Of a stretch of DNA of 64,000 bases, positions 1 through 64,000 are shown piece after piece. The DNA lies in contig NC_016941.1 of assembly GCF_000236925.1 (NCBI RefSeq), forward strand, positions 186,001 through 250,000, read 5' to 3'. This DNA comes from Staphylococcus argenteus. GTDB taxonomy: Bacteria > Bacillota > Bacilli > Staphylococcales > Staphylococcaceae. Within the stretch, counting starts at the first letter, position 1. The number at the start of each line of letters is the position of its first letter. The notes beneath the pieces are model-generated. The model did no database searches and had not been told where the DNA came from. It worked only from the letters and a program-made list of their open reading frames with translations. Both the position numbers and the translations under genes were made by a program.

Positions 1-500
1 AAATCCACAATTTTTTCACTAATTAGCGGGTGTAATGCTAGTAAGGTTGCTGTAGGGAAGCAACCTGGATTGGAAATCAGTTTTGTTTCTTTGTTATCAA
101 ATGATTGCCATTCTGAAATGCTATAGATAGCATGATTTAAGTCGTCTTGAGATGCAGCTGATTCTTTGTAATATGACTCATATACTTCACGATTTTTAAT
201 TCTAAACGCACCGGATAAATCGATAACATGAATACCTTTTTCAACTAAAGGGGGGATACATGTTTTACTCACAGGTGCGGGTGTAGCAAAGAAAATCACA
301 TCACAATCATTGTTTTCAACTGTAAGTGCTTCGAAGTGCTGCATGATATGTTGTAAATGTGGGAACGTTAATTTCAACGGTTCATCTACTTTTGAATGTG
401 AATAGATATGTGCAATGTTTACTTGGGGGTGTGTCTGCAATAATCGAATTAATTCAATTGCTCCATAACCGCTACCGCCAACAATACCTACTTTAATCAT
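1..500 (-). CDS. argC: N-acetyl-gamma-glutamyl-phosphate reductase, partial (C-terminus outside window)
   Basis: Reads leftward off the window edge; 166 codons are visible and open. The protein begins [19 protein letters not shown], a Rossmann NAD(P)-binding start (GxxGxxG type) typical of ArgC, and further on has the segment SNPGCFPTA, which holds the catalytic cysteine of the family. ArgC reduces N-acetylglutamyl phosphate to the semialdehyde in arginine synthesis. Two adjacent ATG codons (503 and 500) follow AGGAGGG; the second has the better spacing of seven bases. It lies 35 bases downstream of the aminotransferase gene on the same strand, so the two are probably cotranscribed, as in the staphylococcal rocD-argCJB arrangement. 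Confidence 0.93.
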
Positions 501-535
501 CATGAATCCCTCCTAAATGATATATATTCTTATTT

Positions 536-1720
536 TTAATTTTTAAAAACCTCTTGAAAAACAGAAACGATGTCATTAATTTCTTCTTCGCTTATTACTA
601 AAGGTGGTGATAAACGGATGATAGTACGATGCGTGTCCTTACATAAAACACCACGAGCTATTAATTGTTCAACAAATGGTGTGGCATCTGTGTTAAGTTC
701 GATACCTATAAATAAACCACGGCCTCTAATTTCTTTGATGTTTGGGTTATCAAGTTGTTGGAGTTGAGTTAATAGTAACGATCCTAAGTGTTCTGAGCGT
801 TCAATTAGTTCTTCATTTTTAAGAACATCAAGTGCTGCAGTTGATACTGCAATAGCTAACGGATTGCCTCCAAATGTTGAACCATGTGTGCCAGGTGTTA
901 ATACGCGCATCACATCATTATTTGCGAGAACTGCAGATACAGGATATAGTCCGCCACCCAGTGCTTTTCCTAAAATATAAATATCTGGAACAACTTGTTC
1001 CCATTCCATGGCAAACCATTTACCCGTTCTACCGAGACCGACCTGAATCTCATCTGCAATGAGTAATATTTGATGTGTATCACATAATTGTCGTACAGCT
1101 TTAATGTAACCTTCAGGTGGAATGTTTACGCCACCTTCACCCTGAATGGGCTCTAAAATAATTGCTGCAGTATTTGGTGAAATAGCTTGCTCTATTTGTT
1201 CAATGTTTCCGAATTCTACTGTGGTTGTACCTTGAAGTAGGGGGTGAAATCCTATTTTGTATGAGTCATGGTTTGATAGCGATAATGATCCCAATGTACG
1301 ACCGTGGAAATTATTGTTCATAGCTATAATTTCAACTTGACCGTCAGGAATATTTTTAACATCAGACCCCCATTTTCTAGCGATTTTAATAGCCGCCTCA
1401 ACAGCTTCAGTGCCAGAATTAAGGGGGAGTACTTTGTCTTTCTTAGCAAGATGACAAATTTTTTCTTCCCATTTACCGAGATTGTCACTATAAAGCACAC
1501 GTGAAATAATAGACAACTTTGAAGCTTGTTCAGTCATAGCTTTAACAATTTCTGGGTGGCAATGTCCTTGGTTTGCCACTGAAAATCCGGAGATACAGTC
1601 TATATATTGTTGACCATCAGTATCCCAAACTTTAGTGCCTTTTCCTTTAGTAATAACAAGTTTAAGAGGTGCGTAATTATTAGAGCTATATCGATCAGTT
1701 AATTCAATGATAGAATTCAT
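536..1720 (-). CDS. rocD: Ornithine/acetylornithine aminotransferase (class III, PLP)
   Basis: A 394-residue class III PLP aminotransferase of normal length. Visible signatures are SGTEAVEAAIKIARKW (cofactor phosphate region), LIADEIQVGLGRTGK (the PLP-contacting Asp) and YILGKALGGGLYPVSAV, whose Lys is the Schiff-base residue. The family transfers the delta-amino group of ornithine, or of N-acetylornithine, to 2-oxoglutarate. It is followed after 35 bases by argC. S. aureus annotation usually calls it rocD or rocD1, but its place ahead of argC suggests that it may act as the biosynthetic ArgD. The sequence alone does not separate these roles. The start is an ATG eight bases after GGAGGGGGA. 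Confidence 0.9.
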   Translation of the reverse strand: MNSIIELTDRYSSNNYAPLKLVITKGKGTKVWDTDGQQYIDCISGFSVANQGHCHPEIVKAMTEQASKLSIISRVLYSDNLGKWEEKICHLAKKDKVLPLNSGTEAVEAAIKIARKWGSDVKNIPDGQVEIIAMNNNFHGRTLGSLSLSNHDSYKIGFHPLLQGTTTVEFGNIEQIEQAISPNTAAIILEPIQGEGGVNIPPEGYIKAVRQLCDTHQILLIADEIQVGLGRTGKWFAMEWEQVVPDIYILGKALGGGLYPVSAVLANNDVMRVLTPGTHGSTFGGNPLAIAVSTAALDVLKNEELIERSEHLGSLLLTQLQQLDNPNIKEIRGRGLFIGIELNTDATPFVEQLIARGVLCKDTHRTIIRLSPPLVISEEEINDIVSVFQEVFKN

Positions 1721-2064
1721 GGGTCTCCCCCTCCTTTATATTTATACATTTTAAAGAATTAATATTAATATATTACAGTTGTTCAATATAAGTGTCAAAT
1801 ATAAATTTAATAATAAATGCATAATATTTCTTTGATTTTAAAATAGAGTAGAGATGCTGCGATTTATTTTGGTGTTTTGTGGTTATGGAAAATATTTAAA
1901 TGTAATCAAGATAGTTATTTTTAAGCATTGTGGTCTGATAAAGGTGATGAACAATAGTAACAATCGATTTGGTTTATGAAATTGTTGTATAAAAAAATAG
2001 TGCATGATGAATGAATACATTCATCAGCACTATACTTATATCAGCCGATATTTATATGCATAAA
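1721..2064. other. Intergenic region upstream of rocD
   Basis: About 340 AT-rich bases between the rocD start and the stop of the amidohydrolase gene. The part near 2000 holds the terminator of the latter. The rest must contain the rocD promoter, but I see no clear -35/-10 pair. A single half-site resembling an ArgR/AhrC box (TATGCATTTAT read leftward, near 1810-1825) lacks its partner half. Confidence 0.5.
1991..2032 (-). terminator. Rho-independent terminator of the amidohydrolase gene
   Basis: Read leftward: TAGTGC and TGATGAATG, a short loop, then CATTCATCA and GCACTA, followed by a run of seven T. It sits about 30 bases beyond the amidohydrolase stop codon. Confidence 0.88.
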
Positions 2065-3042
2065 TTATTTTTGGAATCTTGGGAATAATTTAAGTGCACT
2101 ATTATATTTAATATTTTCAATTGTTTCATTGTTTAAATCTAGTTGATGCTCGATTGTATTAATCATTGATTGATCTAAATTTTCAGGTGCATAGTGAGCA
2201 TCGCTACCGAATAAAATATGGTCTTCAGGAGTAGTTTCTTCTAATGCTCTAAATGTTGCAGCTTGTGTTGATAAAGCAGTGTCATAATAAAAATCACTAA
2301 CATAAGCTTCAGGGTCTTTGGCTAGAACAACAAATTGACTTTCGTCCGCAGTTTGTTTGATTAATTTATAACATTCGTTAATTCTCCATGTTAAATATGG
2401 TAATGTACCACCGGCATGTGCCAAAATAAATTTAATATTTGGATAGCGATCCATTGTGCCACTTAAAATTAAGTTTGCTGCAGCACGCGTTGTATTAAAA
2501 GTAAACTCAGCCATGAAATCTACAGGCATATATTTTGGTCTAGGTACATAATCAGGTGGTGTACTTGGATGTATAAACACAACTGCTGATCTTTCATCAA
2601 GAACTTTCATTAATGGTTCAAATTGTGGGTCGCCTAAAAATGCTTCATTGTAGTTAGATAATAAACCTACACCATCTAATTGTAAATTATCCAAAGCATA
2701 TTTAACTTCTTCAATTGCACTATCCACATCAGGTAGTGGCAATGTTGCGAAAGCACCAAAACGATTTGGATACTCTTTGATAATTTGTGTTTGAAGTAAA
2801 TTAATTTCTCGTGCAATTGCTTTTCTTTTACTTGGTTCAAGTGGTTCAACGACTGGATCAGAAATGGAAGTAATCCCTACGTCAATACCTAATCTATCCA
2901 TCATTTTTATACTGTCTTCAGGTTGCCAATTGTTGATTTTTAGACCACCAGCTTTGTCAATACCAGCTTCTTTTAATGCGTCTAGGTAAAATTCAGGAAT
3001 GATGTGATGATGAATATCAATATAACCTGTTTTATTTGTCAT
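2065..3042 (-). CDS. Amidohydrolase family (ACMSD-like) metal-dependent hydrolase/decarboxylase
   Basis: A 325-residue protein of the amidohydrolase-2 group, TIM-barrel enzymes that include aminocarboxymuconate-semialdehyde decarboxylase and related resorcylate/orotate-type decarboxylases. The metal-binding start IDIHHHIIPEFY (residues 8-19), the mid-barrel FILAHAGGTLPYLTWR and the late HILFGSDAHYA with its metal/catalytic Asp are present in the expected order. No signal peptide, so cytosolic. The substrate cannot be read from sequence. It is divergent from a TetR regulator at 3225 and has its own terminator, so it is probably a single-gene unit controlled by that regulator. From memory, reference strains such as N315 and USA300 have brnQ directly next to rocD, which would make this pair strain-variable. 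Confidence 0.85.
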   Translation of the reverse strand: MTNKTGYIDIHHHIIPEFYLDALKEAGIDKAGGLKINNWQPEDSIKMMDRLGIDVGITSISDPVVEPLEPSKRKAIAREINLLQTQIIKEYPNRFGAFATLPLPDVDSAIEEVKYALDNLQLDGVGLLSNYNEAFLGDPQFEPLMKVLDERSAVVFIHPSTPPDYVPRPKYMPVDFMAEFTFNTTRAAANLILSGTMDRYPNIKFILAHAGGTLPYLTWRINECYKLIKQTADESQFVVLAKDPEAYVSDFYYDTALSTQAATFRALEETTPEDHILFGSDAHYAPENLDQSMINTIEHQLDLNNETIENIKYNSALKLFPRFQK

Positions 3043-3109
3043 AATATAAATCCTCCTAAAATTTCAAAATGAACAAATTGACTATTTATAGACAACTTGT
3101 ATATAATTC

Positions 3110-3128
3110 ATTGTACGCTTAATACAAT
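3110..3128. promoter_or_regulatory. Inverted repeat, candidate TetR operator 1
   Basis: Arms ATTGTA and TACAAT are separated by seven bases. It is one of two similar repeats in the divergent gap between the amidohydrolase and TetR genes, which is the usual place for operators of a TetR regulator that controls itself and its neighbour. Confidence 0.5.
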
Positions 3129-3154
3129 TAATTGCAATTCACAAAAAATGTTTA

Positions 3155-3174
3155 TTTGTACACTAAAATACAAA
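3155..3174. promoter_or_regulatory. Inverted repeat, candidate TetR operator 2
   Basis: Arms TTTGTA and TACAAA are separated by eight bases. The core TTGTAC-nCT-(n)-TACAA matches the repeat at 3110. The two centres lie about 45 bases apart, roughly four helical turns. Confidence 0.5.
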
Positions 3175-3224
3175 TTGATTAAATGTGTAAATAAAGTAGA
3201 AAATGATAGATAGAGGTGCTGAAA

Positions 3225-3839
3225 ATGACAAATAAAAAAATTGATCCACGGGTAAAAAGAACAAATCAATATTTAATTAATGCAATTGTAAAACTACTCA
3301 ATGAAAAAGATATCAATAAAATATCTATACAAAATATCACAGATTCAGCAGATCTGACTCGAGCAACGTTTTATCTGCATTATCGAGATAAGCAAGATTT
3401 TTTCAATCGAATTGTCACAAATGTTATAGATGATTTGATAGATTACGTAAAAGATGGACATTTGGTAGCATCTGGCTTAAAAAGTGAATCAGATATTAAA
3501 AATGCATTTACGCGATTATTTGAATATATTTATATGAATCATACAGTTTTCGGCGTTATGTTAAGTGATAAAGGTTTATCACAATTTAGACCAAAATTAG
3601 AAACTGAAGTGCAAAAAGAAATTTATATACCATTGTTTCACGCACTTGTTAAAATAGATGGCGAAAAAGCAAGTAAGTTTCCACAACATTATTTTTTAAA
3701 CTATATAACGTCTGCTCATATTGGTGTTATTTGTACTTGGTTAAATGACGATATGAATTATAGTCCGAAATATATGGCTGAACTTCTATATAAACTAACT
3801 TTAGAAGGTGTTTTTTCAGTAGTACAAAGTGAATTTTAA
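3225..3839 (+). CDS. TetR/AcrR family transcriptional regulator
   Basis: A 204-residue repressor-type protein. The N-terminal helix-turn-helix (about residues 10-55) contains KISIQNITDSADLTRATFYL followed by HYRDKQDFF, a standard TetR DNA-binding signature. The C-terminal part looks like the TetR_C_8-type ligand domain. The open frame extends up to a GTG at 3216, but ATG 3225 is preferred because AGAGGTG lies seven bases before it. It is divergent from the amidohydrolase, and two matching inverted repeats lie between them. Its likely role is control of that enzyme in response to its substrate. The inducer is unknown. Confidence 0.88.
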   Translation: MTNKKIDPRVKRTNQYLINAIVKLLNEKDINKISIQNITDSADLTRATFYLHYRDKQDFFNRIVTNVIDDLIDYVKDGHLVASGLKSESDIKNAFTRLFEYIYMNHTVFGVMLSDKGLSQFRPKLETEVQKEIYIPLFHALVKIDGEKASKFPQHYFLNYITSAHIGVICTWLNDDMNYSPKYMAELLYKLTLEGVFSVVQSEF

Positions 3840-3909
3840 GCAATAGTTGTGAAGAATGAAGTAAGAGGATAAGGTGTAACAACACTCTATATAGGCAAGA
3901 ATGAAAAAT

Positions 3910-3941
3910 GCCACAAGCACATATTTAAGTATGCTTATGGC
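3910..3941. terminator. Terminator between convergent TetR and brnQ genes
   Basis: Stem GCCACAAGCA with TGCTTATGGC around a short AT loop. Leftward it is followed by ATTTTTCATT, fitting termination of brnQ. Rightward the T tract is weak, but it may also serve the tetR gene. Confidence 0.75.
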
Positions 3942-3947
3942 GTTATA

Positions 3948-5303
3948 TTATGTTTGCGGTAAATTACGATGTTTAATTTTATAGATTATAAAGCCGATAA
4001 TGAATCCAATTACACTAAGAACAACCCAGCCCATGCCGATATCTGATAATGGCAAATATTTTTGACCGAAGTTAATCAAAGCTTGAGCAAATGAAGTGCT
4101 TGAAATGAATTCTGGGCTAGCTTTTAATCCATCAAGTAATGCAGCAATTGCTGTAAAGAGAATCGTCCATTGATACACAATCTTTGAATGATGGAACTTA
4201 CTACTAAATAAAGTTAATATGATCAAAGCAATTGCCAATGGATATAAGAACATTAATACTGGAACTGAATACATAATAATTTTAGTTAATCCGACGTTTG
4301 CGAACAAGAATGAGATAAAGCTTACAACTGTTGCAATCGCTAAATAATTCAGCTTCGGGAATAAATGCTCAAATGTTTCTGAAAATGCTGTAATTAAACC
4401 GATGGCTGTTTTTAAGCACGCGACCATAACGATTAGAGACAATAAGACAATGCCATAGTTACCTAAGTAATATTGTGTAATTTGTGCTAATGCGATACCA
4501 CCATTTTCACTTACTTTAAAGTGACCGATACTTAATGTACCCATAATTGCTAATAGAGTATAAATGATACCCATCATAACGATACTGATAGTACCAGACT
4601 TTATTGTTTCTTTAGCGATATCGGTTGGATTTTCGATGCCTAACTTTTTAATCGTAGCAACAATAATAATACCAAATGCTAACGATGCTAATGCATCTAA
4701 TGTGTTGTATCCATCTAAAAAGCCATTAAATAAAGCGTTAGATTGATATTGCTTACTAATAGGTGCATCTGAAATGCCACCTAATGGATGGATAAAGGCA
4801 AATAATAAAATGATTGCTAATAATACTAAGAATACAGGATTTAAAAATTTACCGATATATTCTAAAATTCGTGAAGGTTTTCTCGCAAAAAACCATGCAA
4901 TCACAAAGAAAATAAAGCTAAAAATAAATAAATATAAAGTAATCTGCTTTGGTGATAAAAATGGCGAGAATGCTATTTCAAACGATGTTGTAGCTAATCT
5001 AGGTAGGGCAAAAAATGGGCCAATTACCAGATACAATGCAATCGTGAAAATATAAGCATAGGTTTTATTAACACGAGAGGCGATTTCAAATAAGCCAGCT
5101 GTCTTTGAAATACCGATGGCAATGATACCTAAAAACGGTAATCCGATTGCTGTAATTAAGAATCCTAAGTTAGCGATAAAAACGTTAGAACCAGCAGCTT
5201 GTCCCAAATGAATCGGGAATATAAGGTTACCAGCACCAAAGAATAAACCGAATAACATAGAACCTATAAACATGTTTTCTTTAAATGTTAGTTTCTTTTT
5301 CAT
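3948..5303 (-). CDS. brnQ: Branched-chain amino acid:cation symporter BrnQ
   Basis: A 451-residue LIVCS-family carrier with about twelve hydrophobic segments. The N-terminal stretch [18 protein letters not shown] is the hallmark of BrnQ proteins. It imports leucine, isoleucine and valine with sodium or protons. S. aureus has several paralogues; the position next to rocD and ipdC corresponds to the copy usually called brnQ1. The start is an ATG after AAAGGAG. A close match to the CodY box lies about 105 bases upstream, in line with known repression of branched-chain transport by CodY when isoleucine and GTP are plentiful. Confidence 0.93.
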
Positions 5304-5550
5304 ATATGTATTTGTTCTCCTTTATAGAACTTATAAAAATCTACTTAATTAAGATAATATCAAAAACTAAACATAAAATGATACATAATTTTGTAATAAA
5401 TACTAAATTTTTTGAAAATTCCGGAATGAAGGTAGCATTTAAATAAGTAAGAGGGATACAAATAGAATCATTTAACAATAAATGTGTGTATTTAAATTAT
5501 AGAGGTTAGACAACCCGGCGTTTTAATAATTTGTGATGTGTATCGTATGC
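5304..5550. other. brnQ upstream region
   Basis: AT-rich leader between brnQ and the isochorismatase-gene terminator. It contains the CodY-like box at 5406 and no visible T-box or other riboswitch. Confidence 0.5.
5406..5420. promoter_or_regulatory. CodY box upstream of brnQ
   Basis: AATTTTTTGAAAATT differs from the CodY consensus AATTTTCWGAAAATT at one position (C to T). It lies about 105 bases upstream of the brnQ start, as expected for a CodY target. Confidence 0.75.
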
Positions 5551-5583
5551 AATAAAAACGCCCCTTCATCAAAAATGAAGGGG
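5551..5583 (-). terminator. Rho-independent terminator of the ipdC/isochorismatase unit
   Basis: Read leftward: CCCCTTCAT, a short T-rich loop, ATGAAGGGG, then CGTTTTTATT. It is 17 bases past the stop codon. Confidence 0.92.
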
Positions 5584-5600
5584 GATATCTAAGTACACGC

Positions 5601-6158
5601 TTATTTTAATGTGTTCAGTAATTCATTTGTAGTTATTGTTTGTCCCATTATAGGAAATATATTTTCAATAGGAAATTGATGTAACGTTTCATTTTGTGCG
5701 CTCATCATATCCGTAACAAAGAACTGATTGTAGTTTAACTGATAGGCATCTCGTGCTGTCGTATCTACACCAACATGTGTTGCGACACCACCAAGAACAA
5801 TAGTATCAATGCCTCGGCGTCGTAATTGTAAGTCTAAATCTGTACCTACAAATGCACTGAATTGCCGTTTGTCTATGACAAAATCGCCATCTCTCTTATC
5901 TAATAAGTGATGGAACTTACTATAGTCATCGCCTTCTTTAGGTGGTAATGATATCATTGCATTCGGTTTCAATGCATCGTTACCATCGTAAAGTTTAACG
6001 CGGACAAAAGCGATAAAGCCATTATTTTTTCTAAACACTTCTATTAATTTGTTAGCATTTTGAATTACATTTTCAGCAGTGTTAGGTGCGTAGTCCATTT
6101 TAAGGATGCCTTGTTGCAAGTCAATTAAGACTAATGCAGTTTTATTGAAATTAATCAT
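5601..6158 (-). CDS. Isochorismatase-like hydrolase
   Basis: A 185-residue member of the isochorismatase/cysteine-hydrolase superfamily. It has the first catalytic Asp in ALVLIDLQQGI (residue 12), the Lys in VRVKLY and the conserved GGVATHVGVDTTARDAY. In most relatives (nicotinamidases, carbamoylases) the position before VDTTA is the nucleophilic Cys; here it is Gly, as in true isochorismatases such as EntB. The product may therefore hydrolyse a vinyl ether rather than an amide, or be inactive on amides. It follows ipdC on the same strand after 68 bases and shares its terminator, so the two probably form an operon. The physiological substrate is unknown. Confidence 0.85.
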   Translation of the reverse strand: MINFNKTALVLIDLQQGILKMDYAPNTAENVIQNANKLIEVFRKNNGFIAFVRVKLYDGNDALKPNAMISLPPKEGDDYSKFHHLLDKRDGDFVIDKRQFSAFVGTDLDLQLRRRGIDTIVLGGVATHVGVDTTARDAYQLNYNQFFVTDMMSAQNETLHQFPIENIFPIMGQTITTNELLNTLK

Positions 6159-6226
6159 TTTTTATCAGAGTCCTTTTCATATAATTAAGCATTTATAATT
6201 ATATTTATACCCTAAGAACGATGAAT

Positions 6227-7867
6227 TTATTTATTTTGTTGTGAAAATGCTTTAGCAATATCGATTAGTTTTTTCGGTGCATCTTCAACAGACATTTTGA
6301 CTTCGACAAAATGCATTACATCTGTATTGTTGTTAATTGCGTTAAATGTATCTTGCAAGTCTTTTGCTGATTCAACATCATGAACTGCTACATTTTTACC
6401 ACCAAATACAGCAGGTAGGGCTTTATAATCCCACATATGAATGTCATTATAAGGCTCATACATTCCATGAATGAGTCGTTCAACCGTATAGCCATCATTA
6501 TTAATCACAAATAGTACCGGTTTAATATGTTGTCTAATCATAGTCGAAATGGCTTGAACAGTTAGTTGTAAAGAACCATCACCAATTAATAGTAAGTTAC
6601 GACGATTTGTATCTGCTAATTGAGAACCTAATGTTGCTGGTAACGTGTAGCCGATAGAACCCCATAATGGTTGTCCGATAAAGGTATTATTTTTGTATAA
6701 AGCTAAATCGTAAGCTCCAAAGAATGATGTACCTTGATCAGCAATAATAACATCATTTGGGTTTAAGAAATTTTGCATCATTTTGAAATATGTTTGTTGT
6801 GTTAATGGTTCTGTGCCAACGGTACAATCTGTTGATGTTGGACGTTGATAAGCAGGGAATGATGCATTGTTTGTATATGAAATATTGGATAATTGTTTTA
6901 ACAATGATAGTAGAGATACTGCATCATTTGTAACATCATCAATTTTGATATTGTGATGATTTAACATAACGACATCATCGATATTAAATTGGTATGAAAA
7001 TCCAGCTGTTGCAGAATCTGTTAATTTGGCGCCAATATTTAAAATTAAATCGCTATTGTCCACATAATCTCGAATGTTTTCTTCGGCAATTTTTCCATCG
7101 TAAATTCCCATATAGTACGGATTTTCCTCATTAAAAGCACCTTTTCCTAATGAAAGCTGTGCCACAGGTATCTGTGTTTGATTTACAAAACCTTCTAATT
7201 CTTGATGGAGATTGAAACTATTGATTTCATGCCCAGTAATGATGACAGGTTGCTTCGCTTGCTGCAACTTAGAAGTTAACAACTCTATATATGTTGATGC
7301 ATCAGTGTGTTGTGCTGGTGTCACTTCGAATGGTGTCGGTATGTCAATTTCAGAGATTGCAACATCAATCGGTAAATGCAAATGCACTGGGCGTCTTTCG
7401 GCAATAGCAATATTAATCAATCGTGGTATTTCAGTTGTTGCGTTTTCAGGTGTAATGTAACCTTGTGCAACTGTAATATGAGCAAACATTTTACGATAGT
7501 CATCAAATGTTCCTTCACCAAGTGAATGATGTACATATTTGCCAGCTTGTTCTACGGCACGAGTTGGTGCACCTGTAATCGCAATGACAGGTAAACGTTC
7601 GGCATAAGAACCTGCGATACCATTGACGGCGCTGAGTTCACCAACACCAAATGTAGTAACTAAAGCAGCGAGTCCATTAAGACGGGCATAACCGTCCGCT
7701 GCGTAACTTGCATTTAATTCGTTTGTATTTCCAACCCAATCTACATTGGGATTGCTGATAATATCGTCTAGAAAAGCGAGATTAAAATCACCAGGAACAC
7801 CAAAAATTTTATCGACGCCTGCTCGATGAATAGCGTCAATTAAGTAAGCTCCAATGCGTTGTTTCAT
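6227..7867 (-). CDS. ipdC: Thiamine-diphosphate-dependent 2-oxo acid decarboxylase (indole-3-pyruvate decarboxylase type)
   Basis: A 546-residue ThDP enzyme with the three usual domains. The N-terminal Pyr domain carries the activating Glu in NTNELNASYAADGYAR. A central domain covers about residues 190-320. The PP domain has the Mg-ThDP motif GDGSLQLTVQAIS followed by VINNDGYTVE. The length fits the pyruvate/indolepyruvate/branched-chain keto acid decarboxylase family, which makes aldehydes and CO2. S. aureus annotation calls it indole-3-pyruvate decarboxylase, but keto acids of branched-chain or aromatic amino acids are equally possible. Next to brnQ this suggests an Ehrlich-type route. A strong cre-like site lies upstream. 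Confidence 0.88.
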   Translation of the reverse strand: MKQRIGAYLIDAIHRAGVDKIFGVPGDFNLAFLDDIISNPNVDWVGNTNELNASYAADGYARLNGLAALVTTFGVGELSAVNGIAGSYAERLPVIAITGAPTRAVEQAGKYVHHSLGEGTFDDYRKMFAHITVAQGYITPENATTEIPRLINIAIAERRPVHLHLPIDVAISEIDIPTPFEVTPAQHTDASTYIELLTSKLQQAKQPVIITGHEINSFNLHQELEGFVNQTQIPVAQLSLGKGAFNEENPYYMGIYDGKIAEENIRDYVDNSDLILNIGAKLTDSATAGFSYQFNIDDVVMLNHHNIKIDDVTNDAVSLLSLLKQLSNISYTNNASFPAYQRPTSTDCTVGTEPLTQQTYFKMMQNFLNPNDVIIADQGTSFFGAYDLALYKNNTFIGQPLWGSIGYTLPATLGSQLADTNRRNLLLIGDGSLQLTVQAISTMIRQHIKPVLFVINNDGYTVERLIHGMYEPYNDIHMWDYKALPAVFGGKNVAVHDVESAKDLQDTFNAINNNTDVMHFVEVKMSVEDAPKKLIDIAKAFSQQNK

Positions 7868-7948
7868 AAAAAAACCACCTTTTCTTTATATTTACACTTC
7901 AAATGATAGCCTTGAATGTGGTATAAGGTCAAGAAAGTTGACTTTATT

Positions 7949-7963
7949 GTGAAAACGCTAACA
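7949..7963. promoter_or_regulatory. cre (CcpA) site upstream of ipdC
   Basis: Bases 7950-7963 (TGAAAACGCTAACA) fit the cre consensus WTGNAANCGNWNNCW everywhere except its first base (G at 7949). A possible leftward promoter has -35 GGTCAA/TTGACC at 7927-7932 and -10 TATCAT at 7903-7908. The cre would then sit upstream of the -35, a position more often linked to activation than to repression. Confidence 0.6.
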
Positions 7964-8089
7964 ATAGCGAACAATTAATGTTTTTAAAAGGGTTTATATT
8001 GAGCAATTCAAAGAGGGGATACTAATATTAAAAAGTATAGAGAAGTGAATGTGTTGCATGAGATAATGACAAAATTTAAAGTTATTAAA

Positions 8090-8135
8090 GCGAAAATAAA
8101 CAGGAGCGTATCCATAAAAAGGTATACACTCCTGT
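8090..8135 (-). terminator. Rho-independent terminator of ptsG
   Basis: Read leftward: ACAGGAGTGTATACC, an AT loop, GGATACGCTCCTGT, then TTTATTTT. It starts 12 bases past the stop. Confidence 0.9.
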
Positions 8136-8146
8136 CGTTATATTAA

Positions 8147-10192
8147 TTATTTAGCTTCAAACAATTGATCTCCAAATGCAATGTTGCCGTGTTCACCTTG
8201 TTTGAAATCAAGATTTGTAATATTGCCTTGAGTAACAATGATTGGTGTAATGTCGCTCTTCGCATTATTACGAATATAGTCTAAATCAAAGTTGATTAAT
8301 AAATCACCTTGTTTAACTTCTTGACCTTCCTCAACATGTAAAGTAAAGCCTTCTCCGTTTAATTTAACAGTGTCTAAACCGATGTGGATTAATAGTTCTA
8401 AACCACTATCTGATACAAGACCAATTGCATGTTTTGTTGGGAAAATCATTTGTACTTTACCGTTGAATGGTGCACGAACTTCACCTTGTGAAGGTTTAAT
8501 AGCGATACCGTCACCCATCATTTTTTCGCTGAACACTTGATCAGGCACTTCTGATAATGGTGTTACTTCACCAGTTAATGGTGCATGAACGATATGGCTC
8601 AATTCGCTTGTTGCAGATTTATCTTCTGCAACAACAACAGTTTCGTCTTTATCGTCTTCCATAGTAGTAGGGTTTTCTACTACTTGACCATTCATAATTT
8701 GTTGCATTTCGTGCTTGATTTGGTCAGATTTAGGACCAAAAATAGCTTGCATATTATTACCAACTTCTAAAACACCAGAAGCACCTAAGTCTTTTAGACC
8801 AGGAACATCAACTTTAGATTTGTCGTTAACTTCAACACGTAGGCGTGTGATACAAGCGTCTAAATGCTTAATGTTTGCTTTTCCACCCATAGCTTCTAAT
8901 ACTGCATATGGTAATTCAGTTGCTGAAGCAGTAGCTGCTTGTGATTGTTTATCTTCACGACCTGGTGTTTTATATTTTAATTTTACAATTAGGAATCGGA
9001 ATACGAAGTAGTAAATAACTGCGTATACAAGACCTACAGGAATGACTAACCACCATTGCGTCTTATTTGGTAGCACGCCGAGTAAGAAGTAATCGATGAA
9101 ACCACCTGAGAATGTATAACCTAAGTGAACATCTAATAAGTACAATGTTAAGAATGATAAACCATCAAGTACTGCGTGAATAAAGAATAATAATGGTGCT
9201 ACGAATAAGAATGAGAATTCTAAAGGTTCTGTAATACCAGTTAAGAATGATGTTAAAGCTGCAGAACCCATTAAACCTGCTACTACTTTTTTATTTTCAG
9301 GTTTAGCTGTGTGATAAATTGCTAAAGCTGCTGCAGGTAAACCGAACATCATAACAGGGAATTCACCTTGCATGAATTTACCAGCCGTTAAATGTGCACC
9401 TTCACGAATTTGTTCGATAAAGATACGTTGGTCACCGTGAATAATGTCACCAGCTGCATTTTTCCATGAACCAAACTCGAACCAGAACGGTGCGTGGAAA
9501 ATATGGTGCAGTCCGAATGGAATTAATAAACGCTTAATGAAACCGAATAAGAAGACGGCAACGCCAGTATTTGAATCTAATAATCCTGTACTGAATGCAT
9601 TTAAGCCTGATTGAATCGTTGGCCAAATTAATGCCATTGGGAATGCTAATATAAATGATGTTGTAGCCATCATAATAGGCACGAAACGCTTACCAGCGAA
9701 GAAACCTAAATAAGATGGTAAGTTAATGTTATAGAACTTGTTATAACACCAAGCTGCCAGGGCCCCGATAATAATACCGCCGAATACACCTGTTTGTAAT
9801 GTTGGGATACCTAAAATGCTAGCGTAACCACTCGCTGGATCACCTATGTTTTTAGGTGTTACTTGTAAAAAGTCTCCCATTGTTTTGTTCATGATTATGT
9901 AACCGACAAATGCTGCGATAGCTGCTACACCATCACCGCCAGCTAATCCAATTGCGACACCTAATGCGAAAATCATAGGCAAGTTATCAAAAATGATACC
10001 ACCAGCACCTGTCATTAATTTAGCGACAGTTTGTACGCCACCATTTTGTATAAAAGGCAAGTAGTGTTGTAATGATTCGCCTTGCATAGCTGTACCAATA
10101 GCTAATAAAAGACCGGCTGCTGGTAAAATTGCAACAGGTAACATTAAAGCTTTACCGATACGTTGCAATTGACCGAATATTTTCTTTCTCAC
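8147..10192 (-). CDS. ptsG: PTS glucose-specific EIICBA component
   Basis: A 681-residue fused permease. The membrane IIC domain (about 1-400) is followed by IIB with the phosphorylated Cys in [14 protein letters not shown] and IIA with the active His in [12 protein letters not shown]. It takes up and phosphorylates glucose using phosphate from HPr. The open frame reaches a TTG at 10207, but that codon lies in the ribosome site. The GTG at 10192 ([10 protein letters not shown]) is eight bases after GGAGG and is chosen. The leader of about 190 bases carries a GlcT-type antiterminator/terminator pair, and the promoter overlaps a perfect cre, so both glucose-dependent antitermination and CcpA control are likely. 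It is also known as glcA in S. aureus. Confidence 0.95.
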
Positions 10193-10233
10193 TTGTCCAA
10201 CCTCCAAAGTTGTATTTGATATTTAAGATTCAA

Positions 10234-10265
10234 TAAAAAAAGACACAAGCAAATAGACTGTGTTG
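10234..10265 (-). terminator. Leader terminator of ptsG, overlapped by the RAT
   Basis: Read leftward: AACACAG, a loop, CTTGTGTC, then seven T. The left arm is shared with the RAT hairpin at 10257, so the two structures are mutually exclusive, the standard GlcT/LicT antitermination layout. Confidence 0.7.
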
Positions 10266-10279
10266 GTAACCATCACAGT
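10257..10279 (-). promoter_or_regulatory. GlcT ribonucleic antiterminator (RAT) in the ptsG leader
   Basis: Read leftward: ACTGTG-A-TGGT-TACCA-A-CACAGT, an imperfect hairpin with internal bulges as in RAT elements bound by BglG-family antiterminators. It overlaps the leader terminator, and the closely related S. carnosus ptsG leader is known to be controlled by GlcT in this way. GlcT itself is not in the window. Confidence 0.72.
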
Positions 10280-10413
10280 ATAATTTAACTCATGCCTAAT
10301 CTTACTTAGTAACACGTTGGTGTATGTAATTAATGCAAAAGAAGCAATTGACTAAGGTTAGTTTGTCGAGCTTACCATCACATCTTATTGAATCTTATTT
10401 GTTTGCGACTCCT

Positions 10414-10443
10414 ATTTTAGCATGGTAAAGTATGCGTTTTCAA
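10414..10443 (-). promoter_or_regulatory. ptsG promoter overlapping a perfect cre
   Basis: Leftward -35 TTGAAA (10438-10443) and -10 TAAAAT (10414-10419) with an 18-base spacer. The 15 bases 10429-10443 (TTGAAAACGCATACT read leftward) match the cre consensus completely and cover the -35, so CcpA binding should block RNA polymerase. Confidence 0.7.
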
Positions 10444-10626
10444 TACAATTATTAAATTCAATTCCAAATAGCTAAATTATTTTAAGATTAATATGAAAAG
10501 TTAATATAAGATAATCAATAATAAAGTGCGTAAAAGTGAATGCTGGATGCGACAATAGCAATGATTTTAAAGAATTAAATGAAAACTCATGGAAGGAGAT
10601 TGAAAAGAAGAAGTTGTGACAGAAAT

Positions 10627-10643
10627 TTGTAACATTATTACAA
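10627..10643. promoter_or_regulatory. Inverted repeat upstream of the mur operon
   Basis: TTGTAA and TTACAA are separated by five bases, 25 bases upstream of the mupG -35. A possible operator for MurR, which is encoded at the end of the operon; no experimental link is visible. Confidence 0.4.
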
Positions 10644-10667
10644 TGAATACACTTGAGCTTATTAATA

Positions 10668-10709
10668 TTGTAATGTGGTTTCTCTTATAGTAAAATGTAA
10701 GCGATTACA
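10668..10709 (+). promoter_or_regulatory. mupG promoter with overlapping cre
   Basis: -35 TTGTAA (10668-10673), 17-base spacer, -10 TAAAAT (10691-10696). ATGTAAGCGATTACA at 10695-10709 matches the cre consensus at all fixed positions and covers the start point, predicting CcpA repression of MurNAc recovery. Confidence 0.72.
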
Positions 10710-10757
10710 CAACTCAACTATATTTTCCTAATATTTATAACATTAAGGAGGGCTATT

Positions 10758-11822
10758 TTGACAGGCTTTTCAGTGTATTTAGGACAACCTTTAGACGAAG
10801 CGTATATTAAGCGCATGATTAATTTAGGTTATCAAACGATTTTCACATCTATACAAATACCAGAAGAAGATGACGAGACAAAATATCATTATTTCACACA
10901 ACTACTCAACTTATTACAACATGAACAAGTGACATACCTCATAGATGCAAATCCATCTATCTTAACACCATCTTTTTATGAGCATCTTCGACAATATGAT
11001 GCACAATTTATGATTCGTATCGATCATAGTACATCTATTGAGACAATCGAAGCGATTATGGCACAAGGTTTTAAGTGCTGTTTGAATGCAAGTATTATTT
11101 CCCGGGAATTGTTAACAAATTTACATCAACATTTGAATGATTTTACTTTACTTTCATTTTGTCATAATTATTATCCAAGACCAGATACGGGATTATCTGC
11201 TGACTGGGTTAAAAAGAAAAATGAATATATTTATCAATTTAATAAAAAGGCACAAATATATGGCTTCATAGTAGGTACAGATTTAAGAGGACCTTTGCAT
11301 AAAGGTTTGCCAACTGTCGAATTAACACGATATGACCATCCAGTCGTTGCAGCCGATGTATTACAAGATGTTGGTATTACGGATGTGTTAGTTGGGGATC
11401 CAAAAATTGAAAAAAGACTAGCTATACAACTTATAGACTTTTGTAATTGTCGACATTTCTCACTAGCTATTAATGAAGATTTCGATGAGCAAGTAGCATT
11501 TCTTTTCGACATACAACATAAAGTGCGTCCTGATAACCCAGAAAAAGTTATTCGATCAGAAACATCAAGAGAAATAAATTCGCAAACTATTCAACCACAT
11601 CATACGGTACAGCGACATATTGGTTCAGTGACCGTGGATAATTTGAAAAATGGACGCTATCAAGGTGAACTCCAAATTGTAAGACACCCTCTTAGCGCGC
11701 ATGACAATGTTAACGTTGTTGCACAAATTATCAAAGAAGACTTACCGTTGTTAAATTGTATTGCACCGAATGATACATTTAATTTTCAAAAATTAGGGAG
11801 TGTCAAAAGTAATGGAAAATAG
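10758..11822 (+). CDS. mupG: 6-phospho-N-acetylmuramidase MupG (DUF871 family)
   Basis: A 354-residue protein starting at TTG, five bases after AAGGAGGG; no better start is near. The N-terminal part looks like the TIM barrel of the DUF871/MupG family ([20 protein letters not shown]) and the C-terminal third (from about residue 240) like its small cyclophilin-like domain. In S. aureus this protein splits MurNAc6P-GlcNAc disaccharides inside the cell after PTS uptake, feeding MurQ. It is first in a four-gene operon and overlaps murQ by 11 bases, which implies coupled translation. Confidence 0.9.
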
Positions 11823-12708
11823 TACGACTGAAGCACGCAATGAAGCGACGATGCATCTCGATGAAATGACTGTGGAAGAGGCGCTAATTACGATGAATGA
11901 AGAGGATCAACAAGTACCATTAGCGGTCAAGCAAGTGATCCCACAACTTACAAAAGTCGTAAATAAAACAATTTCACAGTACAAAAAAGGTGGGCGTTTA
12001 ATTTATATCGGTGCAGGAACGAGTGGACGATTGGGCGTCTTAGATGCGGCAGAGTGTGTGCCTACATTTAATACAGAACCTTATGAAATTATCGGTATCA
12101 TTGCAGGTGGTCAGCGCGCGATGACGATGGCAGTAGAGGGTGCAGAAGATCATAAAAAACTTGCAGAAAATGATTTAGCAAAGATAAATTTAACAGAAAA
12201 AGATATCGTAATTGGTATTGCTGCGAGTGGCAAAACACCATATGTTATTGGTGGTTTAACATTTGCAAACACAATCGGTGCGACAACGGTGTCAATTTCA
12301 TGTAATGAACATGCAATTATAAGTGAAATTGCCAAATATCCTGTAGAAGTAAAAGTTGGTCCTGAAGTATTAACTGGATCTACACGATTAAAGTCAGGCA
12401 CAGCACAAAAATTAATTTTAAATATGATATCAACAATTACCATGGTGGGTGTCGGCAAGGTATACGACAACCTCATGATTGATGTGAAAGCAACAAACCA
12501 AAAACTTATCGACCGTTCAGTGCGTATTATTCAAGATATATGTGCTATCACATATGATGAAGCAATGCATTTATATCAAGTGTCTGAGCATGATGTAAAA
12601 GTTGCGACAGTCATGGGTATGTGTGGCATTTCTAAGGAAGAGGCAACAAGACGGTTATTAAACAATGACAATATTGTTAAACGAGCAATCAGAGATAAAC
12701 AACCTTAG
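11812..12708 (+). CDS. murQ: N-acetylmuramic acid 6-phosphate etherase
   Basis: A 298-residue SIS-domain enzyme of normal length. [20 protein letters not shown] is the MurQ signature, and a second conserved stretch reads [14 protein letters not shown]. It removes D-lactate from MurNAc-6-phosphate to give GlcNAc-6-phosphate. The frame reaches GTG 11800, but ATG 11812 matches the family N-terminus ([10 protein letters not shown]); AGGGAG lies 11 bases upstream. It overlaps the end of mupG and is followed by murP after 11 bases. Confidence 0.96.
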
Positions 12709-12719
12709 GAGGGATTTAA

Positions 12720-14174
12720 ATGACCAAAGAGCAACAGCTTGCAGAACGAATTATCGCTGCAGTAGGTGGCATGGATAATATAGATAGCGTTATGAATTGT
12801 ATGACGCGTGTTCGTATTAAAGTATTAGATGACAATAAAGTAGACGAACAAGGACTAAAACAAATTGATGGTGTCATGGGAGTTATACATGATGAACGTA
12901 TTCAAGTTGTAGTTGGTCCTGGTACAGTAAATAAGGTGGCCAACCATATGGCGGAATTGAGTGGTGTAAAACTAGGAGATCAAATACCACATCATCACAA
13001 AGATTCTCAAAAAATGGACTATAAATCATTTGCGGCTGATAAAGCGAAAGCAAATAAAGACGCACACAAAGCGAAACAAAAGAATGGTAAGTTGAATAAA
13101 GTACTAAAATCAATTGCCAATATATTTATACCGTTGATTCCAGCATTTATTGGAGCAGGATTAATCGGTGGAATTGCTGCTGTACTTAGCAATTTAATGG
13201 TCGCTGGGTATATTTCAGGTGCTTGGATTACGCAATTGATTACCGTTTTTAATGTAATTAAAGATGGTATGCTAGCATATTTAGCTATTTTCACTGGTAT
13301 TAATGCTGCTAAAGAATTTGGTGCGACACCAGGATTGGGTGGTGTCATTGGTGGTACAACTTTATTAACTGGTATCGCTGGTAAAAATATTTTAATGAAT
13401 GTTTTTACTGGGGAACCATTACAACCTGGACAAGGTGGAATTATAGGCGTTATTTTTGCAGTTTGGATTTTAAGTATTGTTGAAAAAAGACTACATAAAA
13501 TTGTACCAAATGCTATTGATATTATCGTAACACCGACAATTGCATTATTGATAGTAGGGCTATTAACTATCTTTATCTTTATGCCATTAGCAGGATTTGT
13601 TTCAGATAGTTTAGTTTCAGTTGTTAACGGTATTATTAATATTGGTGGTGTATTTAGTGGTTTTATAATCGGTGCTAGCTTCCTACCGTTAGTTATGCTA
13701 GGACTGCATCATATTTTTACACCAATTCATATAGAAATGATAAATCAATCAGGTGCCACTTACTTACTACCAATTGCGGCAATGGCTGGAGCTGGACAAG
13801 TCGGTGCAGCATTGGCACTTTGGGTAAGATGTAAACGCAATACGACATTACGCAATACACTGAAAGGTGCATTGCCGGTTGGTTTCCTAGGCATTGGAGA
13901 ACCTTTGATTTATGGGGTGACTTTACCATTAGGACGACCTTTCTTGACTGCTTGTATAGGTGGTGGCATAGGCGGTGCTGTGATTGGTGGCATTGGACAT
14001 ATCGGTGCAAAAGCAATTGGACCAAGTGGTGTGTCATTATTGCCATTAATTTCAGATAATATGTATTTAGGGTATATTGCAGGCCTACTTTCTGCGTATG
14101 CAGGTGGATTCATTTGTACTTATTTATTTGGAACGACAAAGGCAATGCGACAAACAGATTTGTTGGGTGATTAA
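12720..14174 (+). CDS. murP: PTS MurNAc-specific EIIBC component
   Basis: 484 residues. The N-terminal IIB domain has its phosphorylatable Cys in [14 protein letters not shown] (about residue 35), followed by a charged linker (about 95-125) and a ten-segment IIC membrane domain containing [19 protein letters not shown]. No IIA domain is present, so phosphate must come from a IIA encoded elsewhere. It imports MurNAc, or MurNAc-GlcNAc, as the 6-phosphate. It begins 11 bases after murQ behind AGGAGGG, and its stop codon shares one base with the murR start. Confidence 0.93.
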
Positions 14175-15052
14175 TGATGACAAATATTTTGTATAGGATT
14201 GACAAACAATTGAGTGATTTTACTAAGACAGAAAAGAAAATCGCCAATTACATTTTAAAGAATCCACATAAAATCATTGATATGACAGTAAACGATTTGG
14301 CAGATGTTGCAAAAGTAAGTACGGCATCTATCGTTCGATTTAGTCGGAAGATGACACATCAAGGTTTTCAAGAGTTAAAGATTGCGATATCTAGATATTT
14401 ACCTGAAGATATTGCGACTAATCCGCATTTAGAATTGATTGAAAATGAATCTGTAGAAACTTTAAAAAATAAAATGATCGCAAGAACGACAAACACAATG
14501 AGATTTGTAGCTACAAATATAATGGATGCACAAATTGATGCTATATGCGAAGTATTAAAAAATGCTAGAACAATATTTTTATTCGGATTTGGTGCGTCGA
14601 GTTTAACAATCGGTGATCTTTTTCAAAAGTTATCTCGTATAGGGTTAAACGTGAGGTTATTACATGAAACGCATTTACTTGTTTCAACGTTTGCGACGCA
14701 TGATAAAAGAGATTGCATGGTTTTTGTTACGAACCAAGGTAGTCACAGTGAATTGCAATCTATAGCACAAGTTGCCACACATTACAGTATTCCCATCATA
14801 ACTATATCTAGTACAGCTAATAATCCAGTGGCACAAATTGCAGATTATGCATTAATCTATGGCAGAACTGATGAAAATGAAATGCGTATGGCAGCAACAA
14901 CATCTTTATTTGCACAGTTATTCACGGTAGATATATTGTACTATCGCTTCGTAGCTTTAAATTATCATGCGATACTTGATTGTATAACCCAGTCAAAAAT
15001 GGCACTTGATAATTATAGGAAACATCTTGCGACGATTGAATTTAAACATTAG
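14174..15052 (+). CDS. murR: RpiR-family regulator of the mur operon
   Basis: 292 residues with an N-terminal HTH_6 domain (about 1-77, ADVAKVSTASIVRFSRKM) and a C-terminal SIS phosphosugar-binding domain (about 110-240, TIFLFGFGASSLTIGDLFQK). RpiR proteins sense sugar phosphates; here MurNAc-6-phosphate is the likely ligand. Its ATG overlaps the murP stop (TAATG), so translation is coupled; a second ATG follows directly. Being last in the operon it is probably autoregulated. Candidate operator: the inverted repeat at 10627. Confidence 0.88.
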   Translation: MMTNILYRIDKQLSDFTKTEKKIANYILKNPHKIIDMTVNDLADVAKVSTASIVRFSRKMTHQGFQELKIAISRYLPEDIATNPHLELIENESVETLKNKMIARTTNTMRFVATNIMDAQIDAICEVLKNARTIFLFGFGASSLTIGDLFQKLSRIGLNVRLLHETHLLVSTFATHDKRDCMVFVTNQGSHSELQSIAQVATHYSIPIITISSTANNPVAQIADYALIYGRTDENEMRMAATTSLFAQLFTVDILYYRFVALNYHAILDCITQSKMALDNYRKHLATIEFKH

Positions 15053-15395
15053 GTAATTACGCTTTCTAATATAAATGGATTTGCAATATAAATATAAGTA
15101 GTTTAAGTTTTCGATGTGACTAAATTATTTGATGAAAATGTTTTAAAAAAGTTGGAAGCGTCGGCATTTCATTGTATTGGGTAATGCAGCGTAAACAAAT
15201 TATTGTGCGAACATTTTTGATAGAAACCATTTTAATATGTAGCACGGGTATTTGAGGGGAATTTGTTGTGTTGATACCAAACTACGATTTAGAAGGCATA
15301 TACGAATAACTTAAAGCAAAGTTCAAATAAAAGACTCCCTATAAAGTAGACGCTTAAAAAGTGGAATACTTATAGGGAGCTTTGCTTTTTCGTGA
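15053..15395. other. Intergenic region after murR
   Basis: About 340 bases ending in a bidirectional terminator. The only reading frame with a ribosome-like site is a 13-codon GTG-started stretch at 15268-15309 (MLIPNYDLEGIYE) after GAGGGGA. It could be a remnant or chance. Confidence 0.4.
15335..15390. terminator. Bidirectional terminator between murR and the small membrane protein gene
   Basis: CTCCCTATAA pairs with TTATAGGGAG. Rightward it is followed by CTTTGCTTTTT, leftward by TCTTTTATTT. It serves the murR operon and the convergent gene at 15396. Confidence 0.85.
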
Positions 15396-15677
15396 TTAAA
15401 AATTCAAGAATAATTTTAATGCTAAGTGAACTAATATGAAGATTATTAAGATTATCATAATCCAATTTGCAATATGAATAACACGTTTAAAGCGTTTACG
15501 TTGTTTGTATTCTGGGCTTTTATAGAGTAGGTAATAGTACATAAATAGAATGGCAGCGAACATACCAAATATTGAAGTGAAGTTACCAATAGTTACTGAC
15601 ATAAAATGACTTAAAGTTAAATAATAACTAAGAGTGATGATTAAAAATAAAATGATTTCATAGATAAATAAGACCAC
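15396..15677 (-). CDS. Small hydrophobic membrane protein, function unknown
   Basis: 93 residues with three predicted membrane segments (about 3-22, 30-47 and 70-90) and a basic stretch KQRKRFKR between the second and third. The frame opens at a TTG (15686) directly after GGAGG, but the GTG at 15677 has the correct seven-base spacing and is chosen. It stands alone, convergent with the mur operon and divergent from hsdR. I do not recognise a named family. Confidence 0.7.
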   Translation of the reverse strand: MVLFIYEIILFLIITLSYYLTLSHFMSVTIGNFTSIFGMFAAILFMYYYLLYKSPEYKQRKRFKRVIHIANWIMIILIIFILVHLALKLFLNF

Positions 15678-15892
15678 ACATGCCAACCTCCATTACTTTT
15701 TAGTCGAAGTAGTGAGAAATTACTTGATGTAGTGCTTTCAAATATTAGTATACACTTTATATAAAATATAAGCATTAAATTAAAGGCCGATAAAAATAGA
15801 ATATATTTACGTTTAAAGATAAAAAATAAACATTTTTCATTAATATTTATGATATATTTAGGACAATAGAAAGTGTACGGAAGGGGATATGG

Positions 15893-18682
15893 ATGGCACA
15901 TCAAAGTGAATATGCATTAGAAAATGAAATGATGAACCAACTTGAACAACTAGGCTATGAAAGGGTAACGATACGAAATAATGAGCAATTGCTTGATAAT
16001 TTCAGAGCCATTTTAAATGAACGTCATGCGGATAAATTAGATGGGAAACCACTCACTGATAAAGAATTTCAACGTCTTCTAACGATGATTGATGGGAAAA
16101 GTATTTTCGAGAGTGCACGTATTTTACGTGACAAATTACCACTTCGACGTGATGATGAGTCTGAGGTTTATTTGTCGTTTTTAGATACTAAAAGTTGGTG
16201 TAAAAATAAGTTTCAAGTGACAAATCAGATAGCAGTTGAAGATGCCTATAAAGCACGTTATGACGTTACAATTTTAATCAATGGATTACCCCTTGTTCAA
16301 GTAGAATTGAAGCGTCGTGGCATTGATATTAATGAAGCATTTAATCAAGTAAAACGATACCGTAAACAAAATTACACAGGTTTATTCCGTTATATACAAA
16401 TGTTTGTTATTAGTAATGGTGTTGAGACAAGATATTTTTCCAATAATGACAGTGAATTATTAAAAAGTCATATGTTTTATTGGAGTGATAAACAAAATAA
16501 GCGTATAAATATATTGCAATCTTTTACTGAGACATTTATGAGACCTTGTCAATTAGCCAAGATGATATCACGCTATATGATTATTAATGAAACAGATAGA
16601 ATTCTAATGGCAATGCGTCCATATCAAGTGTATGCAGCTGAAGCACTAGTACAACAAGCAACTGAAACAGGCAATAATGGATATATTTGGCATACTACAG
16701 GAAGCGGTAAGACGTTGACATCTTTTAAAGCGAGTCAGATTTTGTCACAACAAGAAAGTATTAAGAAAGTTATTTTCTTGGTTGACCGTAAAGACTTAGA
16801 TAGTCAAACAGAAGAAGAATTTAATAAATTTGCAAAGGGCGCTGTCGATAAGACATTTAATACTTCGCAACTCGTACGCCAATTAAATGATAAAAGTTTA
16901 CCGCTTATTGTTACGACAATTCAAAAGATGGCAAAAGCAATTCAAGGGAATGCCCATTTATTAGAGCAGTATAAGACGAATAAAGTAGTATTTATTATTG
17001 ATGAATGTCATCGCAGTCAATTTGGTGATATGCACCGTTTAGTTAAACAACATTTCAAAAATGCCCAATATTTTGGATTCACTGGTACACCACGTTTCCC
17101 AGAAAATAGTAGTCAAGATGGTCGTACGACTGCAGATATTTTTGGTAGATGTTTGCACACATATTTAATTAGAGATGCCATTCACGATGGTAATGTACTC
17201 GGTTTCTCAGTTGACTATATTAATACTTTTAAAAATAAAGCTTTAAAAGCAGAAGATAACAGCATGGTGGAAGCAATTGATACAGAAGAGGTATGGTTAG
17301 CTGATAAACGTGTGGAATTAGTAGCACGACATATCATTAATAATCATGATAAATACACACGTAATCGTCAATATTCAAGTATATTTACAGTACAAAGCAT
17401 CCACGCGCTTATTAAATATTATGAGACATTTAAGCGACTTAATAAAAAGTTAGAACAACCATTAACGGTAGCTGGTATATTTACGTTTAAACCTAATGAA
17501 GATGATCGTGACGGTGAAGTACCATATCATTCACGTGAAAAATTAGAGAAAATGATTAGTGATTATAATAAAAAGTTTGAGACGAATTTTTCAACAGACA
17601 CGCATAATGAGTATTTTAATCATATTTCAAAAAACGTTAAAAAAGGCGTAAAAGATAGTAAGATTGACATCTTAATCGTTGTTAATATGTTCTTAACTGG
17701 TTTTGATAGTAAAGTACTGAACACTTTATATGTTGATAGGAATTTAATGTATCATGATTTAATTCAAGCATATTCACGTACAAATAGGGTTGAAAAAGAA
17801 TCGAAGCCGTTCGGTAAAATTGTAAACTATCGCGATTTGAAAAAAGAGACGGACGATGCACTGAGAGTATTTTCACAAACCAATGATGCGGATACTATTT
17901 TAATGCGCAGTTATGAAGAGTATAAAAAAGAATTTATGGAAGCATATCATGAGCTTAAAATAATTGTTCCGACACCACACATGGTTGATGATATTCAAGA
18001 TGAAGAAGAACTGAAACGCTTTGTAGAAGCATACCGTTTATTAGCTAAAATTTTATTACGTTTAAAAGCATTTGATGAGTTTGAGTTTACCGTTGATGAA
18101 ATTGGTATGGATGCACAAGAAAACGAAGATTATAAAAGTAAATATTTAGCCGTGTATGATCAAGTGAAAAGATCGACGGCTGAGAAAAATAAAGTATCCA
18201 TATTAAATGATATTGATTTTGAAATAGAAATGATGCGTAACGATACGATTAATGTGAATTACATTATGAATATATTGAGGCAAATTGATTTAGAAGATAA
18301 AGCAGAACAACGACGTAATCGAGAACAAATTAGACGTATTTTAGACCATGCAGATGATCCGACTTTACGATTGAAACGTGATTTAATTAAAGAATTTATC
18401 GACAATGTTGTACCTTCATTAAATAAAGATGACAATATTGATGAAGCATATGTTAATTTCGAAAGTATTAAAAAAGAAGCGGAGTTCAAAGGATTTGCAG
18501 GAGAGAGATCTATCGATGAACAAGCCCTAAAAACAATTTCAAATGACTATCAGTATAGTGGTGTCGTAAACCCTCACCAACTTAAACAAATGATTGGTGA
18601 GTTGCCATTGAAAGAAAAACGTAAAGCAAGAAAAGCCATTGAATCTTTTGTTGCAGAGACAACTGAAAAATACGATGTGTAA
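15893..18682 (+). CDS. hsdR: Type I restriction-modification system endonuclease/translocase subunit
   Basis: 929 residues. The N-terminal nuclease domain (about 1-200) has [11 protein letters not shown], the E-x-K of a PD-(D/E)xK site. The SF2 motor follows: Walker [16 protein letters not shown] box [15 protein letters not shown], motif [11 protein letters not shown] and motif [13 protein letters not shown] helical C-terminal region completes it. HsdR cuts DNA after ATP-driven translocation when joined to HsdM/HsdS. Neither partner is in the window; in S. aureus the hsdMS pairs lie on distant genomic islands. ATG 15893 follows GGAAGGGG. It has its own terminator. Confidence 0.95.
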
Positions 18683-18693
18683 TGACTGAAAAT

Positions 18694-18727
18694 ATCCCCC
18701 TCGCTTAGTGTAGGGGGATTTGATTTT
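18694..18727 (+). terminator. hsdR terminator
   Basis: ATCCCCCT, a ten-base loop, AGGGGGAT, then TTTGATTTT, 12 bases after the hsdR stop. Confidence 0.88.
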
Positions 18728-18854
18728 GGTGTCAAAACACCTAAAGTATGGGTGAGATTTTAAGTCATGGCAAAGCACCTAAAGCTTGAAATGGTGCTCG
18801 AACCTTAACATAGCACAATATAGTATGACAAAGTCATCGAACATAACTCATAGA

Positions 18855-18885
18855 AAGTTGCGCAGTTTATTCCAAGTTGCGCAGT
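18855..18885. repeat. Direct repeat AAGTTGCGCAGT x2
   Basis: A 12-base sequence occurs twice, 19 bases apart, between hsdR and the gisA stop. Nearby, CACCTAAAG also occurs twice (around 18738 and 18776). No function is evident. Confidence 0.6.
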
Positions 18886-18910
18886 CACTGAACCGAATTG
18901 CTCATAACTT

Positions 18911-20485
18911 TTATTTTGTAATGACAGGCACTGCTGAAATAAGTTGTTTTGCATAGTCTGATTGCGGATGTTTGATAATATCTTCTGTGTTATTAAGTTC
19001 AACGATCTCACCATTTTTCATCACTGCAACGCGATCACATATTTCATTGATGACGCCCATGTCGTGTGTGATGAATAAATAAGTGATGCCAAAATCTAAC
19101 TGTAATTGTTTTAATAAATCGATGATATCTTTTTGGATTGAAACGTCTAAAGCTGACACTGCCTCGTCGCAAACAATTAGTTTAGGTTCTACAGCGAGTG
19201 CTCTCGCGATACTTACACGTTGGCGTTGTCCACCAGATAACTCATGTGGATAACGATATAAGAAGCTTTGATCTAGGCCAACTTTTTCTAACAAGGATAC
19301 GACAGTTTTAATCATATCATCATCTTTTATTTTCCCATGAATAATAAGAGCTCGTTTAATTACATCAATGACTTTAAATCTTGGATTGATAGATGCGAAT
19401 GGATCTTGGAAAATCATTTGAATGTCTTGGCGTAAAGGTTTCAATTCCTTAGCAGGTACATTGTTATACCAAATAAAGCCTTCTGACACATCCTTTAGAC
19501 CGACGACCGTCTTACCTAAAGTTGATTTTCCTGAACCTGACTCCCCAACGATACCTAATGTTTCACCTTTCCTAATAGCTAAGTTTATATCTCTAACTGC
19601 TCGGAATATGCTGCCATTCGGTGATGTATAATCTACGCTCACGTGATCGAATTTTAATAAAATATCATTACTTAATTGTCTTGGCGGACGAGTTTGATGA
19701 ATATTAGGAATCGCATCAATCAAGCGTTTCGTATATGTATGTTGCGGTGATTTAAAGATACTTTCAACCGTACCACTTTCAACGACACTTCCATCTTTCA
19801 TTACAATCACATCGTCGCAAAATTGATACACAGCGCCTAAATCGTGTGTGATAAAAATAATAGATGTTTCTGTGTACTCATAAAGGGACTTCATTAACTG
19901 CAGTAATTGATTTTGTGTACTTGCATCTAATGCTGTTGTTGGTTCATCTGCGATTAAAATTTGTGGTTTTAAAATTAAGGCAATTGTTATCATGACACGT
20001 TGACGCATACCACCAGAAAGTTCATGTGGATAAGCATTAAATTGACGTGTCGCATCTTTAATTCCAACTTTATCTAAAATATCGATGGCCATCGACTTTG
20101 CTTCTGACTTTGATACACGTTTATGTTGAAATAGAACTTCTGTAATTTGCTTGCCAATCGTTAATCTTGGATTTAAAGAGGAAAGTGGATCTTGAAAAAT
20201 CATCGAGATATCTTTTCCTCGAATTTGTCTTAATGATGCAGAGGTTAATTCTGTTAGTACTTTACCGTCAAAAATAATTTCTCCAGTTAAAGTATGATCT
20301 GGATAATCTGGTAATAGACCTAAAATTGATTTTGCCGTAATACTTTTACCTGATCCAGATTCACCAACTATACCTAAAATATGTTTTTTTCGTAATTCGA
20401 AAGAGACATTTTTTACCGCTTGAACTGTAGTTTCATCATAATTGAATTGTACATTCAGACTGTTGACTTTTAATAAATTTGACAT
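18911..20485 (-). CDS. gisA: Glutathione/peptide ABC importer, double ATPase subunit
   Basis: 524 residues formed by two fused ABC ATPase domains of the Opp/Dpp type. Domain 1 has Walker A GESGSGKS (41-48), signature LSGGMRQR and Walker B ILIADEPTT. Domain 2 (from about 285) has [16 protein letters not shown] and LIVCDEAVSALD. Both look active. It powers the importer formed with the permeases and lipoprotein encoded divergently at 20574-24881. This locus is the S. aureus glutathione import system (GisABCD-Ggt), which supplies nutrient sulphur. The start is ATG 20485 behind GGGAGG. Confidence 0.92.
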   Translation of the reverse strand: MSNLLKVNSLNVQFNYDETTVQAVKNVSFELRKKHILGIVGESGSGKSITAKSILGLLPDYPDHTLTGEIIFDGKVLTELTSASLRQIRGKDISMIFQDPLSSLNPRLTIGKQITEVLFQHKRVSKSEAKSMAIDILDKVGIKDATRQFNAYPHELSGGMRQRVMITIALILKPQILIADEPTTALDASTQNQLLQLMKSLYEYTETSIIFITHDLGAVYQFCDDVIVMKDGSVVESGTVESIFKSPQHTYTKRLIDAIPNIHQTRPPRQLSNDILLKFDHVSVDYTSPNGSIFRAVRDINLAIRKGETLGIVGESGSGKSTLGKTVVGLKDVSEGFIWYNNVPAKELKPLRQDIQMIFQDPFASINPRFKVIDVIKRALIIHGKIKDDDMIKTVVSLLEKVGLDQSFLYRYPHELSGGQRQRVSIARALAVEPKLIVCDEAVSALDVSIQKDIIDLLKQLQLDFGITYLFITHDMGVINEICDRVAVMKNGEIVELNNTEDIIKHPQSDYAKQLISAVPVITK

Positions 20486-20573
20486 GATGTTGTGCCTCCC
20501 TATTCACAAATGTGTAAATTTATTCTATACTTTTGTATATCATAGTAATCTACTCAAGATTATTTTACAAGGA

Positions 20574-21920
20574 GTGATTATCATAATTACTTATTCAAAG
20601 TCATTTAAGTTGTTGTATCATAAGGCATTTTATAGGGTTATACTTTCGGTATTGAGCTTACCAATATTTTTATATGCAGTGATTGGTTTTGCTTTTTCAA
20701 CTAAGAGAAAAAAATTTTACGCTAATAATTCTGAAATTTCAGAAATCGAACAAGCGTTACAAGAAAAATATAAATATTTGTCTCAGCTAAAGTCGACTAC
20801 ACAAATACATAGAGAAGCAATCAAAATATTCAAGACGCAAAGGTCTAATACCAACTTTAATAGCATTGAACAAGCGCATTTTTCATCATACTTTGAAAAT
20901 GTATTGTTCCACAAGTTCATCATTATCAAAGTGGTATTGGCTTTACCACTGTTCGTTATGCTGACATTTTATTTACAGCCATTAGTTAGGTATATTTTCG
21001 AACGCATCATTATGGCTGTAATTGTTATTATTGGCGTAATCATTAGTGTCTTTACAATTTTATATTTTTCACCACTTGATGCGGCATATAGCATATTGGG
21101 GCAAAATGCTACAAAGGCACAAATACATCAATTTAATGTATTACATCACCTTAACGAACCTTATTTTATTCAATTGTGGGATACTATCAAAGGCGTTTTT
21201 ACGTTTGATTTAGGTACAACATACAAAGGAAATGAGGTAGTGACAAAAGCGGTTGGCGAGAGAATTCCAATTACAATTCTTATAACAGTATTAGCGTTGA
21301 TTGTGGCACTAATTATTGCGATACCAGTAGGGATTATTAGTGCGATGAAGAGAAATAGTTGGCTTGATATCACATTGATGACGATAGCTTTAATTGGTTT
21401 ATCCATTCCAAGTTTCTGGCAAGGGCTATTGTTTATTTTGGCGTTCTCATTGAAATTGGATATTTTACCACCGTCTTATATTCCAGAACATCCAATATCG
21501 TTGATTTTAACTGTACTTGTCATTGGAACAAGTATTGCTGCTTCTATAACGCGTATGACAAGGTCTTCAGTTCTTGAAGTTATGCGTAGTGATTATGTAT
21601 TAACGGCTTATGCAAAAGGGCTATCGACGACGCAAGTAGTTATTAAGCACATTTTAAAAAATGCAATCGTTCCAATTGTGACGCTAGTCGGTCTATTAGT
21701 GGCGGAGTTACTGGGTGGCTCAGCTGTGACGGAACAAGTATTTAATATTAATGGTATCGGTCGCTATATTGTTCAAAAACAACTTATACCTGATATCCCA
21801 GCGGTCATGGGTGGGGTCGTATATATATCAATAGTTATTTCATTATCAAATTTAATCATTGATATTTTCTATACGCTTATCGATCCAAAATTACGTAGTG
21901 AAATTAACGAAAGGAAGTGA
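20574..21920 (+). CDS. gisB: Glutathione ABC importer permease (DppB-type) with N-terminal extension
   Basis: About 448 residues. The C-terminal ~315 residues are a DppB/OppB-type permease (RYIFERIIMAVIVIIGVIIS onward, with the ATPase-contact loop YVLTAYAKGLSTTQVVIKHI). Ahead of it are about 125 extra residues with two membrane segments around a charged helix. The start is uncertain. The frame extends back to 20442 inside gisA, but AAGGAG at 20569-20574 is the only good ribosome site, and the codons correctly spaced behind it are ATT, ATC and ATA. The GTG at 20574 given here overlaps that site. Confidence 0.85.
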   Translation: MIIIITYSKSFKLLYHKAFYRVILSVLSLPIFLYAVIGFAFSTKRKKFYANNSEISEIEQALQEKYKYLSQLKSTTQIHREAIKIFKTQRSNTNFNSIEQAHFSSYFENVLFHKFIIIKVVLALPLFVMLTFYLQPLVRYIFERIIMAVIVIIGVIISVFTILYFSPLDAAYSILGQNATKAQIHQFNVLHHLNEPYFIQLWDTIKGVFTFDLGTTYKGNEVVTKAVGERIPITILITVLALIVALIIAIPVGIISAMKRNSWLDITLMTIALIGLSIPSFWQGLLFILAFSLKLDILPPSYIPEHPISLILTVLVIGTSIAASITRMTRSSVLEVMRSDYVLTAYAKGLSTTQVVIKHILKNAIVPIVTLVGLLVAELLGGSAVTEQVFNINGIGRYIVQKQLIPDIPAVMGGVVYISIVISLSNLIIDIFYTLIDPKLRSEINERK

Positions 21921-21925
21921 GGCAT

Positions 21926-23089
21926 ATGGTAAAAGTTACAACAAAGATAGCTTCCTTAAAATTATTCGCAAGTTATGCCATAGCAACATATATTTTAGTC
22001 ATTTTAACAAGTGCTTTAAATATTTTTAAAGGATATGTGGCAGATACGTTTTATATTGCTGAAACGTTGTTAATCATCTTAACCATTGCGTTAATTATTA
22101 TCGTAGTAACTGAATCAAATTGGAAAAGGCATGTCACATGGCGTCGTTTCATTGAAGTGTTGTTACTGTTGATGGCTTTAACAGGGAATGTATTCACTTT
22201 ATTAATGTTTGTAAGTGTTAGACGTTATCAACGTACATCGCAAATACATAGTTATAACGGTTGGGAAGCATTTATACGAAAAATTGTTAAACATCGTATT
22301 GCTATTATTGGATTATTTGTTTTAGTTTACATGCTGTCATTATCAATCGTGTCTCAATTTACGTTTGATACGTCATTGGCTACTAAAAATCAGTTTAATG
22401 CACTATTACATGCACCAAGTCTAGCCTATCCGTTTGGTACTGATGATTTCGGTAGAGATTTATTTACACGTGTTGTTGTAGGGACGAAACTGACATTTTC
22501 AATATCAATCATCTCTGTGATTATCGCAGTTATTTTTGGTGTGCTACTAGGCACAATTGCCGGTTATTTTAATCATATTGATAATTTAGTGATGCGTATT
22601 TTAGATATTGTGTTTGCAATTCCATCATTATTGTTAGCGGTGGCAATTATTGCTTCTTTTGGCACAAGTATTCCAAATTTAATTATTGCGCTAAGTATTG
22701 GAAATATACCATCATTTGCGCGAACAATGCGTGCAAGTGTTTTAGAGATTAAACGTATGGAATATGTAGATGCAGCACGTGTTACAGGAGAAAATACTTG
22801 GCGTATTATATGGCATTATATTTTACCGAATGCAATTGCACCAATGATTGTACGCTTTTCTTTAAACATAGGTGTTGTTGTATTAACAACAAGCAGTTTA
22901 AGTTTCTTAGGACTTGGCGTTGCGCCTGACGTAGCGGAATGGGGTAACATTTTGCGTACCGGTAGTAACTATTTAGAAACACACAGTAACTTAGCTATAG
23001 TACCTGGTATTTGTATTATGTTCGTCGTTTTAGCATTTAATTTTATAGGTGATGCAGTGCGAGATGCACTTGATCCAAAAATTCATTAA
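21926..23089 (+). CDS. gisC: Glutathione ABC importer permease (DppC-type) with N-terminal extension
   Basis: 387 residues. The C-terminal ~280 form a DppC/OppC permease with YPFGTDDFGRDLFTRVVVG, the coupling loop EYVDAARVTGENTWRIIWHY and SSLSFLGLGVAPDVAEWG. The first ~100 residues add three membrane segments not found in a typical DppC of about 300 residues. ATG 21926 is chosen; a GTG at 21917 would overlap the gisB stop by four bases but lacks ribosome-site spacing. The end is close to gisD, giving a compact operon. Confidence 0.9.
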   Translation: MVKVTTKIASLKLFASYAIATYILVILTSALNIFKGYVADTFYIAETLLIILTIALIIIVVTESNWKRHVTWRRFIEVLLLLMALTGNVFTLLMFVSVRRYQRTSQIHSYNGWEAFIRKIVKHRIAIIGLFVLVYMLSLSIVSQFTFDTSLATKNQFNALLHAPSLAYPFGTDDFGRDLFTRVVVGTKLTFSISIISVIIAVIFGVLLGTIAGYFNHIDNLVMRILDIVFAIPSLLLAVAIIASFGTSIPNLIIALSIGNIPSFARTMRASVLEIKRMEYVDAARVTGENTWRIIWHYILPNAIAPMIVRFSLNIGVVVLTTSSLSFLGLGVAPDVAEWGNILRTGSNYLETHSNLAIVPGICIMFVVLAFNFIGDAVRDALDPKIH

Positions 23090-23105
23090 AAAGGTAGGGA
23101 TAGAT

Positions 23106-24881
23106 GTGAAAAGAATCATTAGTATCGCAATTATAGTGTTAGCGTTGGTATTAAGTGGTTGTGGTGTCCCTACGAAATCAGAAGTGGCTCAAACATCATC
23201 GAAAGTAGAAGTAAAAGGTGAGCGACCAACGATACATTTCCTAGGACAAGCAAGTTATGAGAACGATATGAATATCGTTAAAGATCAGTTGGAAAATGCA
23301 GGATTTAACGTCAAGATGAATATTCAACCAGATTATGGTAGTTATCGCACGCAACGTCAAGCAGGCAATTATGATATTCAAATTGATGACTGGATGACGG
23401 TATTTGGTGACCCGAACTATGCTATGACGGCATTATTTAGTTCTACAGGATCAAATAGTTTATTAAAAGATAAGCATGTGGATGAGTTATTAAATAAAGC
23501 TTCTACTCAAAATGAAGTAGACGTTAAACAAACATATAAACAAATTGAAGATGAAGTTGTATTTGATAAAGGATATATGGCGCCTTTATACGGATCAAAA
23601 AAGAATTTAGTATATGACAATAAAGTATTGGATAAAAATAGCGTTGGATTGCCAAATTCACGTGCGCTAATATGGCAACAATTTGATTACAACAATAGTA
23701 AAGAACGAGATACGCGGCCACTTGTGATGACACAACAAGATGGCGAAATTCCAACATTGGATCCAATACGTTCAATTGCACCATCAGTATATTCAATTAA
23801 TATGAATATGTACACAAGGTTATTATTATTAGATGAAAATGACCACTTAACAACAAAAGGTTCGTTAAGTCGTGACTATGCTGTTAATAAGGACAATAAA
23901 GCATTTTATTTCTTACTTAGAGATGACGATTATTTTGCGAAAGTAGTTAATGCAGAAGCGCGCAATACTGGTGAACGTGTGTCGGCTGAAGATGTTAAAT
24001 TTTCTTTAGATAGAGCTCGTGATAAAAAGTCAGTGCCTAACAATAATACGTACAATATGCATAAACATATTAATGACATCAAGATATTAACTGATGATGA
24101 CATTAATCAGTTGCGCAAAGAAAAAGATAAAGACGATAAATCTATCTATGACAAGTTGATAAAAGCTTATAATGTCAAATCGTTAACAACAGATGGTCAA
24201 AAAGTAAATAATAAAGATGGGATTTATCAAATAGTTAAAATTACAACTGATCAATCGATGCCTCGAGAAGTGAATTATTTAACACATTCTTCGGCAGGTA
24301 TTTTATCTAAAAAATTTGTTACTGAAGTAAATCATCAATATCCAAAGGGCTATGGTGATAGCAGTACATTTCCTGCTACTTCAGATGGTAAAAATGGACT
24401 ATATGCGAGTGGTGCATACATTATGACACAGAAAAATACCTATCAAGCAGAGTTTCAACGTAATCCTGGATTCAACGAAACAGAACAAGATAGCTATGGT
24501 CCAGCAAAAATTAAAAATATCACATTGAAATTTAATGGTGATCCTAATAATGCATTGTCAGAACTTCGAAACCATTCAATTGATATGTTGGCAGATGTGA
24601 ATCAAAAACATTTTGATTTAATTAAGTCAGATAAAAATTTAAGTATTATACGTAAAAATGGACGTAAGTCAGTCTTTTTAATGCTTAATATTAAAAAAGG
24701 TATATTTAAGACACATCCAAACTTAAGACAAGCTGTTGTAAACGCGATCGATCAGGATCAATTTATTAAGTTTTATCGTGGTGACAAATTTAAAATTGCA
24801 TCACCGATTACACCACTTGTTGACACAGGCAATGTTCAACATCAAGACTTAGAAAAAGCAGAGAAAGCCATTAATCAATAA
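23106..24881 (+). CDS. gisD: Glutathione-binding lipoprotein, family 5 solute-binding protein with permuted domain order
   Basis: 591 residues, GTG start five bases after AGGTAGGGA. A lipoprotein signal (lipobox LSGC, Cys19) anchors it outside the membrane. The substrate-binding fold is present but in unusual order. Residues 40-196 resemble the last third of DppA/OppA-type proteins (GxY-to-FGDPNY region, then ELLNKA and the final strand). Residues 205-591 start like the mature N-terminus (PTLDPIRS, NMYTRLLLLDENDHL, VSAEDVKFSLDRA) and finish with LRQAVVNAIDQDQFI and DLEKAEKAI, which normally lie in the middle. An RGD tripeptide occurs near residue 564. It delivers glutathione to GisBC. Confidence 0.9.
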   Translation: MKRIISIAIIVLALVLSGCGVPTKSEVAQTSSKVEVKGERPTIHFLGQASYENDMNIVKDQLENAGFNVKMNIQPDYGSYRTQRQAGNYDIQIDDWMTVFGDPNYAMTALFSSTGSNSLLKDKHVDELLNKASTQNEVDVKQTYKQIEDEVVFDKGYMAPLYGSKKNLVYDNKVLDKNSVGLPNSRALIWQQFDYNNSKERDTRPLVMTQQDGEIPTLDPIRSIAPSVYSINMNMYTRLLLLDENDHLTTKGSLSRDYAVNKDNKAFYFLLRDDDYFAKVVNAEARNTGERVSAEDVKFSLDRARDKKSVPNNNTYNMHKHINDIKILTDDDINQLRKEKDKDDKSIYDKLIKAYNVKSLTTDGQKVNNKDGIYQIVKITTDQSMPREVNYLTHSSAGILSKKFVTEVNHQYPKGYGDSSTFPATSDGKNGLYASGAYIMTQKNTYQAEFQRNPGFNETEQDSYGPAKIKNITLKFNGDPNNALSELRNHSIDMLADVNQKHFDLIKSDKNLSIIRKNGRKSVFLMLNIKKGIFKTHPNLRQAVVNAIDQDQFIKFYRGDKFKIASPITPLVDTGNVQHQDLEKAEKAINQ

Positions 24882-24917
24882 TATTTTAATGATTTCAAGA
24901 AAGTAGGAGGATAACAT

Positions 24918-26924
24918 ATGGTCATTAACTTAAATGATAAACAGAAAACAACATCTAAAGAAGGGTTAATTTCCGTGTCGCATCCTCTTGCTGCTAAAAT
25001 TGGTAAGGGTGTATTAGACAAAGGCGGCAATGCTATGGATGCAGTAATTGCGATTCAACTGGCATTGAATGTGGTAGAACCATTTGCATCAGGTATAGGT
25101 GGAGGCGGGTACTTACTCTATTATGAGCAAAGTACTGGCAGTATAACTGCGTTTGATGCGCGTGAAGCTGCACCTGCACATATTGATCAGGAATTTTATT
25201 TAAATGATTCAGGCGAATATAAATCGTTTTTTGATATGACTACACATGGTAAAACTGTGGCAGTACCGGCAATTCCGAAGCTGTTCGATTATATTCATAA
25301 GCATTATGCTAAGTTTTCATTAGAGGAATTAATCAATCCTGCAATTGAGTTAGCTATGGAAGGTCATTCTGCTAATTGGGCTACTGAAAAATATTCGCGC
25401 CAGCAACATGCAAGGTTGACAAAGTATCACGAAACGGCGCAAGTATTTACGAATAAAAATCGCTATTGGCGTGAAGATGACTGGATTATACAACCCGAAA
25501 TAGGCAAGACATTTCAAATATTAAAAGAGCATGGATTTAATGCATTTTATAAAGGTGACATTGCGGAAAAGTTAGTAAAGGTTGTTAAAAAATATGGTGG
25601 CACAATCACTTTAGAGGACTTAGCAAATTATGACATTCAGATTAAAACACCAATTAGTGCGACGTTTAAAGATTATGATATTTATTCAATGGGGCCATCT
25701 AGTTCCGGCGGTATCACAGTTATTCAAATATTGAAGTTATTAGAGCATGTCGATCTACCTTCAATGGGAGCAAGATCTGTCGATTATTTGCACTATTTAA
25801 TACAAGCTATGCATTTAGCATATAGTGATCGTGCACAGTTTTTGGCAGATGATAACTTTCATGATGTACCTGTAGAGTCATTAATTGATGACGACTATTT
25901 AAATACACGCAGTAAGCTCATTGATAGTGATAAAGCAAATATCGATATAGAACATGGCGCTATTTCAGATTGCATAATTCATACAGATGTTGATGAAAAT
26001 CATACCGAAACAACACATTTTTGTGTAATTGATAAAGAAGGTAATATTGCTTCATTTACGACGTCAATCGGTATGATTTACGGTTCAGGTATCACTATTC
26101 CAGGATATGGCGTGTTATTAAATACGACAATGGATGGTTTTGATGTAGTAGCAGGTGGAATCAACGAAATTGCATCATATAAACGACCTCTAAGTAATAT
26201 GGCTCCAACGATTGTGACACATCACGGTAAACCGATATTAACGGTAGGTGCACTTGGTGCCATAAGTATTATTGCTAGCGTCGCACAAACATTGATCAAT
26301 GTCTTAGTGTTTGGGATGGACATTCAACAAGCTATTGATGAACCTAGAATTTATAGTAGTCATCCTAATCGTATCGAATGGGAGCCTCAATTTTCACAAT
26401 CTACAATATTAGCATTGATTGCACGTGGACATGCGATGGAAAGTAAACCAGATGCCTATATTGGAGATGTGCATGGATTACAGGTTGATTCGAATACACG
26501 TGAAGCTTCGGGAGGGGCTGATGACACGAGAGAGGGTACTGTGATGGGTGGCGATGTGTTAACGATTAGAAAACAACCATTACCTATTTCAAAAATGTAT
26601 GATAATGACGCCTATCATGTATATTTCAATAATGTGCAGTTACCATTATTAGCAGATCAAGTACGATGGATGCATGACAAATGTTGGATTGAGGAAAGTG
26701 TCGTTAGAATCATTTTGTCTGGAGTTAGTGCACATGTTGAAGATTTGAGAAGCTATGAAATCGCCGGAGAAAATTATATAGATATTGCCTGGTTGGCACG
26801 GAAGAAAGGTTATCAAGTTACCTTAAAGGATGACAGTTTATATTTAAGTGATGAATCGTATCATTCAGTAAAAAGAAATACAAATGCGTATTATCGATAT
26901 GATCGAGATAGCATTACAAGGTAA
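24918..26924 (+). CDS. ggt: Gamma-glutamyltransferase/hydrolase with extra C-terminal domain
   Basis: 668 residues, ATG after AGGAGGATAACAT. It is an Ntn-hydrolase proenzyme. The motif ENHTETTHFCVID holds the Thr at which the precursor would cleave itself and which then acts as nucleophile. ASGIGGGGYLLYY and KRPLSNMAPTIV are family motifs. It splits glutathione into glutamate and cysteinylglycine. There is no signal peptide or membrane segment, so it is predicted to act in the cytosol on imported substrate. About 90 residues after 575 go beyond a normal Ggt and look like a copper-amine-oxidase-N-type small domain (for example NYIDIAWLARKKGYQVTL). It is the last gene of the gis operon. Confidence 0.92.
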   Translation: MVINLNDKQKTTSKEGLISVSHPLAAKIGKGVLDKGGNAMDAVIAIQLALNVVEPFASGIGGGGYLLYYEQSTGSITAFDAREAAPAHIDQEFYLNDSGEYKSFFDMTTHGKTVAVPAIPKLFDYIHKHYAKFSLEELINPAIELAMEGHSANWATEKYSRQQHARLTKYHETAQVFTNKNRYWREDDWIIQPEIGKTFQILKEHGFNAFYKGDIAEKLVKVVKKYGGTITLEDLANYDIQIKTPISATFKDYDIYSMGPSSSGGITVIQILKLLEHVDLPSMGARSVDYLHYLIQAMHLAYSDRAQFLADDNFHDVPVESLIDDDYLNTRSKLIDSDKANIDIEHGAISDCIIHTDVDENHTETTHFCVIDKEGNIASFTTSIGMIYGSGITIPGYGVLLNTTMDGFDVVAGGINEIASYKRPLSNMAPTIVTHHGKPILTVGALGAISIIASVAQTLINVLVFGMDIQQAIDEPRIYSSHPNRIEWEPQFSQSTILALIARGHAMESKPDAYIGDVHGLQVDSNTREASGGADDTREGTVMGGDVLTIRKQPLPISKMYDNDAYHVYFNNVQLPLLADQVRWMHDKCWIEESVVRIILSGVSAHVEDLRSYEIAGENYIDIAWLARKKGYQVTLKDDSLYLSDESYHSVKRNTNAYYRYDRDSITR

Positions 26925-27241
26925 ATTATGTTTATGCGATTGATGTGAATTTTGAAGTGTATTAGTTTTTCCTTGAACCAAAAGATCTGATTTTGAACTT
27001 TAGAGTGACGCTTGAGTATCGTAGCATAGAAAATGCTATAGGAAATGCTATGCACCTTATTGAATTTTAAAACGCCTCACAAATTCGTTTTTGATATACA
27101 CCACAACAGTTAGTCTAAAATCTAACTTTATGTGATTCGGTACAATTAAATGAATGATGTGAGGCGTTTTTATAATGTGTGATTTTAGTATGTTAAACGA
27201 TAATGAATGATTTGGTTATTTCTATAATTACATCATAAGTG
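26925..27241. other. Intergenic region after ggt
   Basis: Contains a small inverted repeat with arms GCATAG and CTATGC (27024-27053), inside which AAATGCTAT is repeated, and the long-loop inverted repeat annotated as a terminator. No gene seen. Confidence 0.5.
27069..27172. terminator. Long inverted repeat, probable bidirectional terminator
   Basis: AAAACGCCTCACA (27069) pairs with TGTGAGGCGTTTT (27158) around a 76-base loop that itself contains small stems. Both directions end in T runs. It separates ggt from the convergent gene at 27242. Confidence 0.65.
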
Positions 27242-28015
27242 TTAATGTTCACTTATTTTATTATAAGTAAGGCTTTCTTTGTATATAATTTGGTCTTTTC
27301 CAGGACTTGAAAAATAAAAATAAAGTTTCTGATCTTGATGATTATTGCCTTTTAAATCACTTATTCCCTTTAATTCCACTTTTGTTGATGCATTTTTTGG
27401 AATATGATATCTATGTTTTAATTGTTTGACGCATGGATTATCATTCGACAACTTACCAGATAAATTATAATAATTAGTAGTAGGATCATGTGTGATTTTC
27501 AAATCATTGCTGTTTAAAATGCTTGATAAATCGCCATTTTGAATCAAAAATTGATGGCTTTCGATTTTTTGTTTCAGTTCGGGATCTTTTACGTCTTTTG
27601 TGCAGACGATTTTATTATTAACTACTTTTACTGGATAACTTTTGTCTGTCGAGTGAGTAACATTTTTTCTATCGTTTATTGTTGTGTCATAATCACCAGT
27701 TATTTTATGTTTGTTTTTATCTACCTCTAACAACATACGGTCTTCTTTTAAAACCGTATCTGATCCAACAACTGAATAAGATGATTCTATATACCATGTG
27801 TCATGACCATTATTTTCGTATTGGGGATTATCGTGACCATTAATTTTATAAAGCGTCTCTAAGTTTTTAATAGGATATGTACTTAGTATTTTTTTAAAAT
27901 CACCTTTCAAATGAATTTGTTCTAAACGAGTTGCCAAAAACATACCGCCACAGATTACAATTGAAATAATAATAATTGCTGCTAAGTTTAACCAGAAATT
28001 TTTATGCGTTTTCAT
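27242..28015 (-). CDS. Staphylococcal tandem-lipoprotein-like (DUF576/Csa) protein without a lipobox
   Basis: 257 residues. The body (from about residue 40) follows the DUF576 pattern of staphylococcal tandem lipoproteins: TYPIKNLETLYKINGH, DTWYIESSYSVVG, KSYPVKVVNNKI, LSNDNPCVKQLKHRYHIPK and a final ISDLKG segment. The N-terminus is a membrane anchor (about residues 10-33) whose only Cys is in SIVICGG, with Ile rather than a small residue before it, so lipid modification is doubtful. The frame opens further upstream, but ATG 28015 has AAGGTG before it. It is a single copy, unlike the usual tandem arrays. Function is unknown; the family is linked to virulence and immune stimulation. Confidence 0.8.
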   Translation of the reverse strand: MKTHKNFWLNLAAIIIISIVICGGMFLATRLEQIHLKGDFKKILSTYPIKNLETLYKINGHDNPQYENNGHDTWYIESSYSVVGSDTVLKEDRMLLEVDKNKHKITGDYDTTINDRKNVTHSTDKSYPVKVVNNKIVCTKDVKDPELKQKIESHQFLIQNGDLSSILNSNDLKITHDPTTNYYNLSGKLSNDNPCVKQLKHRYHIPKNASTKVELKGISDLKGNNHQDQKLYFYFSSPGKDQIIYKESLTYNKISEH

Positions 28016-28155
28016 ACATCCACACCTTTTCTCAAAATACTTAATTAACACTATAATAATATATTTTAAAAATATTTACATCAGTATTAAAGTGAATACC
28101 AAACTTTAAATTTGTGAAAATAATAGATTTTTATAAAAAAGTCGAAAAGGTATAC

Positions 28156-28191
28156 AATAAAAAACTGCATGACGTTGAGGCGTCACACAGT
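28156..28191 (-). terminator. Terminator of the azoreductase gene
   Basis: Read leftward: ACTGTGTGACG, a six-base loop, CGTCATGCAGT, then TTTTTTATT. Confidence 0.9.
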
Positions 28192-28203
28192 GTAATTAAA
28201 AAC

Positions 28204-28830
28204 TTAAAATGTTGTTGCTAATTTTTCAGCATTATTAATACTTGTTGCTTTAATTTCTTCAGTTTTATGAGGTTCGGCATTGTGCCCTTCAATAATAATC
28301 GTTTCATATGATGGCACACCTAAGAATGTCATGATTGTTCTCAAATAACGGTCGCCCATTTCAAAATTAGCAGCAGGGCCTTCTGTATAATATCCACCAC
28401 GTGATTGAATGTGTAATACTTTTTTGTCAGTTAGTAAACCTTGTGGTCCTTCAGCAGAGTATTTAAAAGTTTTACCTGCAATTGAAATAGCATCAATATA
28501 TGCTTTGACTACAGGAGGGAAAGAAAGGTTCCACATCGGCGTCACAAATACATATTTATCGGCACTTAAAAAATCTTCTAAAATTTCACTTAGTCTTGAA
28601 ACTTTTATTTGTTCATCATCAGTTAATGTTTCACCATTATTAATTTTTCCCCAACCAGTTAATACATCTTTGTCGATGACTGGAATATAAGTTTCGAATA
28701 AATCGATATGTTTCACTTCGTCCTCAGGATGTTGTTGTTGGTAAGCATCAATAAATGCTTTACCAGCCGCCATAGAATTTGATACTAATTCATTAAATGG
28801 ATGTGCTGTAATATATAATACTTTCGACAT
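28204..28830 (-). CDS. azoR: FMN-dependent NADH-azoreductase
   Basis: 208 residues with a flavodoxin-like fold of the AzoR/AcpD family: start [23 protein letters not shown]-contact region [19 protein letters not shown] and [18 protein letters not shown]. It reduces quinones and azo compounds with NADH in the cytosol and may detoxify quinones. The frame extends nine codons upstream, but ATG 28830 is correctly placed after GAGGAG. Monocistronic, with its own terminator. Confidence 0.9.
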
Positions 28831-29035
28831 ATAAATATTCTCCTCTGTATCTTTCATATTTTAGTATAATTATTATATCGAATATAAAATTTAATAGCAA
28901 TAAGAATACGCATCTAATAACCATTTTATTTAACCGTTTAGGTCGTAGTACCAAAGTATGAGGGCATTTAATTATGAAATATTTGATTTAGAATATATAC
29001 TTAATATCCAAAATATATGAAGGATGGATGCCCCA

Positions 29036-29614
29036 ATGACAAAGCGACCTAAACGTATTTTGGCAACAATTGTACTTTTTTTATCATTATTATTAGCTGT
29101 TGTTTATACAGGTGACATTCAAAAATGGTTTAATCAATATACCGATAAATTGACACAAAATCATAAAGGACAAGGGCACTCAAAATGGGAAGACTTTTTT
29201 AAAGGAAGTCGAGTTACGGAGACTTTTGGTAAATATAAACATTCCCCTTTTGATGGTAAACACTATGGTATTGATTTTGCATTGCCAAAAGGTACACCAA
29301 TTAAAGCGCCAACGAATGGCAAAGTAACACGTATTTTTAATAATGAATTAGGCGGCAAGGTATTACAGATTGCTGAAGATAATGGAGAGTATCATCAATG
29401 GTATTTACACTTAGACAAATATAATGTCAAAGTAGGAGATCGTGTTAAAGCTGGTGACATCATTGCGTATTCTGGTAATACAGGCAAACAAACGACTGGT
29501 GCTCATTTGCATTTTCAAAGAATGAAGGGTGGCGTAGGTAATGCATTTGCAGAAGATCCTCAACCGTTCATTGATCGGTTGCCAGATGGAGAACGTAGTC
29601 TCTATGATTTATAG
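29036..29614 (+). CDS. M23 family metallopeptidase (LytM/lysostaphin-like)
   Basis: 192 residues. A signal anchor (about 8-26) is followed by a short linker and an M23 domain (about 60-185). The zinc ligands are visible in HYGIDF (HxxxD) and GAHLHFQ (HxH). The family cuts peptide cross-bridges of peptidoglycan, in staphylococci often pentaglycine; substrate and activity here are inferred. ATG 29024 is also in frame, but ATG 29036 has AAGGATGG at a better distance. It stands alone with a strong terminator. Confidence 0.88.
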   Translation: MTKRPKRILATIVLFLSLLLAVVYTGDIQKWFNQYTDKLTQNHKGQGHSKWEDFFKGSRVTETFGKYKHSPFDGKHYGIDFALPKGTPIKAPTNGKVTRIFNNELGGKVLQIAEDNGEYHQWYLHLDKYNVKVGDRVKAGDIIAYSGNTGKQTTGAHLHFQRMKGGVGNAFAEDPQPFIDRLPDGERSLYDL

Positions 29615-29646
29615 TCGTAGAAGTGTGCCCGCAGTCTTAAATTTTA

Positions 29647-29693
29647 ACAATCATTATGTGAGTAGAATGCTTACATGATGATTGTTATTTTTT
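29647..29693 (+). terminator. Terminator of the M23 peptidase gene
   Basis: AACAATCATTATGTGA and TTACATGATGATTGTT pair with one bulge, then TATTTTTTG. Confidence 0.88.
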
Positions 29694-29854
29694 GAATGAA
29701 AAAATATATTTTTGATTAGCCAATATGTATCGTGCAAATGATGTTTGTTAATAATGACACTGAAAAATATCGTGCGTAAAATCGCATTATCAACATACGT
29801 GAAACAGTTGTATACAATAACAATTTTCTTTATAAAAGTTTATTTCTGACAGTA

Positions 29855-29869
29855 ATGTAAACGTTTACA
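29855..29869. promoter_or_regulatory. cre/LacI-type operator upstream of the malK promoter
   Basis: ATGTAAACGTTTACA is a perfect cre match and nearly palindromic. It lies just upstream of the -35. A MalR-type LacI repressor could bind the same sequence. Confidence 0.72.
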
Positions 29870-29877
29870 ATTTATGA

Positions 29878-29906
29878 TTGACATTAATAATGACTGAATA
29901 TATGAT
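29878..29906 (+). promoter_or_regulatory. Sigma-A promoter of the sugar ABC operon
   Basis: -35 TTGACA (29878-29883), 17-base spacer, -10 TATGAT (29901-29906). Confidence 0.8.
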
Positions 29907-29920
29907 TTATGTAAGTATTT

Positions 29921-29935
29921 GTGCAAACGTTTTCA
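29921..29935. promoter_or_regulatory. Second cre/LacI-type operator, downstream of the malK promoter
   Basis: GTGCAAACGTTTTCA fits the cre consensus except for the first base and lies about 8-22 bases after the expected transcription start. The centre-to-centre distance to the operator at 29855 is 66 bases, so the two flank the promoter. Confidence 0.68.
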
Positions 29936-29984
29936 CGTAATGTATTGCATAATAAAACTTTAAACAAAGTATGGGAGGCATAAC

Positions 29985-31082
29985 ATGGCAGAATTAAAGT
30001 TAGAGCATATTAAAAAGACGTATGATAACAACAATACTGTAGTGAAAGATTTTAATCTACATATTACTGACAAAGAATTCATTGTATTTGTTGGACCATC
30101 AGGATGCGGTAAATCTACAACATTACGTATGGTTGCGGGTCTAGAGTCTATCACATCAGGAGATTTCTATATTGATGGGGAACGCATGAACGATGTTGAA
30201 CCGAAGAACAGAGATATTGCGATGGTATTTCAAAATTATGCGTTATATCCACATATGACTGTTTTTGAAAATATGGCATTTGGGCTAAAGCTGCGTAATG
30301 TTAACAAAAAAGAGATTGAACAAAAAGTTAATGAAGCAGCAGAAATATTAGGGTTAACTGAGTATCTTGGACGCAAACCAAAAGCATTATCAGGTGGGCA
30401 ACGACAACGTGTTGCTTTAGGTAGAGCTATTGTAAGAGATGCGAAAGTCTTTCTAATGGATGAACCATTATCAAATCTGGATGCGAAGCTACGTGTACAG
30501 ATGCGTACAGAAATTTTGAAATTACATAAGCGACTTAATACTACAACGATTTATGTCACACATGACCAGACTGAAGCGTTGACGATGGCAAGTCGAATTG
30601 TCGTATTAAAAGATGGCGACATTATGCAAGTCGGCACGCCAAGAGAGATATACGACTCGCCAAATTGCATATTTGTGGCACAATTTATCGGTTCACCAGC
30701 GATGAATATGTTGAAAGCTACAGTTGGAATGGATGGTTTGAAAATTGGTGACCATCACTTTAAATTACATAATAAAAAATTTGAAAAGTTAAAAGATGCT
30801 GGCTATTTAGATAAGGAAATCATTTTAGGTATTCGAGCTGAAGACATTCACGAAGAGCCGATATTTATTCAAACTTCTCCAGAGACACAATTTGAATCTG
30901 AGGTAGTTGTATCCGAATTGTTAGGTTCAGAAATTATGGTACATAGTACATTCCAAGGCATGGAATTAATTTCTAAATTAGATTCGAGAACGCAAGTGAT
31001 GGCGAATGACAAGATTACATTAGCATTTGATATGAATAAGTGTCACTTTTTTGATGAAAATACAGGAAATCGAATCGTCTAA
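29985..31082 (+). CDS. malK: Sugar ABC transporter ATPase (MalK/MsmX type)
   Basis: 365 residues. The ATPase domain has Walker A GPSGCGKS (about 37-44), Q-loop [10 protein letters not shown], signature LSGGQRQR and Walker [17 protein letters not shown]. The C-terminal TOBE region runs from about 240. MalK/MsmX proteins energise carbohydrate importers and may serve several systems. It is first in an operon with malE, malF, malG and three enzymes, 12 bases ahead of malE. Start after GGGAGG. S. aureus annotations often call this operon maltose/maltodextrin uptake. Confidence 0.88.
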
Positions 31083-31094
31083 GGGGGAGTATTC

Positions 31095-32366
31095 ATGTCT
31101 AAATTTTTAAAGTGCATAGCGTTAGTCATTGCAATGTTATTAATCGTAACTGGATGTGGCCCTAATCGTTCGAAAGAAGATATTGATAAAGCATTAAATA
31201 AAGATAATTCTAAAGAAAAGCCAAATCAACTTACGATGTGGGTGGATGGCGATAAACAAATGGCGTTTTATAAAAAAATCACTGAGCAATACACTAAAAA
31301 GACCGGTATTAAAGTAAAACTTGTAAATGTTGCTCAAAATGATCAATTAGAAAATATTTCATTAGATGCACCAGCTGGGAAAGGACCAGATGTCTTTTTC
31401 TTAGCACATGATAATACTGGAAGTGCCTATCTACAAGGTTTAGCTGCTGAAATTAAATTATCAAAAGATGAGTTGAAAGGTTTCAATAAACAAGCACTTA
31501 AAGCGATGAATTATGACAATAAACAACTAGCATTGCCTGCTATCGTTGAAACAACTGCACTTTTCTATAATAAAAAGTTAGTGAAAAATGCGCCGCAAAC
31601 GTTAGAAGAAGTTGAAGCTAATGCTGCTAAATTAACAAATAGTAAAAAGAAACAATACGGTATGCTATTTGATGCCAAAAACTTCTATTTTAATTATCCA
31701 TTTTTATTTGGCAATGATGATTATATTTTTAAGAAAAATGGCAGTGAATATGATATCCATCAATTAGGGCTAAATTCTAAAAATGTGGTAAAGAATGCTG
31801 AACGTTTACAAAAATGGTATGACAAAGGGTACCTGCCAAAAGCTGCTACTCATGATGTGATGATTGGTCTTTTTAAAGAAGGTAAAGTAGGACAATTTGT
31901 AACGGGACCATGGAACATTAATGAGTATCAAGAGACATTTGGTAAAGATCTTGGTGTGACAACATTACCTACAGATGGTGGTAAACAGATGAAGCCGTTT
32001 CTTGGTGTGCGTGGTTGGTATTTATCTGAATACAGTAAGCATAAGTATTGGGCTAAAGACTTAATGTTGTATATCACTAGTAAAGATACATTACAAAAAT
32101 ATACAGATGAAATGAGCGAAATTACTGGACGCGTTGATGTTAAATCATCTAATCCGAATTTGAAAGTGTTTGAAAAACAAGCACGTCATGCTGAACCGAT
32201 GCCTAATATTCCAGAAATGAGACAAGTTTGGGAACCGATGGGCAATGCCAGTACATTTATCTCGAATGGTAAGAATCCAAAAGAAGCTTTAGACGAAGCG
32301 ACGAATGATATTACGCAAAATATTAAGATTCTTCATCCATCACAAAACGATAAGAAAGGAGATTAG
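31095..32366 (+). CDS. malE: Sugar-binding lipoprotein (MalE-like, family 1 solute-binding protein)
   Basis: 423 residues. Signal peptide with lipobox IVTGC (Cys about 21), then an extracellular sugar-binding fold (QLTMWVDGDKQMAFYKKITE at the start, KGPDVFFLAHDNTGSAYLQG and GKVGQFVTGPWNINEYQ further on). It collects sugar for the malFG permease. The start ATG follows AGGGGGAG, and two bases separate its stop from malF. Ligand not determinable here; maltodextrin is the usual annotation. Confidence 0.88.
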   Translation: MSKFLKCIALVIAMLLIVTGCGPNRSKEDIDKALNKDNSKEKPNQLTMWVDGDKQMAFYKKITEQYTKKTGIKVKLVNVAQNDQLENISLDAPAGKGPDVFFLAHDNTGSAYLQGLAAEIKLSKDELKGFNKQALKAMNYDNKQLALPAIVETTALFYNKKLVKNAPQTLEEVEANAAKLTNSKKKQYGMLFDAKNFYFNYPFLFGNDDYIFKKNGSEYDIHQLGLNSKNVVKNAERLQKWYDKGYLPKAATHDVMIGLFKEGKVGQFVTGPWNINEYQETFGKDLGVTTLPTDGGKQMKPFLGVRGWYLSEYSKHKYWAKDLMLYITSKDTLQKYTDEMSEITGRVDVKSSNPNLKVFEKQARHAEPMPNIPEMRQVWEPMGNASTFISNGKNPKEALDEATNDITQNIKILHPSQNDKKGD

Positions 32367-32368
32367 TT

Positions 32369-33637
32369 ATGACGAAACGTAACCCTAAATTAGCTGCATT
32401 ATTATCTGTCATACCTGGTTTGGGTCAGTTTTATAACAAAAGGCCCATTAAAGGCACGATATTCTTTATCTTTTTCATCAGTTTTATTTCTGTATTTTAT
32501 AGCTTTTTAAATATTGGATTTTGGGGATTATTCACATTAGGAACTGTACCTAAATTAGATGATTCTCGGGTATTACTAGCTCAAGGTATCATTTCTTTAT
32601 TGCTTGTTGCTTTCGCAATAATGTTATACGTCATCAACATATTAGATGCATACCGCAATGCCCAACGATTTAATCGTAATGAAGAAATAAAAGATCCGAA
32701 AGCACGTATGGTTGCAACTTGGGACAAGACTTTCCCATACTTACTAATCTCACCAGGTACATTTTTATTGATATTTGTAGTTGTGTTTCCACTGATATTT
32801 ATGTTTGGTGTGGCATTTACGAACTACAATTTATACAATGCGCCTCCTAGGCACACATTAGAGTGGGTTGGATTAGATAATTTCAAAACATTATTCACAA
32901 TCGGTGTTTGGCGCAAAACATTTTTTAGTGTTATTACTTGGACATTAGTTTGGACACTTGTTGCAACAACACTGCAAATTGCATTAGGTCTATTTTTGGC
33001 AATCATTGTCAATCATCCTGTTGTTAAAGGAAAGAAATTTATTCGTACGGTGCTAATTTTACCTTGGGCTGTACCATCATTTGTAACAATATTAATTTTT
33101 GTAGCATTATTTAATGATGAATTTGGTGCTATAAATAATAGCATTTTGCAACCATTATTAGGTGTGGCACCAGCGTGGTTAAGTGATCCATTTTGGACAA
33201 AAATTGCTTTAATTGGTATCCAAGTATGGCTAGGTTTTCCATTTGTCTTTGCACTTTTCACAGGTGTATTACAAAGTATTTCATCTGATTGGTATGAAGC
33301 AGCAGACATGGATGGCGCATCAAGCTGGCAAAAATTTAGAAATATCACGTTTCCACATGTTATTTATGCCACTGCACCGTTGTTAATCATGCAATATGCA
33401 GGTAATTTTAATAATTTCAATCTTATCTATTTATTTAATAAAGGTGGCCCACCAGTTTCAGGTCAAAATGCGGGTAGTACGGACATCTTAATATCTTGGG
33501 TATACAATCTGACATTTGAGTTTAATAACTTTAATATGGGGGCAGTTGTGTCATTAATTATTGGTTTTATTGTGGCTATTGTTGCATTTATTCAATTCAG
33601 ACGTACTAGTACTTTTAAAGATGAGGGAGGTTTATAA
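32369..33637 (+). CDS. malF: Sugar ABC transporter permease (MalF-like)
   Basis: 422 residues with about eight membrane segments. The first ~110 residues (LSVIPGLGQFYNKRPIKGTI onward) form an extra N-terminal membrane module seen in several Firmicute MalF proteins. The permease core follows, with coupling loop WYEAADMDGASSWQKFRNIT. It pairs with MalG. The next gene starts two bases after its stop. Confidence 0.88.
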   Translation: MTKRNPKLAALLSVIPGLGQFYNKRPIKGTIFFIFFISFISVFYSFLNIGFWGLFTLGTVPKLDDSRVLLAQGIISLLLVAFAIMLYVINILDAYRNAQRFNRNEEIKDPKARMVATWDKTFPYLLISPGTFLLIFVVVFPLIFMFGVAFTNYNLYNAPPRHTLEWVGLDNFKTLFTIGVWRKTFFSVITWTLVWTLVATTLQIALGLFLAIIVNHPVVKGKKFIRTVLILPWAVPSFVTILIFVALFNDEFGAINNSILQPLLGVAPAWLSDPFWTKIALIGIQVWLGFPFVFALFTGVLQSISSDWYEAADMDGASSWQKFRNITFPHVIYATAPLLIMQYAGNFNNFNLIYLFNKGGPPVSGQNAGSTDILISWVYNLTFEFNNFNMGAVVSLIIGFIVAIVAFIQFRRTSTFKDEGGL

Positions 33638-33638
33638 G

Positions 33639-34478
33639 ATGGCAAAGAAGAAGCGTGCTTTAAAAGCAATCGGTATTTATAGTTTTATAGCGATAATGTT
33701 TGTCATCATATTATATCCATTATTATGGACGTTCGGTATTTCCCTTAATCCAGGTACGAATTTATATGGAGCTAAGATGATACCGGATAATGCGACATTT
33801 AAAAATTACGCCTTTTTATTATTTGATGAAAGTAGTCAATATTTGACTTGGTATAAAAATACGCTCATCGTAGCATCAGCAAATGCATTGTTTAGTGTGA
33901 TATTTGTTACATTAACAGCATATGCCTTTTCGAGATATCGCTTTGTAGGACGTAAATATGGATTAATTACATTTTTGATTTTACAAATGTTTCCAGTATT
34001 GATGGCAATGGTCGCAATCTATATTTTATTAAATACAATCGGATTATTAGATTCATTATTTGGATTAACACTTGTATATATTGGTGGTTCGATACCGATG
34101 AATGCATTTTTAGTGAAAGGTTACTTTGATACGATTCCTAAAGAACTTGATGAATCTGCAAAAATTGATGGAGCGGGACATATGCGCATTTTCTTACAAA
34201 TCATGTTGCCATTAGCTAAACCGATTCTAGCAGTTGTTGCTTTATTCAATTTTATGGGACCGTTTATGGACTTTATATTACCTAAAATTTTATTGAGAAG
34301 CCCTGAAAAATTCACTTTAGCAGTCGGACTTTTCAACTTTATTAACGATAAATATGCAAACAATTTCACAGTGTTTGCGGCAGGAGCCATTATGATTGCA
34401 GTCCCTATAGCTATAGTATTCTTGTTCTTACAACGCTATTTAGTATCAGGTTTAACGACTGGTGCGACAAAAGGTTAG
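33639..34478 (+). CDS. malG: Sugar ABC transporter permease (MalG-like)
   Basis: 279 residues with six membrane segments and coupling loop IPKELDESAKIDGAGHMRIF. The frame is open far upstream inside malF, but ATG 33639 directly follows the malF stop and has GGGAGG seven bases ahead. It is the last transporter gene before the enzymes. Confidence 0.9.
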   Translation: MAKKKRALKAIGIYSFIAIMFVIILYPLLWTFGISLNPGTNLYGAKMIPDNATFKNYAFLLFDESSQYLTWYKNTLIVASANALFSVIFVTLTAYAFSRYRFVGRKYGLITFLILQMFPVLMAMVAIYILLNTIGLLDSLFGLTLVYIGGSIPMNAFLVKGYFDTIPKELDESAKIDGAGHMRIFLQIMLPLAKPILAVVALFNFMGPFMDFILPKILLRSPEKFTLAVGLFNFINDKYANNFTVFAAGAIMIAVPIAIVFLFLQRYLVSGLTTGATKG

Positions 34479-34551
34479 TTTGAAAAAAGGAGTATGACAG
34501 AAGTGATAAAGAACCACTAATGATGATAATGATTTAAAGGAGGACGAGATG

Positions 34552-35628
34552 ATGACGATTAAGGTTGGAATTATTGGATGTGGTGGTATTGCAAATGGCA
34601 AACATATGCCGAGTTTACAAAAAGTTGAAGATGTTGAAATGGTCGCATTTTGTGATGTAGATATTTCGAAAGCGGAGTGTGCAGCAGAAGCATACGGCAC
34701 GAAAGATGCACAAGTTTATGATGATTATCAAGAGTTGTTAAAAAATAAAGCGATTGATGTTATCCACGTATGTACACCGAATGATTCACATTGTGATATT
34801 ACTGTAGCGGGACTATACGCCGGCAAACATGTGATGTGTGAAAAACCGATGGCTAAGACGACAGCGGAAGCACAAAAAATGATAGATGCAGCTAAAGAAA
34901 CAGGTAAAAAATTAACAATAGGCTATCAAAATCGCTTCAGAGCAGATAGTCAGTTTTTATATCAATCAACGCAACGTGGTGATTTAGGTGACATTTACTT
35001 TGGAAAAGCACATGCCATTCGTCGACGTGCTGTGCCAACATGGGGTGTTTTCTTAAATGAGGAAGCACAAGGTGGTGGACCTTTAATTGATATCGGGACG
35101 CATGCATTAGATTTAACACTATGGATGATGAATAATTATGAACCGGAATCGGTGATGGGTTCAACATTTCATAAATTAAATAAACAACATGATGCTGCAA
35201 ACGCTTGGGGATCATGGGATCCAGATGAATTTACAGTTGAAGATTCTGCATTTGGATTCATTAAAATGAAAAACGGTGCAACTATTATTTTAGAATCTGC
35301 ATGGGCGATTAATTCTTTAGAAGTTGATGAGGCGAAATGTTCGTTATCCGGAACAAAAGCGGGAGCTGATATGAAAGACGGTTTACGTATTCATGGCGAT
35401 GATATGGGCACACTATACACTAAACATGTTGAATTAGAGAACAAAGGTGTCGATTTTTATGAAGGTAATGAAGTGGACGAAGCTGAAGAAGAAGCGAAAG
35501 CTTGGATAAATGCAGTTGTTAATGATACAGAACCAGTTGTAAAACCAGAACAAGCAATGATAGTAACTAAAATACTTGAAGCAATTTATCAATCTGCAAA
35601 ATCAGGCAAAGCAGTTTACTTTGATTAA
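34552..35628 (+). CDS. Gfo/Idh/MocA family NAD(P)-dependent sugar oxidoreductase 1
   Basis: 358 residues. The N-terminal Rossmann domain has VGIIGCGGIANGKHMPSLQK, followed by the family motif MCEKPMAKT with the conserved Lys. The C-terminal alpha/beta domain carries RRRAVPTWGVF and GGGPLIDIGTHALDLTLW, where His is a catalytic candidate. The family oxidises or reduces sugar and inositol hydroxyls. Two ATGs (34549, 34552) follow AAGGAGG; the second has the better spacing. It lies after the ABC transporter genes and before a paralogue, implying action on the imported sugar. Confidence 0.87.
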   Translation: MTIKVGIIGCGGIANGKHMPSLQKVEDVEMVAFCDVDISKAECAAEAYGTKDAQVYDDYQELLKNKAIDVIHVCTPNDSHCDITVAGLYAGKHVMCEKPMAKTTAEAQKMIDAAKETGKKLTIGYQNRFRADSQFLYQSTQRGDLGDIYFGKAHAIRRRAVPTWGVFLNEEAQGGGPLIDIGTHALDLTLWMMNNYEPESVMGSTFHKLNKQHDAANAWGSWDPDEFTVEDSAFGFIKMKNGATIILESAWAINSLEVDEAKCSLSGTKAGADMKDGLRIHGDDMGTLYTKHVELENKGVDFYEGNEVDEAEEEAKAWINAVVNDTEPVVKPEQAMIVTKILEAIYQSAKSGKAVYFD

Positions 35629-35652
35629 TATCTTTTATTAAGGAGGAACATC

Positions 35653-36693
35653 ATGACTAAACTAAACGTTGGTGTGATTGGTGTTGGTGGCATTGCACAA
35701 GACCGTCATATTCCAGCATTACTGAAACTCAAAGATAAAGTTTCACTAGCAGCAGTGCAAGATATTAACACAGTACAAATGATTGATGTTGCCAAACGTT
35801 TTAATATTCCACATGCAGTTGAAACACCAAGAGAATTGTTTGAACTCGTTGATGCGGTCGTCATATGTACGCCTAACAAATTCCATGCTGATCTTTCAAT
35901 AGAAGCATTGAATCATGGTGTCCATGTAATGTGTGAAAAACCAATGGCAATGACGACGGAAGAGTGCGATCGTATGATTGAAGCAGCTAACAGAAACCAA
36001 AAATTATTGACTGTTGCTTATCATTATCGACATACTGATGTCGCTATTACTGCTAAAAAAGCAATAAAATCAGGTGTTGTTGGCAAGCCTTTAGTTGCAC
36101 GTGTACAAGCGATGCGCAGGCGTAAAGTACCTGGTTGGGGTGTGTTTACAAATAAAGCATTGCAAGGCGGCGGTAGCTTAATCGACTATGGATGTCATTT
36201 ATTAGATTTATCCATGTGGTTATTAGGCAAAGATATGTTGCCACAAAATGTTTTAGGCAAAACATATAATCAATTGAGCAAACAACCGAATCAACTCAAT
36301 GATTGGGGAACATTTGATCATAAAACATTTGATGTAGATGATCATGTCACGAGTTATATAACGTTTTCAAATAGAGCGAGTATGCAGTTTGAGTGTTCTT
36401 GGTCTGCAAATATTAAAGAAGACAAGATGCACGTAAGTTTATCGGGTGAAAATGGCGGTATAAATTTATTTCCTTTTGAAATTTATGAACCACGTTTTGG
36501 AACTATTGTTGAAAGTAGTGCTGATGTTGAACATAACGAGGACATTGCTGGAGATAGACAGGCTCGAAACTTTGTTAATGCGTGTTTAGGATTAGAAGAA
36601 ATCGTTGTGAAGGCGGAAGAGGCACGCAATGTAAACGCCCTTATAGAAGCGATTTATCGTAGTGATTTAGATAATAAGAGCATACAACTTTAA
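35653..36693 (+). CDS. Gfo/Idh/MocA family NAD(P)-dependent sugar oxidoreductase 2
   Basis: 346 residues, a paralogue of the gene just before it. NAD-binding VGVIGVGGIAQDRHIPALLK, motif MCEKPMAMT, then RRRKVPGWGVF and GGGSLIDYGCHLLDLSMW. The two share the RRR-x-VP-x-WGVF and GGG-x-LID pattern but differ enough for distinct substrates or reaction steps. AAGGAGG precedes the ATG; 24 bases separate it from the first dehydrogenase. Confidence 0.87.
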   Translation: MTKLNVGVIGVGGIAQDRHIPALLKLKDKVSLAAVQDINTVQMIDVAKRFNIPHAVETPRELFELVDAVVICTPNKFHADLSIEALNHGVHVMCEKPMAMTTEECDRMIEAANRNQKLLTVAYHYRHTDVAITAKKAIKSGVVGKPLVARVQAMRRRKVPGWGVFTNKALQGGGSLIDYGCHLLDLSMWLLGKDMLPQNVLGKTYNQLSKQPNQLNDWGTFDHKTFDVDDHVTSYITFSNRASMQFECSWSANIKEDKMHVSLSGENGGINLFPFEIYEPRFGTIVESSADVEHNEDIAGDRQARNFVNACLGLEEIVVKAEEARNVNALIEAIYRSDLDNKSIQL

Positions 36694-36747
36694 TGATTGA
36701 TATAAATAATAAAAATTCTCAATATATAAATGAAGGAGTGCTTTTCA

Positions 36748-37716
36748 ATGAAAATTGGTGTATTTTCAGTGTTATTTTACGATAAAAACTTTGAGGAAAT
36801 GTTGGATTATGTTGCAGAATCTGGATTAGATATGATTGAAGTTGGAACAGGTGGTAATCCAGGAGATAAGTTTTGTAAATTAGATGAATTATTACAAGAC
36901 GAAGACAAGAGACAAGCATTTATGAAGTCAATTACAGACAGAGGATTGCAAATAAGTGGCTTCAGTTGCCATAACAATCCCATTTCGCCAGACCCTGAAG
37001 AAGCAAAAGAAGCGGATGAAACTTTACGTAAAACAATTCGTTTAGCAAATCTACTAGATGTGCCAGTTGTAAATACATTTTCAGGTATTGCTGGTTCAGA
37101 TGATACAGCTAAAAAACCTAATTGGCCTGTAACACCTTGGCCAACAGCATACTCTGAAATATATGATTATCAGTGGAACGAAAAGTTGATACCATATTGG
37201 AAAGACTTAGCTGAATTTGCAAAAGAACAAGACGTTAAAATTGCAATAGAGTTGCATGCAGGATTTTTAGTGCATACGCCATATACAATGTTGAAATTAC
37301 GTGAAGCTACGAATGAATATATTGGTGCTAATTTAGATCCAAGTCATTTGTGGTGGCAAGGAATTGATCCGATTGCTGCGATTCGAATTTTAGGGCAAGC
37401 AAATGCAATACACCACTTCCATGCAAAAGATACGTACATTAATCAAGAAAATGTAAATATGTATGGATTAACTGATATGCAGCCGTATGGCAATGTCGCA
37501 ACAAGAGCTTGGACATTCCGAACAGTTGGTTATGGACACAGTCCATATGTATGGGCGGATATTATTAGCCAACTTATTATTAATGGATATGATTATGTAT
37601 TAAGTATTGAACATGAAGATCCTATTATGTCAGTCGAGGAAGGTTTCCAAAAAGCTTGTCAAACATTGAAGTCAGTAAATATTTATGATAAGCCAGCTGA
37701 TATGTGGTGGGCCTAA
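36748..37716 (+). CDS. Sugar phosphate isomerase/epimerase-like TIM-barrel protein
   Basis: 322 residues of the AP-endonuclease-2-like (xylose isomerase-like) TIM barrel. Metal ligands are likely in AIELHAGFLVHTP (Glu), NLDPSHLWWQGID (Asp, His), HFHAKDT (His) and LSIEHEDP (Glu). Relatives include hydroxypyruvate isomerase, inosose dehydratase and enzymes acting on 3-keto sugars. The frame opens at 36730, but ATG 36748 has AAGGAG nine bases before it. Last gene of the transporter/dehydrogenase operon; its terminator lies downstream. Confidence 0.85.
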   Translation: MKIGVFSVLFYDKNFEEMLDYVAESGLDMIEVGTGGNPGDKFCKLDELLQDEDKRQAFMKSITDRGLQISGFSCHNNPISPDPEEAKEADETLRKTIRLANLLDVPVVNTFSGIAGSDDTAKKPNWPVTPWPTAYSEIYDYQWNEKLIPYWKDLAEFAKEQDVKIAIELHAGFLVHTPYTMLKLREATNEYIGANLDPSHLWWQGIDPIAAIRILGQANAIHHFHAKDTYINQENVNMYGLTDMQPYGNVATRAWTFRTVGYGHSPYVWADIISQLIINGYDYVLSIEHEDPIMSVEEGFQKACQTLKSVNIYDKPADMWWA

Positions 37717-38026
37717 TCTAAAAGTTTGGTAAGTGTGAGGGTTGTCTGAAGTTAGACTGATGTAGGTGTCAAAATTGATACCTTATTGTATTATGATAAT
37801 TGCTAATTGGTGTTGATTATAACTATAGAGAATACCACTCGCTAACTATTTAAATATGTCCGACAGTTTAAGTCGGTAAGAATGATAACAAGCGGTTGGT
37901 TTTCATAGTAAAAGCCTGTTGTCACGTTCGTTGTAGATATAGTATGCTTTGAAGATTTCTGGATGCATCAGAACATACTTTGAAGATGTATATCTATTTT
38001 GATTAACGTGATGACAGGCTTTATTT
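37717..38026. other. Intergenic region after the sugar operon
   Basis: Contains a small hairpin CCGAC/GTCGG (about 37859-37876) and the long inverted repeat described separately. No gene seen. Confidence 0.5.
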
Positions 38027-38031
38027 TTATA
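37911..38031. terminator. Long inverted repeat between convergent genes, probable bidirectional terminator
   Basis: AAAGCCTGTTGTCACGTT (37911) pairs with AACGTGATGACAGGCTTT (38005-38022) around a 76-base interior that contains TAGATATA/TATATCTA and a direct repeat of CTTTGAAGAT. Rightward it ends in TTTATTTTTA. Confidence 0.68.
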
Positions 38032-38521
38032 AATTCATTAATTTCTCTTCTTGTTTAATGCGAACATATAAGAAATATGCATAAGGAACTAATAAGATTG
38101 TAGTGTATGTTGCGTGTGTTAATAATAAAACACCGATTAATTCAGGGATTATGTTTAAGAAATAATTTGGGTGTTTCGTAATTTTGTATAATCCTGATTT
38201 AATAATAGGGTGATTTGGTAAAATGAATAATTTTAATGTCCAGATTCCACCAAGTGTTTTAATTACCATAAATAACATGATGTAAGCAAAGATTAAAATA
38301 ACTAATCCGATGCCGTTTGCTAAGCTAAAAGTATCTTTATTAATAAGAACTTCTATACCTGCACAAACATAAATTAATACGTGTGTAATGGCTAATAGCT
38401 TTGAGTTTTTAACGCCGTATTCAACAGCGCCATCTGCTTTTAATTGTTTTGAATGATTAATTGAAATCTTTAAGCTGATCAATCGGATACAGAAAAAGAT
38501 AAGTAATATAGATAAGATCAT
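38027..38521 (-). CDS. Membrane methyltransferase-like protein (isoprenylcysteine carboxyl methyltransferase family)
   Basis: 164 residues with four to five membrane segments. The C-terminal half has SGLYKITKHPNYFLNIIPE and a closing IKQEEKLM, the HPxY...EE pattern of the ICMT/PEMT-like family, which methylates lipids or prenylated substrates using S-adenosylmethionine. The substrate in bacteria is unknown. The frame is open to 38572, but ATG 38521 is correctly spaced after CGGAGG. Divergent from uhpT. Confidence 0.75.
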   Translation of the reverse strand: MILSILLIFFCIRLISLKISINHSKQLKADGAVEYGVKNSKLLAITHVLIYVCAGIEVLINKDTFSLANGIGLVILIFAYIMLFMVIKTLGGIWTLKLFILPNHPIIKSGLYKITKHPNYFLNIIPELIGVLLLTHATYTTILLVPYAYFLYVRIKQEEKLMNL

Positions 38522-38695
38522 GATGTCCTCCGTCATTATGTTTATATGTATAAGCGTTGGTTTTGACAACATAAAGTATTTTATAGATAAAGTTTGTCAA
38601 ATACTATTAACTATTTATTAATTTTAGTACATAAATATGTTCTTCAATACTAGTTTATGTTCAGTTTTTGGGATGATTTAATAATTTTAAGGATA

Positions 38696-38724
38696 TTAAG
38701 CGCTTACAACATCGTGCTATATTT
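38696..38724 (+). promoter_or_regulatory. uhpT promoter region with cre-like site
   Basis: Bases 38696-38710 read on the minus strand as TTGTAAGCGCTTAAT, 14 of 15 matches to cre. A -10-like TATATT lies at 38719-38724. The expected -35 position falls inside the cre and reads ATTAAG, a poor match, as expected for a promoter that needs an activator such as HptR. Confidence 0.55.
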
Positions 38725-38754
38725 GGCATAACGAAATTGATAGAGGTGACAGAG

Positions 38755-40134
38755 ATGAACTTTTTTGATATCCATAAGGTTCCAAATAAAGGCATTCCAT
38801 TATCAGTGCAACGTAAATTATGGCTTAGAAACTTTATGCAAGCTTTCTTCGTTGTATTCTTTGTGTATATGGCTATGTACTTAATTCGAAACAACTTTAA
38901 AGCGGCACAACCGTTTTTAAAAGAAGAAATCGGATTATCTACATTGGAACTTGGTTATATCGGATTAGCATTTAGTATCACGTACGGTTTAGGGAAAACG
39001 TTGCTTGGTTATTTTGTCGATGGACGTAACACAAAACGTATTATTTCTTTCTTACTTATTTTATCTGCTATTACAGTTTTAATTATGGGATTTGTATTAA
39101 GTTACTTTGGTTCAGTTATGGGATTATTAATTGTTCTTTGGGGACTTAATGGTGTATTTCAATCGGTTGGTGGACCTGCAAGTTATTCAACGATTTCAAG
39201 ATGGGCACCTCGAACGAAACGTGGCCGTTATTTAGGGTTCTGGAATACATCACACAACATTGGTGGTGCCATTGCAGGTGGTGTCGCACTTTGGGGTGCT
39301 AACGTATTCTTCCATGGGAATGTGATAGGTATGTTCATTTTCCCATCAGTGATTGCATTACTTATTGGTATCGCAACGTTATTTATCGGAAAAGACGATC
39401 CAGAAGAATTAGGTTGGAATCGTGCTGAAGAAATTTGGGAAGAACCGGTAGATAAGGAAAATATTGATTCTCAAGGTATGACGAAATGGGAAATCTTTAA
39501 AAAATATATCCTGGGAAATCCAGTTATATGGATTTTATGTATCTCGAACGTCTTTGTATATATCGTACGTATCGGTATTGATAACTGGGCGCCATTGTAT
39601 GTGTCAGAGCATTTACACTTTAATAAAGGTGACGCAGTTAACACAATTTTCTACTTTGAAATCGGTGCTTTAGTTGCTAGTTTATTATGGGGTTATGTAT
39701 CCGACTTGTTAAAAGGACGACGCGCAATTGTAGCTATTGGATGTATGTTCATGATTACATTCGTTGTCTTGTTCTATACAAATGCGACAAGTGTAACAAT
39801 GGTAAATATTTCATTGTTTGCATTAGGTGCTTTAATATTCGGTCCACAATTATTAATCGGTGTATCATTGACTGGTTTTGTTCCTAAAAATGCCATTAGT
39901 GTGGCTAACGGTATGACAGGTTCATTCGCTTATTTATTCGGTGACTCAATGGCTAAAGTTGGATTAGCTGCTATTGCTGACCCAACACGTAACGGTTTGA
40001 ATGTATTTGGCTATACGCTAAGTGGTTGGACAGATGTGTTTATCGTTTTCTATGTAGCGTTATTCCTAGGTATGATTTTATTAGGTGTCGTTGCATATTA
40101 TGAAGAAAAGAAAATTAGAAGTTTAAAAATTTAA
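38755..40134 (+). CDS. uhpT: Hexose-6-phosphate:phosphate antiporter
   Basis: 459 residues, twelve-segment major facilitator of the organophosphate:Pi antiporter family. Typical stretches are YLIRNNFKAAQPFLKEEIGL, GYFVDGRNTKRII and FWNTSHNIGGAIAGGV. It brings in glucose-6-phosphate and is the usual entry route of fosfomycin. The frame opens six codons upstream, but ATG 38755 has GAGGTG seven bases before it. The sensor system HptRSA that activates it is encoded convergently just downstream. Confidence 0.93.
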   Translation: MNFFDIHKVPNKGIPLSVQRKLWLRNFMQAFFVVFFVYMAMYLIRNNFKAAQPFLKEEIGLSTLELGYIGLAFSITYGLGKTLLGYFVDGRNTKRIISFLLILSAITVLIMGFVLSYFGSVMGLLIVLWGLNGVFQSVGGPASYSTISRWAPRTKRGRYLGFWNTSHNIGGAIAGGVALWGANVFFHGNVIGMFIFPSVIALLIGIATLFIGKDDPEELGWNRAEEIWEEPVDKENIDSQGMTKWEIFKKYILGNPVIWILCISNVFVYIVRIGIDNWAPLYVSEHLHFNKGDAVNTIFYFEIGALVASLLWGYVSDLLKGRRAIVAIGCMFMITFVVLFYTNATSVTMVNISLFALGALIFGPQLLIGVSLTGFVPKNAISVANGMTGSFAYLFGDSMAKVGLAAIADPTRNGLNVFGYTLSGWTDVFIVFYVALFLGMILLGVVAYYEEKKIRSLKI

Positions 40135-40326
40135 TTTAAATAATTCAAAGGTTTGCCAATTGATCACTATCATTTTGGCAATACCTGCCCCGAAGACATG
40201 TGCGTGAAGAGATGAAAGATATGCTTCTACCCTTGCAAATATATCATCTCTATGTCTCGGGGCAGATCATAATTCCCTGTTATGAAGTATCCTTATTTGC
40301 CCGACTTAGGGTGACTCAATGAATTT
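40135..40326. other. Two tandem hairpins between uhpT and hptR
   Basis: Hairpin 1 (40149-40185): AGGTTTGCCAA pairs with TTGGCAATACCT. Hairpin 2 (40185-40265): CTGCCCCGA and GACAT pair with ATGTC and TCGGGGCAG, enclosing GAGATGA/TCATCTC. Neither is followed by a T run. See findings. Confidence 0.6.
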
Positions 40327-40381
40327 ACTCCCTACAATATAGACATATAGCGGTGTCGATATAGTAGGGAGTATTTGTTTT
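40327..40381 (+). terminator. uhpT terminator
   Basis: ACTCCCTAC, with an AT-rich interior that also pairs, and GTAGGGAGT, followed by ATTTGTTTTA. It may also act leftward for hptR. Confidence 0.8.
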
Positions 40382-40400
40382 ACAAATAATTATGGTATTG

Positions 40401-41159
40401 CTATTTTGTTTGTTTACTGTAATCACTCGGCGACATTTGTAGATATTTTTTAAAATGATAGCTGAACATTTTATATTCTGAAAAGCCAACTTTATCTGCA
40501 ATTTCATAATGTTTATAATGACGATCTAGGAGTTGTAGTGATTGTAAAATACGATAGCGATTTAAATAATCGACAATAGTAATTCCGACATGATCTTTAA
40601 ATGTTCGCATTGCATACGATTCACTAACGTCAATATGTTGAATTAAATCTGACACAGATACTTTCGTTTGATAAGATTGTTTAATTCGATCGATAATCTG
40701 ATTAACATAATAATCATCATATTCCACTTTTAATAATGGTTGGAAAGCGTCGTGGCAAGGAGCTAAGCTACGTCCATAATGTGACTGTTGCTCTAATAAA
40801 GTTCGAACAAGCTTCTCTAAAATACCTTCTAATTGAGCGTGATCTACGGGCTTCAATAAATAATCTAAAACATGGTGTTGAATACCAGCTTTCATATATT
40901 CGAAATCATCATAACTCGATAATATGATAATATTGCAATTTAAATGTGCAATATCATTGAGTAAATCGACGCCATTTTTTCGAGGCATACGAATATCAGT
41001 GATAACTAATTCAGGTTGATGTTGACGAATGAGTGACAGTGCCTCTATACCATCTTTAGCAGTGTATATTGTATTGAAATGATAGTTTCCCCAAGGAATC
41101 ATTTGTTTTAAACCTTCTCGTATAATACGTTCATCATCACAAATTACAACTTTAAACAT
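40401..41159 (-). CDS. hptR: Response regulator of hexose phosphate uptake (AraC type)
   Basis: 252 residues. The N-terminal receiver has acidic residues in [13 protein letters not shown] and the phospho-acceptor Asp in [13 protein letters not shown] (about residue 54), with Lys in LLKPVDHAQ. The C-terminal AraC-type double helix-turn-helix spans about 150-250 ([19 protein letters not shown], then [15 protein letters not shown]). It activates uhpT when the partner kinase HptS is stimulated by external glucose-6-phosphate through HptA. Its start overlaps the hptS end by eight bases; the operon order is hptA-hptS-hptR. Confidence 0.93.
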
Positions 41160-42708
41160 CTACATTCCCCCTTAAAATTGGTATTTTATAACAAATTAAT
41201 GTGCCTTGATTTGGTTTTGAAAAAATATGAAGCCGAGCAATTGCCCCATATTGAATCATCGCCTTATTATGTAAATGATTTAAACCTAGATGTTCAGTAT
41301 CAAATACATCATCATTTAGTGATTGACGCACATGTTTTAATCGAGACGGTGTCATACCGATACCATTATCACAAACTAAAATATACAAAGCATGAGGTCT
41401 TAATGAAAGTCTAATCATGATATTTAATGTTTCTGTATCTCTGCCATGTTTAATCGCATTTTCTACGAGAGGTTGAATCATCATTTTCCCAATTGTTTGG
41501 TGTCGTGCATCTTCAGAACTTTCAATATGAAGTTTTATCATGTCATCGAAACGAATATTTTGTATTGCGACATACTGTTCAATGTATTTTAATTCTTCGT
41601 CTAATTTGACGGTATGTGAGTTTGTACGTAGTGAATAACGCAACATTTGCGATAATTGTTGTACGACCGATTGTGCTAGTTTAGGCGACAATGTAATTAA
41701 ATATTGTATTGTTTGCATCGTGTTGAATAAAAAATGAGGTTGAAATTGACGTTCAATCTCTTTTAATTGTATATCCCTTAATCGACGTTCGGTATGTTCT
41801 ATTGAGTGAATCAATTGTTCGTTGGATTCAAATAAATCATAAATATAATTATTGATTTCTTCTAGTTCGCTATTATTATTTAATGGTGTATAAGCACCTA
41901 AATGTCGATTTTTAGCGTAGTAAATCTTTTGAATAATGGTTTCAATATCTTTCGTTTGTCGTTTAGCCATATTATCTGCACTCACAAATCCGAAAATGAC
42001 AAGTAAAAAAAGAACGATAATCATGACAATTAATAACGTAATACCATCTTCAATTGTTTCATGTATATCTTTGTAAATAATGAGTCGATGATCTGCAGTA
42101 TTTAATTTTACAGACTCATTCATAAAGCCGAACTGTGATGACTTGTATTTTTCACCAATAGTAAAACGATCATCATTGGCGTATAGAATGTTGTCATATT
42201 GATCAACAATTAGTGCAAATTGCCGGCTATCTTTTTTAATTTCACTTAATCGTGGCGTATTTGCCATATATAGCTTGAGTGTATATGGAGCATTTTTGAA
42301 CTTAAGCTGGTTTTCTGAAAATAAATACATTTGTTTTGTATTTAAATGTTCATAATTGTTAGTTATAAATTGCTTCGGTCCAGATAATTCATAATAAAGT
42401 GTAGCAGGCTGTTCATGTATTAATTTTAATAATTCGCGTTTTGCAACAGTAACATCATGATTATTTGTTAAATCAAGGTTATTAAACGATTGGTGGTGTT
42501 GTTTAATGAACGTCCGTATATGCCTCTCGGTACGTTGTAATTCTGCTTGGCTTTCATCAGTATGTTGATGAATTGTTCGATGTTCGATCCAAATATATAT
42601 TGCGTAGAAGCTTACCAATCCAATAATAATTACTAAAAATACTGGGAAAATGGTAGACGCAAATAGCGATCTTCTTAATTGGTGCCTGTATGGTTTATAT
42701 GCTGTCAT
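41152..42708 (-). CDS. hptS: Sensor histidine kinase of hexose phosphate uptake
   Basis: 518 residues. Membrane segment 1 (about 17-38), extracellular sensor region (about 40-220), membrane segment 2 (about 222-243), HAMP-like linker, then a LytS/YesM-type kinase with phospho-acceptor His in [19 protein letters not shown] and an ATP domain with [12 protein letters not shown] and [10 protein letters not shown]. It passes the external hexose-phosphate signal to HptR. Its ATG overlaps the hptA stop by four bases. Confidence 0.93.
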
Positions 42709-43673
42709 TCAATCATCTCCAAAAACTTATGGTGCGGAATGTTCGGTAATTTAGACTTCGGTATTAAAGGTATATTCTTCAGACTAGCAATAGATCGGTC
42801 ATTTTGTTCAGTGACATCTTTTCGAATTGATTTAGCATCAAACTCAGCGACTAAACGTTGTTGTACAGATCGACTGGTCAAATATTGTACTAACTTCTTA
42901 CGTTTAGGGTGAGGATGTGCGTTCTTAACTAATGCAATGCCGTCTACATTTAACATCGTACCTTCAGTTGGATAAATGATAGATATTGGATAGCCTTTGT
43001 TTTTCCATGTGCGTGCATCCTGTTCATAGCTAAGCCCTGCATAATATTTACCTTTTGCTACCTCCTCAATAACTTTAGAAGTCTGTGAGAGTTGCATCGC
43101 ATGATTTTGAAATTGATGCACATCACTCACTTGATGATTCATACTATAAATGGCACGCATATGTTGATAACCCGTCGTTGTTGTATTTGGATTAGAATAT
43201 GCGATACGTCCTTTAAGCACAGATTGCAACAAATCTTTATAACCTCGAATGGCAATATCACCTTGTAAGTCTTTGTTCACCACAATAACTGTAGGCATTA
43301 ACAGAAAACTGGTTACATATTTATTGTTTGATCGATAATCATCTAGTTGTTGTGTGACAGAACGATCTTGATAGGGTACAAAATCCTCTGGATGATCAAT
43401 CGTTTCTGATAATACACCCCCCATAAAGACATCACCACGTTCAGAAAGTTTCTCTTTATGTAAATTCGAAAGTAATACTTGTGTAGATCCTCGTTTAATT
43501 TCTATTTTGACGCGTTCTTGTTTTTCAAAATCATTTAAAATCGGACGAATTAAATTTGCTGGATACGGGGAGTATACGGTTAATACGTTCTTTTCTGTTT
43601 CTGAATGATGTGTATTTGAACATGCTGCTAAAAAAATGAGAAATAATAGTAAGGTATAAATTTTTAATTTCAT
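42705..43673 (-). CDS. hptA: Hexose-phosphate-sensing lipoprotein
   Basis: 322 residues. Signal peptide with lipobox LAAC (Cys18) and an extracellular periplasmic-binding-protein fold ([17 protein letters not shown] near the start, [15 protein letters not shown] in the middle), related to iron/phosphosugar-type binding proteins. It detects external glucose-6-phosphate and works with HptS rather than with a transporter; no permease gene adjoins it. First gene of the leftward operon. Confidence 0.92.
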
Positions 43674-44072
43674 GATATCCCATCAATTCTATGTATATTT
43701 TAATACAATAATTTTAGCAATAAATGATGCATAAGTAATGTTAAATATTTAGAAAATTTTTAAATATGACTTGTTAATTCGTTGCAAATGTTGTGAATAG
43801 CAGATGATTTTAGTTTGTCAAGGCGACTTGTCGAGGCTGTAAAACTAAACTGTTATATTTTATTTGAAGCTGTTATATAAAAAATGACGAGATATTTGAT
43901 GATACTGAGCGAGATTTTTAAGTAGAAAAAGATATTTAATTCTGTCCCTTCATATATAAAAGTAAACCTTTCTAAGTATTGATTTAACGCTTTTTAACAA
44001 TCATTTTTTAACAACAAAAATATACGCTAATATAAACTTTTAAATCAATGAAAATCGTGAACATTATAACTG

Positions 44073-44112
44073 TTGTGTAACAGAATGGAAATAGCATGAT
44101 ACTGTTACACAA
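44073..44112. promoter_or_regulatory. Perfect 11-bp inverted repeat upstream of pflB
   Basis: TTGTGTAACAG (44073-44083) and CTGTTACACAA (44102-44112) are exact complements separated by 18 bases. Each outer end resembles a half Rex/Fnr-like motif (TTGTG). Likely a protein-binding site for an oxygen or redox regulator; no T run follows. Confidence 0.6.
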
Positions 44113-44166
44113 AATAGTACAGTTTCTATGTTTTGACATACATTTGATGAAATTTGTACATAATTT

Positions 44167-44184
44167 ATGTGAAAAAAATCACAA
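44167..44184. promoter_or_regulatory. Rex-like operator upstream of pflB
   Basis: ATGTGAAAAAAATCACAA differs from the Rex consensus TTGTGAAWWWWTTCACAA at two positions. It lies ten bases before the -10-like TACAAT (44194-44199), fitting repression at low NADH and derepression without oxygen. Confidence 0.7.
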
Positions 44185-44203
44185 CAAACATGCTACAATG
44201 ACT

Positions 44204-44218
44204 ATGAAAACGTTAACA
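44204..44218. promoter_or_regulatory. cre site at pflB
   Basis: ATGAAAACGTTAACA matches the cre consensus at every fixed position and lies directly after the -10-like TACAAT. Confidence 0.72.
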
Positions 44219-44262
44219 TAGCATTTCAAATTCACAACATTATACAGATGGAGGCGTTTAGT

Positions 44263-46512
44263 ATGTTAGAAACAAATAAAAATCATGCAACAGCTTGGCA
44301 AGGATTTAAAAATGGAAGATGGAACAGACACGTAGATGTAAGAGAGTTTATTCAATTAAACTACACACTTTATGAAGGTAATGATTCATTTTTAGCAGGA
44401 CCAACAGAAGCAACTTCTAAACTTTGGGATCAAGTAATGCAGTTATCGAAAGAAGAACGTGAACGTGGCGGCATGTGGGATATGGATACAAAAGTAGCTT
44501 CAACAATTACATCTCATGATGCTGGTTATTTAGACAAAGATTTAGAAACAATTGTAGGTGTACAAACTGAAAAACCATTCAAACGTTCAATGCAACCATT
44601 CGGTGGTATTCGTATGGCGAAAGCAGCTTGTGAAGCTTACGGTTACGAATTAGACGAAGAAACTGAAAAAATCTTTACAGATTATCGTAAAACTCATAAC
44701 CAAGGTGTATTCGATGCATATTCAAGAGAAATGTTGAACTGTCGTAAAGCAGGTGTAATCACTGGTTTACCTGATGCATACGGACGTGGACGTATTATCG
44801 GTGACTATCGTCGTGTAGCATTATACGGTGTAGATTTCTTAATGGAAGAAAAAATGCATGACTTCAATACAATGTCTACGGAAATGTCTGAAGATGTAAT
44901 TCGTTTACGTGAAGAATTATCAGAACAATACCGTGCATTAAAAGAATTAAAAGAACTTGGACAAAAATATGGCTTCGATTTAAGCCGTCCAGCTGAAAAC
45001 TTTAAAGAAGCAGTTCAATGGTTATACTTAGCATACCTTGCTGCAATTAAAGAACAAAATGGTGCAGCAATGAGTTTAGGACGTACTTCTACATTCTTAG
45101 ACATCTATGCTGAACGTGACCTTAAAGCAGGTGTAATTACTGAAAGTGAAGTTCAAGAAATCATTGACCACTTCATCATGAAATTACGTATTGTTAAATT
45201 TGCTCGTACACCTGATTACAATGAATTATTCTCTGGAGACCCAACTTGGGTAACTGAATCTATCGGTGGTGTAGGTATCGACGGACGTCCACTTGTAACG
45301 AAAAACTCATTCCGTTTCTTACATTCATTAGATAACCTAGGCCCAGCACCAGAGCCAAACTTAACAGTATTATGGTCAGTACGTTTACCTGATAACTTCA
45401 AAACATACTGTGCAAAAATGAGTATTAAAACAAGTTCTATCCAATATGAAAATGATGATATTATGCGTGAAAGCTATGGCGATGACTATGGTATCGCATG
45501 TTGTGTATCAGCGATGACAATTGGTAAACAAATGCAATTCTTCGGTGCGCGTGCGAACTTAGCTAAAACATTACTTTACGCTATCAATGGTGGTAAAGAT
45601 GAGAAATCTGGCGCACAAGTTGGTCCTAACTTCGAAGGCATTAAGAGTGAAGTATTAGACTACGACGAAGTATTCAAGAAATTCGATCAAATGATGGATT
45701 GGCTTGCAGGTGTTTACATTAACTCATTAAATGTTATTCACTACATGCATGATAAATATAGCTATGAACGTATTGAAATGGCATTACATGATACAGAAAT
45801 TGTACGTACAATGGCAACAGGTATCGCTGGTTTATCAGTAGCTGCTGACTCATTATCTGCAATTAAATATGCACAAGTTAAACCAATTCGTAACGAAGAA
45901 GGTCTTGTAGTAGACTTTGAAATTGAAGGCGATTTCCCTAAATACGGTAACAATGATAACCGTGTAGATGATATCGCAGTTGATTTAGTAGAACGCTTCA
46001 TGACTAAATTACGTAGCCATAAAACATATCGTGATTCAGAACATACAATGAGTGTATTAACAATTACTTCAAACGTTGTATACGGTAAGAAAACTGGTAA
46101 TACACCAGATGGACGTAAAGCTGGCGAACCATTCGCACCAGGTGCAAACCCAATGCATGGTCGTGACCAAAAAGGTGCATTATCTTCATTAAGTTCTGTT
46201 GCTAAGATTCCTTATGATTGCTGTAAAGATGGTATCTCAAATACATTCAGTATCGTACCGAAATCATTAGGTAAAGAACCAGAAGATCAAAATCGTAACT
46301 TAACAAGTATGTTAGATGGTTATGCAATGCAATGTGGTCACCACTTAAATATTAACGTATTTAACCGTGAAACATTAATAGATGCAATGGAACATCCAGA
46401 AGAATATCCACAATTAACAATCCGTGTATCTGGATACGCTGTTAACTTCATTAAATTAACACGTGAGCAACAATTAGATGTAATTTCTCGTACATTCCAT
46501 GAAAGTATGTAA
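44263..46512 (+). CDS. pflB: Formate C-acetyltransferase (pyruvate formate-lyase)
   Basis: 749 residues, the normal length. The two active Cys are in [13 protein letters not shown] and the glycyl-radical Gly in [12 protein letters not shown] near the C-terminus. It converts pyruvate and CoA to formate and acetyl-CoA under anaerobic conditions and, in staphylococci, also supplies formate for C1 metabolism. An in-frame ATG at 44248 lies in the ribosome site; ATG 44263 is eight bases after GGAGG. pflA follows after 22 bases. Upstream are Rex-like, cre and inverted-repeat sites. Confidence 0.97.
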
Positions 46513-46534
46513 CAAAATTTAAGGTGGGAGCACT

Positions 46535-47290
46535 ATGCTAAAGGGACACTTACATTCCGTCGAAAGTTTGGGTACTGTCGACGGTCCGGGATTAAGATAT
46601 ATATTATTTACACAAGGATGCTTACTTCGATGCTTGTATTGTCACAATCCAGATACTTGGAAAATCAATGAGCCATCAAGAGAAGTTACAGTTGATGAAA
46701 TGGTGGATGAAATTTTACCATACAAACCATACTTTGATGCATCAGGTGGTGGCGTAACAGTGAGTGGTGGCGAACCATTATTACAAATGCCATTCTTAGA
46801 AAAACTGTTTGCAGAGTTACAAGAAAATGGTGTGCATACTTGCTTAGATACGTCAGCTGGTTGTGCCAATGATACTAAAGCGTTTCAAAGACATTTTGAA
46901 GAATTACAAAGACATACAGACTTAATATTGTTAGATATTAAACATATCGATAATGAAAAACATATCAAATTGACAGGAAAGCCTAATACACACATCCTTA
47001 ACTTCGCGCGCAAACTGTCAGATATGAAACAACCTGTATGGATTCGTCATGTCCTTGTGCCTGGTTATTCTGATGATAAAGACGATTTAATTAAACTAGG
47101 TGAATTTATTAATTCTCTAGATAACGTCGAAAAGTTTGAAATTTTACCATATCATCAGTTAGGTGTTCATAAGTGGAAGACATTGGGTATTGCATATGAA
47201 TTAGAAGATGTAGAAGCGCCCGATGATGAAGCTGTTAAAGCAGCCTACCGTTATGTTAACTTCAAAGGGAAAATTCCCGTTGAATTATAA
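46535..47290 (+). CDS. pflA: Pyruvate formate-lyase activating enzyme
   Basis: 251 residues. Radical-SAM motif CLLRCLYC (C-x3-C-x2-C) at about 30-37 and [14 protein letters not shown] for S-adenosylmethionine binding. It installs the glycyl radical on PflB. The start follows AAGGTGGGAG, 22 bases after pflB, and a strong terminator closes the operon. Confidence 0.97.
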
Positions 47291-47603
47291 ATACAATTCA
47301 GACCGAAAAGAAAGCATATGCAACTTCATGAGCGAAGCGGCATATGCTTCTTTTTTCAGTTGTGATATATGGATTAAATGGCAATATCATATGTTTTAAA
47401 AGATTATAGAAGCTACATTGATGTTTAACTTTGTTAACATGGCAGTTGGTAGAAAATCATTTCTAAAAGATGAGTAAGGTAACCAATAGCTCAAATGATT
47501 GGTATTTACATATTTATGTTTAACTTTTTTAATATTCTATTGACCCTTAGCAATTAAAAATATTAATATGAAAATTAATATTAAAGCAATGTGGAGCGTG
47601 ATT
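47291..47603. other. Intergenic region between pflA and the glycerophosphodiesterase gene
   Basis: Holds the pflA terminator; the rest is AT-rich and must contain the promoter of the next gene, but none stands out. A short in-frame stretch at 47568-47603 is open upstream of the chosen start. Confidence 0.5.
47312..47356 (+). terminator. pflBA terminator
   Basis: AAGCATATGC and GCATATGCTT around an 18-base loop, then CTTTTTT. Confidence 0.9.
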
Positions 47604-49367
47604 ATGAAGAGAATAATGAGAGATATATGGACAGTATTTAAATTACTGTATCACAATAAAGGGCGCTTTAGTATCAATGCCTTACTATTGCAATTAATCA
47701 TGATATTTATCAGTAGCACATATTTAATTTTACTCTTCAATTTGATGTTAAAAGTTGCTGGACAAAGCCAACTCACGATTAACAATTGGATTGAAATAGT
47801 AAGTCATCCAGCAAGTGTGATACTGCTTATCATATTTATTTTAAGTGTAGCTTTTTTAATTTATGTTGAATTTTCATTATTAGTTTATATGGTTTATGCA
47901 GGTTTTGATCGACAAATTATTACGTTCAAATCCATTTTTAAAAATGCTTTTGTTAATGTACGCAAACTTGTTGGTGTGCCGATTATTTTCTTTGTTATAT
48001 ATTTAATTTTAATGATACCAATTGCCAATTTAGGTCTAAGTTCCGTACTGACGAAAAACATTTATATACCTAAATTTTTAACGGAAGAACTTATGAAAAC
48101 GACAAAGGGTATTATCATATATGGAACCTTTATGGTTGCTGTTTTTATTTTAAACTTCAAGCTAATATTCACTTTGCCGCTGACGATTTTAAATAGGCAA
48201 TCATTATTTAAAAATATGAGATTGAGCTGGCAAATTACGAAGCGGAATAAATTTCGACTAGTAATAGAAATTGTTATATTAGAGATTATTATCGCCGCGA
48301 TTTTAACGCTCGTTGTTTCAGCAGCAACTTTCATTGCAATATATTTAGATGAAGATGGCAATAAATTTATAATTTCATCTGTATTGTTTGTCGTCTTGAA
48401 AAGTGCACTATTCTTCTACTATTTATTTACAAAATTGTCGTTGATTAGTGTGTTAGTCCTTCATTTAAAACAGGAAAATGCATTGTATCAACCGACATTA
48501 GAGTTTAAACACCCTAAACCGAAGCGTAAGTCTAAATTCTTTATTATATCTATGCTGTTAGCTGTGATATGTTTTATCGGTTATAATATGTATTTGTTAT
48601 ACAATAATTCAATTAATCAAAACATTTCGATTATCGGGCACCGTGGTTTTGAAGATAAAGGTGTTGAAAATTCAATTCCGTCATTGAAAGCCGCGGCTAA
48701 AGCAAAGGTTGAATACGTTGAACTAGATACGATAATGACTAAAGATAAAAGATTTGTAGTTAGTCATGATAATAATTTGAAGCGTTTAACAGGTATTAAT
48801 AAAAACATTTCTGAATCTAATTTTAAAGATGTAGTTGGATTGAAAATGCGTCAAAATGGACATGAAGCGAAACTTGTATCATTGGAAGCGTTTATTGAAA
48901 CGGCTAAAAAAGAAAATGTGAAGTTGTTAGTAGAGTTGAAGCCACACGGCAAAGAACCAAGTGATTATACAGAACGTGTAATTGATATTTTGAAAAAGCA
49001 TAATGTTGAACATGAATACAAAGTGATGTCGTTGGATTACGATATAATGACTAAATTGAAAAAAGAAGCACCGTATATTAAGTGTGGTTATATCATCCCA
49101 TTACAATTTGGACATTTTAAAGAGACATCATTAGATTTCTTTGTTATTGAAGATTTTTCATATACACCAAGACTAGTTAATCAGGCTCATTTGGAAAATA
49201 AAGAAGTGTATACTTGGACAATTAATGGAGAGGAAGACCTTACGAAATATTTACAAACAAATGTAGATGGCATTATTACAGATGATCCAGCATTAGCTGA
49301 TGATATAAAAGAAGCTAAAAAAGATGAAACATACTTCGATCGCTCAATAAGAATTTTATTTGAATAA
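47604..49367 (+). CDS. Membrane-anchored glycerophosphodiester phosphodiesterase
   Basis: 587 residues. The N-terminal ~330 form a membrane domain with about eight segments, like the GPDPase membrane domain. The C-terminal GDPD TIM barrel starts near 340 with catalytic IIGHRGFEDKGVENSIPSL (His, Arg, Glu), VEYVELDTIMTKD (Glu, Asp) and FVVSHDNNL (His). It hydrolyses glycerophosphodiesters to glycerol-3-phosphate plus alcohol, outside or at the membrane. The frame is open to 47568, but ATG 47604 has TGGAG seven bases before it. Often annotated glpQ-like; it is distinct from the short secreted GlpQ. Confidence 0.87.
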   Translation: MKRIMRDIWTVFKLLYHNKGRFSINALLLQLIMIFISSTYLILLFNLMLKVAGQSQLTINNWIEIVSHPASVILLIIFILSVAFLIYVEFSLLVYMVYAGFDRQIITFKSIFKNAFVNVRKLVGVPIIFFVIYLILMIPIANLGLSSVLTKNIYIPKFLTEELMKTTKGIIIYGTFMVAVFILNFKLIFTLPLTILNRQSLFKNMRLSWQITKRNKFRLVIEIVILEIIIAAILTLVVSAATFIAIYLDEDGNKFIISSVLFVVLKSALFFYYLFTKLSLISVLVLHLKQENALYQPTLEFKHPKPKRKSKFFIISMLLAVICFIGYNMYLLYNNSINQNISIIGHRGFEDKGVENSIPSLKAAAKAKVEYVELDTIMTKDKRFVVSHDNNLKRLTGINKNISESNFKDVVGLKMRQNGHEAKLVSLEAFIETAKKENVKLLVELKPHGKEPSDYTERVIDILKKHNVEHEYKVMSLDYDIMTKLKKEAPYIKCGYIIPLQFGHFKETSLDFFVIEDFSYTPRLVNQAHLENKEVYTWTINGEEDLTKYLQTNVDGIITDDPALADDIKEAKKDETYFDRSIRILFE

Positions 49368-49370
49368 TAT

Positions 49371-49416
49371 AAAGACCTCTAGAAGTTATCGCGATGATAC
49401 TTTTAGAGGTCTTTTA
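49371..49416 (+). terminator. Terminator of the glycerophosphodiesterase gene
   Basis: AAAGACCTCTA and TAGAGGTCTTT (inner AAG/CTT also pairs), then TTAAAT. Confidence 0.82.
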
Positions 49417-49479
49417 AATATGTCATAGTGAATTAAGCATTCGTATGAAAGTATATGGAACATTAGTAATAATGATATG

Positions 49480-49824
49480 TTAAAGGTTGTTGGAATGAAT
49501 ATTACTAGTTAGTGATGAATAAATATTTTCCAATCTATATTTTGCTTTAGTCATTTGATCCAAATTTTTAGTGCGTATAGCAGACTTAGCAATATAATGT
49601 GCTGCCATAATATCACGTTTTTGATATGCATCTAAATGTAGATGCGCTAATTTATTTATATCAGTATTTGTGATTAACATATGTAATTGGTCTACAAGCG
49701 CTTGATGTTGATACGTATGAGCTGTCGTTTCGGACTTGCGAGTTATTGTGATCCCAGTCGTATCAAGGAGCGCAGCTTTAATGCCAGTTACTAAATAATT
49801 TTTGATTTTCATGTGTGTTGTCAT
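49480..49824 (-). CDS. Hypothetical protein, function unknown
   Basis: 114 residues, mostly helical, without signal peptide, membrane segment or metal motif. The start ATG 49824 follows AAGGAG at nine bases; the frame is open 15 codons further. The basic N-terminus is followed by TAHTYQHQALVDQLHMLI, and a central helix is rich in His and Ala. It is divergent from coa and separated from it by about 190 bases. I do not recognise the family. The good ribosome site supports a real gene. Confidence 0.6.
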   Translation of the reverse strand: MTTHMKIKNYLVTGIKAALLDTTGITITRKSETTAHTYQHQALVDQLHMLITNTDINKLAHLHLDAYQKRDIMAAHYIAKSAIRTKNLDQMTKAKYRLENIYSSLTSNIHSNNL

Positions 49825-50013
49825 GTTATATTTCTCCTTCGATGTACATGAATCAAAAAGATTATACACTATTATATATTGTAATGCTAATTAACTTTAA
49901 CAAAAAGATAGTTAATGATTCGTTTATTCTAGTTAATATATAGTTAATGTCTTTTAATATTTTGTTTCTTTAGAGTAGGTTGGGCAATTACATTTTGGAG
50001 GAAATAAAAAATT

Positions 50014-51987
50014 ATGAAAAAGCAAATAATTTCGCTAGGCGCATTAGCAGTTGCATCTAGCTTATTTACATGGGATAACAAAGCAGATGCGATAGTGGGT
50101 AAGGACTATAGTAAAGAATCAAGGGTTAAAGAAGAAAGTAAGTATGGGGCGAATATTTCAAGTTGGTATTTAAATGACATGTTACAAAAATTAGGGGATC
50201 AAATTTATAATGCAAAAGAATTAACTAACAGATATGAATATGGTGAAAAAGACTATAAACAAGCATCAGATAAATTGATGACAAGAGTTTTAGGAGAAGA
50301 CCAATATTTATTAGAAAAAAAGAAAGAACAGTACGAAGTATATAAAAAATGGTATCAAAAATATAAAACTGAAAATCCACAATCAGATTTGAAGATGACA
50401 AAATTTCATGATTTTGAAATGTATAAGTTAACAATGAATGAATATAATGATATTCAAAGATCTTTAAAGGATGCTGTTGATGAGTTTAACAATGAGGTTA
50501 AGGATATTCAATCTAAGAATAAGGATTTAGTGCCATTTGATGAAGAAACTGAAAAGCGTGTAACAAATGAAATATATGACTTTGTTTGTGAGATAGATAC
50601 ACTTTATGCGACGTATTATAATGATAATCAGCATGGTCAAAATGCGAGAGAATTAAGGGCAAAATTAGACTTGATTCTTGGGGATATAAAAGACCCTGTC
50701 AGAATAACAAATGAACGCATTAGAAAAGAAATGATGAATGATTTAAATTCAATCATCGAAGACTTCTTTATGGATTCTAACTTAAATAGACCTTCTAATA
50801 TAAGTAAGTATAATCCTAATATTCATGATTATACTAAAAAGCCGGAAAATAAAGCGAACTTCGATAAATTAGTCAAAGAAACTAAAGAAGCGGTTGCTGA
50901 AGCAGATGAATCTTGGAAGACTAAAACAGTCAAAAATTATGGTGAATCTGAAACAAAATTACCAATAGCAAAAGAAGAGAAGAAAGTTGAAGAAATTCAA
51001 CAGCCTAAAGCTCAAAATATTGTTGGTGAAACTGAAAAAGCACCACTTCCAGTTGCACAGCCACTAGTTAAAATTCCACAAGGCACAATTCAAGGTGAAA
51101 TCGTACAAGGTCCAAAATATCCGACGATGGAACAAAAAACTATTCAAGGTGAAATCGTTAAAGGACCAGACTTCCCAACAATGGAACAAAGTAACGAATC
51201 TGCACCTATTGTAACACCTTCATTAAGCGGAAATTATACAGAACCTACTATTGCTTTACCTACAATTACAGGTGAGAGTAAAGTGGAAAATCCTATTGAA
51301 TCGACTTTAAAAGGTATTCAAGGAGAATCAAGTAATATTGAGATTAAACCTCAAGTATCTGAAACAAGAGAAGTTTCTCAATATGGTACGAGACCACAAT
51401 TTAACAAAACACCTAAGTATGTTAAATATAGAGATGCTGGCACTGGTATCCGTGAATACAACGATGGAACATTTGGATATGAAGCAAGACCTAGATTTAA
51501 CAAACCAAGTGAGACAAACGCATACAATGTAACAACGCATGCAAACGGCCAAGTAACATACGGTGCCCGTCCGACACAAAACAAGCCAAGCAAAACAAAT
51601 GCATATAACGTAACAACGCATGCAAACGGCCAAGTGTCATATGGAGCGCGTCCAGCACAAAACAAGCCAAGCAAAACAAATGCATATAACGTAACAACGC
51701 ATGCAAACGGCCAAGTGTCATATGGTGCTCGTCCAGCACAAAACAAGCCAAGCAAAACAAATGCATATAACGTAACAACGCATGCAAACGGCCAAGTGTC
51801 ATATGGTGCTCGTCCAGCACAAAACAAGCCGAGCAAAACAAATGCATATAACGTAACAACGCATGCAAACGGCCAAGTAACATACGGCGCTCGTCCAGCA
51901 CAAAACAAGCCGAGCAAAACAAACGCATACAATGTAACAACGCATGCAGATGGTACTGCAACTTATGGACCTAGAGTGACAAAATAA
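50014..51987 (+). CDS. coa: Staphylocoagulase
   Basis: 657 residues. The signal peptide (1-26, ending NKADA) is followed by mature N-terminus IVGKDYSKES, which inserts into prothrombin and activates it without cleavage. The helical D1 and D2 domains (about 27-310) bind prothrombin. A variable linker has a duplicated unit TIQGEIV(Q/K)GP-xx-PTMEQ. A conserved segment then reads PQFNKTPKYVKYRDAGTGIR, followed by six 27-residue fibrinogen-binding repeats and the tail PRVTK. Secreted; it clots blood and shields the bacterium. The start ATG follows GGAGG. The D1 sequence is clearly different from the N315 allele as I remember it. Confidence 0.98.
   Translation: MKKQIISLGALAVASSLFTWDNKADAIVGKDYSKESRVKEESKYGANISSWYLNDMLQKLGDQIYNAKELTNRYEYGEKDYKQASDKLMTRVLGEDQYLLEKKKEQYEVYKKWYQKYKTENPQSDLKMTKFHDFEMYKLTMNEYNDIQRSLKDAVDEFNNEVKDIQSKNKDLVPFDEETEKRVTNEIYDFVCEIDTLYATYYNDNQHGQNARELRAKLDLILGDIKDPVRITNERIRKEMMNDLNSIIEDFFMDSNLNRPSNISKYNPNIHDYTKKPENKANFDKLVKETKEAVAEADESWKTKTVKNYGESETKLPIAKEEKKVEEIQQPKAQNIVGETEKAPLPVAQPLVKIPQGTIQGEIVQGPKYPTMEQKTIQGEIVKGPDFPTMEQSNESAPIVTPSLSGNYTEPTIALPTITGESKVENPIESTLKGIQGESSNIEIKPQVSETREVSQYGTRPQFNKTPKYVKYRDAGTGIREYNDGTFGYEARPRFNKPSETNAYNVTTHANGQVTYGARPTQNKPSKTNAYNVTTHANGQVSYGARPAQNKPSKTNAYNVTTHANGQVSYGARPAQNKPSKTNAYNVTTHANGQVSYGARPAQNKPSKTNAYNVTTHANGQVTYGARPAQNKPSKTNAYNVTTHADGTATYGPRVTK
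51484..51969 (+). repeat. Six 81-bp coagulase repeats
   Basis: Exactly six units of 81 bases starting at 51484, 51565, 51646, 51727, 51808 and 51889. The unit protein is ARPxxNKPSxTNAYNVTTHA followed by xGxxxYG. Units 3 and 4 are the most alike; units 1 and 6 are the most divergent. The repeat count varies between strains and is used for typing. Confidence 0.97.
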
Positions 51988-52185
51988 TTTTGTAACTTAA
52001 TGCATCATTAATATAAAGCAATATAATTAAAATAAAACGATATGTATCTTAAAAATAAGCAATCATGTATTTAATGGTTTCCCCACCAGGTTAATACATC
52101 GCACAGACAAAATTATATCTTTTTATTATTCATCATTTTAGACACAAAATAAACATGACCTAACACATCATCAACCTATTTAAAT
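51988..52185. other. Sequence just after coa
   Basis: AT-rich, no gene and no clear terminator before the structured element at 52186. Confidence 0.5.
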
Positions 52186-52328
52186 AAACCACACACATCA
52201 TTGTGAAATGCGACGATAGCATTAGCAACATTTGCTATGAAAGTCGCTTCGAATACGGATTAAGAAATATTGAAGTGAACATTCAACATTTCAAATTCAT
52301 TTCGAAAGCACAATAATGTGGGTGGTTT
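52186..52328. ncRNA. Structured element between convergent coa and fadA (candidate RNA or terminator)
   Basis: The outer arms (52186-52205 and 52309-52328) pair as a 20-bp imperfect stem. Inside, GCGAC/GTCGC with ATAGCA/TGCTAT form a second hairpin (52210-52247), and a third region is closed by CTTCGAA and TTCGAAAG. The shape resembles a three-way junction. Rightward the stem is followed by TTCTTCATTTT. Whether it is a stable RNA or only the end of a transcript is not known. Confidence 0.4.
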
Positions 52329-52622
52329 TCTTCATTTTCAAAAATAAATTACGTAAATTGAAGCATATTTCAAACGAGTATTATGGGATTTAAAGTTCTC
52401 CAACCATAACAATCACATGAATGCCAAGCAACTCTATACGCTCCTGAATCAACATGCTACACAATCCTTAACAAAATACTATGTGACTTCAATATAATCC
52501 CCAAAAACTAATTTATCCTAATTTAACGATATGTCACACTATACAACTGAATCCACAATTTATTTAGTCGCCAAATTGCGTACAGTGATAACATTAATCC
52601 GCTTCAACCTCTATCTAACAAT
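52329..52622. other. Region downstream of fadA
   Basis: About 290 bases with C over G bias on the plus strand. No gene of convincing length on either strand; the best minus-strand frame is 21 codons. No clear fadA terminator is seen before the structured element. Confidence 0.5.
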
Positions 52623-53807
52623 CTAATGAATATACTCAAATATTGCAGCTGCGCCCATACCGACACCAATACACATTGTCACCATGCCGTAACGACTATC
52701 GGGACGTCTACTCATTTCGGAAAGTAAGCGTGCAGTCAAGATCGCACCTGTTGCACCTAATGGGTGACCTAAAGCAATGGCACCACCATTTACATTAGTA
52801 CGTGATGAATCTAGACCTACCGCGTTCATAGAAGCGATAGTTTGAGATGCGAATGCCTCATTTAGTTCTACTAAGTCGATGTCTTCAATTGTTAAATTGC
52901 TGAGTGACAATACTTCAGGAATCGCATATGCAGGACCAATACCCATAATTTTCGGATCCACGCCGACAGCTTTGAAACCAACAAATCGTGCAATGGGTGT
53001 CACGCCTAGTTCTTTTACTTTGTCTCCTGACATTAAGACTACAAATGCTGCACCATCAGATAGTGGGGCAGATGTACCTGCAGTAACTGTGCCGTCAGCC
53101 TTAAACACTGTCGGCAATTTAGCTAATGCCTCTTTTGTTGTGTCGGGGCGAATTAACTCATCTTGTTCAAATATACCTTCTTTAAAGTCGACTCCGTCTT
53201 CAGTGTATTCAACGTATTCAACTCTTATTGGAATGATTTCATCTTCAAAGCGACCTGCACGTTGTGCTTCATATGCGCGTTGATGACTTTGAACAGCATA
53301 GGTATCTTGTTCTTCTCTAGATACGCCATATTGTAACGCTACGTTTTCTGCTGTTAGTCCCATTGGATATGACGCACCCACTTTATCATATTGTAATATT
53401 GGATTGTTAGTAGGTTCGTTTCCACCCATAGGGACAGCGCTCATTAATTCTACGCCACCTGCCACGAGTATATCTCCTTGGCCAGCCATAATTTGATTGG
53501 CTGCAGTTGCTATTGTTTGTAGCCCAGATGAACAGTAACGGTTTATAGTTTGTCCAGGAATAAAGTGCGATAAGCCTGTACGTAATGCAATCGTTCTTGC
53601 AATGTTTTGCCCTTGTAATCCTTCAGGAAAAGCAGTACCTACAATGACATCTTCAACCATATTATTATTAAACTTTCCACCAACACGACTTAACACACCT
53701 TGTAATACTTTAGCAGCAACATCATCTGGTCTTTCATAAAATAATGACCCTTGTTTTGCCTTTGCAGTAGCTGAACGTCCATAAGCTACAATGTATGCTT
53801 CTTGCAT
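52623..53807 (-). CDS. fadA: Acetyl-CoA acyltransferase (3-ketoacyl-CoA thiolase)
   Basis: 394 residues, thiolase fold. The nucleophile Cys is in INRYCSSGLQTIA (about 85-90), His in GAIALGHPLGATGA and the second Cys in VTMCIGVGMGAA. It performs the last beta-oxidation step, releasing acetyl-CoA. ATG 53807 has GAGAGG nine bases before it; an ATG at 53816 has none. Last gene of fadXDEBA, 29 bases after fadB. Confidence 0.94.
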   Translation of the reverse strand: MQEAYIVAYGRSATAKAKQGSLFYERPDDVAAKVLQGVLSRVGGKFNNNMVEDVIVGTAFPEGLQGQNIARTIALRTGLSHFIPGQTINRYCSSGLQTIATAANQIMAGQGDILVAGGVELMSAVPMGGNEPTNNPILQYDKVGASYPMGLTAENVALQYGVSREEQDTYAVQSHQRAYEAQRAGRFEDEIIPIRVEYVEYTEDGVDFKEGIFEQDELIRPDTTKEALAKLPTVFKADGTVTAGTSAPLSDGAAFVVLMSGDKVKELGVTPIARFVGFKAVGVDPKIMGIGPAYAIPEVLSLSNLTIEDIDLVELNEAFASQTIASMNAVGLDSSRTNVNGGAIALGHPLGATGAILTARLLSEMSRRPDSRYGMVTMCIGVGMGAAAIFEYIH

Positions 53808-53836
53808 GCTTATCATCCTCTCTTAATAAATATCTT

Positions 53837-56098
53837 TTAATTACGTAATGGCTTACCAGTTTCTAACATATGTGTAATTCTGTCGTATGTTTTTTTAGAT
53901 TTTAGTAACTCAATAAAACTGATTTTCTCTAATTTTTGGATATAACGTTGGTTAATATATGTGTTACGAAGTAGTTCGCCACCAGATAAAACATATGCAA
54001 TTTCTAAGGCAATATGATAATCATAATCACTAATAAAATGACCTAGTCTTTGCGCGTCTAATTGTCCTTCAATTAATACTTTATAATTTTCTCCTAAGCC
54101 GATATATTGATATTTTGGTTTAGGGATATAGTTTGTTTCTGCTTCGTATTTCGCACGTTTAAGTGCAACTTCGACACGTTGCGCTGTATTAAAAATGATT
54201 GTATCTGTATCGCGTAAATAGCCATAACGGCGAGCTTCAAATGCATTAGTAGATACTTTTGCAAATGCGATGTTTGTTAGTACTTTAGTCATTGAAGCTT
54301 GTTTATCATCGAATTTATGTGATGTGTGTAAAATACGATCCGCCATTTCTGCAAGTCCGCCTCCACTTGGTAGTAAACCGACGCCCGCTTCAACCAGACC
54401 GATATACGTTTCACTTGCTGCTACAACGATAGGCGAGTAAAGTACAAGTTCACATCCACCGCCTAGGGCACGACCTTGTACAGCTGTGACGATCGGCTTT
54501 AAGCTATACTTCAAACGATTAAAGCTATAATGTAATTTATCAATTGATTGTGCAACGACATCATCCACAAGACCTTCTTCATGCGCCTTTTTCATTAAGA
54601 AAAGGTTGGCACCGACACTGAAATTATTACCATCAGCATAAATAACCATACTTGTATAATGTTCATTTTCCAGCAAATCAATCGCCTCAACTAAAGCATC
54701 ATTAAATTCATCGGTAATGACATTATTTTTACTCTGTAATTTTAGTAAAAGTTGATCATCGTGAGTTGCAGAAAGTTTAGCATCACCTTTATCCCAAAGT
54801 TCGTCACTTATGAAGTGAGACACAGGTGTTGCATATTCAATCGTTTCATCCTGTTTATAAAAGCCACCGTCTAATTCATTAATCCATTGTGGTAGGTCGC
54901 CAAGTTCATCTTCCATGCGCGATTTAACACGTTCAAATCCCATTGCATCCCATAATTGGAAAGGTCCAAGCTTCCAGTTAAATCCCCAAACAAGTGCGCG
55001 GTCAATGTCACGGAAGTCATCGGTAGCCTTAGGAACATTGATGGCAGAGTAATAGAAGTTATTACGTAAGGTCTCCCATAAAAATTGTCCTGCTTCATCT
55101 TGTGCATTAAAAATGACATCAAGGTTATGCGCTAAATCTTTATTAAATTCATTTAAAATTGGTAATTGTGGTTGTGATACAGGGACATATTCTTGCTTTT
55201 CTTTATCGTAAACAAGACGTTCTTTAGTATCTTTATCTTTTTTATAAAATCCTTGTTTTGTTTTACGACCTAGTGCACCATTATCAAACAATGTATTTAC
55301 AACTTTGACATCGTGGAAATAGGGTGCTTCCTCAGGAACTTGCTGCATACCTTCAATTACAGATACTGCAATATCTAATCCGACTAAGTCAGATAGTGCA
55401 TATGTTCCAGTTTTAGGACGACCGATAATTTGACCAGTTAAAGCATCCACATCTGTAATGTTTAAATTTTGCTCTTCAGCGCGATACATAATATCATTCA
55501 TCGTTTGTGTACCAACTCTATTTGCAACAAATCCTGGTACATCATTAACAACGATGACACCTTTGCCTAATACATTTTGCGCAAAAGATTTCACCTCTGA
55601 TACGATAGCATGTTTCGTATATGAGGTAGGTATTAGCTCTACTAATTTCATAATGCGTGGTGGGTTAAAGAAATGTAGACCAAAGAATCGTTCTTGATCC
55701 GCATTGTTCAATGCTTTTGCAATTGCTGTAATAGGTATACCTGATGTATTAGTAGCAAATAAAGCATCTTCTTTAGCATGTTGAGCGACTTGTTGCCATA
55801 CCGCATGTTTGATTTCAATGTCTTCTTTAACAGCTTCGATATATAAGTCAGCATCATCATTAGCTAGGTCATCGTTAAAATTACCATATGTTAAATTACT
55901 TGCTAAATTTAAGTCGAATAGAAGCGGACGTTTTTTGTTGACGATTTTGTCGTATGATTTTTTAGCAATCAGATTTGGATCATTTTCGTCTACTACAATA
56001 TCTAATAATTTTACTTTAAGTCCGGCATTTACAAAGAGCGCTGCAAGTTGTGCACCCATCGTACCTGCACCAAGAACTGTTACTTTATTAATTGTCAT
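53837..56098 (-). CDS. fadB: 3-hydroxyacyl-CoA dehydrogenase/enoyl-CoA hydratase fusion
   Basis: 753 residues. The N-terminal NAD-binding domain starts KVTVLGAGTMGAQLAALF, followed by the hydroxyacyl-CoA dehydrogenase C-domains (GLHFFNPPRIMKLVELIP). The C-terminal part (about 480-680) is an enoyl-CoA hydratase/crotonase fold with VQGRALGGGCELVLYSP and an oxyanion region. The dehydrogenase-then-hydratase order matches the Bacillus FadN type, not E. coli FadB. It performs the middle two steps of beta-oxidation. Start after GGAGG; 187 bases separate it from fadE upstream. Confidence 0.93.
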   Translation of the reverse strand: MTINKVTVLGAGTMGAQLAALFVNAGLKVKLLDIVVDENDPNLIAKKSYDKIVNKKRPLLFDLNLASNLTYGNFNDDLANDDADLYIEAVKEDIEIKHAVWQQVAQHAKEDALFATNTSGIPITAIAKALNNADQERFFGLHFFNPPRIMKLVELIPTSYTKHAIVSEVKSFAQNVLGKGVIVVNDVPGFVANRVGTQTMNDIMYRAEEQNLNITDVDALTGQIIGRPKTGTYALSDLVGLDIAVSVIEGMQQVPEEAPYFHDVKVVNTLFDNGALGRKTKQGFYKKDKDTKERLVYDKEKQEYVPVSQPQLPILNEFNKDLAHNLDVIFNAQDEAGQFLWETLRNNFYYSAINVPKATDDFRDIDRALVWGFNWKLGPFQLWDAMGFERVKSRMEDELGDLPQWINELDGGFYKQDETIEYATPVSHFISDELWDKGDAKLSATHDDQLLLKLQSKNNVITDEFNDALVEAIDLLENEHYTSMVIYADGNNFSVGANLFLMKKAHEEGLVDDVVAQSIDKLHYSFNRLKYSLKPIVTAVQGRALGGGCELVLYSPIVVAASETYIGLVEAGVGLLPSGGGLAEMADRILHTSHKFDDKQASMTKVLTNIAFAKVSTNAFEARRYGYLRDTDTIIFNTAQRVEVALKRAKYEAETNYIPKPKYQYIGLGENYKVLIEGQLDAQRLGHFISDYDYHIALEIAYVLSGGELLRNTYINQRYIQKLEKISFIELLKSKKTYDRITHMLETGKPLRN

Positions 56099-56285
56099 AG
56101 TTATTCCTCCAATTTAGTTGAAGATAAGATAACCTCTTAGATTATCGGGACAGTCTTACTATTTCGTAAAATGAATGAAAAGTATCTTTGTCAGCTATCT
56201 TAGCCTCTGATTTAAGGAAAGCATCGTATTTAAAATAATTGTCTAGTGATGTGATACATCGATATTTTGCAAAATATTTATTAGC

Positions 56286-57497
56286 TTAAACAAATGCAGA
56301 ATCACCAGTTAAGGCACGTCCAATTACTAACGCATTAATTTCATGTGTACCTTCGTATGTGTAAATTGCTTCTGCATCTGAGAAGAAACGTGCAATATCA
56401 TAATCATCAGCAAGAATACCGTTGCCACCTGTAATACCTCGTCCCATTGCTACCGTCTCGCGTAAACGTAAGGCATTCATCATTTTAGCTGTAGAAGTTG
56501 CAACTTCATCATACTCACCATGTGCTTGCATGTTAGCTAATTGAGCACATGTTGCCATTGCTTGCGCTAGATTACCTTGCATCATCGCTAGTTTTTCTTG
56601 AATTAATTGATATTTGCTAATTGGTTTGCCGAATTGTTTACGCTCAGTGACATAGTCTAGTGTGGCACGTAATGCACCAGCCATACCACCCGTAGCCATA
56701 TATGCGACACCTGCTCGTGTTGAGTAAAGGATTTTGGCAATATCTTTAAAGCTTGTAATATTTTGTAAGCGATCAGATTCATCAACCTTAACATTGGTTA
56801 ATTTAATCAATGCATTTGGCACGATACGAAGGGCAATTTTATTATCAATGACTTCAATATCTACACCGTCTTGCTCTGGGCGGACAACAAAGCAGTGAGG
56901 CTTACCGGTCTCTTTATTTACAGCGAATACAGGGATTACATCAGAAACATGTGCACCACCAATCCATTTCTTTTCACCATTAATAACCCAAGTGTCACCT
57001 TGACGCTCTGCGACAGTTTCTAAGCCTCCTGCAACATCAGAGCCATGCTCAGGTTCGGTTAATGCAAAGCATGTACGCAATTCATGAGACTGTAATTTTG
57101 GTACATATTTCGCAATTTGTTCTTTGCTACCCCCGAAAAAGAAAGTGTTATGCCCTAAACCTTGATGGACACCAAGAAGGGTTGCAAGTGAAATATCAAA
57201 ACGAGCGAGTAGGTAAGACATGAAAAATTGAAATAGTTGACTCGGCATTTTGGCATTTGGTCTATCTTTATAAAGTAATGGGTTGTTAAAGTAATTTAAT
57301 TCTCCTAAATCTTTAAAATAATCTTCAGGTACTGTGGCATCTATCCAATGCTGATTGATATCTGGTCGATATTTGCTTTCGAGTAAATGGTTCACTTGTT
57401 GTAAAAATTCAACTTCACCATCTGTTAAACCTTTAGCAATACTAAGCACATCTTCAGGGAATAATGATTTTAAAACTTTTTCTTTTTCAAATTTCAT
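56286..57497 (-). CDS. fadE: Acyl-CoA dehydrogenase
   Basis: 403 residues, FAD-dependent. CFALTEPEHGSDVAGG and WVINGEKKWIGGAHVSDV are flavin/substrate motifs. The catalytic Glu is in IYTYEGTHEINALVIGRAL near the C-terminus. This arrangement resembles the glutaryl-CoA dehydrogenase/short-chain group. It makes the trans-2-enoyl-CoA. Start after AGGAGG. A perfect cre lies in the 102-base gap between fadD and fadE. Confidence 0.92.
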   Translation of the reverse strand: MKFEKEKVLKSLFPEDVLSIAKGLTDGEVEFLQQVNHLLESKYRPDINQHWIDATVPEDYFKDLGELNYFNNPLLYKDRPNAKMPSQLFQFFMSYLLARFDISLATLLGVHQGLGHNTFFFGGSKEQIAKYVPKLQSHELRTCFALTEPEHGSDVAGGLETVAERQGDTWVINGEKKWIGGAHVSDVIPVFAVNKETGKPHCFVVRPEQDGVDIEVIDNKIALRIVPNALIKLTNVKVDESDRLQNITSFKDIAKILYSTRAGVAYMATGGMAGALRATLDYVTERKQFGKPISKYQLIQEKLAMMQGNLAQAMATCAQLANMQAHGEYDEVATSTAKMMNALRLRETVAMGRGITGGNGILADDYDIARFFSDAEAIYTYEGTHEINALVIGRALTGDSAFV

Positions 57498-57567
57498 ATA
57501 AATTCCTCCTAAAAATAATATGAATATTTATGGAAATTACACACATAAAAACCTAAACGAAGATTTT

Positions 57568-57582
57568 TGGAAACGCTTACAA
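57568..57582. promoter_or_regulatory. cre site between fadD and fadE
   Basis: Read leftward TTGTAAGCGTTTCCA, a match to the cre consensus at all fixed positions, 71 bases before the fadE start. It could block elongation from fadX or control an internal promoter. Confidence 0.7.
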
Positions 57583-57599
57583 ACAAGCGCAAAATTTTT

Positions 57600-59108
57600 T
57601 TACTCTATTATTTCCGTTGCTTTGTTATTCATCATTTGTCTAATTGCAAGTTTGTCTGGTTTTTGTGTACTATTTAACGGCATATGTGTCACAGGTACAT
57701 ACATTCTTGGTACTTTATATCCTGCCAAACGATTTCGCATATGTTGATCTAACTTTTCAGCATAGTTAGGATCATCTTCTCGAAGTATGATGGCTGCTGC
57801 TATCGACTCACCATATTTTGGATGGTCATAGCCTACGACTACACATCGGTCAATTAGTGGGTGCTCAGCTAAAGCATTTTCAACTTCCGATGGTAAGACA
57901 TTTTCGCCACCTGTAATGATAAGTTCTTTTTTACGATCAATGATGAAAATATCACCATCTTCATCCATTTTTGCTAAATCACCTGTTAATAAATAACGAC
58001 CATGAAACGACTGAGCAGTTTCTTCAGGTTTGTTCCAATATCCAGGTGTTACATTTTTCGCTTTAATAGCTAGCTCGCCGATATCGCCAGTAGGGACTTC
58101 TTGACCATTTTCATCAAGAATTCGTGCATCAACAAACATGACTGCTTTACCAATACTCATCGGTTTGCGTTTCGAATTTTCCGGTGTATTAACGAGTACT
58201 AGAGGCGCTTCAGTTAAGCCGTAACCGTTGATAATGTTAATACCATATTGTTTAAATGCTGCTTGAATACTTGGTAATGGCTGTGAACCACCTTGAATGA
58301 TGTAATCCATTGCTTTGAAATTATCGGGATTAAAATTACTGGCACGTAGCGTACTATAATACATCGTTGGAATCATGATAATAAAAGTAGGCTTGTACTG
58401 TGCAATCATGTCGTTCAATTCTTCTCCATTAAAATAACGTTGAAGAATCAATGTGCCACCTGACATCAAGACGGGCAACACTGTATCATTAAATCCTAAG
58501 ACATGGAACATAGGTGTAGATACAATCGTAATATAATTTGAATTAAACTTATATGTCAGTTCTAAGTTTGCACCATTATGAACAAATGATTCATACGAGA
58601 ACATCACGCCTTTAGGTGATCCAGTTGTACCACTTGTATAAATTAACGCTGCAAGATCATGTGGTTCGACCGGTGTTGCTTGAAAAGGTTGGTGATGATC
58701 TGGATCTACAATTTCATCATATTGACGTGAATCAATATCCATGTGCAGTAACTTTTGATTAATGTTTGTTAAAGAACTTAGGTGCTTTTTGGCATAAAAG
58801 AGAAGCTTTAATTGTGCATCTTCCACAATAGCTGCTATCTCTTTCGGATTTAGTCTCCAATTCATCGGTAAAAATACAGCACCTGTTTTAAAGCAAGCAA
58901 ATAGTAAATCTAATATTGCAATATCATTTGGAGCAAAAACACCTATGACATCACCTTTTTTAACACCTTGAGAGGTTAAATAATGCGCCATATTATCAGC
59001 CCGGGCGTTAAGTTGTTGGTATGTCCAAGACGTCTGTTTTGCGTGATCAATGACGGCAGGTTTGTCATCATCGAAATCTGAACGCGTTTTAATCCAATCG
59101 AAATTCAT
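57600..59108 (-). CDS. fadD: Long-chain fatty acid-CoA ligase
   Basis: 502 residues of the AMP-binding (ANL) superfamily. P-loop LIYTSGTTGSPKGVMFS, then GYGLTEAPLVLVN, YLLTGDLAKMDEDGD and IDRKKELIITGGENVLPSE; the C-terminal catalytic Lys is in NSTQKPDKLAIRQ. It activates fatty acids to acyl-CoA with ATP. The frame extends 29 codons upstream into fadX, but ATG 59108 follows AAGGGGG. The gap after fadX is 25 bases. Confidence 0.92.
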   Translation of the reverse strand: MNFDWIKTRSDFDDDKPAVIDHAKQTSWTYQQLNARADNMAHYLTSQGVKKGDVIGVFAPNDIAILDLLFACFKTGAVFLPMNWRLNPKEIAAIVEDAQLKLLFYAKKHLSSLTNINQKLLHMDIDSRQYDEIVDPDHHQPFQATPVEPHDLAALIYTSGTTGSPKGVMFSYESFVHNGANLELTYKFNSNYITIVSTPMFHVLGFNDTVLPVLMSGGTLILQRYFNGEELNDMIAQYKPTFIIMIPTMYYSTLRASNFNPDNFKAMDYIIQGGSQPLPSIQAAFKQYGINIINGYGLTEAPLVLVNTPENSKRKPMSIGKAVMFVDARILDENGQEVPTGDIGELAIKAKNVTPGYWNKPEETAQSFHGRYLLTGDLAKMDEDGDIFIIDRKKELIITGGENVLPSEVENALAEHPLIDRCVVVGYDHPKYGESIAAAIILREDDPNYAEKLDQHMRNRLAGYKVPRMYVPVTHMPLNSTQKPDKLAIRQMMNNKATEIIE

Positions 59109-59133
59109 TAGTATACCCCCTTTAGCTTCACTT

Positions 59134-60696
59134 TCATACTTTATGAATTGATTGTTTAAGTTGTCCCCATTGTTTTTGATAAATGCTACTATCAATCAAT
59201 TTTATGTTGTCAGCAATGATTGGTTTAAATGACATTTGATTCAATATATCTTTTTGCAAATCAAGACCTGGTGCGATTTCAATCAGCTTTAAACCTTTAT
59301 CAACTAATTCAAATACGGCACGGTCAGTAACAAAGTATACTTCTTGATTGAGTGATCGCGAATACTGTGCATTAAAGTCTATATGGCTTACTTCTGATAC
59401 AAATTTTTTAGTATGACCTTCGCTTTCAATATCTAATTTATGTTTATAACATGATAGCGTACTCCCTGCGACGAACGTTCCTGAAAAAATAATTTTGTTT
59501 ACCGATTGTGTAATGTCTATAAAACCACCACAACCATTGAGTCGGTCATTAAAGTAGGACACATTGACATTGCCATATTGGTCTACTTCTGCAAAGCTAA
59601 GATAAGCAACAGATACACCATTGTTATAGATAAAATCCCAAGCTTGATCATGACGCATACGTACATCTGCGTTATAGTTCATACCAAAACGCTCACGGCT
59701 ACCTACAAATCCACCGAAAATGCCGACGTCTAGAATGGGTTGTACGTCATGTGCGACACGTTCTTCATAAAGTAAATTTGAAAGTTCATTGTTAATACCA
59801 TAACCAATACTAATCGTATCGCCGTATGTTAAAAATTGAGCGGCACGTCTAAGAATGAGTTTGCGATTATTAAATGGCAACGGTTTTTCAGGAATACAAT
59901 CAATCCGTTCTTGACCTGACAATGCAGGTAAATAATGACTTTGAATTACTTGACGATGATTATGATCTTCTTGGGTAACATATACATAATCAACAATACT
60001 TCCAGGAATAATAACATCATGTGGTTTTAGTTGATAGTCATCAACTATAGCTTTGACTTGTACGATAACGGTGCCATGATTGGCCTTAGTATTTAAAGCG
60101 ACATGATAACATTCACTCAAGTATGCTTCTTGTGTTAAATATATATTGCCTTGTTTATCTGCATAGGTTCCTCTCAGCAATGCCACATCAACGCTAGGGA
60201 ATGTGTAATGCAAATATGTTTCATCGCGCATGTTGACTATAGAAACTAAGTCTTCTGTAGTACACTTGTTTACTTTGCCGCCTCCATATCTGGGATCAAC
60301 AGCCGTGTTTAAACCAATTTTTGTAAGCACACCAGGTAAAAGATGGTTGCTTTGACGATAATGAGTAGCAATGACACCTTGTGGTAAAAAGTATGCTTCT
60401 ATCTCATTGTTTTTCATAGCTTGTGCTGTTTTTGATGAAGCAGTTAATATACTCATAATGACACGCTTAATCATGCCACGTTCAATAAAGTCATCTAGAT
60501 CGGGTGCGACACCCAAACTATGGATATCATTCGCTAAAATAAAGGTTAAATCATTAGGCGTCTGGTATTTATCGTGTTGCGCTAACACAGCACGTAGAAC
60601 TTCGGCAGGTAAATTGGCAACAGCTAAAGCCGACAAACCAATCACATCACCGTCTTTAATGATATGTTGTAAATCGTGCCATGTGATTTGCTTCAA
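59134..60696 (-). CDS. fadX: Acyl-CoA:acetate/acetoacetate CoA-transferase family
   Basis: 520 residues, a fused alpha/beta CoA-transferase. The N-terminal half starts KDGDVIGLSALAVANLPAEV and carries VDPRYGGGKVNKCT; the C-terminal half has LSFAEVDQYGNVNVS with the likely catalytic Glu. It may pass CoA between short-chain acids and acyl-CoA in the fad pathway. The frame opens at ATG 60711, but TTG 60696 is six bases after GGAGGTG and matches the family start (MKQITWHDLQ). First gene of fadXDEBA; an operator-like repeat and promoter precede it. Confidence 0.9.
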   Translation of the reverse strand: MKQITWHDLQHIIKDGDVIGLSALAVANLPAEVLRAVLAQHDKYQTPNDLTFILANDIHSLGVAPDLDDFIERGMIKRVIMSILTASSKTAQAMKNNEIEAYFLPQGVIATHYRQSNHLLPGVLTKIGLNTAVDPRYGGGKVNKCTTEDLVSIVNMRDETYLHYTFPSVDVALLRGTYADKQGNIYLTQEAYLSECYHVALNTKANHGTVIVQVKAIVDDYQLKPHDVIIPGSIVDYVYVTQEDHNHRQVIQSHYLPALSGQERIDCIPEKPLPFNNRKLILRRAAQFLTYGDTISIGYGINNELSNLLYEERVAHDVQPILDVGIFGGFVGSRERFGMNYNADVRMRHDQAWDFIYNNGVSVAYLSFAEVDQYGNVNVSYFNDRLNGCGGFIDITQSVNKIIFSGTFVAGSTLSCYKHKLDIESEGHTKKFVSEVSHIDFNAQYSRSLNQEVYFVTDRAVFELVDKGLKLIEIAPGLDLQKDILNQMSFKPIIADNIKLIDSSIYQKQWGQLKQSIHKV

Positions 60697-60733
60697 GAAA
60701 TTCACCTCCATCGCATCTAAAAAATATAGCGTT

Positions 60734-60750
60734 TTTACACTTTGTGTAAA
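60734..60750. promoter_or_regulatory. Palindromic operator at the fad operon start
   Basis: TTTACAC-TTT-GTGTAAA, perfect seven-base arms. Placed about 5-21 bases downstream of the expected fadX transcription start, a position suited to a repressor. It does not fit cre because the central spacing is off by one. Confidence 0.55.
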
Positions 60751-60761
60751 CCCTTACAAGA

Positions 60762-60789
60762 AATATAACATAAAGAGGTTTAAATGCAA
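60762..60789 (-). promoter_or_regulatory. Candidate fadX promoter
   Basis: Leftward -35 TTGCAT (60784-60789), 16-base spacer, -10 TATATT (60762-60767). Confidence 0.5.
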
Positions 60790-61068
60790 TTATAAATATC
60801 TTTTTATTCTGACAACAGACACATTATAGACATAAATATAAAGTGTGTAATGATTGTAAAATCAAGGGTTTGAAATCGATTGATCGTTATTAAAATGTTT
60901 AAATAAAAATATTGTTCGGAACATAAAAAGTTAACTAGGTTTAATTTTAAAATATGTGTGTAAAATAAAATAAGCAATTGGCGTGAATAGAATCGGAGAA
61001 TCATTAAGTTTCTATGGTGTATAATGTAACTGGATGAATTGGTTTGAATGTAAGGAGTCGAAGATGTA

Positions 61069-61743
61069 ATGAGAATAAATGTTTTACAACATACACCGAA
61101 TGAAGGCTTAGGATATATTGGGGAGTGGGCTAAAGAAAGAGGACATACTGTTTATATTTATCATCCATATTGTTATGAAGGTGTGTTGCCCCGTGCAGAT
61201 GAAACAGATATGTTAGTCATTCTTGGAGGACCAATGAACCCTAATGATAATATGCCTTGGATTAAAAATGAACAACAATTAATATTGGAATTGATGGCTA
61301 AACATAAGCCGATATATGGCGCCTGTTTTGGAGCGCAACAAATTTCTAAAGCATTAGGCAATGAAGTTTTGAAATCACCAGTTAAAGAAGTGGGATGGGA
61401 TAACGTTTATTTAGAGTCTGACATTATTCCAGATATACCAAATCAATTAATGGCGCTGCATTGGCATGAGGATATGTTTCAGATACCGGAACAAGCGACA
61501 TTACTATTTTCCGGGAATCATATTAAAAACCAAGGATTTATCATTGGAAATACTGTAATTGGATTACAGTTTCACTTCGAACCTGGCCCAGATGATGTTA
61601 GGGAAATTGTTATAAATGATCACAAGTATATTGCTAATTCTGTTTTGCAACAGTCAGTGGATGACATTTTATCCTTTGAGGTACCAGAACAAAATAGAGT
61701 AATAATCTTTAAACTATTAGATTTTATAGTAAAAGTGCAATGA
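61069..61743 (+). CDS. Class I glutamine amidotransferase-like protein
   Basis: 224 residues, GATase-1 fold. The nucleophile Cys is in YGACFGAQQISKALG (about residue 86) and the catalytic His in LQFHFEPGPD. Related to GMP-synthase-like stand-alone amidotransferases; partner and acceptor are unknown. The ribosome site AAGGAG is placed not for this ATG (11 bases away) but for an ATG-TAA five bases upstream that overlaps it as ATGTAATG. Translation may depend on reinitiation. Confidence 0.85.
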   Translation: MRINVLQHTPNEGLGYIGEWAKERGHTVYIYHPYCYEGVLPRADETDMLVILGGPMNPNDNMPWIKNEQQLILELMAKHKPIYGACFGAQQISKALGNEVLKSPVKEVGWDNVYLESDIIPDIPNQLMALHWHEDMFQIPEQATLLFSGNHIKNQGFIIGNTVIGLQFHFEPGPDDVREIVINDHKYIANSVLQQSVDDILSFEVPEQNRVIIFKLLDFIVKVQ

Positions 61744-61878
61744 CTAGGATAAATTTTCATATAACAAATGTCGAATTGGAATGTGTTCAATTGCACAAAA
61801 TATTTATATTAAATAATGGAAAATCCATCCATATTCAATTAAAATAGTTTTATTATGAAAATGAGAGTAGGTAAGTCT

Positions 61879-63138
61879 ATGGAAGGTCTTAATCATCGAA
61901 GAGACACAGAAAAAGAAACAACAACAAAAGATCAATCGATTCTAGATCAAGATATGACAAAGGAAGAAGGCGCATCAACAACAAAACAGGAAGCTGTTCA
62001 TCATAGTGTACAAACAAAGCAGACAGCGGATATACATAACAATGAATCTATAGAAAAACAAATGGACGAAAAAGCATATGAGACAGCACAAAATGCAGAT
62101 TTAAAGCACGAAGCAAGAAGTTTGTTTGATAATGCGACAAAATCTATCGGTAGACTAGCAGGTAATGATGAAAGCTTAAACCTTAATTTGAAAGATATGT
62201 TTTCAGAAGTTTTTAAGCCACATACTAAAAATGAAGCAGATGAAATATTTATCGCGGGAACGGCAAAAACAACGCCAGCTATTTGTGATATTTCAGAAGA
62301 GTGGGGTAAACCTTGGCTCTTTTCACGTGTGTTTATTGCTTTTACAGTGACATTTATTGCATTATGGGTCATGGCTGCATTTTTCAATAATACAAATGCG
62401 ATTCCTGGACTCATTTTTATTGGTGCATTAACAGTACCATTATCAGGTTTATTCTTCTTCTATGAATCAAATGCTTTTAAAAACATAAGCATTTTTGAAG
62501 TCATCATCATGTTCTTTATTGGTGGCGTATTTTCATTATTAAGTACAATGGTATTATATAGATTTGTCGTGTTCAGTGATCAATTTGAAAAGTTTGGGTC
62601 ATTAACATTTTTCGATGCATTTTTAGTCGGATTGGTTGAAGAAACAGGTAAAGCACTTATTATTGTTTATTTTGTCAATAAATTGAAAACGAACAAGATT
62701 TTGAATGGTTTATTAATCGGTGCTTCCATTGGAGCTGGGTTTGCAGTTTTTGAATCGGCAGGTTATATTTTAAATTTTGCTCTAGGTGAAAATGTACCGT
62801 TATTAGATATTGTCTTCACACGTGCATGGACTGCAATTGGTGGTCACTTAGTGTGGTCAGCTATAGTCGGAGCTGCTATTGTTATTGCCAAAGAACAACA
62901 TGGTTTCGAGTTTAAAGATATTTTAGATAAACGATTTTTAATATTCTTCTTAACAGCTGTTGGGTTACATGGCATTTGGGATACATCATTAACGATTCTT
63001 GGCAGTGATACTTTAAAAATATTTATTTTAATCGTTGTCGTATGGATACTCGTATTTATTTTAATGGGTGCAGGGTTGAAACAAGTTAATACACTACAAA
63101 AAGAATTCAAAGAACAACAGAATAAAGTACAAGAATAA
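61879..63138 (+). CDS. PrsW-family intramembrane protease with a charged N-terminal domain
   Basis: 419 residues. The first ~140 are hydrophilic, rich in Glu, Lys, Asp and Thr, probably disordered. About eight membrane segments follow. The PrsW signatures are GLVEETGKALIIVYF (EExxK) and the two His in GGHLVWSAIVGAA and GLHGIWDTSL. PrsW proteins are glutamic-type intramembrane proteases that cut membrane anti-sigma factors or other small proteins; the substrate here is unknown. The frame opens at 61855 without a ribosome site; ATG 61879 has AGGTAAG before it and is preferred. Confidence 0.8.
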   Translation: MEGLNHRRDTEKETTTKDQSILDQDMTKEEGASTTKQEAVHHSVQTKQTADIHNNESIEKQMDEKAYETAQNADLKHEARSLFDNATKSIGRLAGNDESLNLNLKDMFSEVFKPHTKNEADEIFIAGTAKTTPAICDISEEWGKPWLFSRVFIAFTVTFIALWVMAAFFNNTNAIPGLIFIGALTVPLSGLFFFYESNAFKNISIFEVIIMFFIGGVFSLLSTMVLYRFVVFSDQFEKFGSLTFFDAFLVGLVEETGKALIIVYFVNKLKTNKILNGLLIGASIGAGFAVFESAGYILNFALGENVPLLDIVFTRAWTAIGGHLVWSAIVGAAIVIAKEQHGFEFKDILDKRFLIFFLTAVGLHGIWDTSLTILGSDTLKIFILIVVVWILVFILMGAGLKQVNTLQKEFKEQQNKVQE

Positions 63139-63144
63139 AAAATT

Positions 63145-63185
63145 AAAGCTTATGTTGCTAGTGTTAGCGGCATAAGCTTTTTTTC
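63145..63185 (+). terminator. Terminator of the PrsW gene
   Basis: AAAGCTTATG and CATAAGCTTT around a 16-base loop, then further T residues. Confidence 0.9.
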
Positions 63186-63258
63186 GTACGTCGTAAAATT
63201 TTAATATGAAGTACAAAATTAAATGATATAGATTTATATGTCATCATAGTTATAAGTA

Positions 63259-63816
63259 TTATACTAACGAGTCGAATATTTCATCTTTTAAATAAGGTTT
63301 TAAGAGTAATAAGGTTTCATTAGCTTTATTTTGATAATCTGAATCACTGTTTAATGCAAAATTCACCATAACACCCAGTATAGCCGAAGTTAAAAAACAT
63401 AATAATGTTGATTTACTTATACCATCATTAATAACGGTTTCAGAAATTTTATTTTCTAGTTGTTTGTAAATGACAGTCTCTAGTTTTTTACTGAATAGTG
63501 CTGAAATTGAACTTTTAAATAATGAACTGAAAATATCTTTGTTGTTATATAAATATTCAAACCATTTAATATTACCAATTTTAAAATTTACCTGCTCTTT
63601 GAAATGACATATTTCTATAAAATCTGAAATATAATCGCTCATAATATGTTCAACTAAATCATATTTATCATTGAAATGCGCGTAAAAGGTTCTTCTAACG
63701 ATTTCAGATTTATCACATATATCTGTCACTGTGATGTCTTCGATGTGTTGCTCTTTTAATAACGCAATCATTGTTTGTTTCAATGCGCGTTGTGTTTTCT
63801 TAATACGTTTATCCAT
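63259..63816 (-). CDS. TetR/AcrR family transcriptional regulator
   Basis: 185 residues. Helix-turn-helix near the N-terminus (DITVTDICDKSEIVRRTFYAHFN), then a C-terminal domain like that of the regulator at 3225. Start ATG 63816 after AGGAG. It is divergent from the protein starting at 63967 and probably controls it. An inverted repeat in the gap is a candidate operator. The ligand is unknown. Confidence 0.86.
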   Translation of the reverse strand: MDKRIKKTQRALKQTMIALLKEQHIEDITVTDICDKSEIVRRTFYAHFNDKYDLVEHIMSDYISDFIEICHFKEQVNFKIGNIKWFEYLYNNKDIFSSLFKSSISALFSKKLETVIYKQLENKISETVINDGISKSTLLCFLTSAILGVMVNFALNSDSDYQNKANETLLLLKPYLKDEIFDSLV

Positions 63817-63922
63817 GATATAGCTCCTAAATATTGCTCGAAAATTAAGTACATGTGCAATAAGTCTTTTTTCACTAGCTTATAAGTTTAAAAATGATAA
63901 GTGAAGGTATATATTAGTGTAA

Positions 63923-63946
63923 CACTTGTTATTTAAAACACAAGTG
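63923..63946. promoter_or_regulatory. Candidate operator of the TetR gene
   Basis: CACTTGT and ACAAGTG, perfect seven-base arms ten bases apart, in the divergent gap between the tetR gene and the gene at 63967. Confidence 0.5.
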
Positions 63947-63966
63947 AGTAATAAAAGGGGCGATGT

Positions 63967-64000
63967 GTGTTGGAAAAGAAAAATATTTTAATCATAGGTG
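63967..64000 (+). CDS. N-terminus of a Rossmann-like protein, truncated by the window edge
   Basis: Only about eleven codons are visible: GTG (63967) or TTG (63970) then EKKNILIIG, the start of a dinucleotide-binding beta strand. AGGGG lies six to nine bases ahead. Divergent from the TetR gene. Probably an NAD(P)-binding or FAD protein; no more can be said. Confidence 0.55.
   Translation, partial: MLEKKNILIIG

What the first reader, a model, noticed from the sequence alone, without database searches (positions are those of the whole stretch)
23106..24881. GisD has its solute-binding domain in circularly permuted order
Residues 40-196 carry features that normally lie in the last third of family 5 binding proteins: an iq-x-x-l-x-x-aG segment, then DYGSYRTQRQAGNYD, WMTVFGDPNY and ELLNKA. 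Residues 205-591 start with the normal mature N-terminal features (LDPIRS, MYTRLLLLDENDHL, EDVKFSLDRA) and end with LRQAVVNAIDQDQFI and DLEKAEKAI, which normally precede the first block. Joining the current C-terminus to the residue near 40 restores the order of DppA as I remember it. The fold could tolerate this because both ends lie close to the hinge. If real, it is an unusual evolution of an importer lipoprotein and may affect how glutathione is held.
Basis: partly seen in the sequence, partly recalled or inferred. Interest (0 to 1): 0.75.

Follow-up and report, generated by a model that had tools for sequence, protein, structure and literature searches.

The report
Circularly permuted glutathione-importer lipoprotein family
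The lipoprotein thought to capture glutathione for Staphylococcus aureus has its two segments in swapped order, a rearrangement shared by a family of related bacterial importers and not described in the papers we could search.

Summary
GisD (window 23106-24881, +) is a circularly permuted family 5 (cluster C) solute-binding protein. SBP_bac_5 positions 297-367 match window 23244-23456, upstream of positions 8-280 at 23871-24893. A profile of 44 canonical relatives gives the same order, and structure comparisons agree, the N-block's only weakly. It is a family trait: 196 of 197 proteins examined, GisD included, share the order; the exception is a fragment. None of 44 controls, nor of a 120-protein panel, does. 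The break lies inside the canonical C-lobe, so the lipid anchor should sit there rather than on domain I (inferred). The permuted protein occurs in the same 34 of 398 Bacilli genomes as partner permeases with an unusual N-terminal membrane extension. The parts of the GisABCD papers I read do not mention permutation. A natural precedent exists in another binding-protein class (TpMglB-2, PMC4990184), so I rate it a new variant of a known kind. Not shown: a functional consequence, origin from one gene or two, or glutathione binding by purified GisD.

The parts
23106..24881 (+). gisD: permuted family 5 solute-binding lipoprotein, 591 aa, GTG start
23106..23162 (+). signal peptide and lipobox (LSGC, Cys19)
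   Evidence: Cys19 invariant in the 23 aligned sequences; Pfam LPAM_1 14.7 bits, below its cut-off of 20
23226..23708 (+). N-block (residues 41-201): canonical C-terminal third of SBP5, now placed first
   Evidence: profile 297-367 at 23244-23456; canonical profile 383-505; 16 PDB sequences matched, all within residues 324-541 of chains 491-564 long; structure match 5u4o 420-486
23694..23720 (+). short linker joining the former C-terminus to the former N-terminus
   Evidence: lies between the two blocks in the alignments; exact limits are my estimate
23715..24878 (+). C-block (residues 204-591): canonical N-terminal two thirds of SBP5, now placed last and ending at the canonical 'DPEKAK' helix
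   Evidence: profile 8-280 at 23871-24893; canonical profile 46-353; structure 192-591 on OppA 1-350
18911..20485 (-). gisA: ATPase with two ABC domains, divergent
20592..21920 (+). gisB permease (true start not settled; open frame from 20442)
   Evidence: BPD_transp_1 at residues 243-435, BPD_transp_1_N from residue 132, counted from 20592
20592..20984 (+). GisB N-terminal extension of about 131 residues, no Pfam match
   Evidence: GsiC model starts at residue 132; relatives have one too, at low identity (11-46%)
21917..23089 (+). gisC permease
   Evidence: BPD_transp_1 at 208-389
21917..22261 (+). GisC N-terminal extension of about 115 residues with about three extra hydrophobic segments, no Pfam match over its cut-off
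24918..26924 (+). ggt: gamma-glutamyltransferase, adjacent only in the Staphylococcus-type loci examined

Best explanation
GisD is a naturally circularly permuted cluster C (family 5) solute-binding lipoprotein. Its chain runs: signal peptide and lipid anchor, linker of about 20 residues, canonical C-terminal third, short linker, canonical N-terminal two thirds. Shown: the order, its sharing by relatives across Bacilli, and linkage to GisA-GisB-GisC with N-terminally extended permeases. Inferred: it folds as an ordinary two-lobed Venus flytrap, binds glutathione (GSH/GSSG) between the lobes and delivers it to GisBC, but with the membrane anchor attached to the C-lobe (domain III) rather than to domain I. 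I think the anchor position and the extra membrane helices of GisB and GisC belong together as one altered docking arrangement. The permutation most likely arose once, before the Staphylococcus and Bacillus/Paenibacillus forms split.
For: Order. Chance control. Family-wide: 196 of 197 proteins, GisD included (these are the best 120 rows of each of two searches that found 250 and 1464 proteins, so the rest were not examined); 34 near-full-length matches in 398 Bacilli genomes, own genome included. Controls not permuted: 44 of 44 and 120 of 120 in a panel that contains most of those 44. Gene neighbourhood: GisA, GisB and GisC homologues adjacent in 24 of 25 loci. GisC extension in exactly the same 34 of 398 genomes, with match starts 1.2-4.7 kb from those of the permuted gene. 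Ten family members put into the trees form one clade in the tree of each block. Function as a glutathione importer: mutant growth phenotypes in PMC10355420 (passages and section 10 read) and PMC12510641 (passages). The Asp of DppA that contacts the dipeptide (D436 in PMC12136057, passages) aligns with Val99 of GisD and Ser of GsiB, so the ligand contacts are not those of DppA.
Against: The full model is only fair (pLDDT 76, pTM 0.70) and the N-block model is weak (pLDDT 65, pTM 0.51); alignments that span the whole N-block have rmsd near 13 A, and only pieces of about 60 residues superpose well. I had no coordinates, so the anchor position is read from the chain order, not measured. Co-occurrence with extended permeases could be plain shared descent of one operon. 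No binding data for purified GisD in what I read.
Confidence: 0.82

Rival explanations
1. Chimera: the N-block came from a different SBP5 gene than the C-block, so this is a fusion of two genes that mimics a circular permutation.
For: The nearest solved relatives differ: the N-block is closest to 5u4o, MppA and 6npo, the C-block to YliB/GsiB, DppA and GbpA. Top scorers for the two blocks differ in my panel too, although part of that panel was picked by one block or the other.
Against: AU tests do not reject a shared placement (C-block with the N-block's best group p 0.319; N-block with the C-block's DppA-type group p 0.562; N-block with its own best group p 0.693; groups were named after scores were seen). 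In the 64 proteins not picked by block score, the two scores correlate positively (rho 0.33, p 0.008). Long family branches (1.7 and 1.9) make the trees weak.
Confidence: 0.2
2. Neutral permutation: the order is real but has no mechanical meaning; the extra permease helices are an unrelated trait of the same operon.
For: Permuted SBPs can work normally: TpMglB-2 still binds glucose and closes on it (PMC4990184, passages). One ancestral operon would give the same co-occurrence.
Against: The same pair of oddities is kept together in 34 of 34 genomes, with no case of either one alone among 398 at the strong thresholds used.
Confidence: 0.4
3. Artefact of assembly, or a rearrangement private to this strain.
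For: None found.
Confidence: 0.005
4. Ordinary collinear SBP5, with the order misread from weak motifs.
For: Pfam's best stretch alone (256-588) looks like a partial ordinary hit.
Against: Searches place the blocks in swapped order; canonical controls do not show it.
Confidence: 0.01

Closest known systems
TpMglB-2 (Tp0684) of Treponema pallidum and its relatives, 'Cluster Bc' (PMC4990184; abstract and passages read)
   Same: A natural circular permutation, shared by relatives, of a membrane-tethered ABC-importer binding protein; the authors raise anchoring as a possible reason.
   Different: Type I / cluster B sugar-binding fold; there the canonical N-terminal strands moved to near the C-terminus. 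GisD is family 5 / cluster C, a different permutation in a different fold class.
Canonical SBP_bac_5 proteins: DppA, OppA, MppA, GsiB (YliB), GbpA/HbpA
   Same: Both blocks are homologous to such proteins and most of the C-block superposes on them.
   Different: Order of the two blocks; the peptide-contacting Asp of DppA is Val in GisD; GisD's 591 aa is 48-79 more than the five E. coli ones compared.
E. coli GsiABCD glutathione importer
   Same: Same transport job; its binding protein GsiB is the best solved match to the C-block (1uqw).
   Different: GsiB is canonical in order (in the panel) and the GsiC and GsiD permease models are 306 and 303 positions long, without the extensions; operon layout differs (PMC10355420).
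Staphylococcus aureus GisABCD-Ggt (PMC10355420, PMC12510641)
   Same: This is that locus.
   Different: The passages I read give a signal peptide and lipid attachment site for GisD, and the word stem 'permut' does not occur in either main text; supplementary figure S4 on domain architecture was not available to me.

Membership tests
SBP_bac_5 (PF00496), cluster C solute-binding proteins | profile score above the curated cut-off | tested here: met
   110.5 bits against 32.4
SBP_bac_5 (PF00496), cluster C solute-binding proteins | canonical segment order | tested here: not met
   297-367 before 8-280; 383-505 before 46-353
SBP_bac_5 (PF00496), cluster C solute-binding proteins | bilobed cluster C fold | tested here: inconclusive
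SBP_bac_5 (PF00496), cluster C solute-binding proteins | encoded with ABC permeases and ATPase | tested here: met
   24 of 25 loci, the window's own locus besides
Bacterial lipoprotein | signal peptide with lipobox cysteine | tested here: inconclusive
   LPAM_1 14.7 bits, under its cut-off of 20; Cys19 invariant in 23 sequences
GisABCD-Ggt glutathione import system | divergent gisA and gisB-gisC-gisD-ggt order | tested here: met
GisABCD-Ggt glutathione import system | GisD binds GSH or GSSG | not testable with these tools
   the support for GisD in the passages read is genetic
TpMglB-2 type ('Cluster Bc') | cluster B sugar-binding fold | tested here: not met
   Pfam finds SBP_bac_5 and LPAM_1 and nothing else at E up to 1
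TpMglB-2 type ('Cluster Bc') | circular permutation of a tethered binding protein | tested here: met
   for the permutation; tethering only inferred from the lipobox

The most novel reading that the evidence does not exclude
GisABCD and its Bacilli relatives form a distinct subclass of peptide-type ABC importer in which a permuted binding protein is tethered by its C-lobe and works with permeases that gained extra N-terminal membrane helices, the two changes having evolved together as a different way of docking or holding the binding protein.
Probability: 0.4. Interest if true: 0.75.

Novelty: new variant of a known kind. Interest (0 to 1): 0.6.

Why it matters
My searches turned up one documented natural circular permutation of an importer's binding protein, in another fold class. 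This one sits in a nutrient-sulfur importer of a major pathogen and in many Bacilli, so it can be studied in harmless species. It offers a test of why a binding protein's chain would be re-cut: whether the position of the lipid anchor matters for docking. It also warns annotators and modellers: a model of GisD that assumes canonical order would be wrong, and a routine Pfam row shows only one of the two blocks as the best stretch.

Tried and rejected
Collinear order: rejected. Strain artefact: rejected. Unrelated domain in the N-block: rejected. Chimera of two genes: suggested by different best relatives of the two blocks, not shown, not excluded. Tandem-duplication intermediates: none seen among the listed proteins (the longest, 873 aa, are GisC-GisD fusions), but the length window of that search would miss a full double protein, so nothing follows. 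Plasmid records: 4 hold a match to the C-block, 1 of them over 80% or more of it (Metabacillus). Papers: the searches (circular permutation with binding-protein terms; gis names; locus names and the old name RGD-containing lipoprotein) listed no paper on a permuted GisD or a permuted family 5 protein; a ninth search was for transporter structures. I read passages of PMC10355420 (plus its section 10), PMC12510641, PMC4990184, PMC12136057, PMC2588589 and PMC2265533 (the last two pair the terms only by chance: a table or legend and a reference list) and saw only listings of the rest. The library lacks most subscription papers. The residue matching DppA R383 could not be aligned. One early expectation, that Asp102 of the GDP motif is the DppA ligand Asp, was wrong: one search aligns that Asp to Val99.

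Rows dropped before counts: 203 of 398 genomes have some match at E 0.001 or better; I count only the 34 near-full-length ones (bits over 900) and set aside one 3-prime remnant (G356, 358.8 bits) and partial matches, which I took as canonical SBP5; only the top 3 candidates of each genome were scored there. In one search, 35 of 398 genomes match at E 0.001 or better; I count 34 (E 7.6e-16 or better) and set aside G205 (E 5.9e-4, 22 bits) and weak second hits in G060 and G076; at most 12 candidates per genome were scored. In one search, 120 of 134 open frames passed as SBP5 and 106 were kept after removing near copies. Of the 25 loci, L003 and L061 appear to be the same contig (equal contig length).

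Full report
What was claimed. I tested order, generality, structure, neighbourhood and prior knowledge.

The order is real. The Pfam SBP_bac_5 profile, run over the window's own genome, finds six stretches. Four are ordinary genes, one collinear stretch each; the other two lie in gisD, with profile positions 297-367 at window 23244-23456 and positions 8-280 at 23871-24893, i.e. the end of the family comes first. The plain Pfam scan scores 110.5 bits, well over the cut-off of 32.4, and shows only the larger stretch as best. Against PDB sequences, H. pylori DppA (6ofq_A) is hit three times in permuted order, with weak single pieces. A profile I built from 44 canonical SBP5 proteins places GisD 56-174 at 383-505 and 211-587 at 46-353 of 525 positions. 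Shuffled GisD reaches at most 7.7 bits in 1000 trials.

It is a family trait. Two database searches found 250 and 1464 proteins; the best 120 rows of each were listed and gave 197 distinct proteins, GisD included, with source names from Staphylococcus, Bacillus, Paenibacillus, Kurthia, Viridibacillus, Sporosarcina, Psychrobacillus and others. 196 of 197 are permuted by one fixed criterion; the exception is a 482-residue fragment. 44 of 44 canonical proteins are not permuted, nor is any of a 120-protein SBP5 panel that overlaps them. In 398 Bacilli genomes drawn evenly, 34 (own genome included) have a near-full-length permuted protein, and one more has a 3-prime remnant. A sample of 398 genomes across the phylum had 4 N-block matches at E 1e-25 or better, all in Bacilli. 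The ten family members put into the trees form one clade in the tree of each block, so one old event is the simplest reading.

Where the cut lies. Canonical positions 353-383 are the gap between the two matches. I placed the cut at profile position 368, near mature residue 348 of DppA and 363 of OppA, after the 'DPEKAK..LLKEAG' helix and at the following strand. By recalled OppA domain boundaries (domain III about 271-486) this is inside the C-lobe and not at the hinge. The former termini, both in domain I by the same recollection, are joined by a short linker near residues 197-205. It follows that the lipid anchor at Cys19, with about 20 linker residues, leads into the C-lobe rather than domain I. 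This is inference from chain order.

Partners. The permuted gene lies beside GisA, GisB and GisC homologues in 24 of 25 loci examined; the exception is the remnant locus L057. Ggt is adjacent in 7 of the 25, all of Staphylococcus type. GisB, counted from 20592, starts matching most permease models at residue 132, and GisC its best models at 111-156; the extensions have no Pfam match over the cut-off. By a simple hydropathy scan they add one or two hydrophobic segments in GisB, and three (Staphylococcus) or five to seven (others) in GisC. A profile of the GisC extension finds strong matches in exactly the 34 genomes that hold the permuted protein, with match starts 1.2-4.7 kb apart. One ancestral operon explains this, but no genome of the 398 shows one trait without the other at the thresholds used.

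Ligand. DppA uses R383 and D436 to hold the dipeptide (PMC12136057, passages). D436 aligns with Val99 of GisD and with Ser in GsiB, while MppA keeps Asp. Val99 is invariant in the 23 aligned sequences and in 195 of 195 proteins where the motif could be read, 2 of 197 being unread. The best solved relatives of the C-block include GsiB (1uqw) and GSSG-bound GbpA (3m8u). This suits a glutathione rather than a dipeptide ligand but does not prove it; the relatives without ggt nearby share Val99 and may carry something else.

Origin. The two blocks have different best relatives, which raised the possibility of a fusion of two genes. AU tests did not reject a shared placement (p 0.319 and 0.562). I leave one-gene permutation as more likely, chimera at about 0.2.

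Known or new. TpMglB-2 of Treponema is a permuted binding lipoprotein of cluster B shown by crystal structure, with relatives in Gram-positive bacteria (PMC4990184, abstract and passages). GisD is the same idea in cluster C. PMC10355420, which named GisABCD, describes GisD as having a signal peptide and lipid site, and says complete systems were identified exclusively in the S. aureus-related complex. My loci show all five genes also in S. pasteuri, S. gallinarum and another Staphylococcus (L003-L005). Eight searches of the paper library listed nothing on a permuted family 5 protein.

Verdict. Observation confirmed; interpretation right at its core, with the hinge remark unsupported. New variant of a known kind, interest 0.6.

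Noticed in passing
window 20592-20984 and 21917-22261: GisB and GisC carry N-terminal extensions with extra hydrophobic segments and no Pfam match over the cut-off; the GisC one marks the same 34 of 398 Bacilli genomes as the permuted GisD.
   Followed up: yes
L003 1785-9834, L004 1797-9933, L005 1797-9913: Complete gisABCD-ggt loci in S. pasteuri, S. gallinarum and Staphylococcus sp. ACRSN (58-70% identity), although PMC10355420 reports complete systems only in the S. aureus complex.
   Followed up: partly
L049 6892-13792: In this unnamed Bacilli genome the fused double ATPase is replaced by two separate ATPase genes lying between gisC and gisD.
   Followed up: no
L057 8186-8833: A lone 215-aa frame matching only the last third of the permuted family, with no GisB or GisC homologue in the 16 kb fetched: apparently a gene remnant.
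   Followed up: partly
P0003, P0004, P0005 (database proteins): 873-aa proteins that begin like GisC and end like GisD, one of them named S. aureus.
   Followed up: partly
window 23409-23411 (GisD residue 102): The GDPNY motif has Asp in 20 proteins, all in the group 65% or more identical to GisD, and Asn (GNPDY) in 175; 2 of 197 could not be read. It tracks the ggt-linked group.
   Followed up: partly
window 20442-20600: The true start codon of gisB is unclear: the open frame begins at a TTG at 20442, overlapping the divergent gisA start.
   Followed up: no
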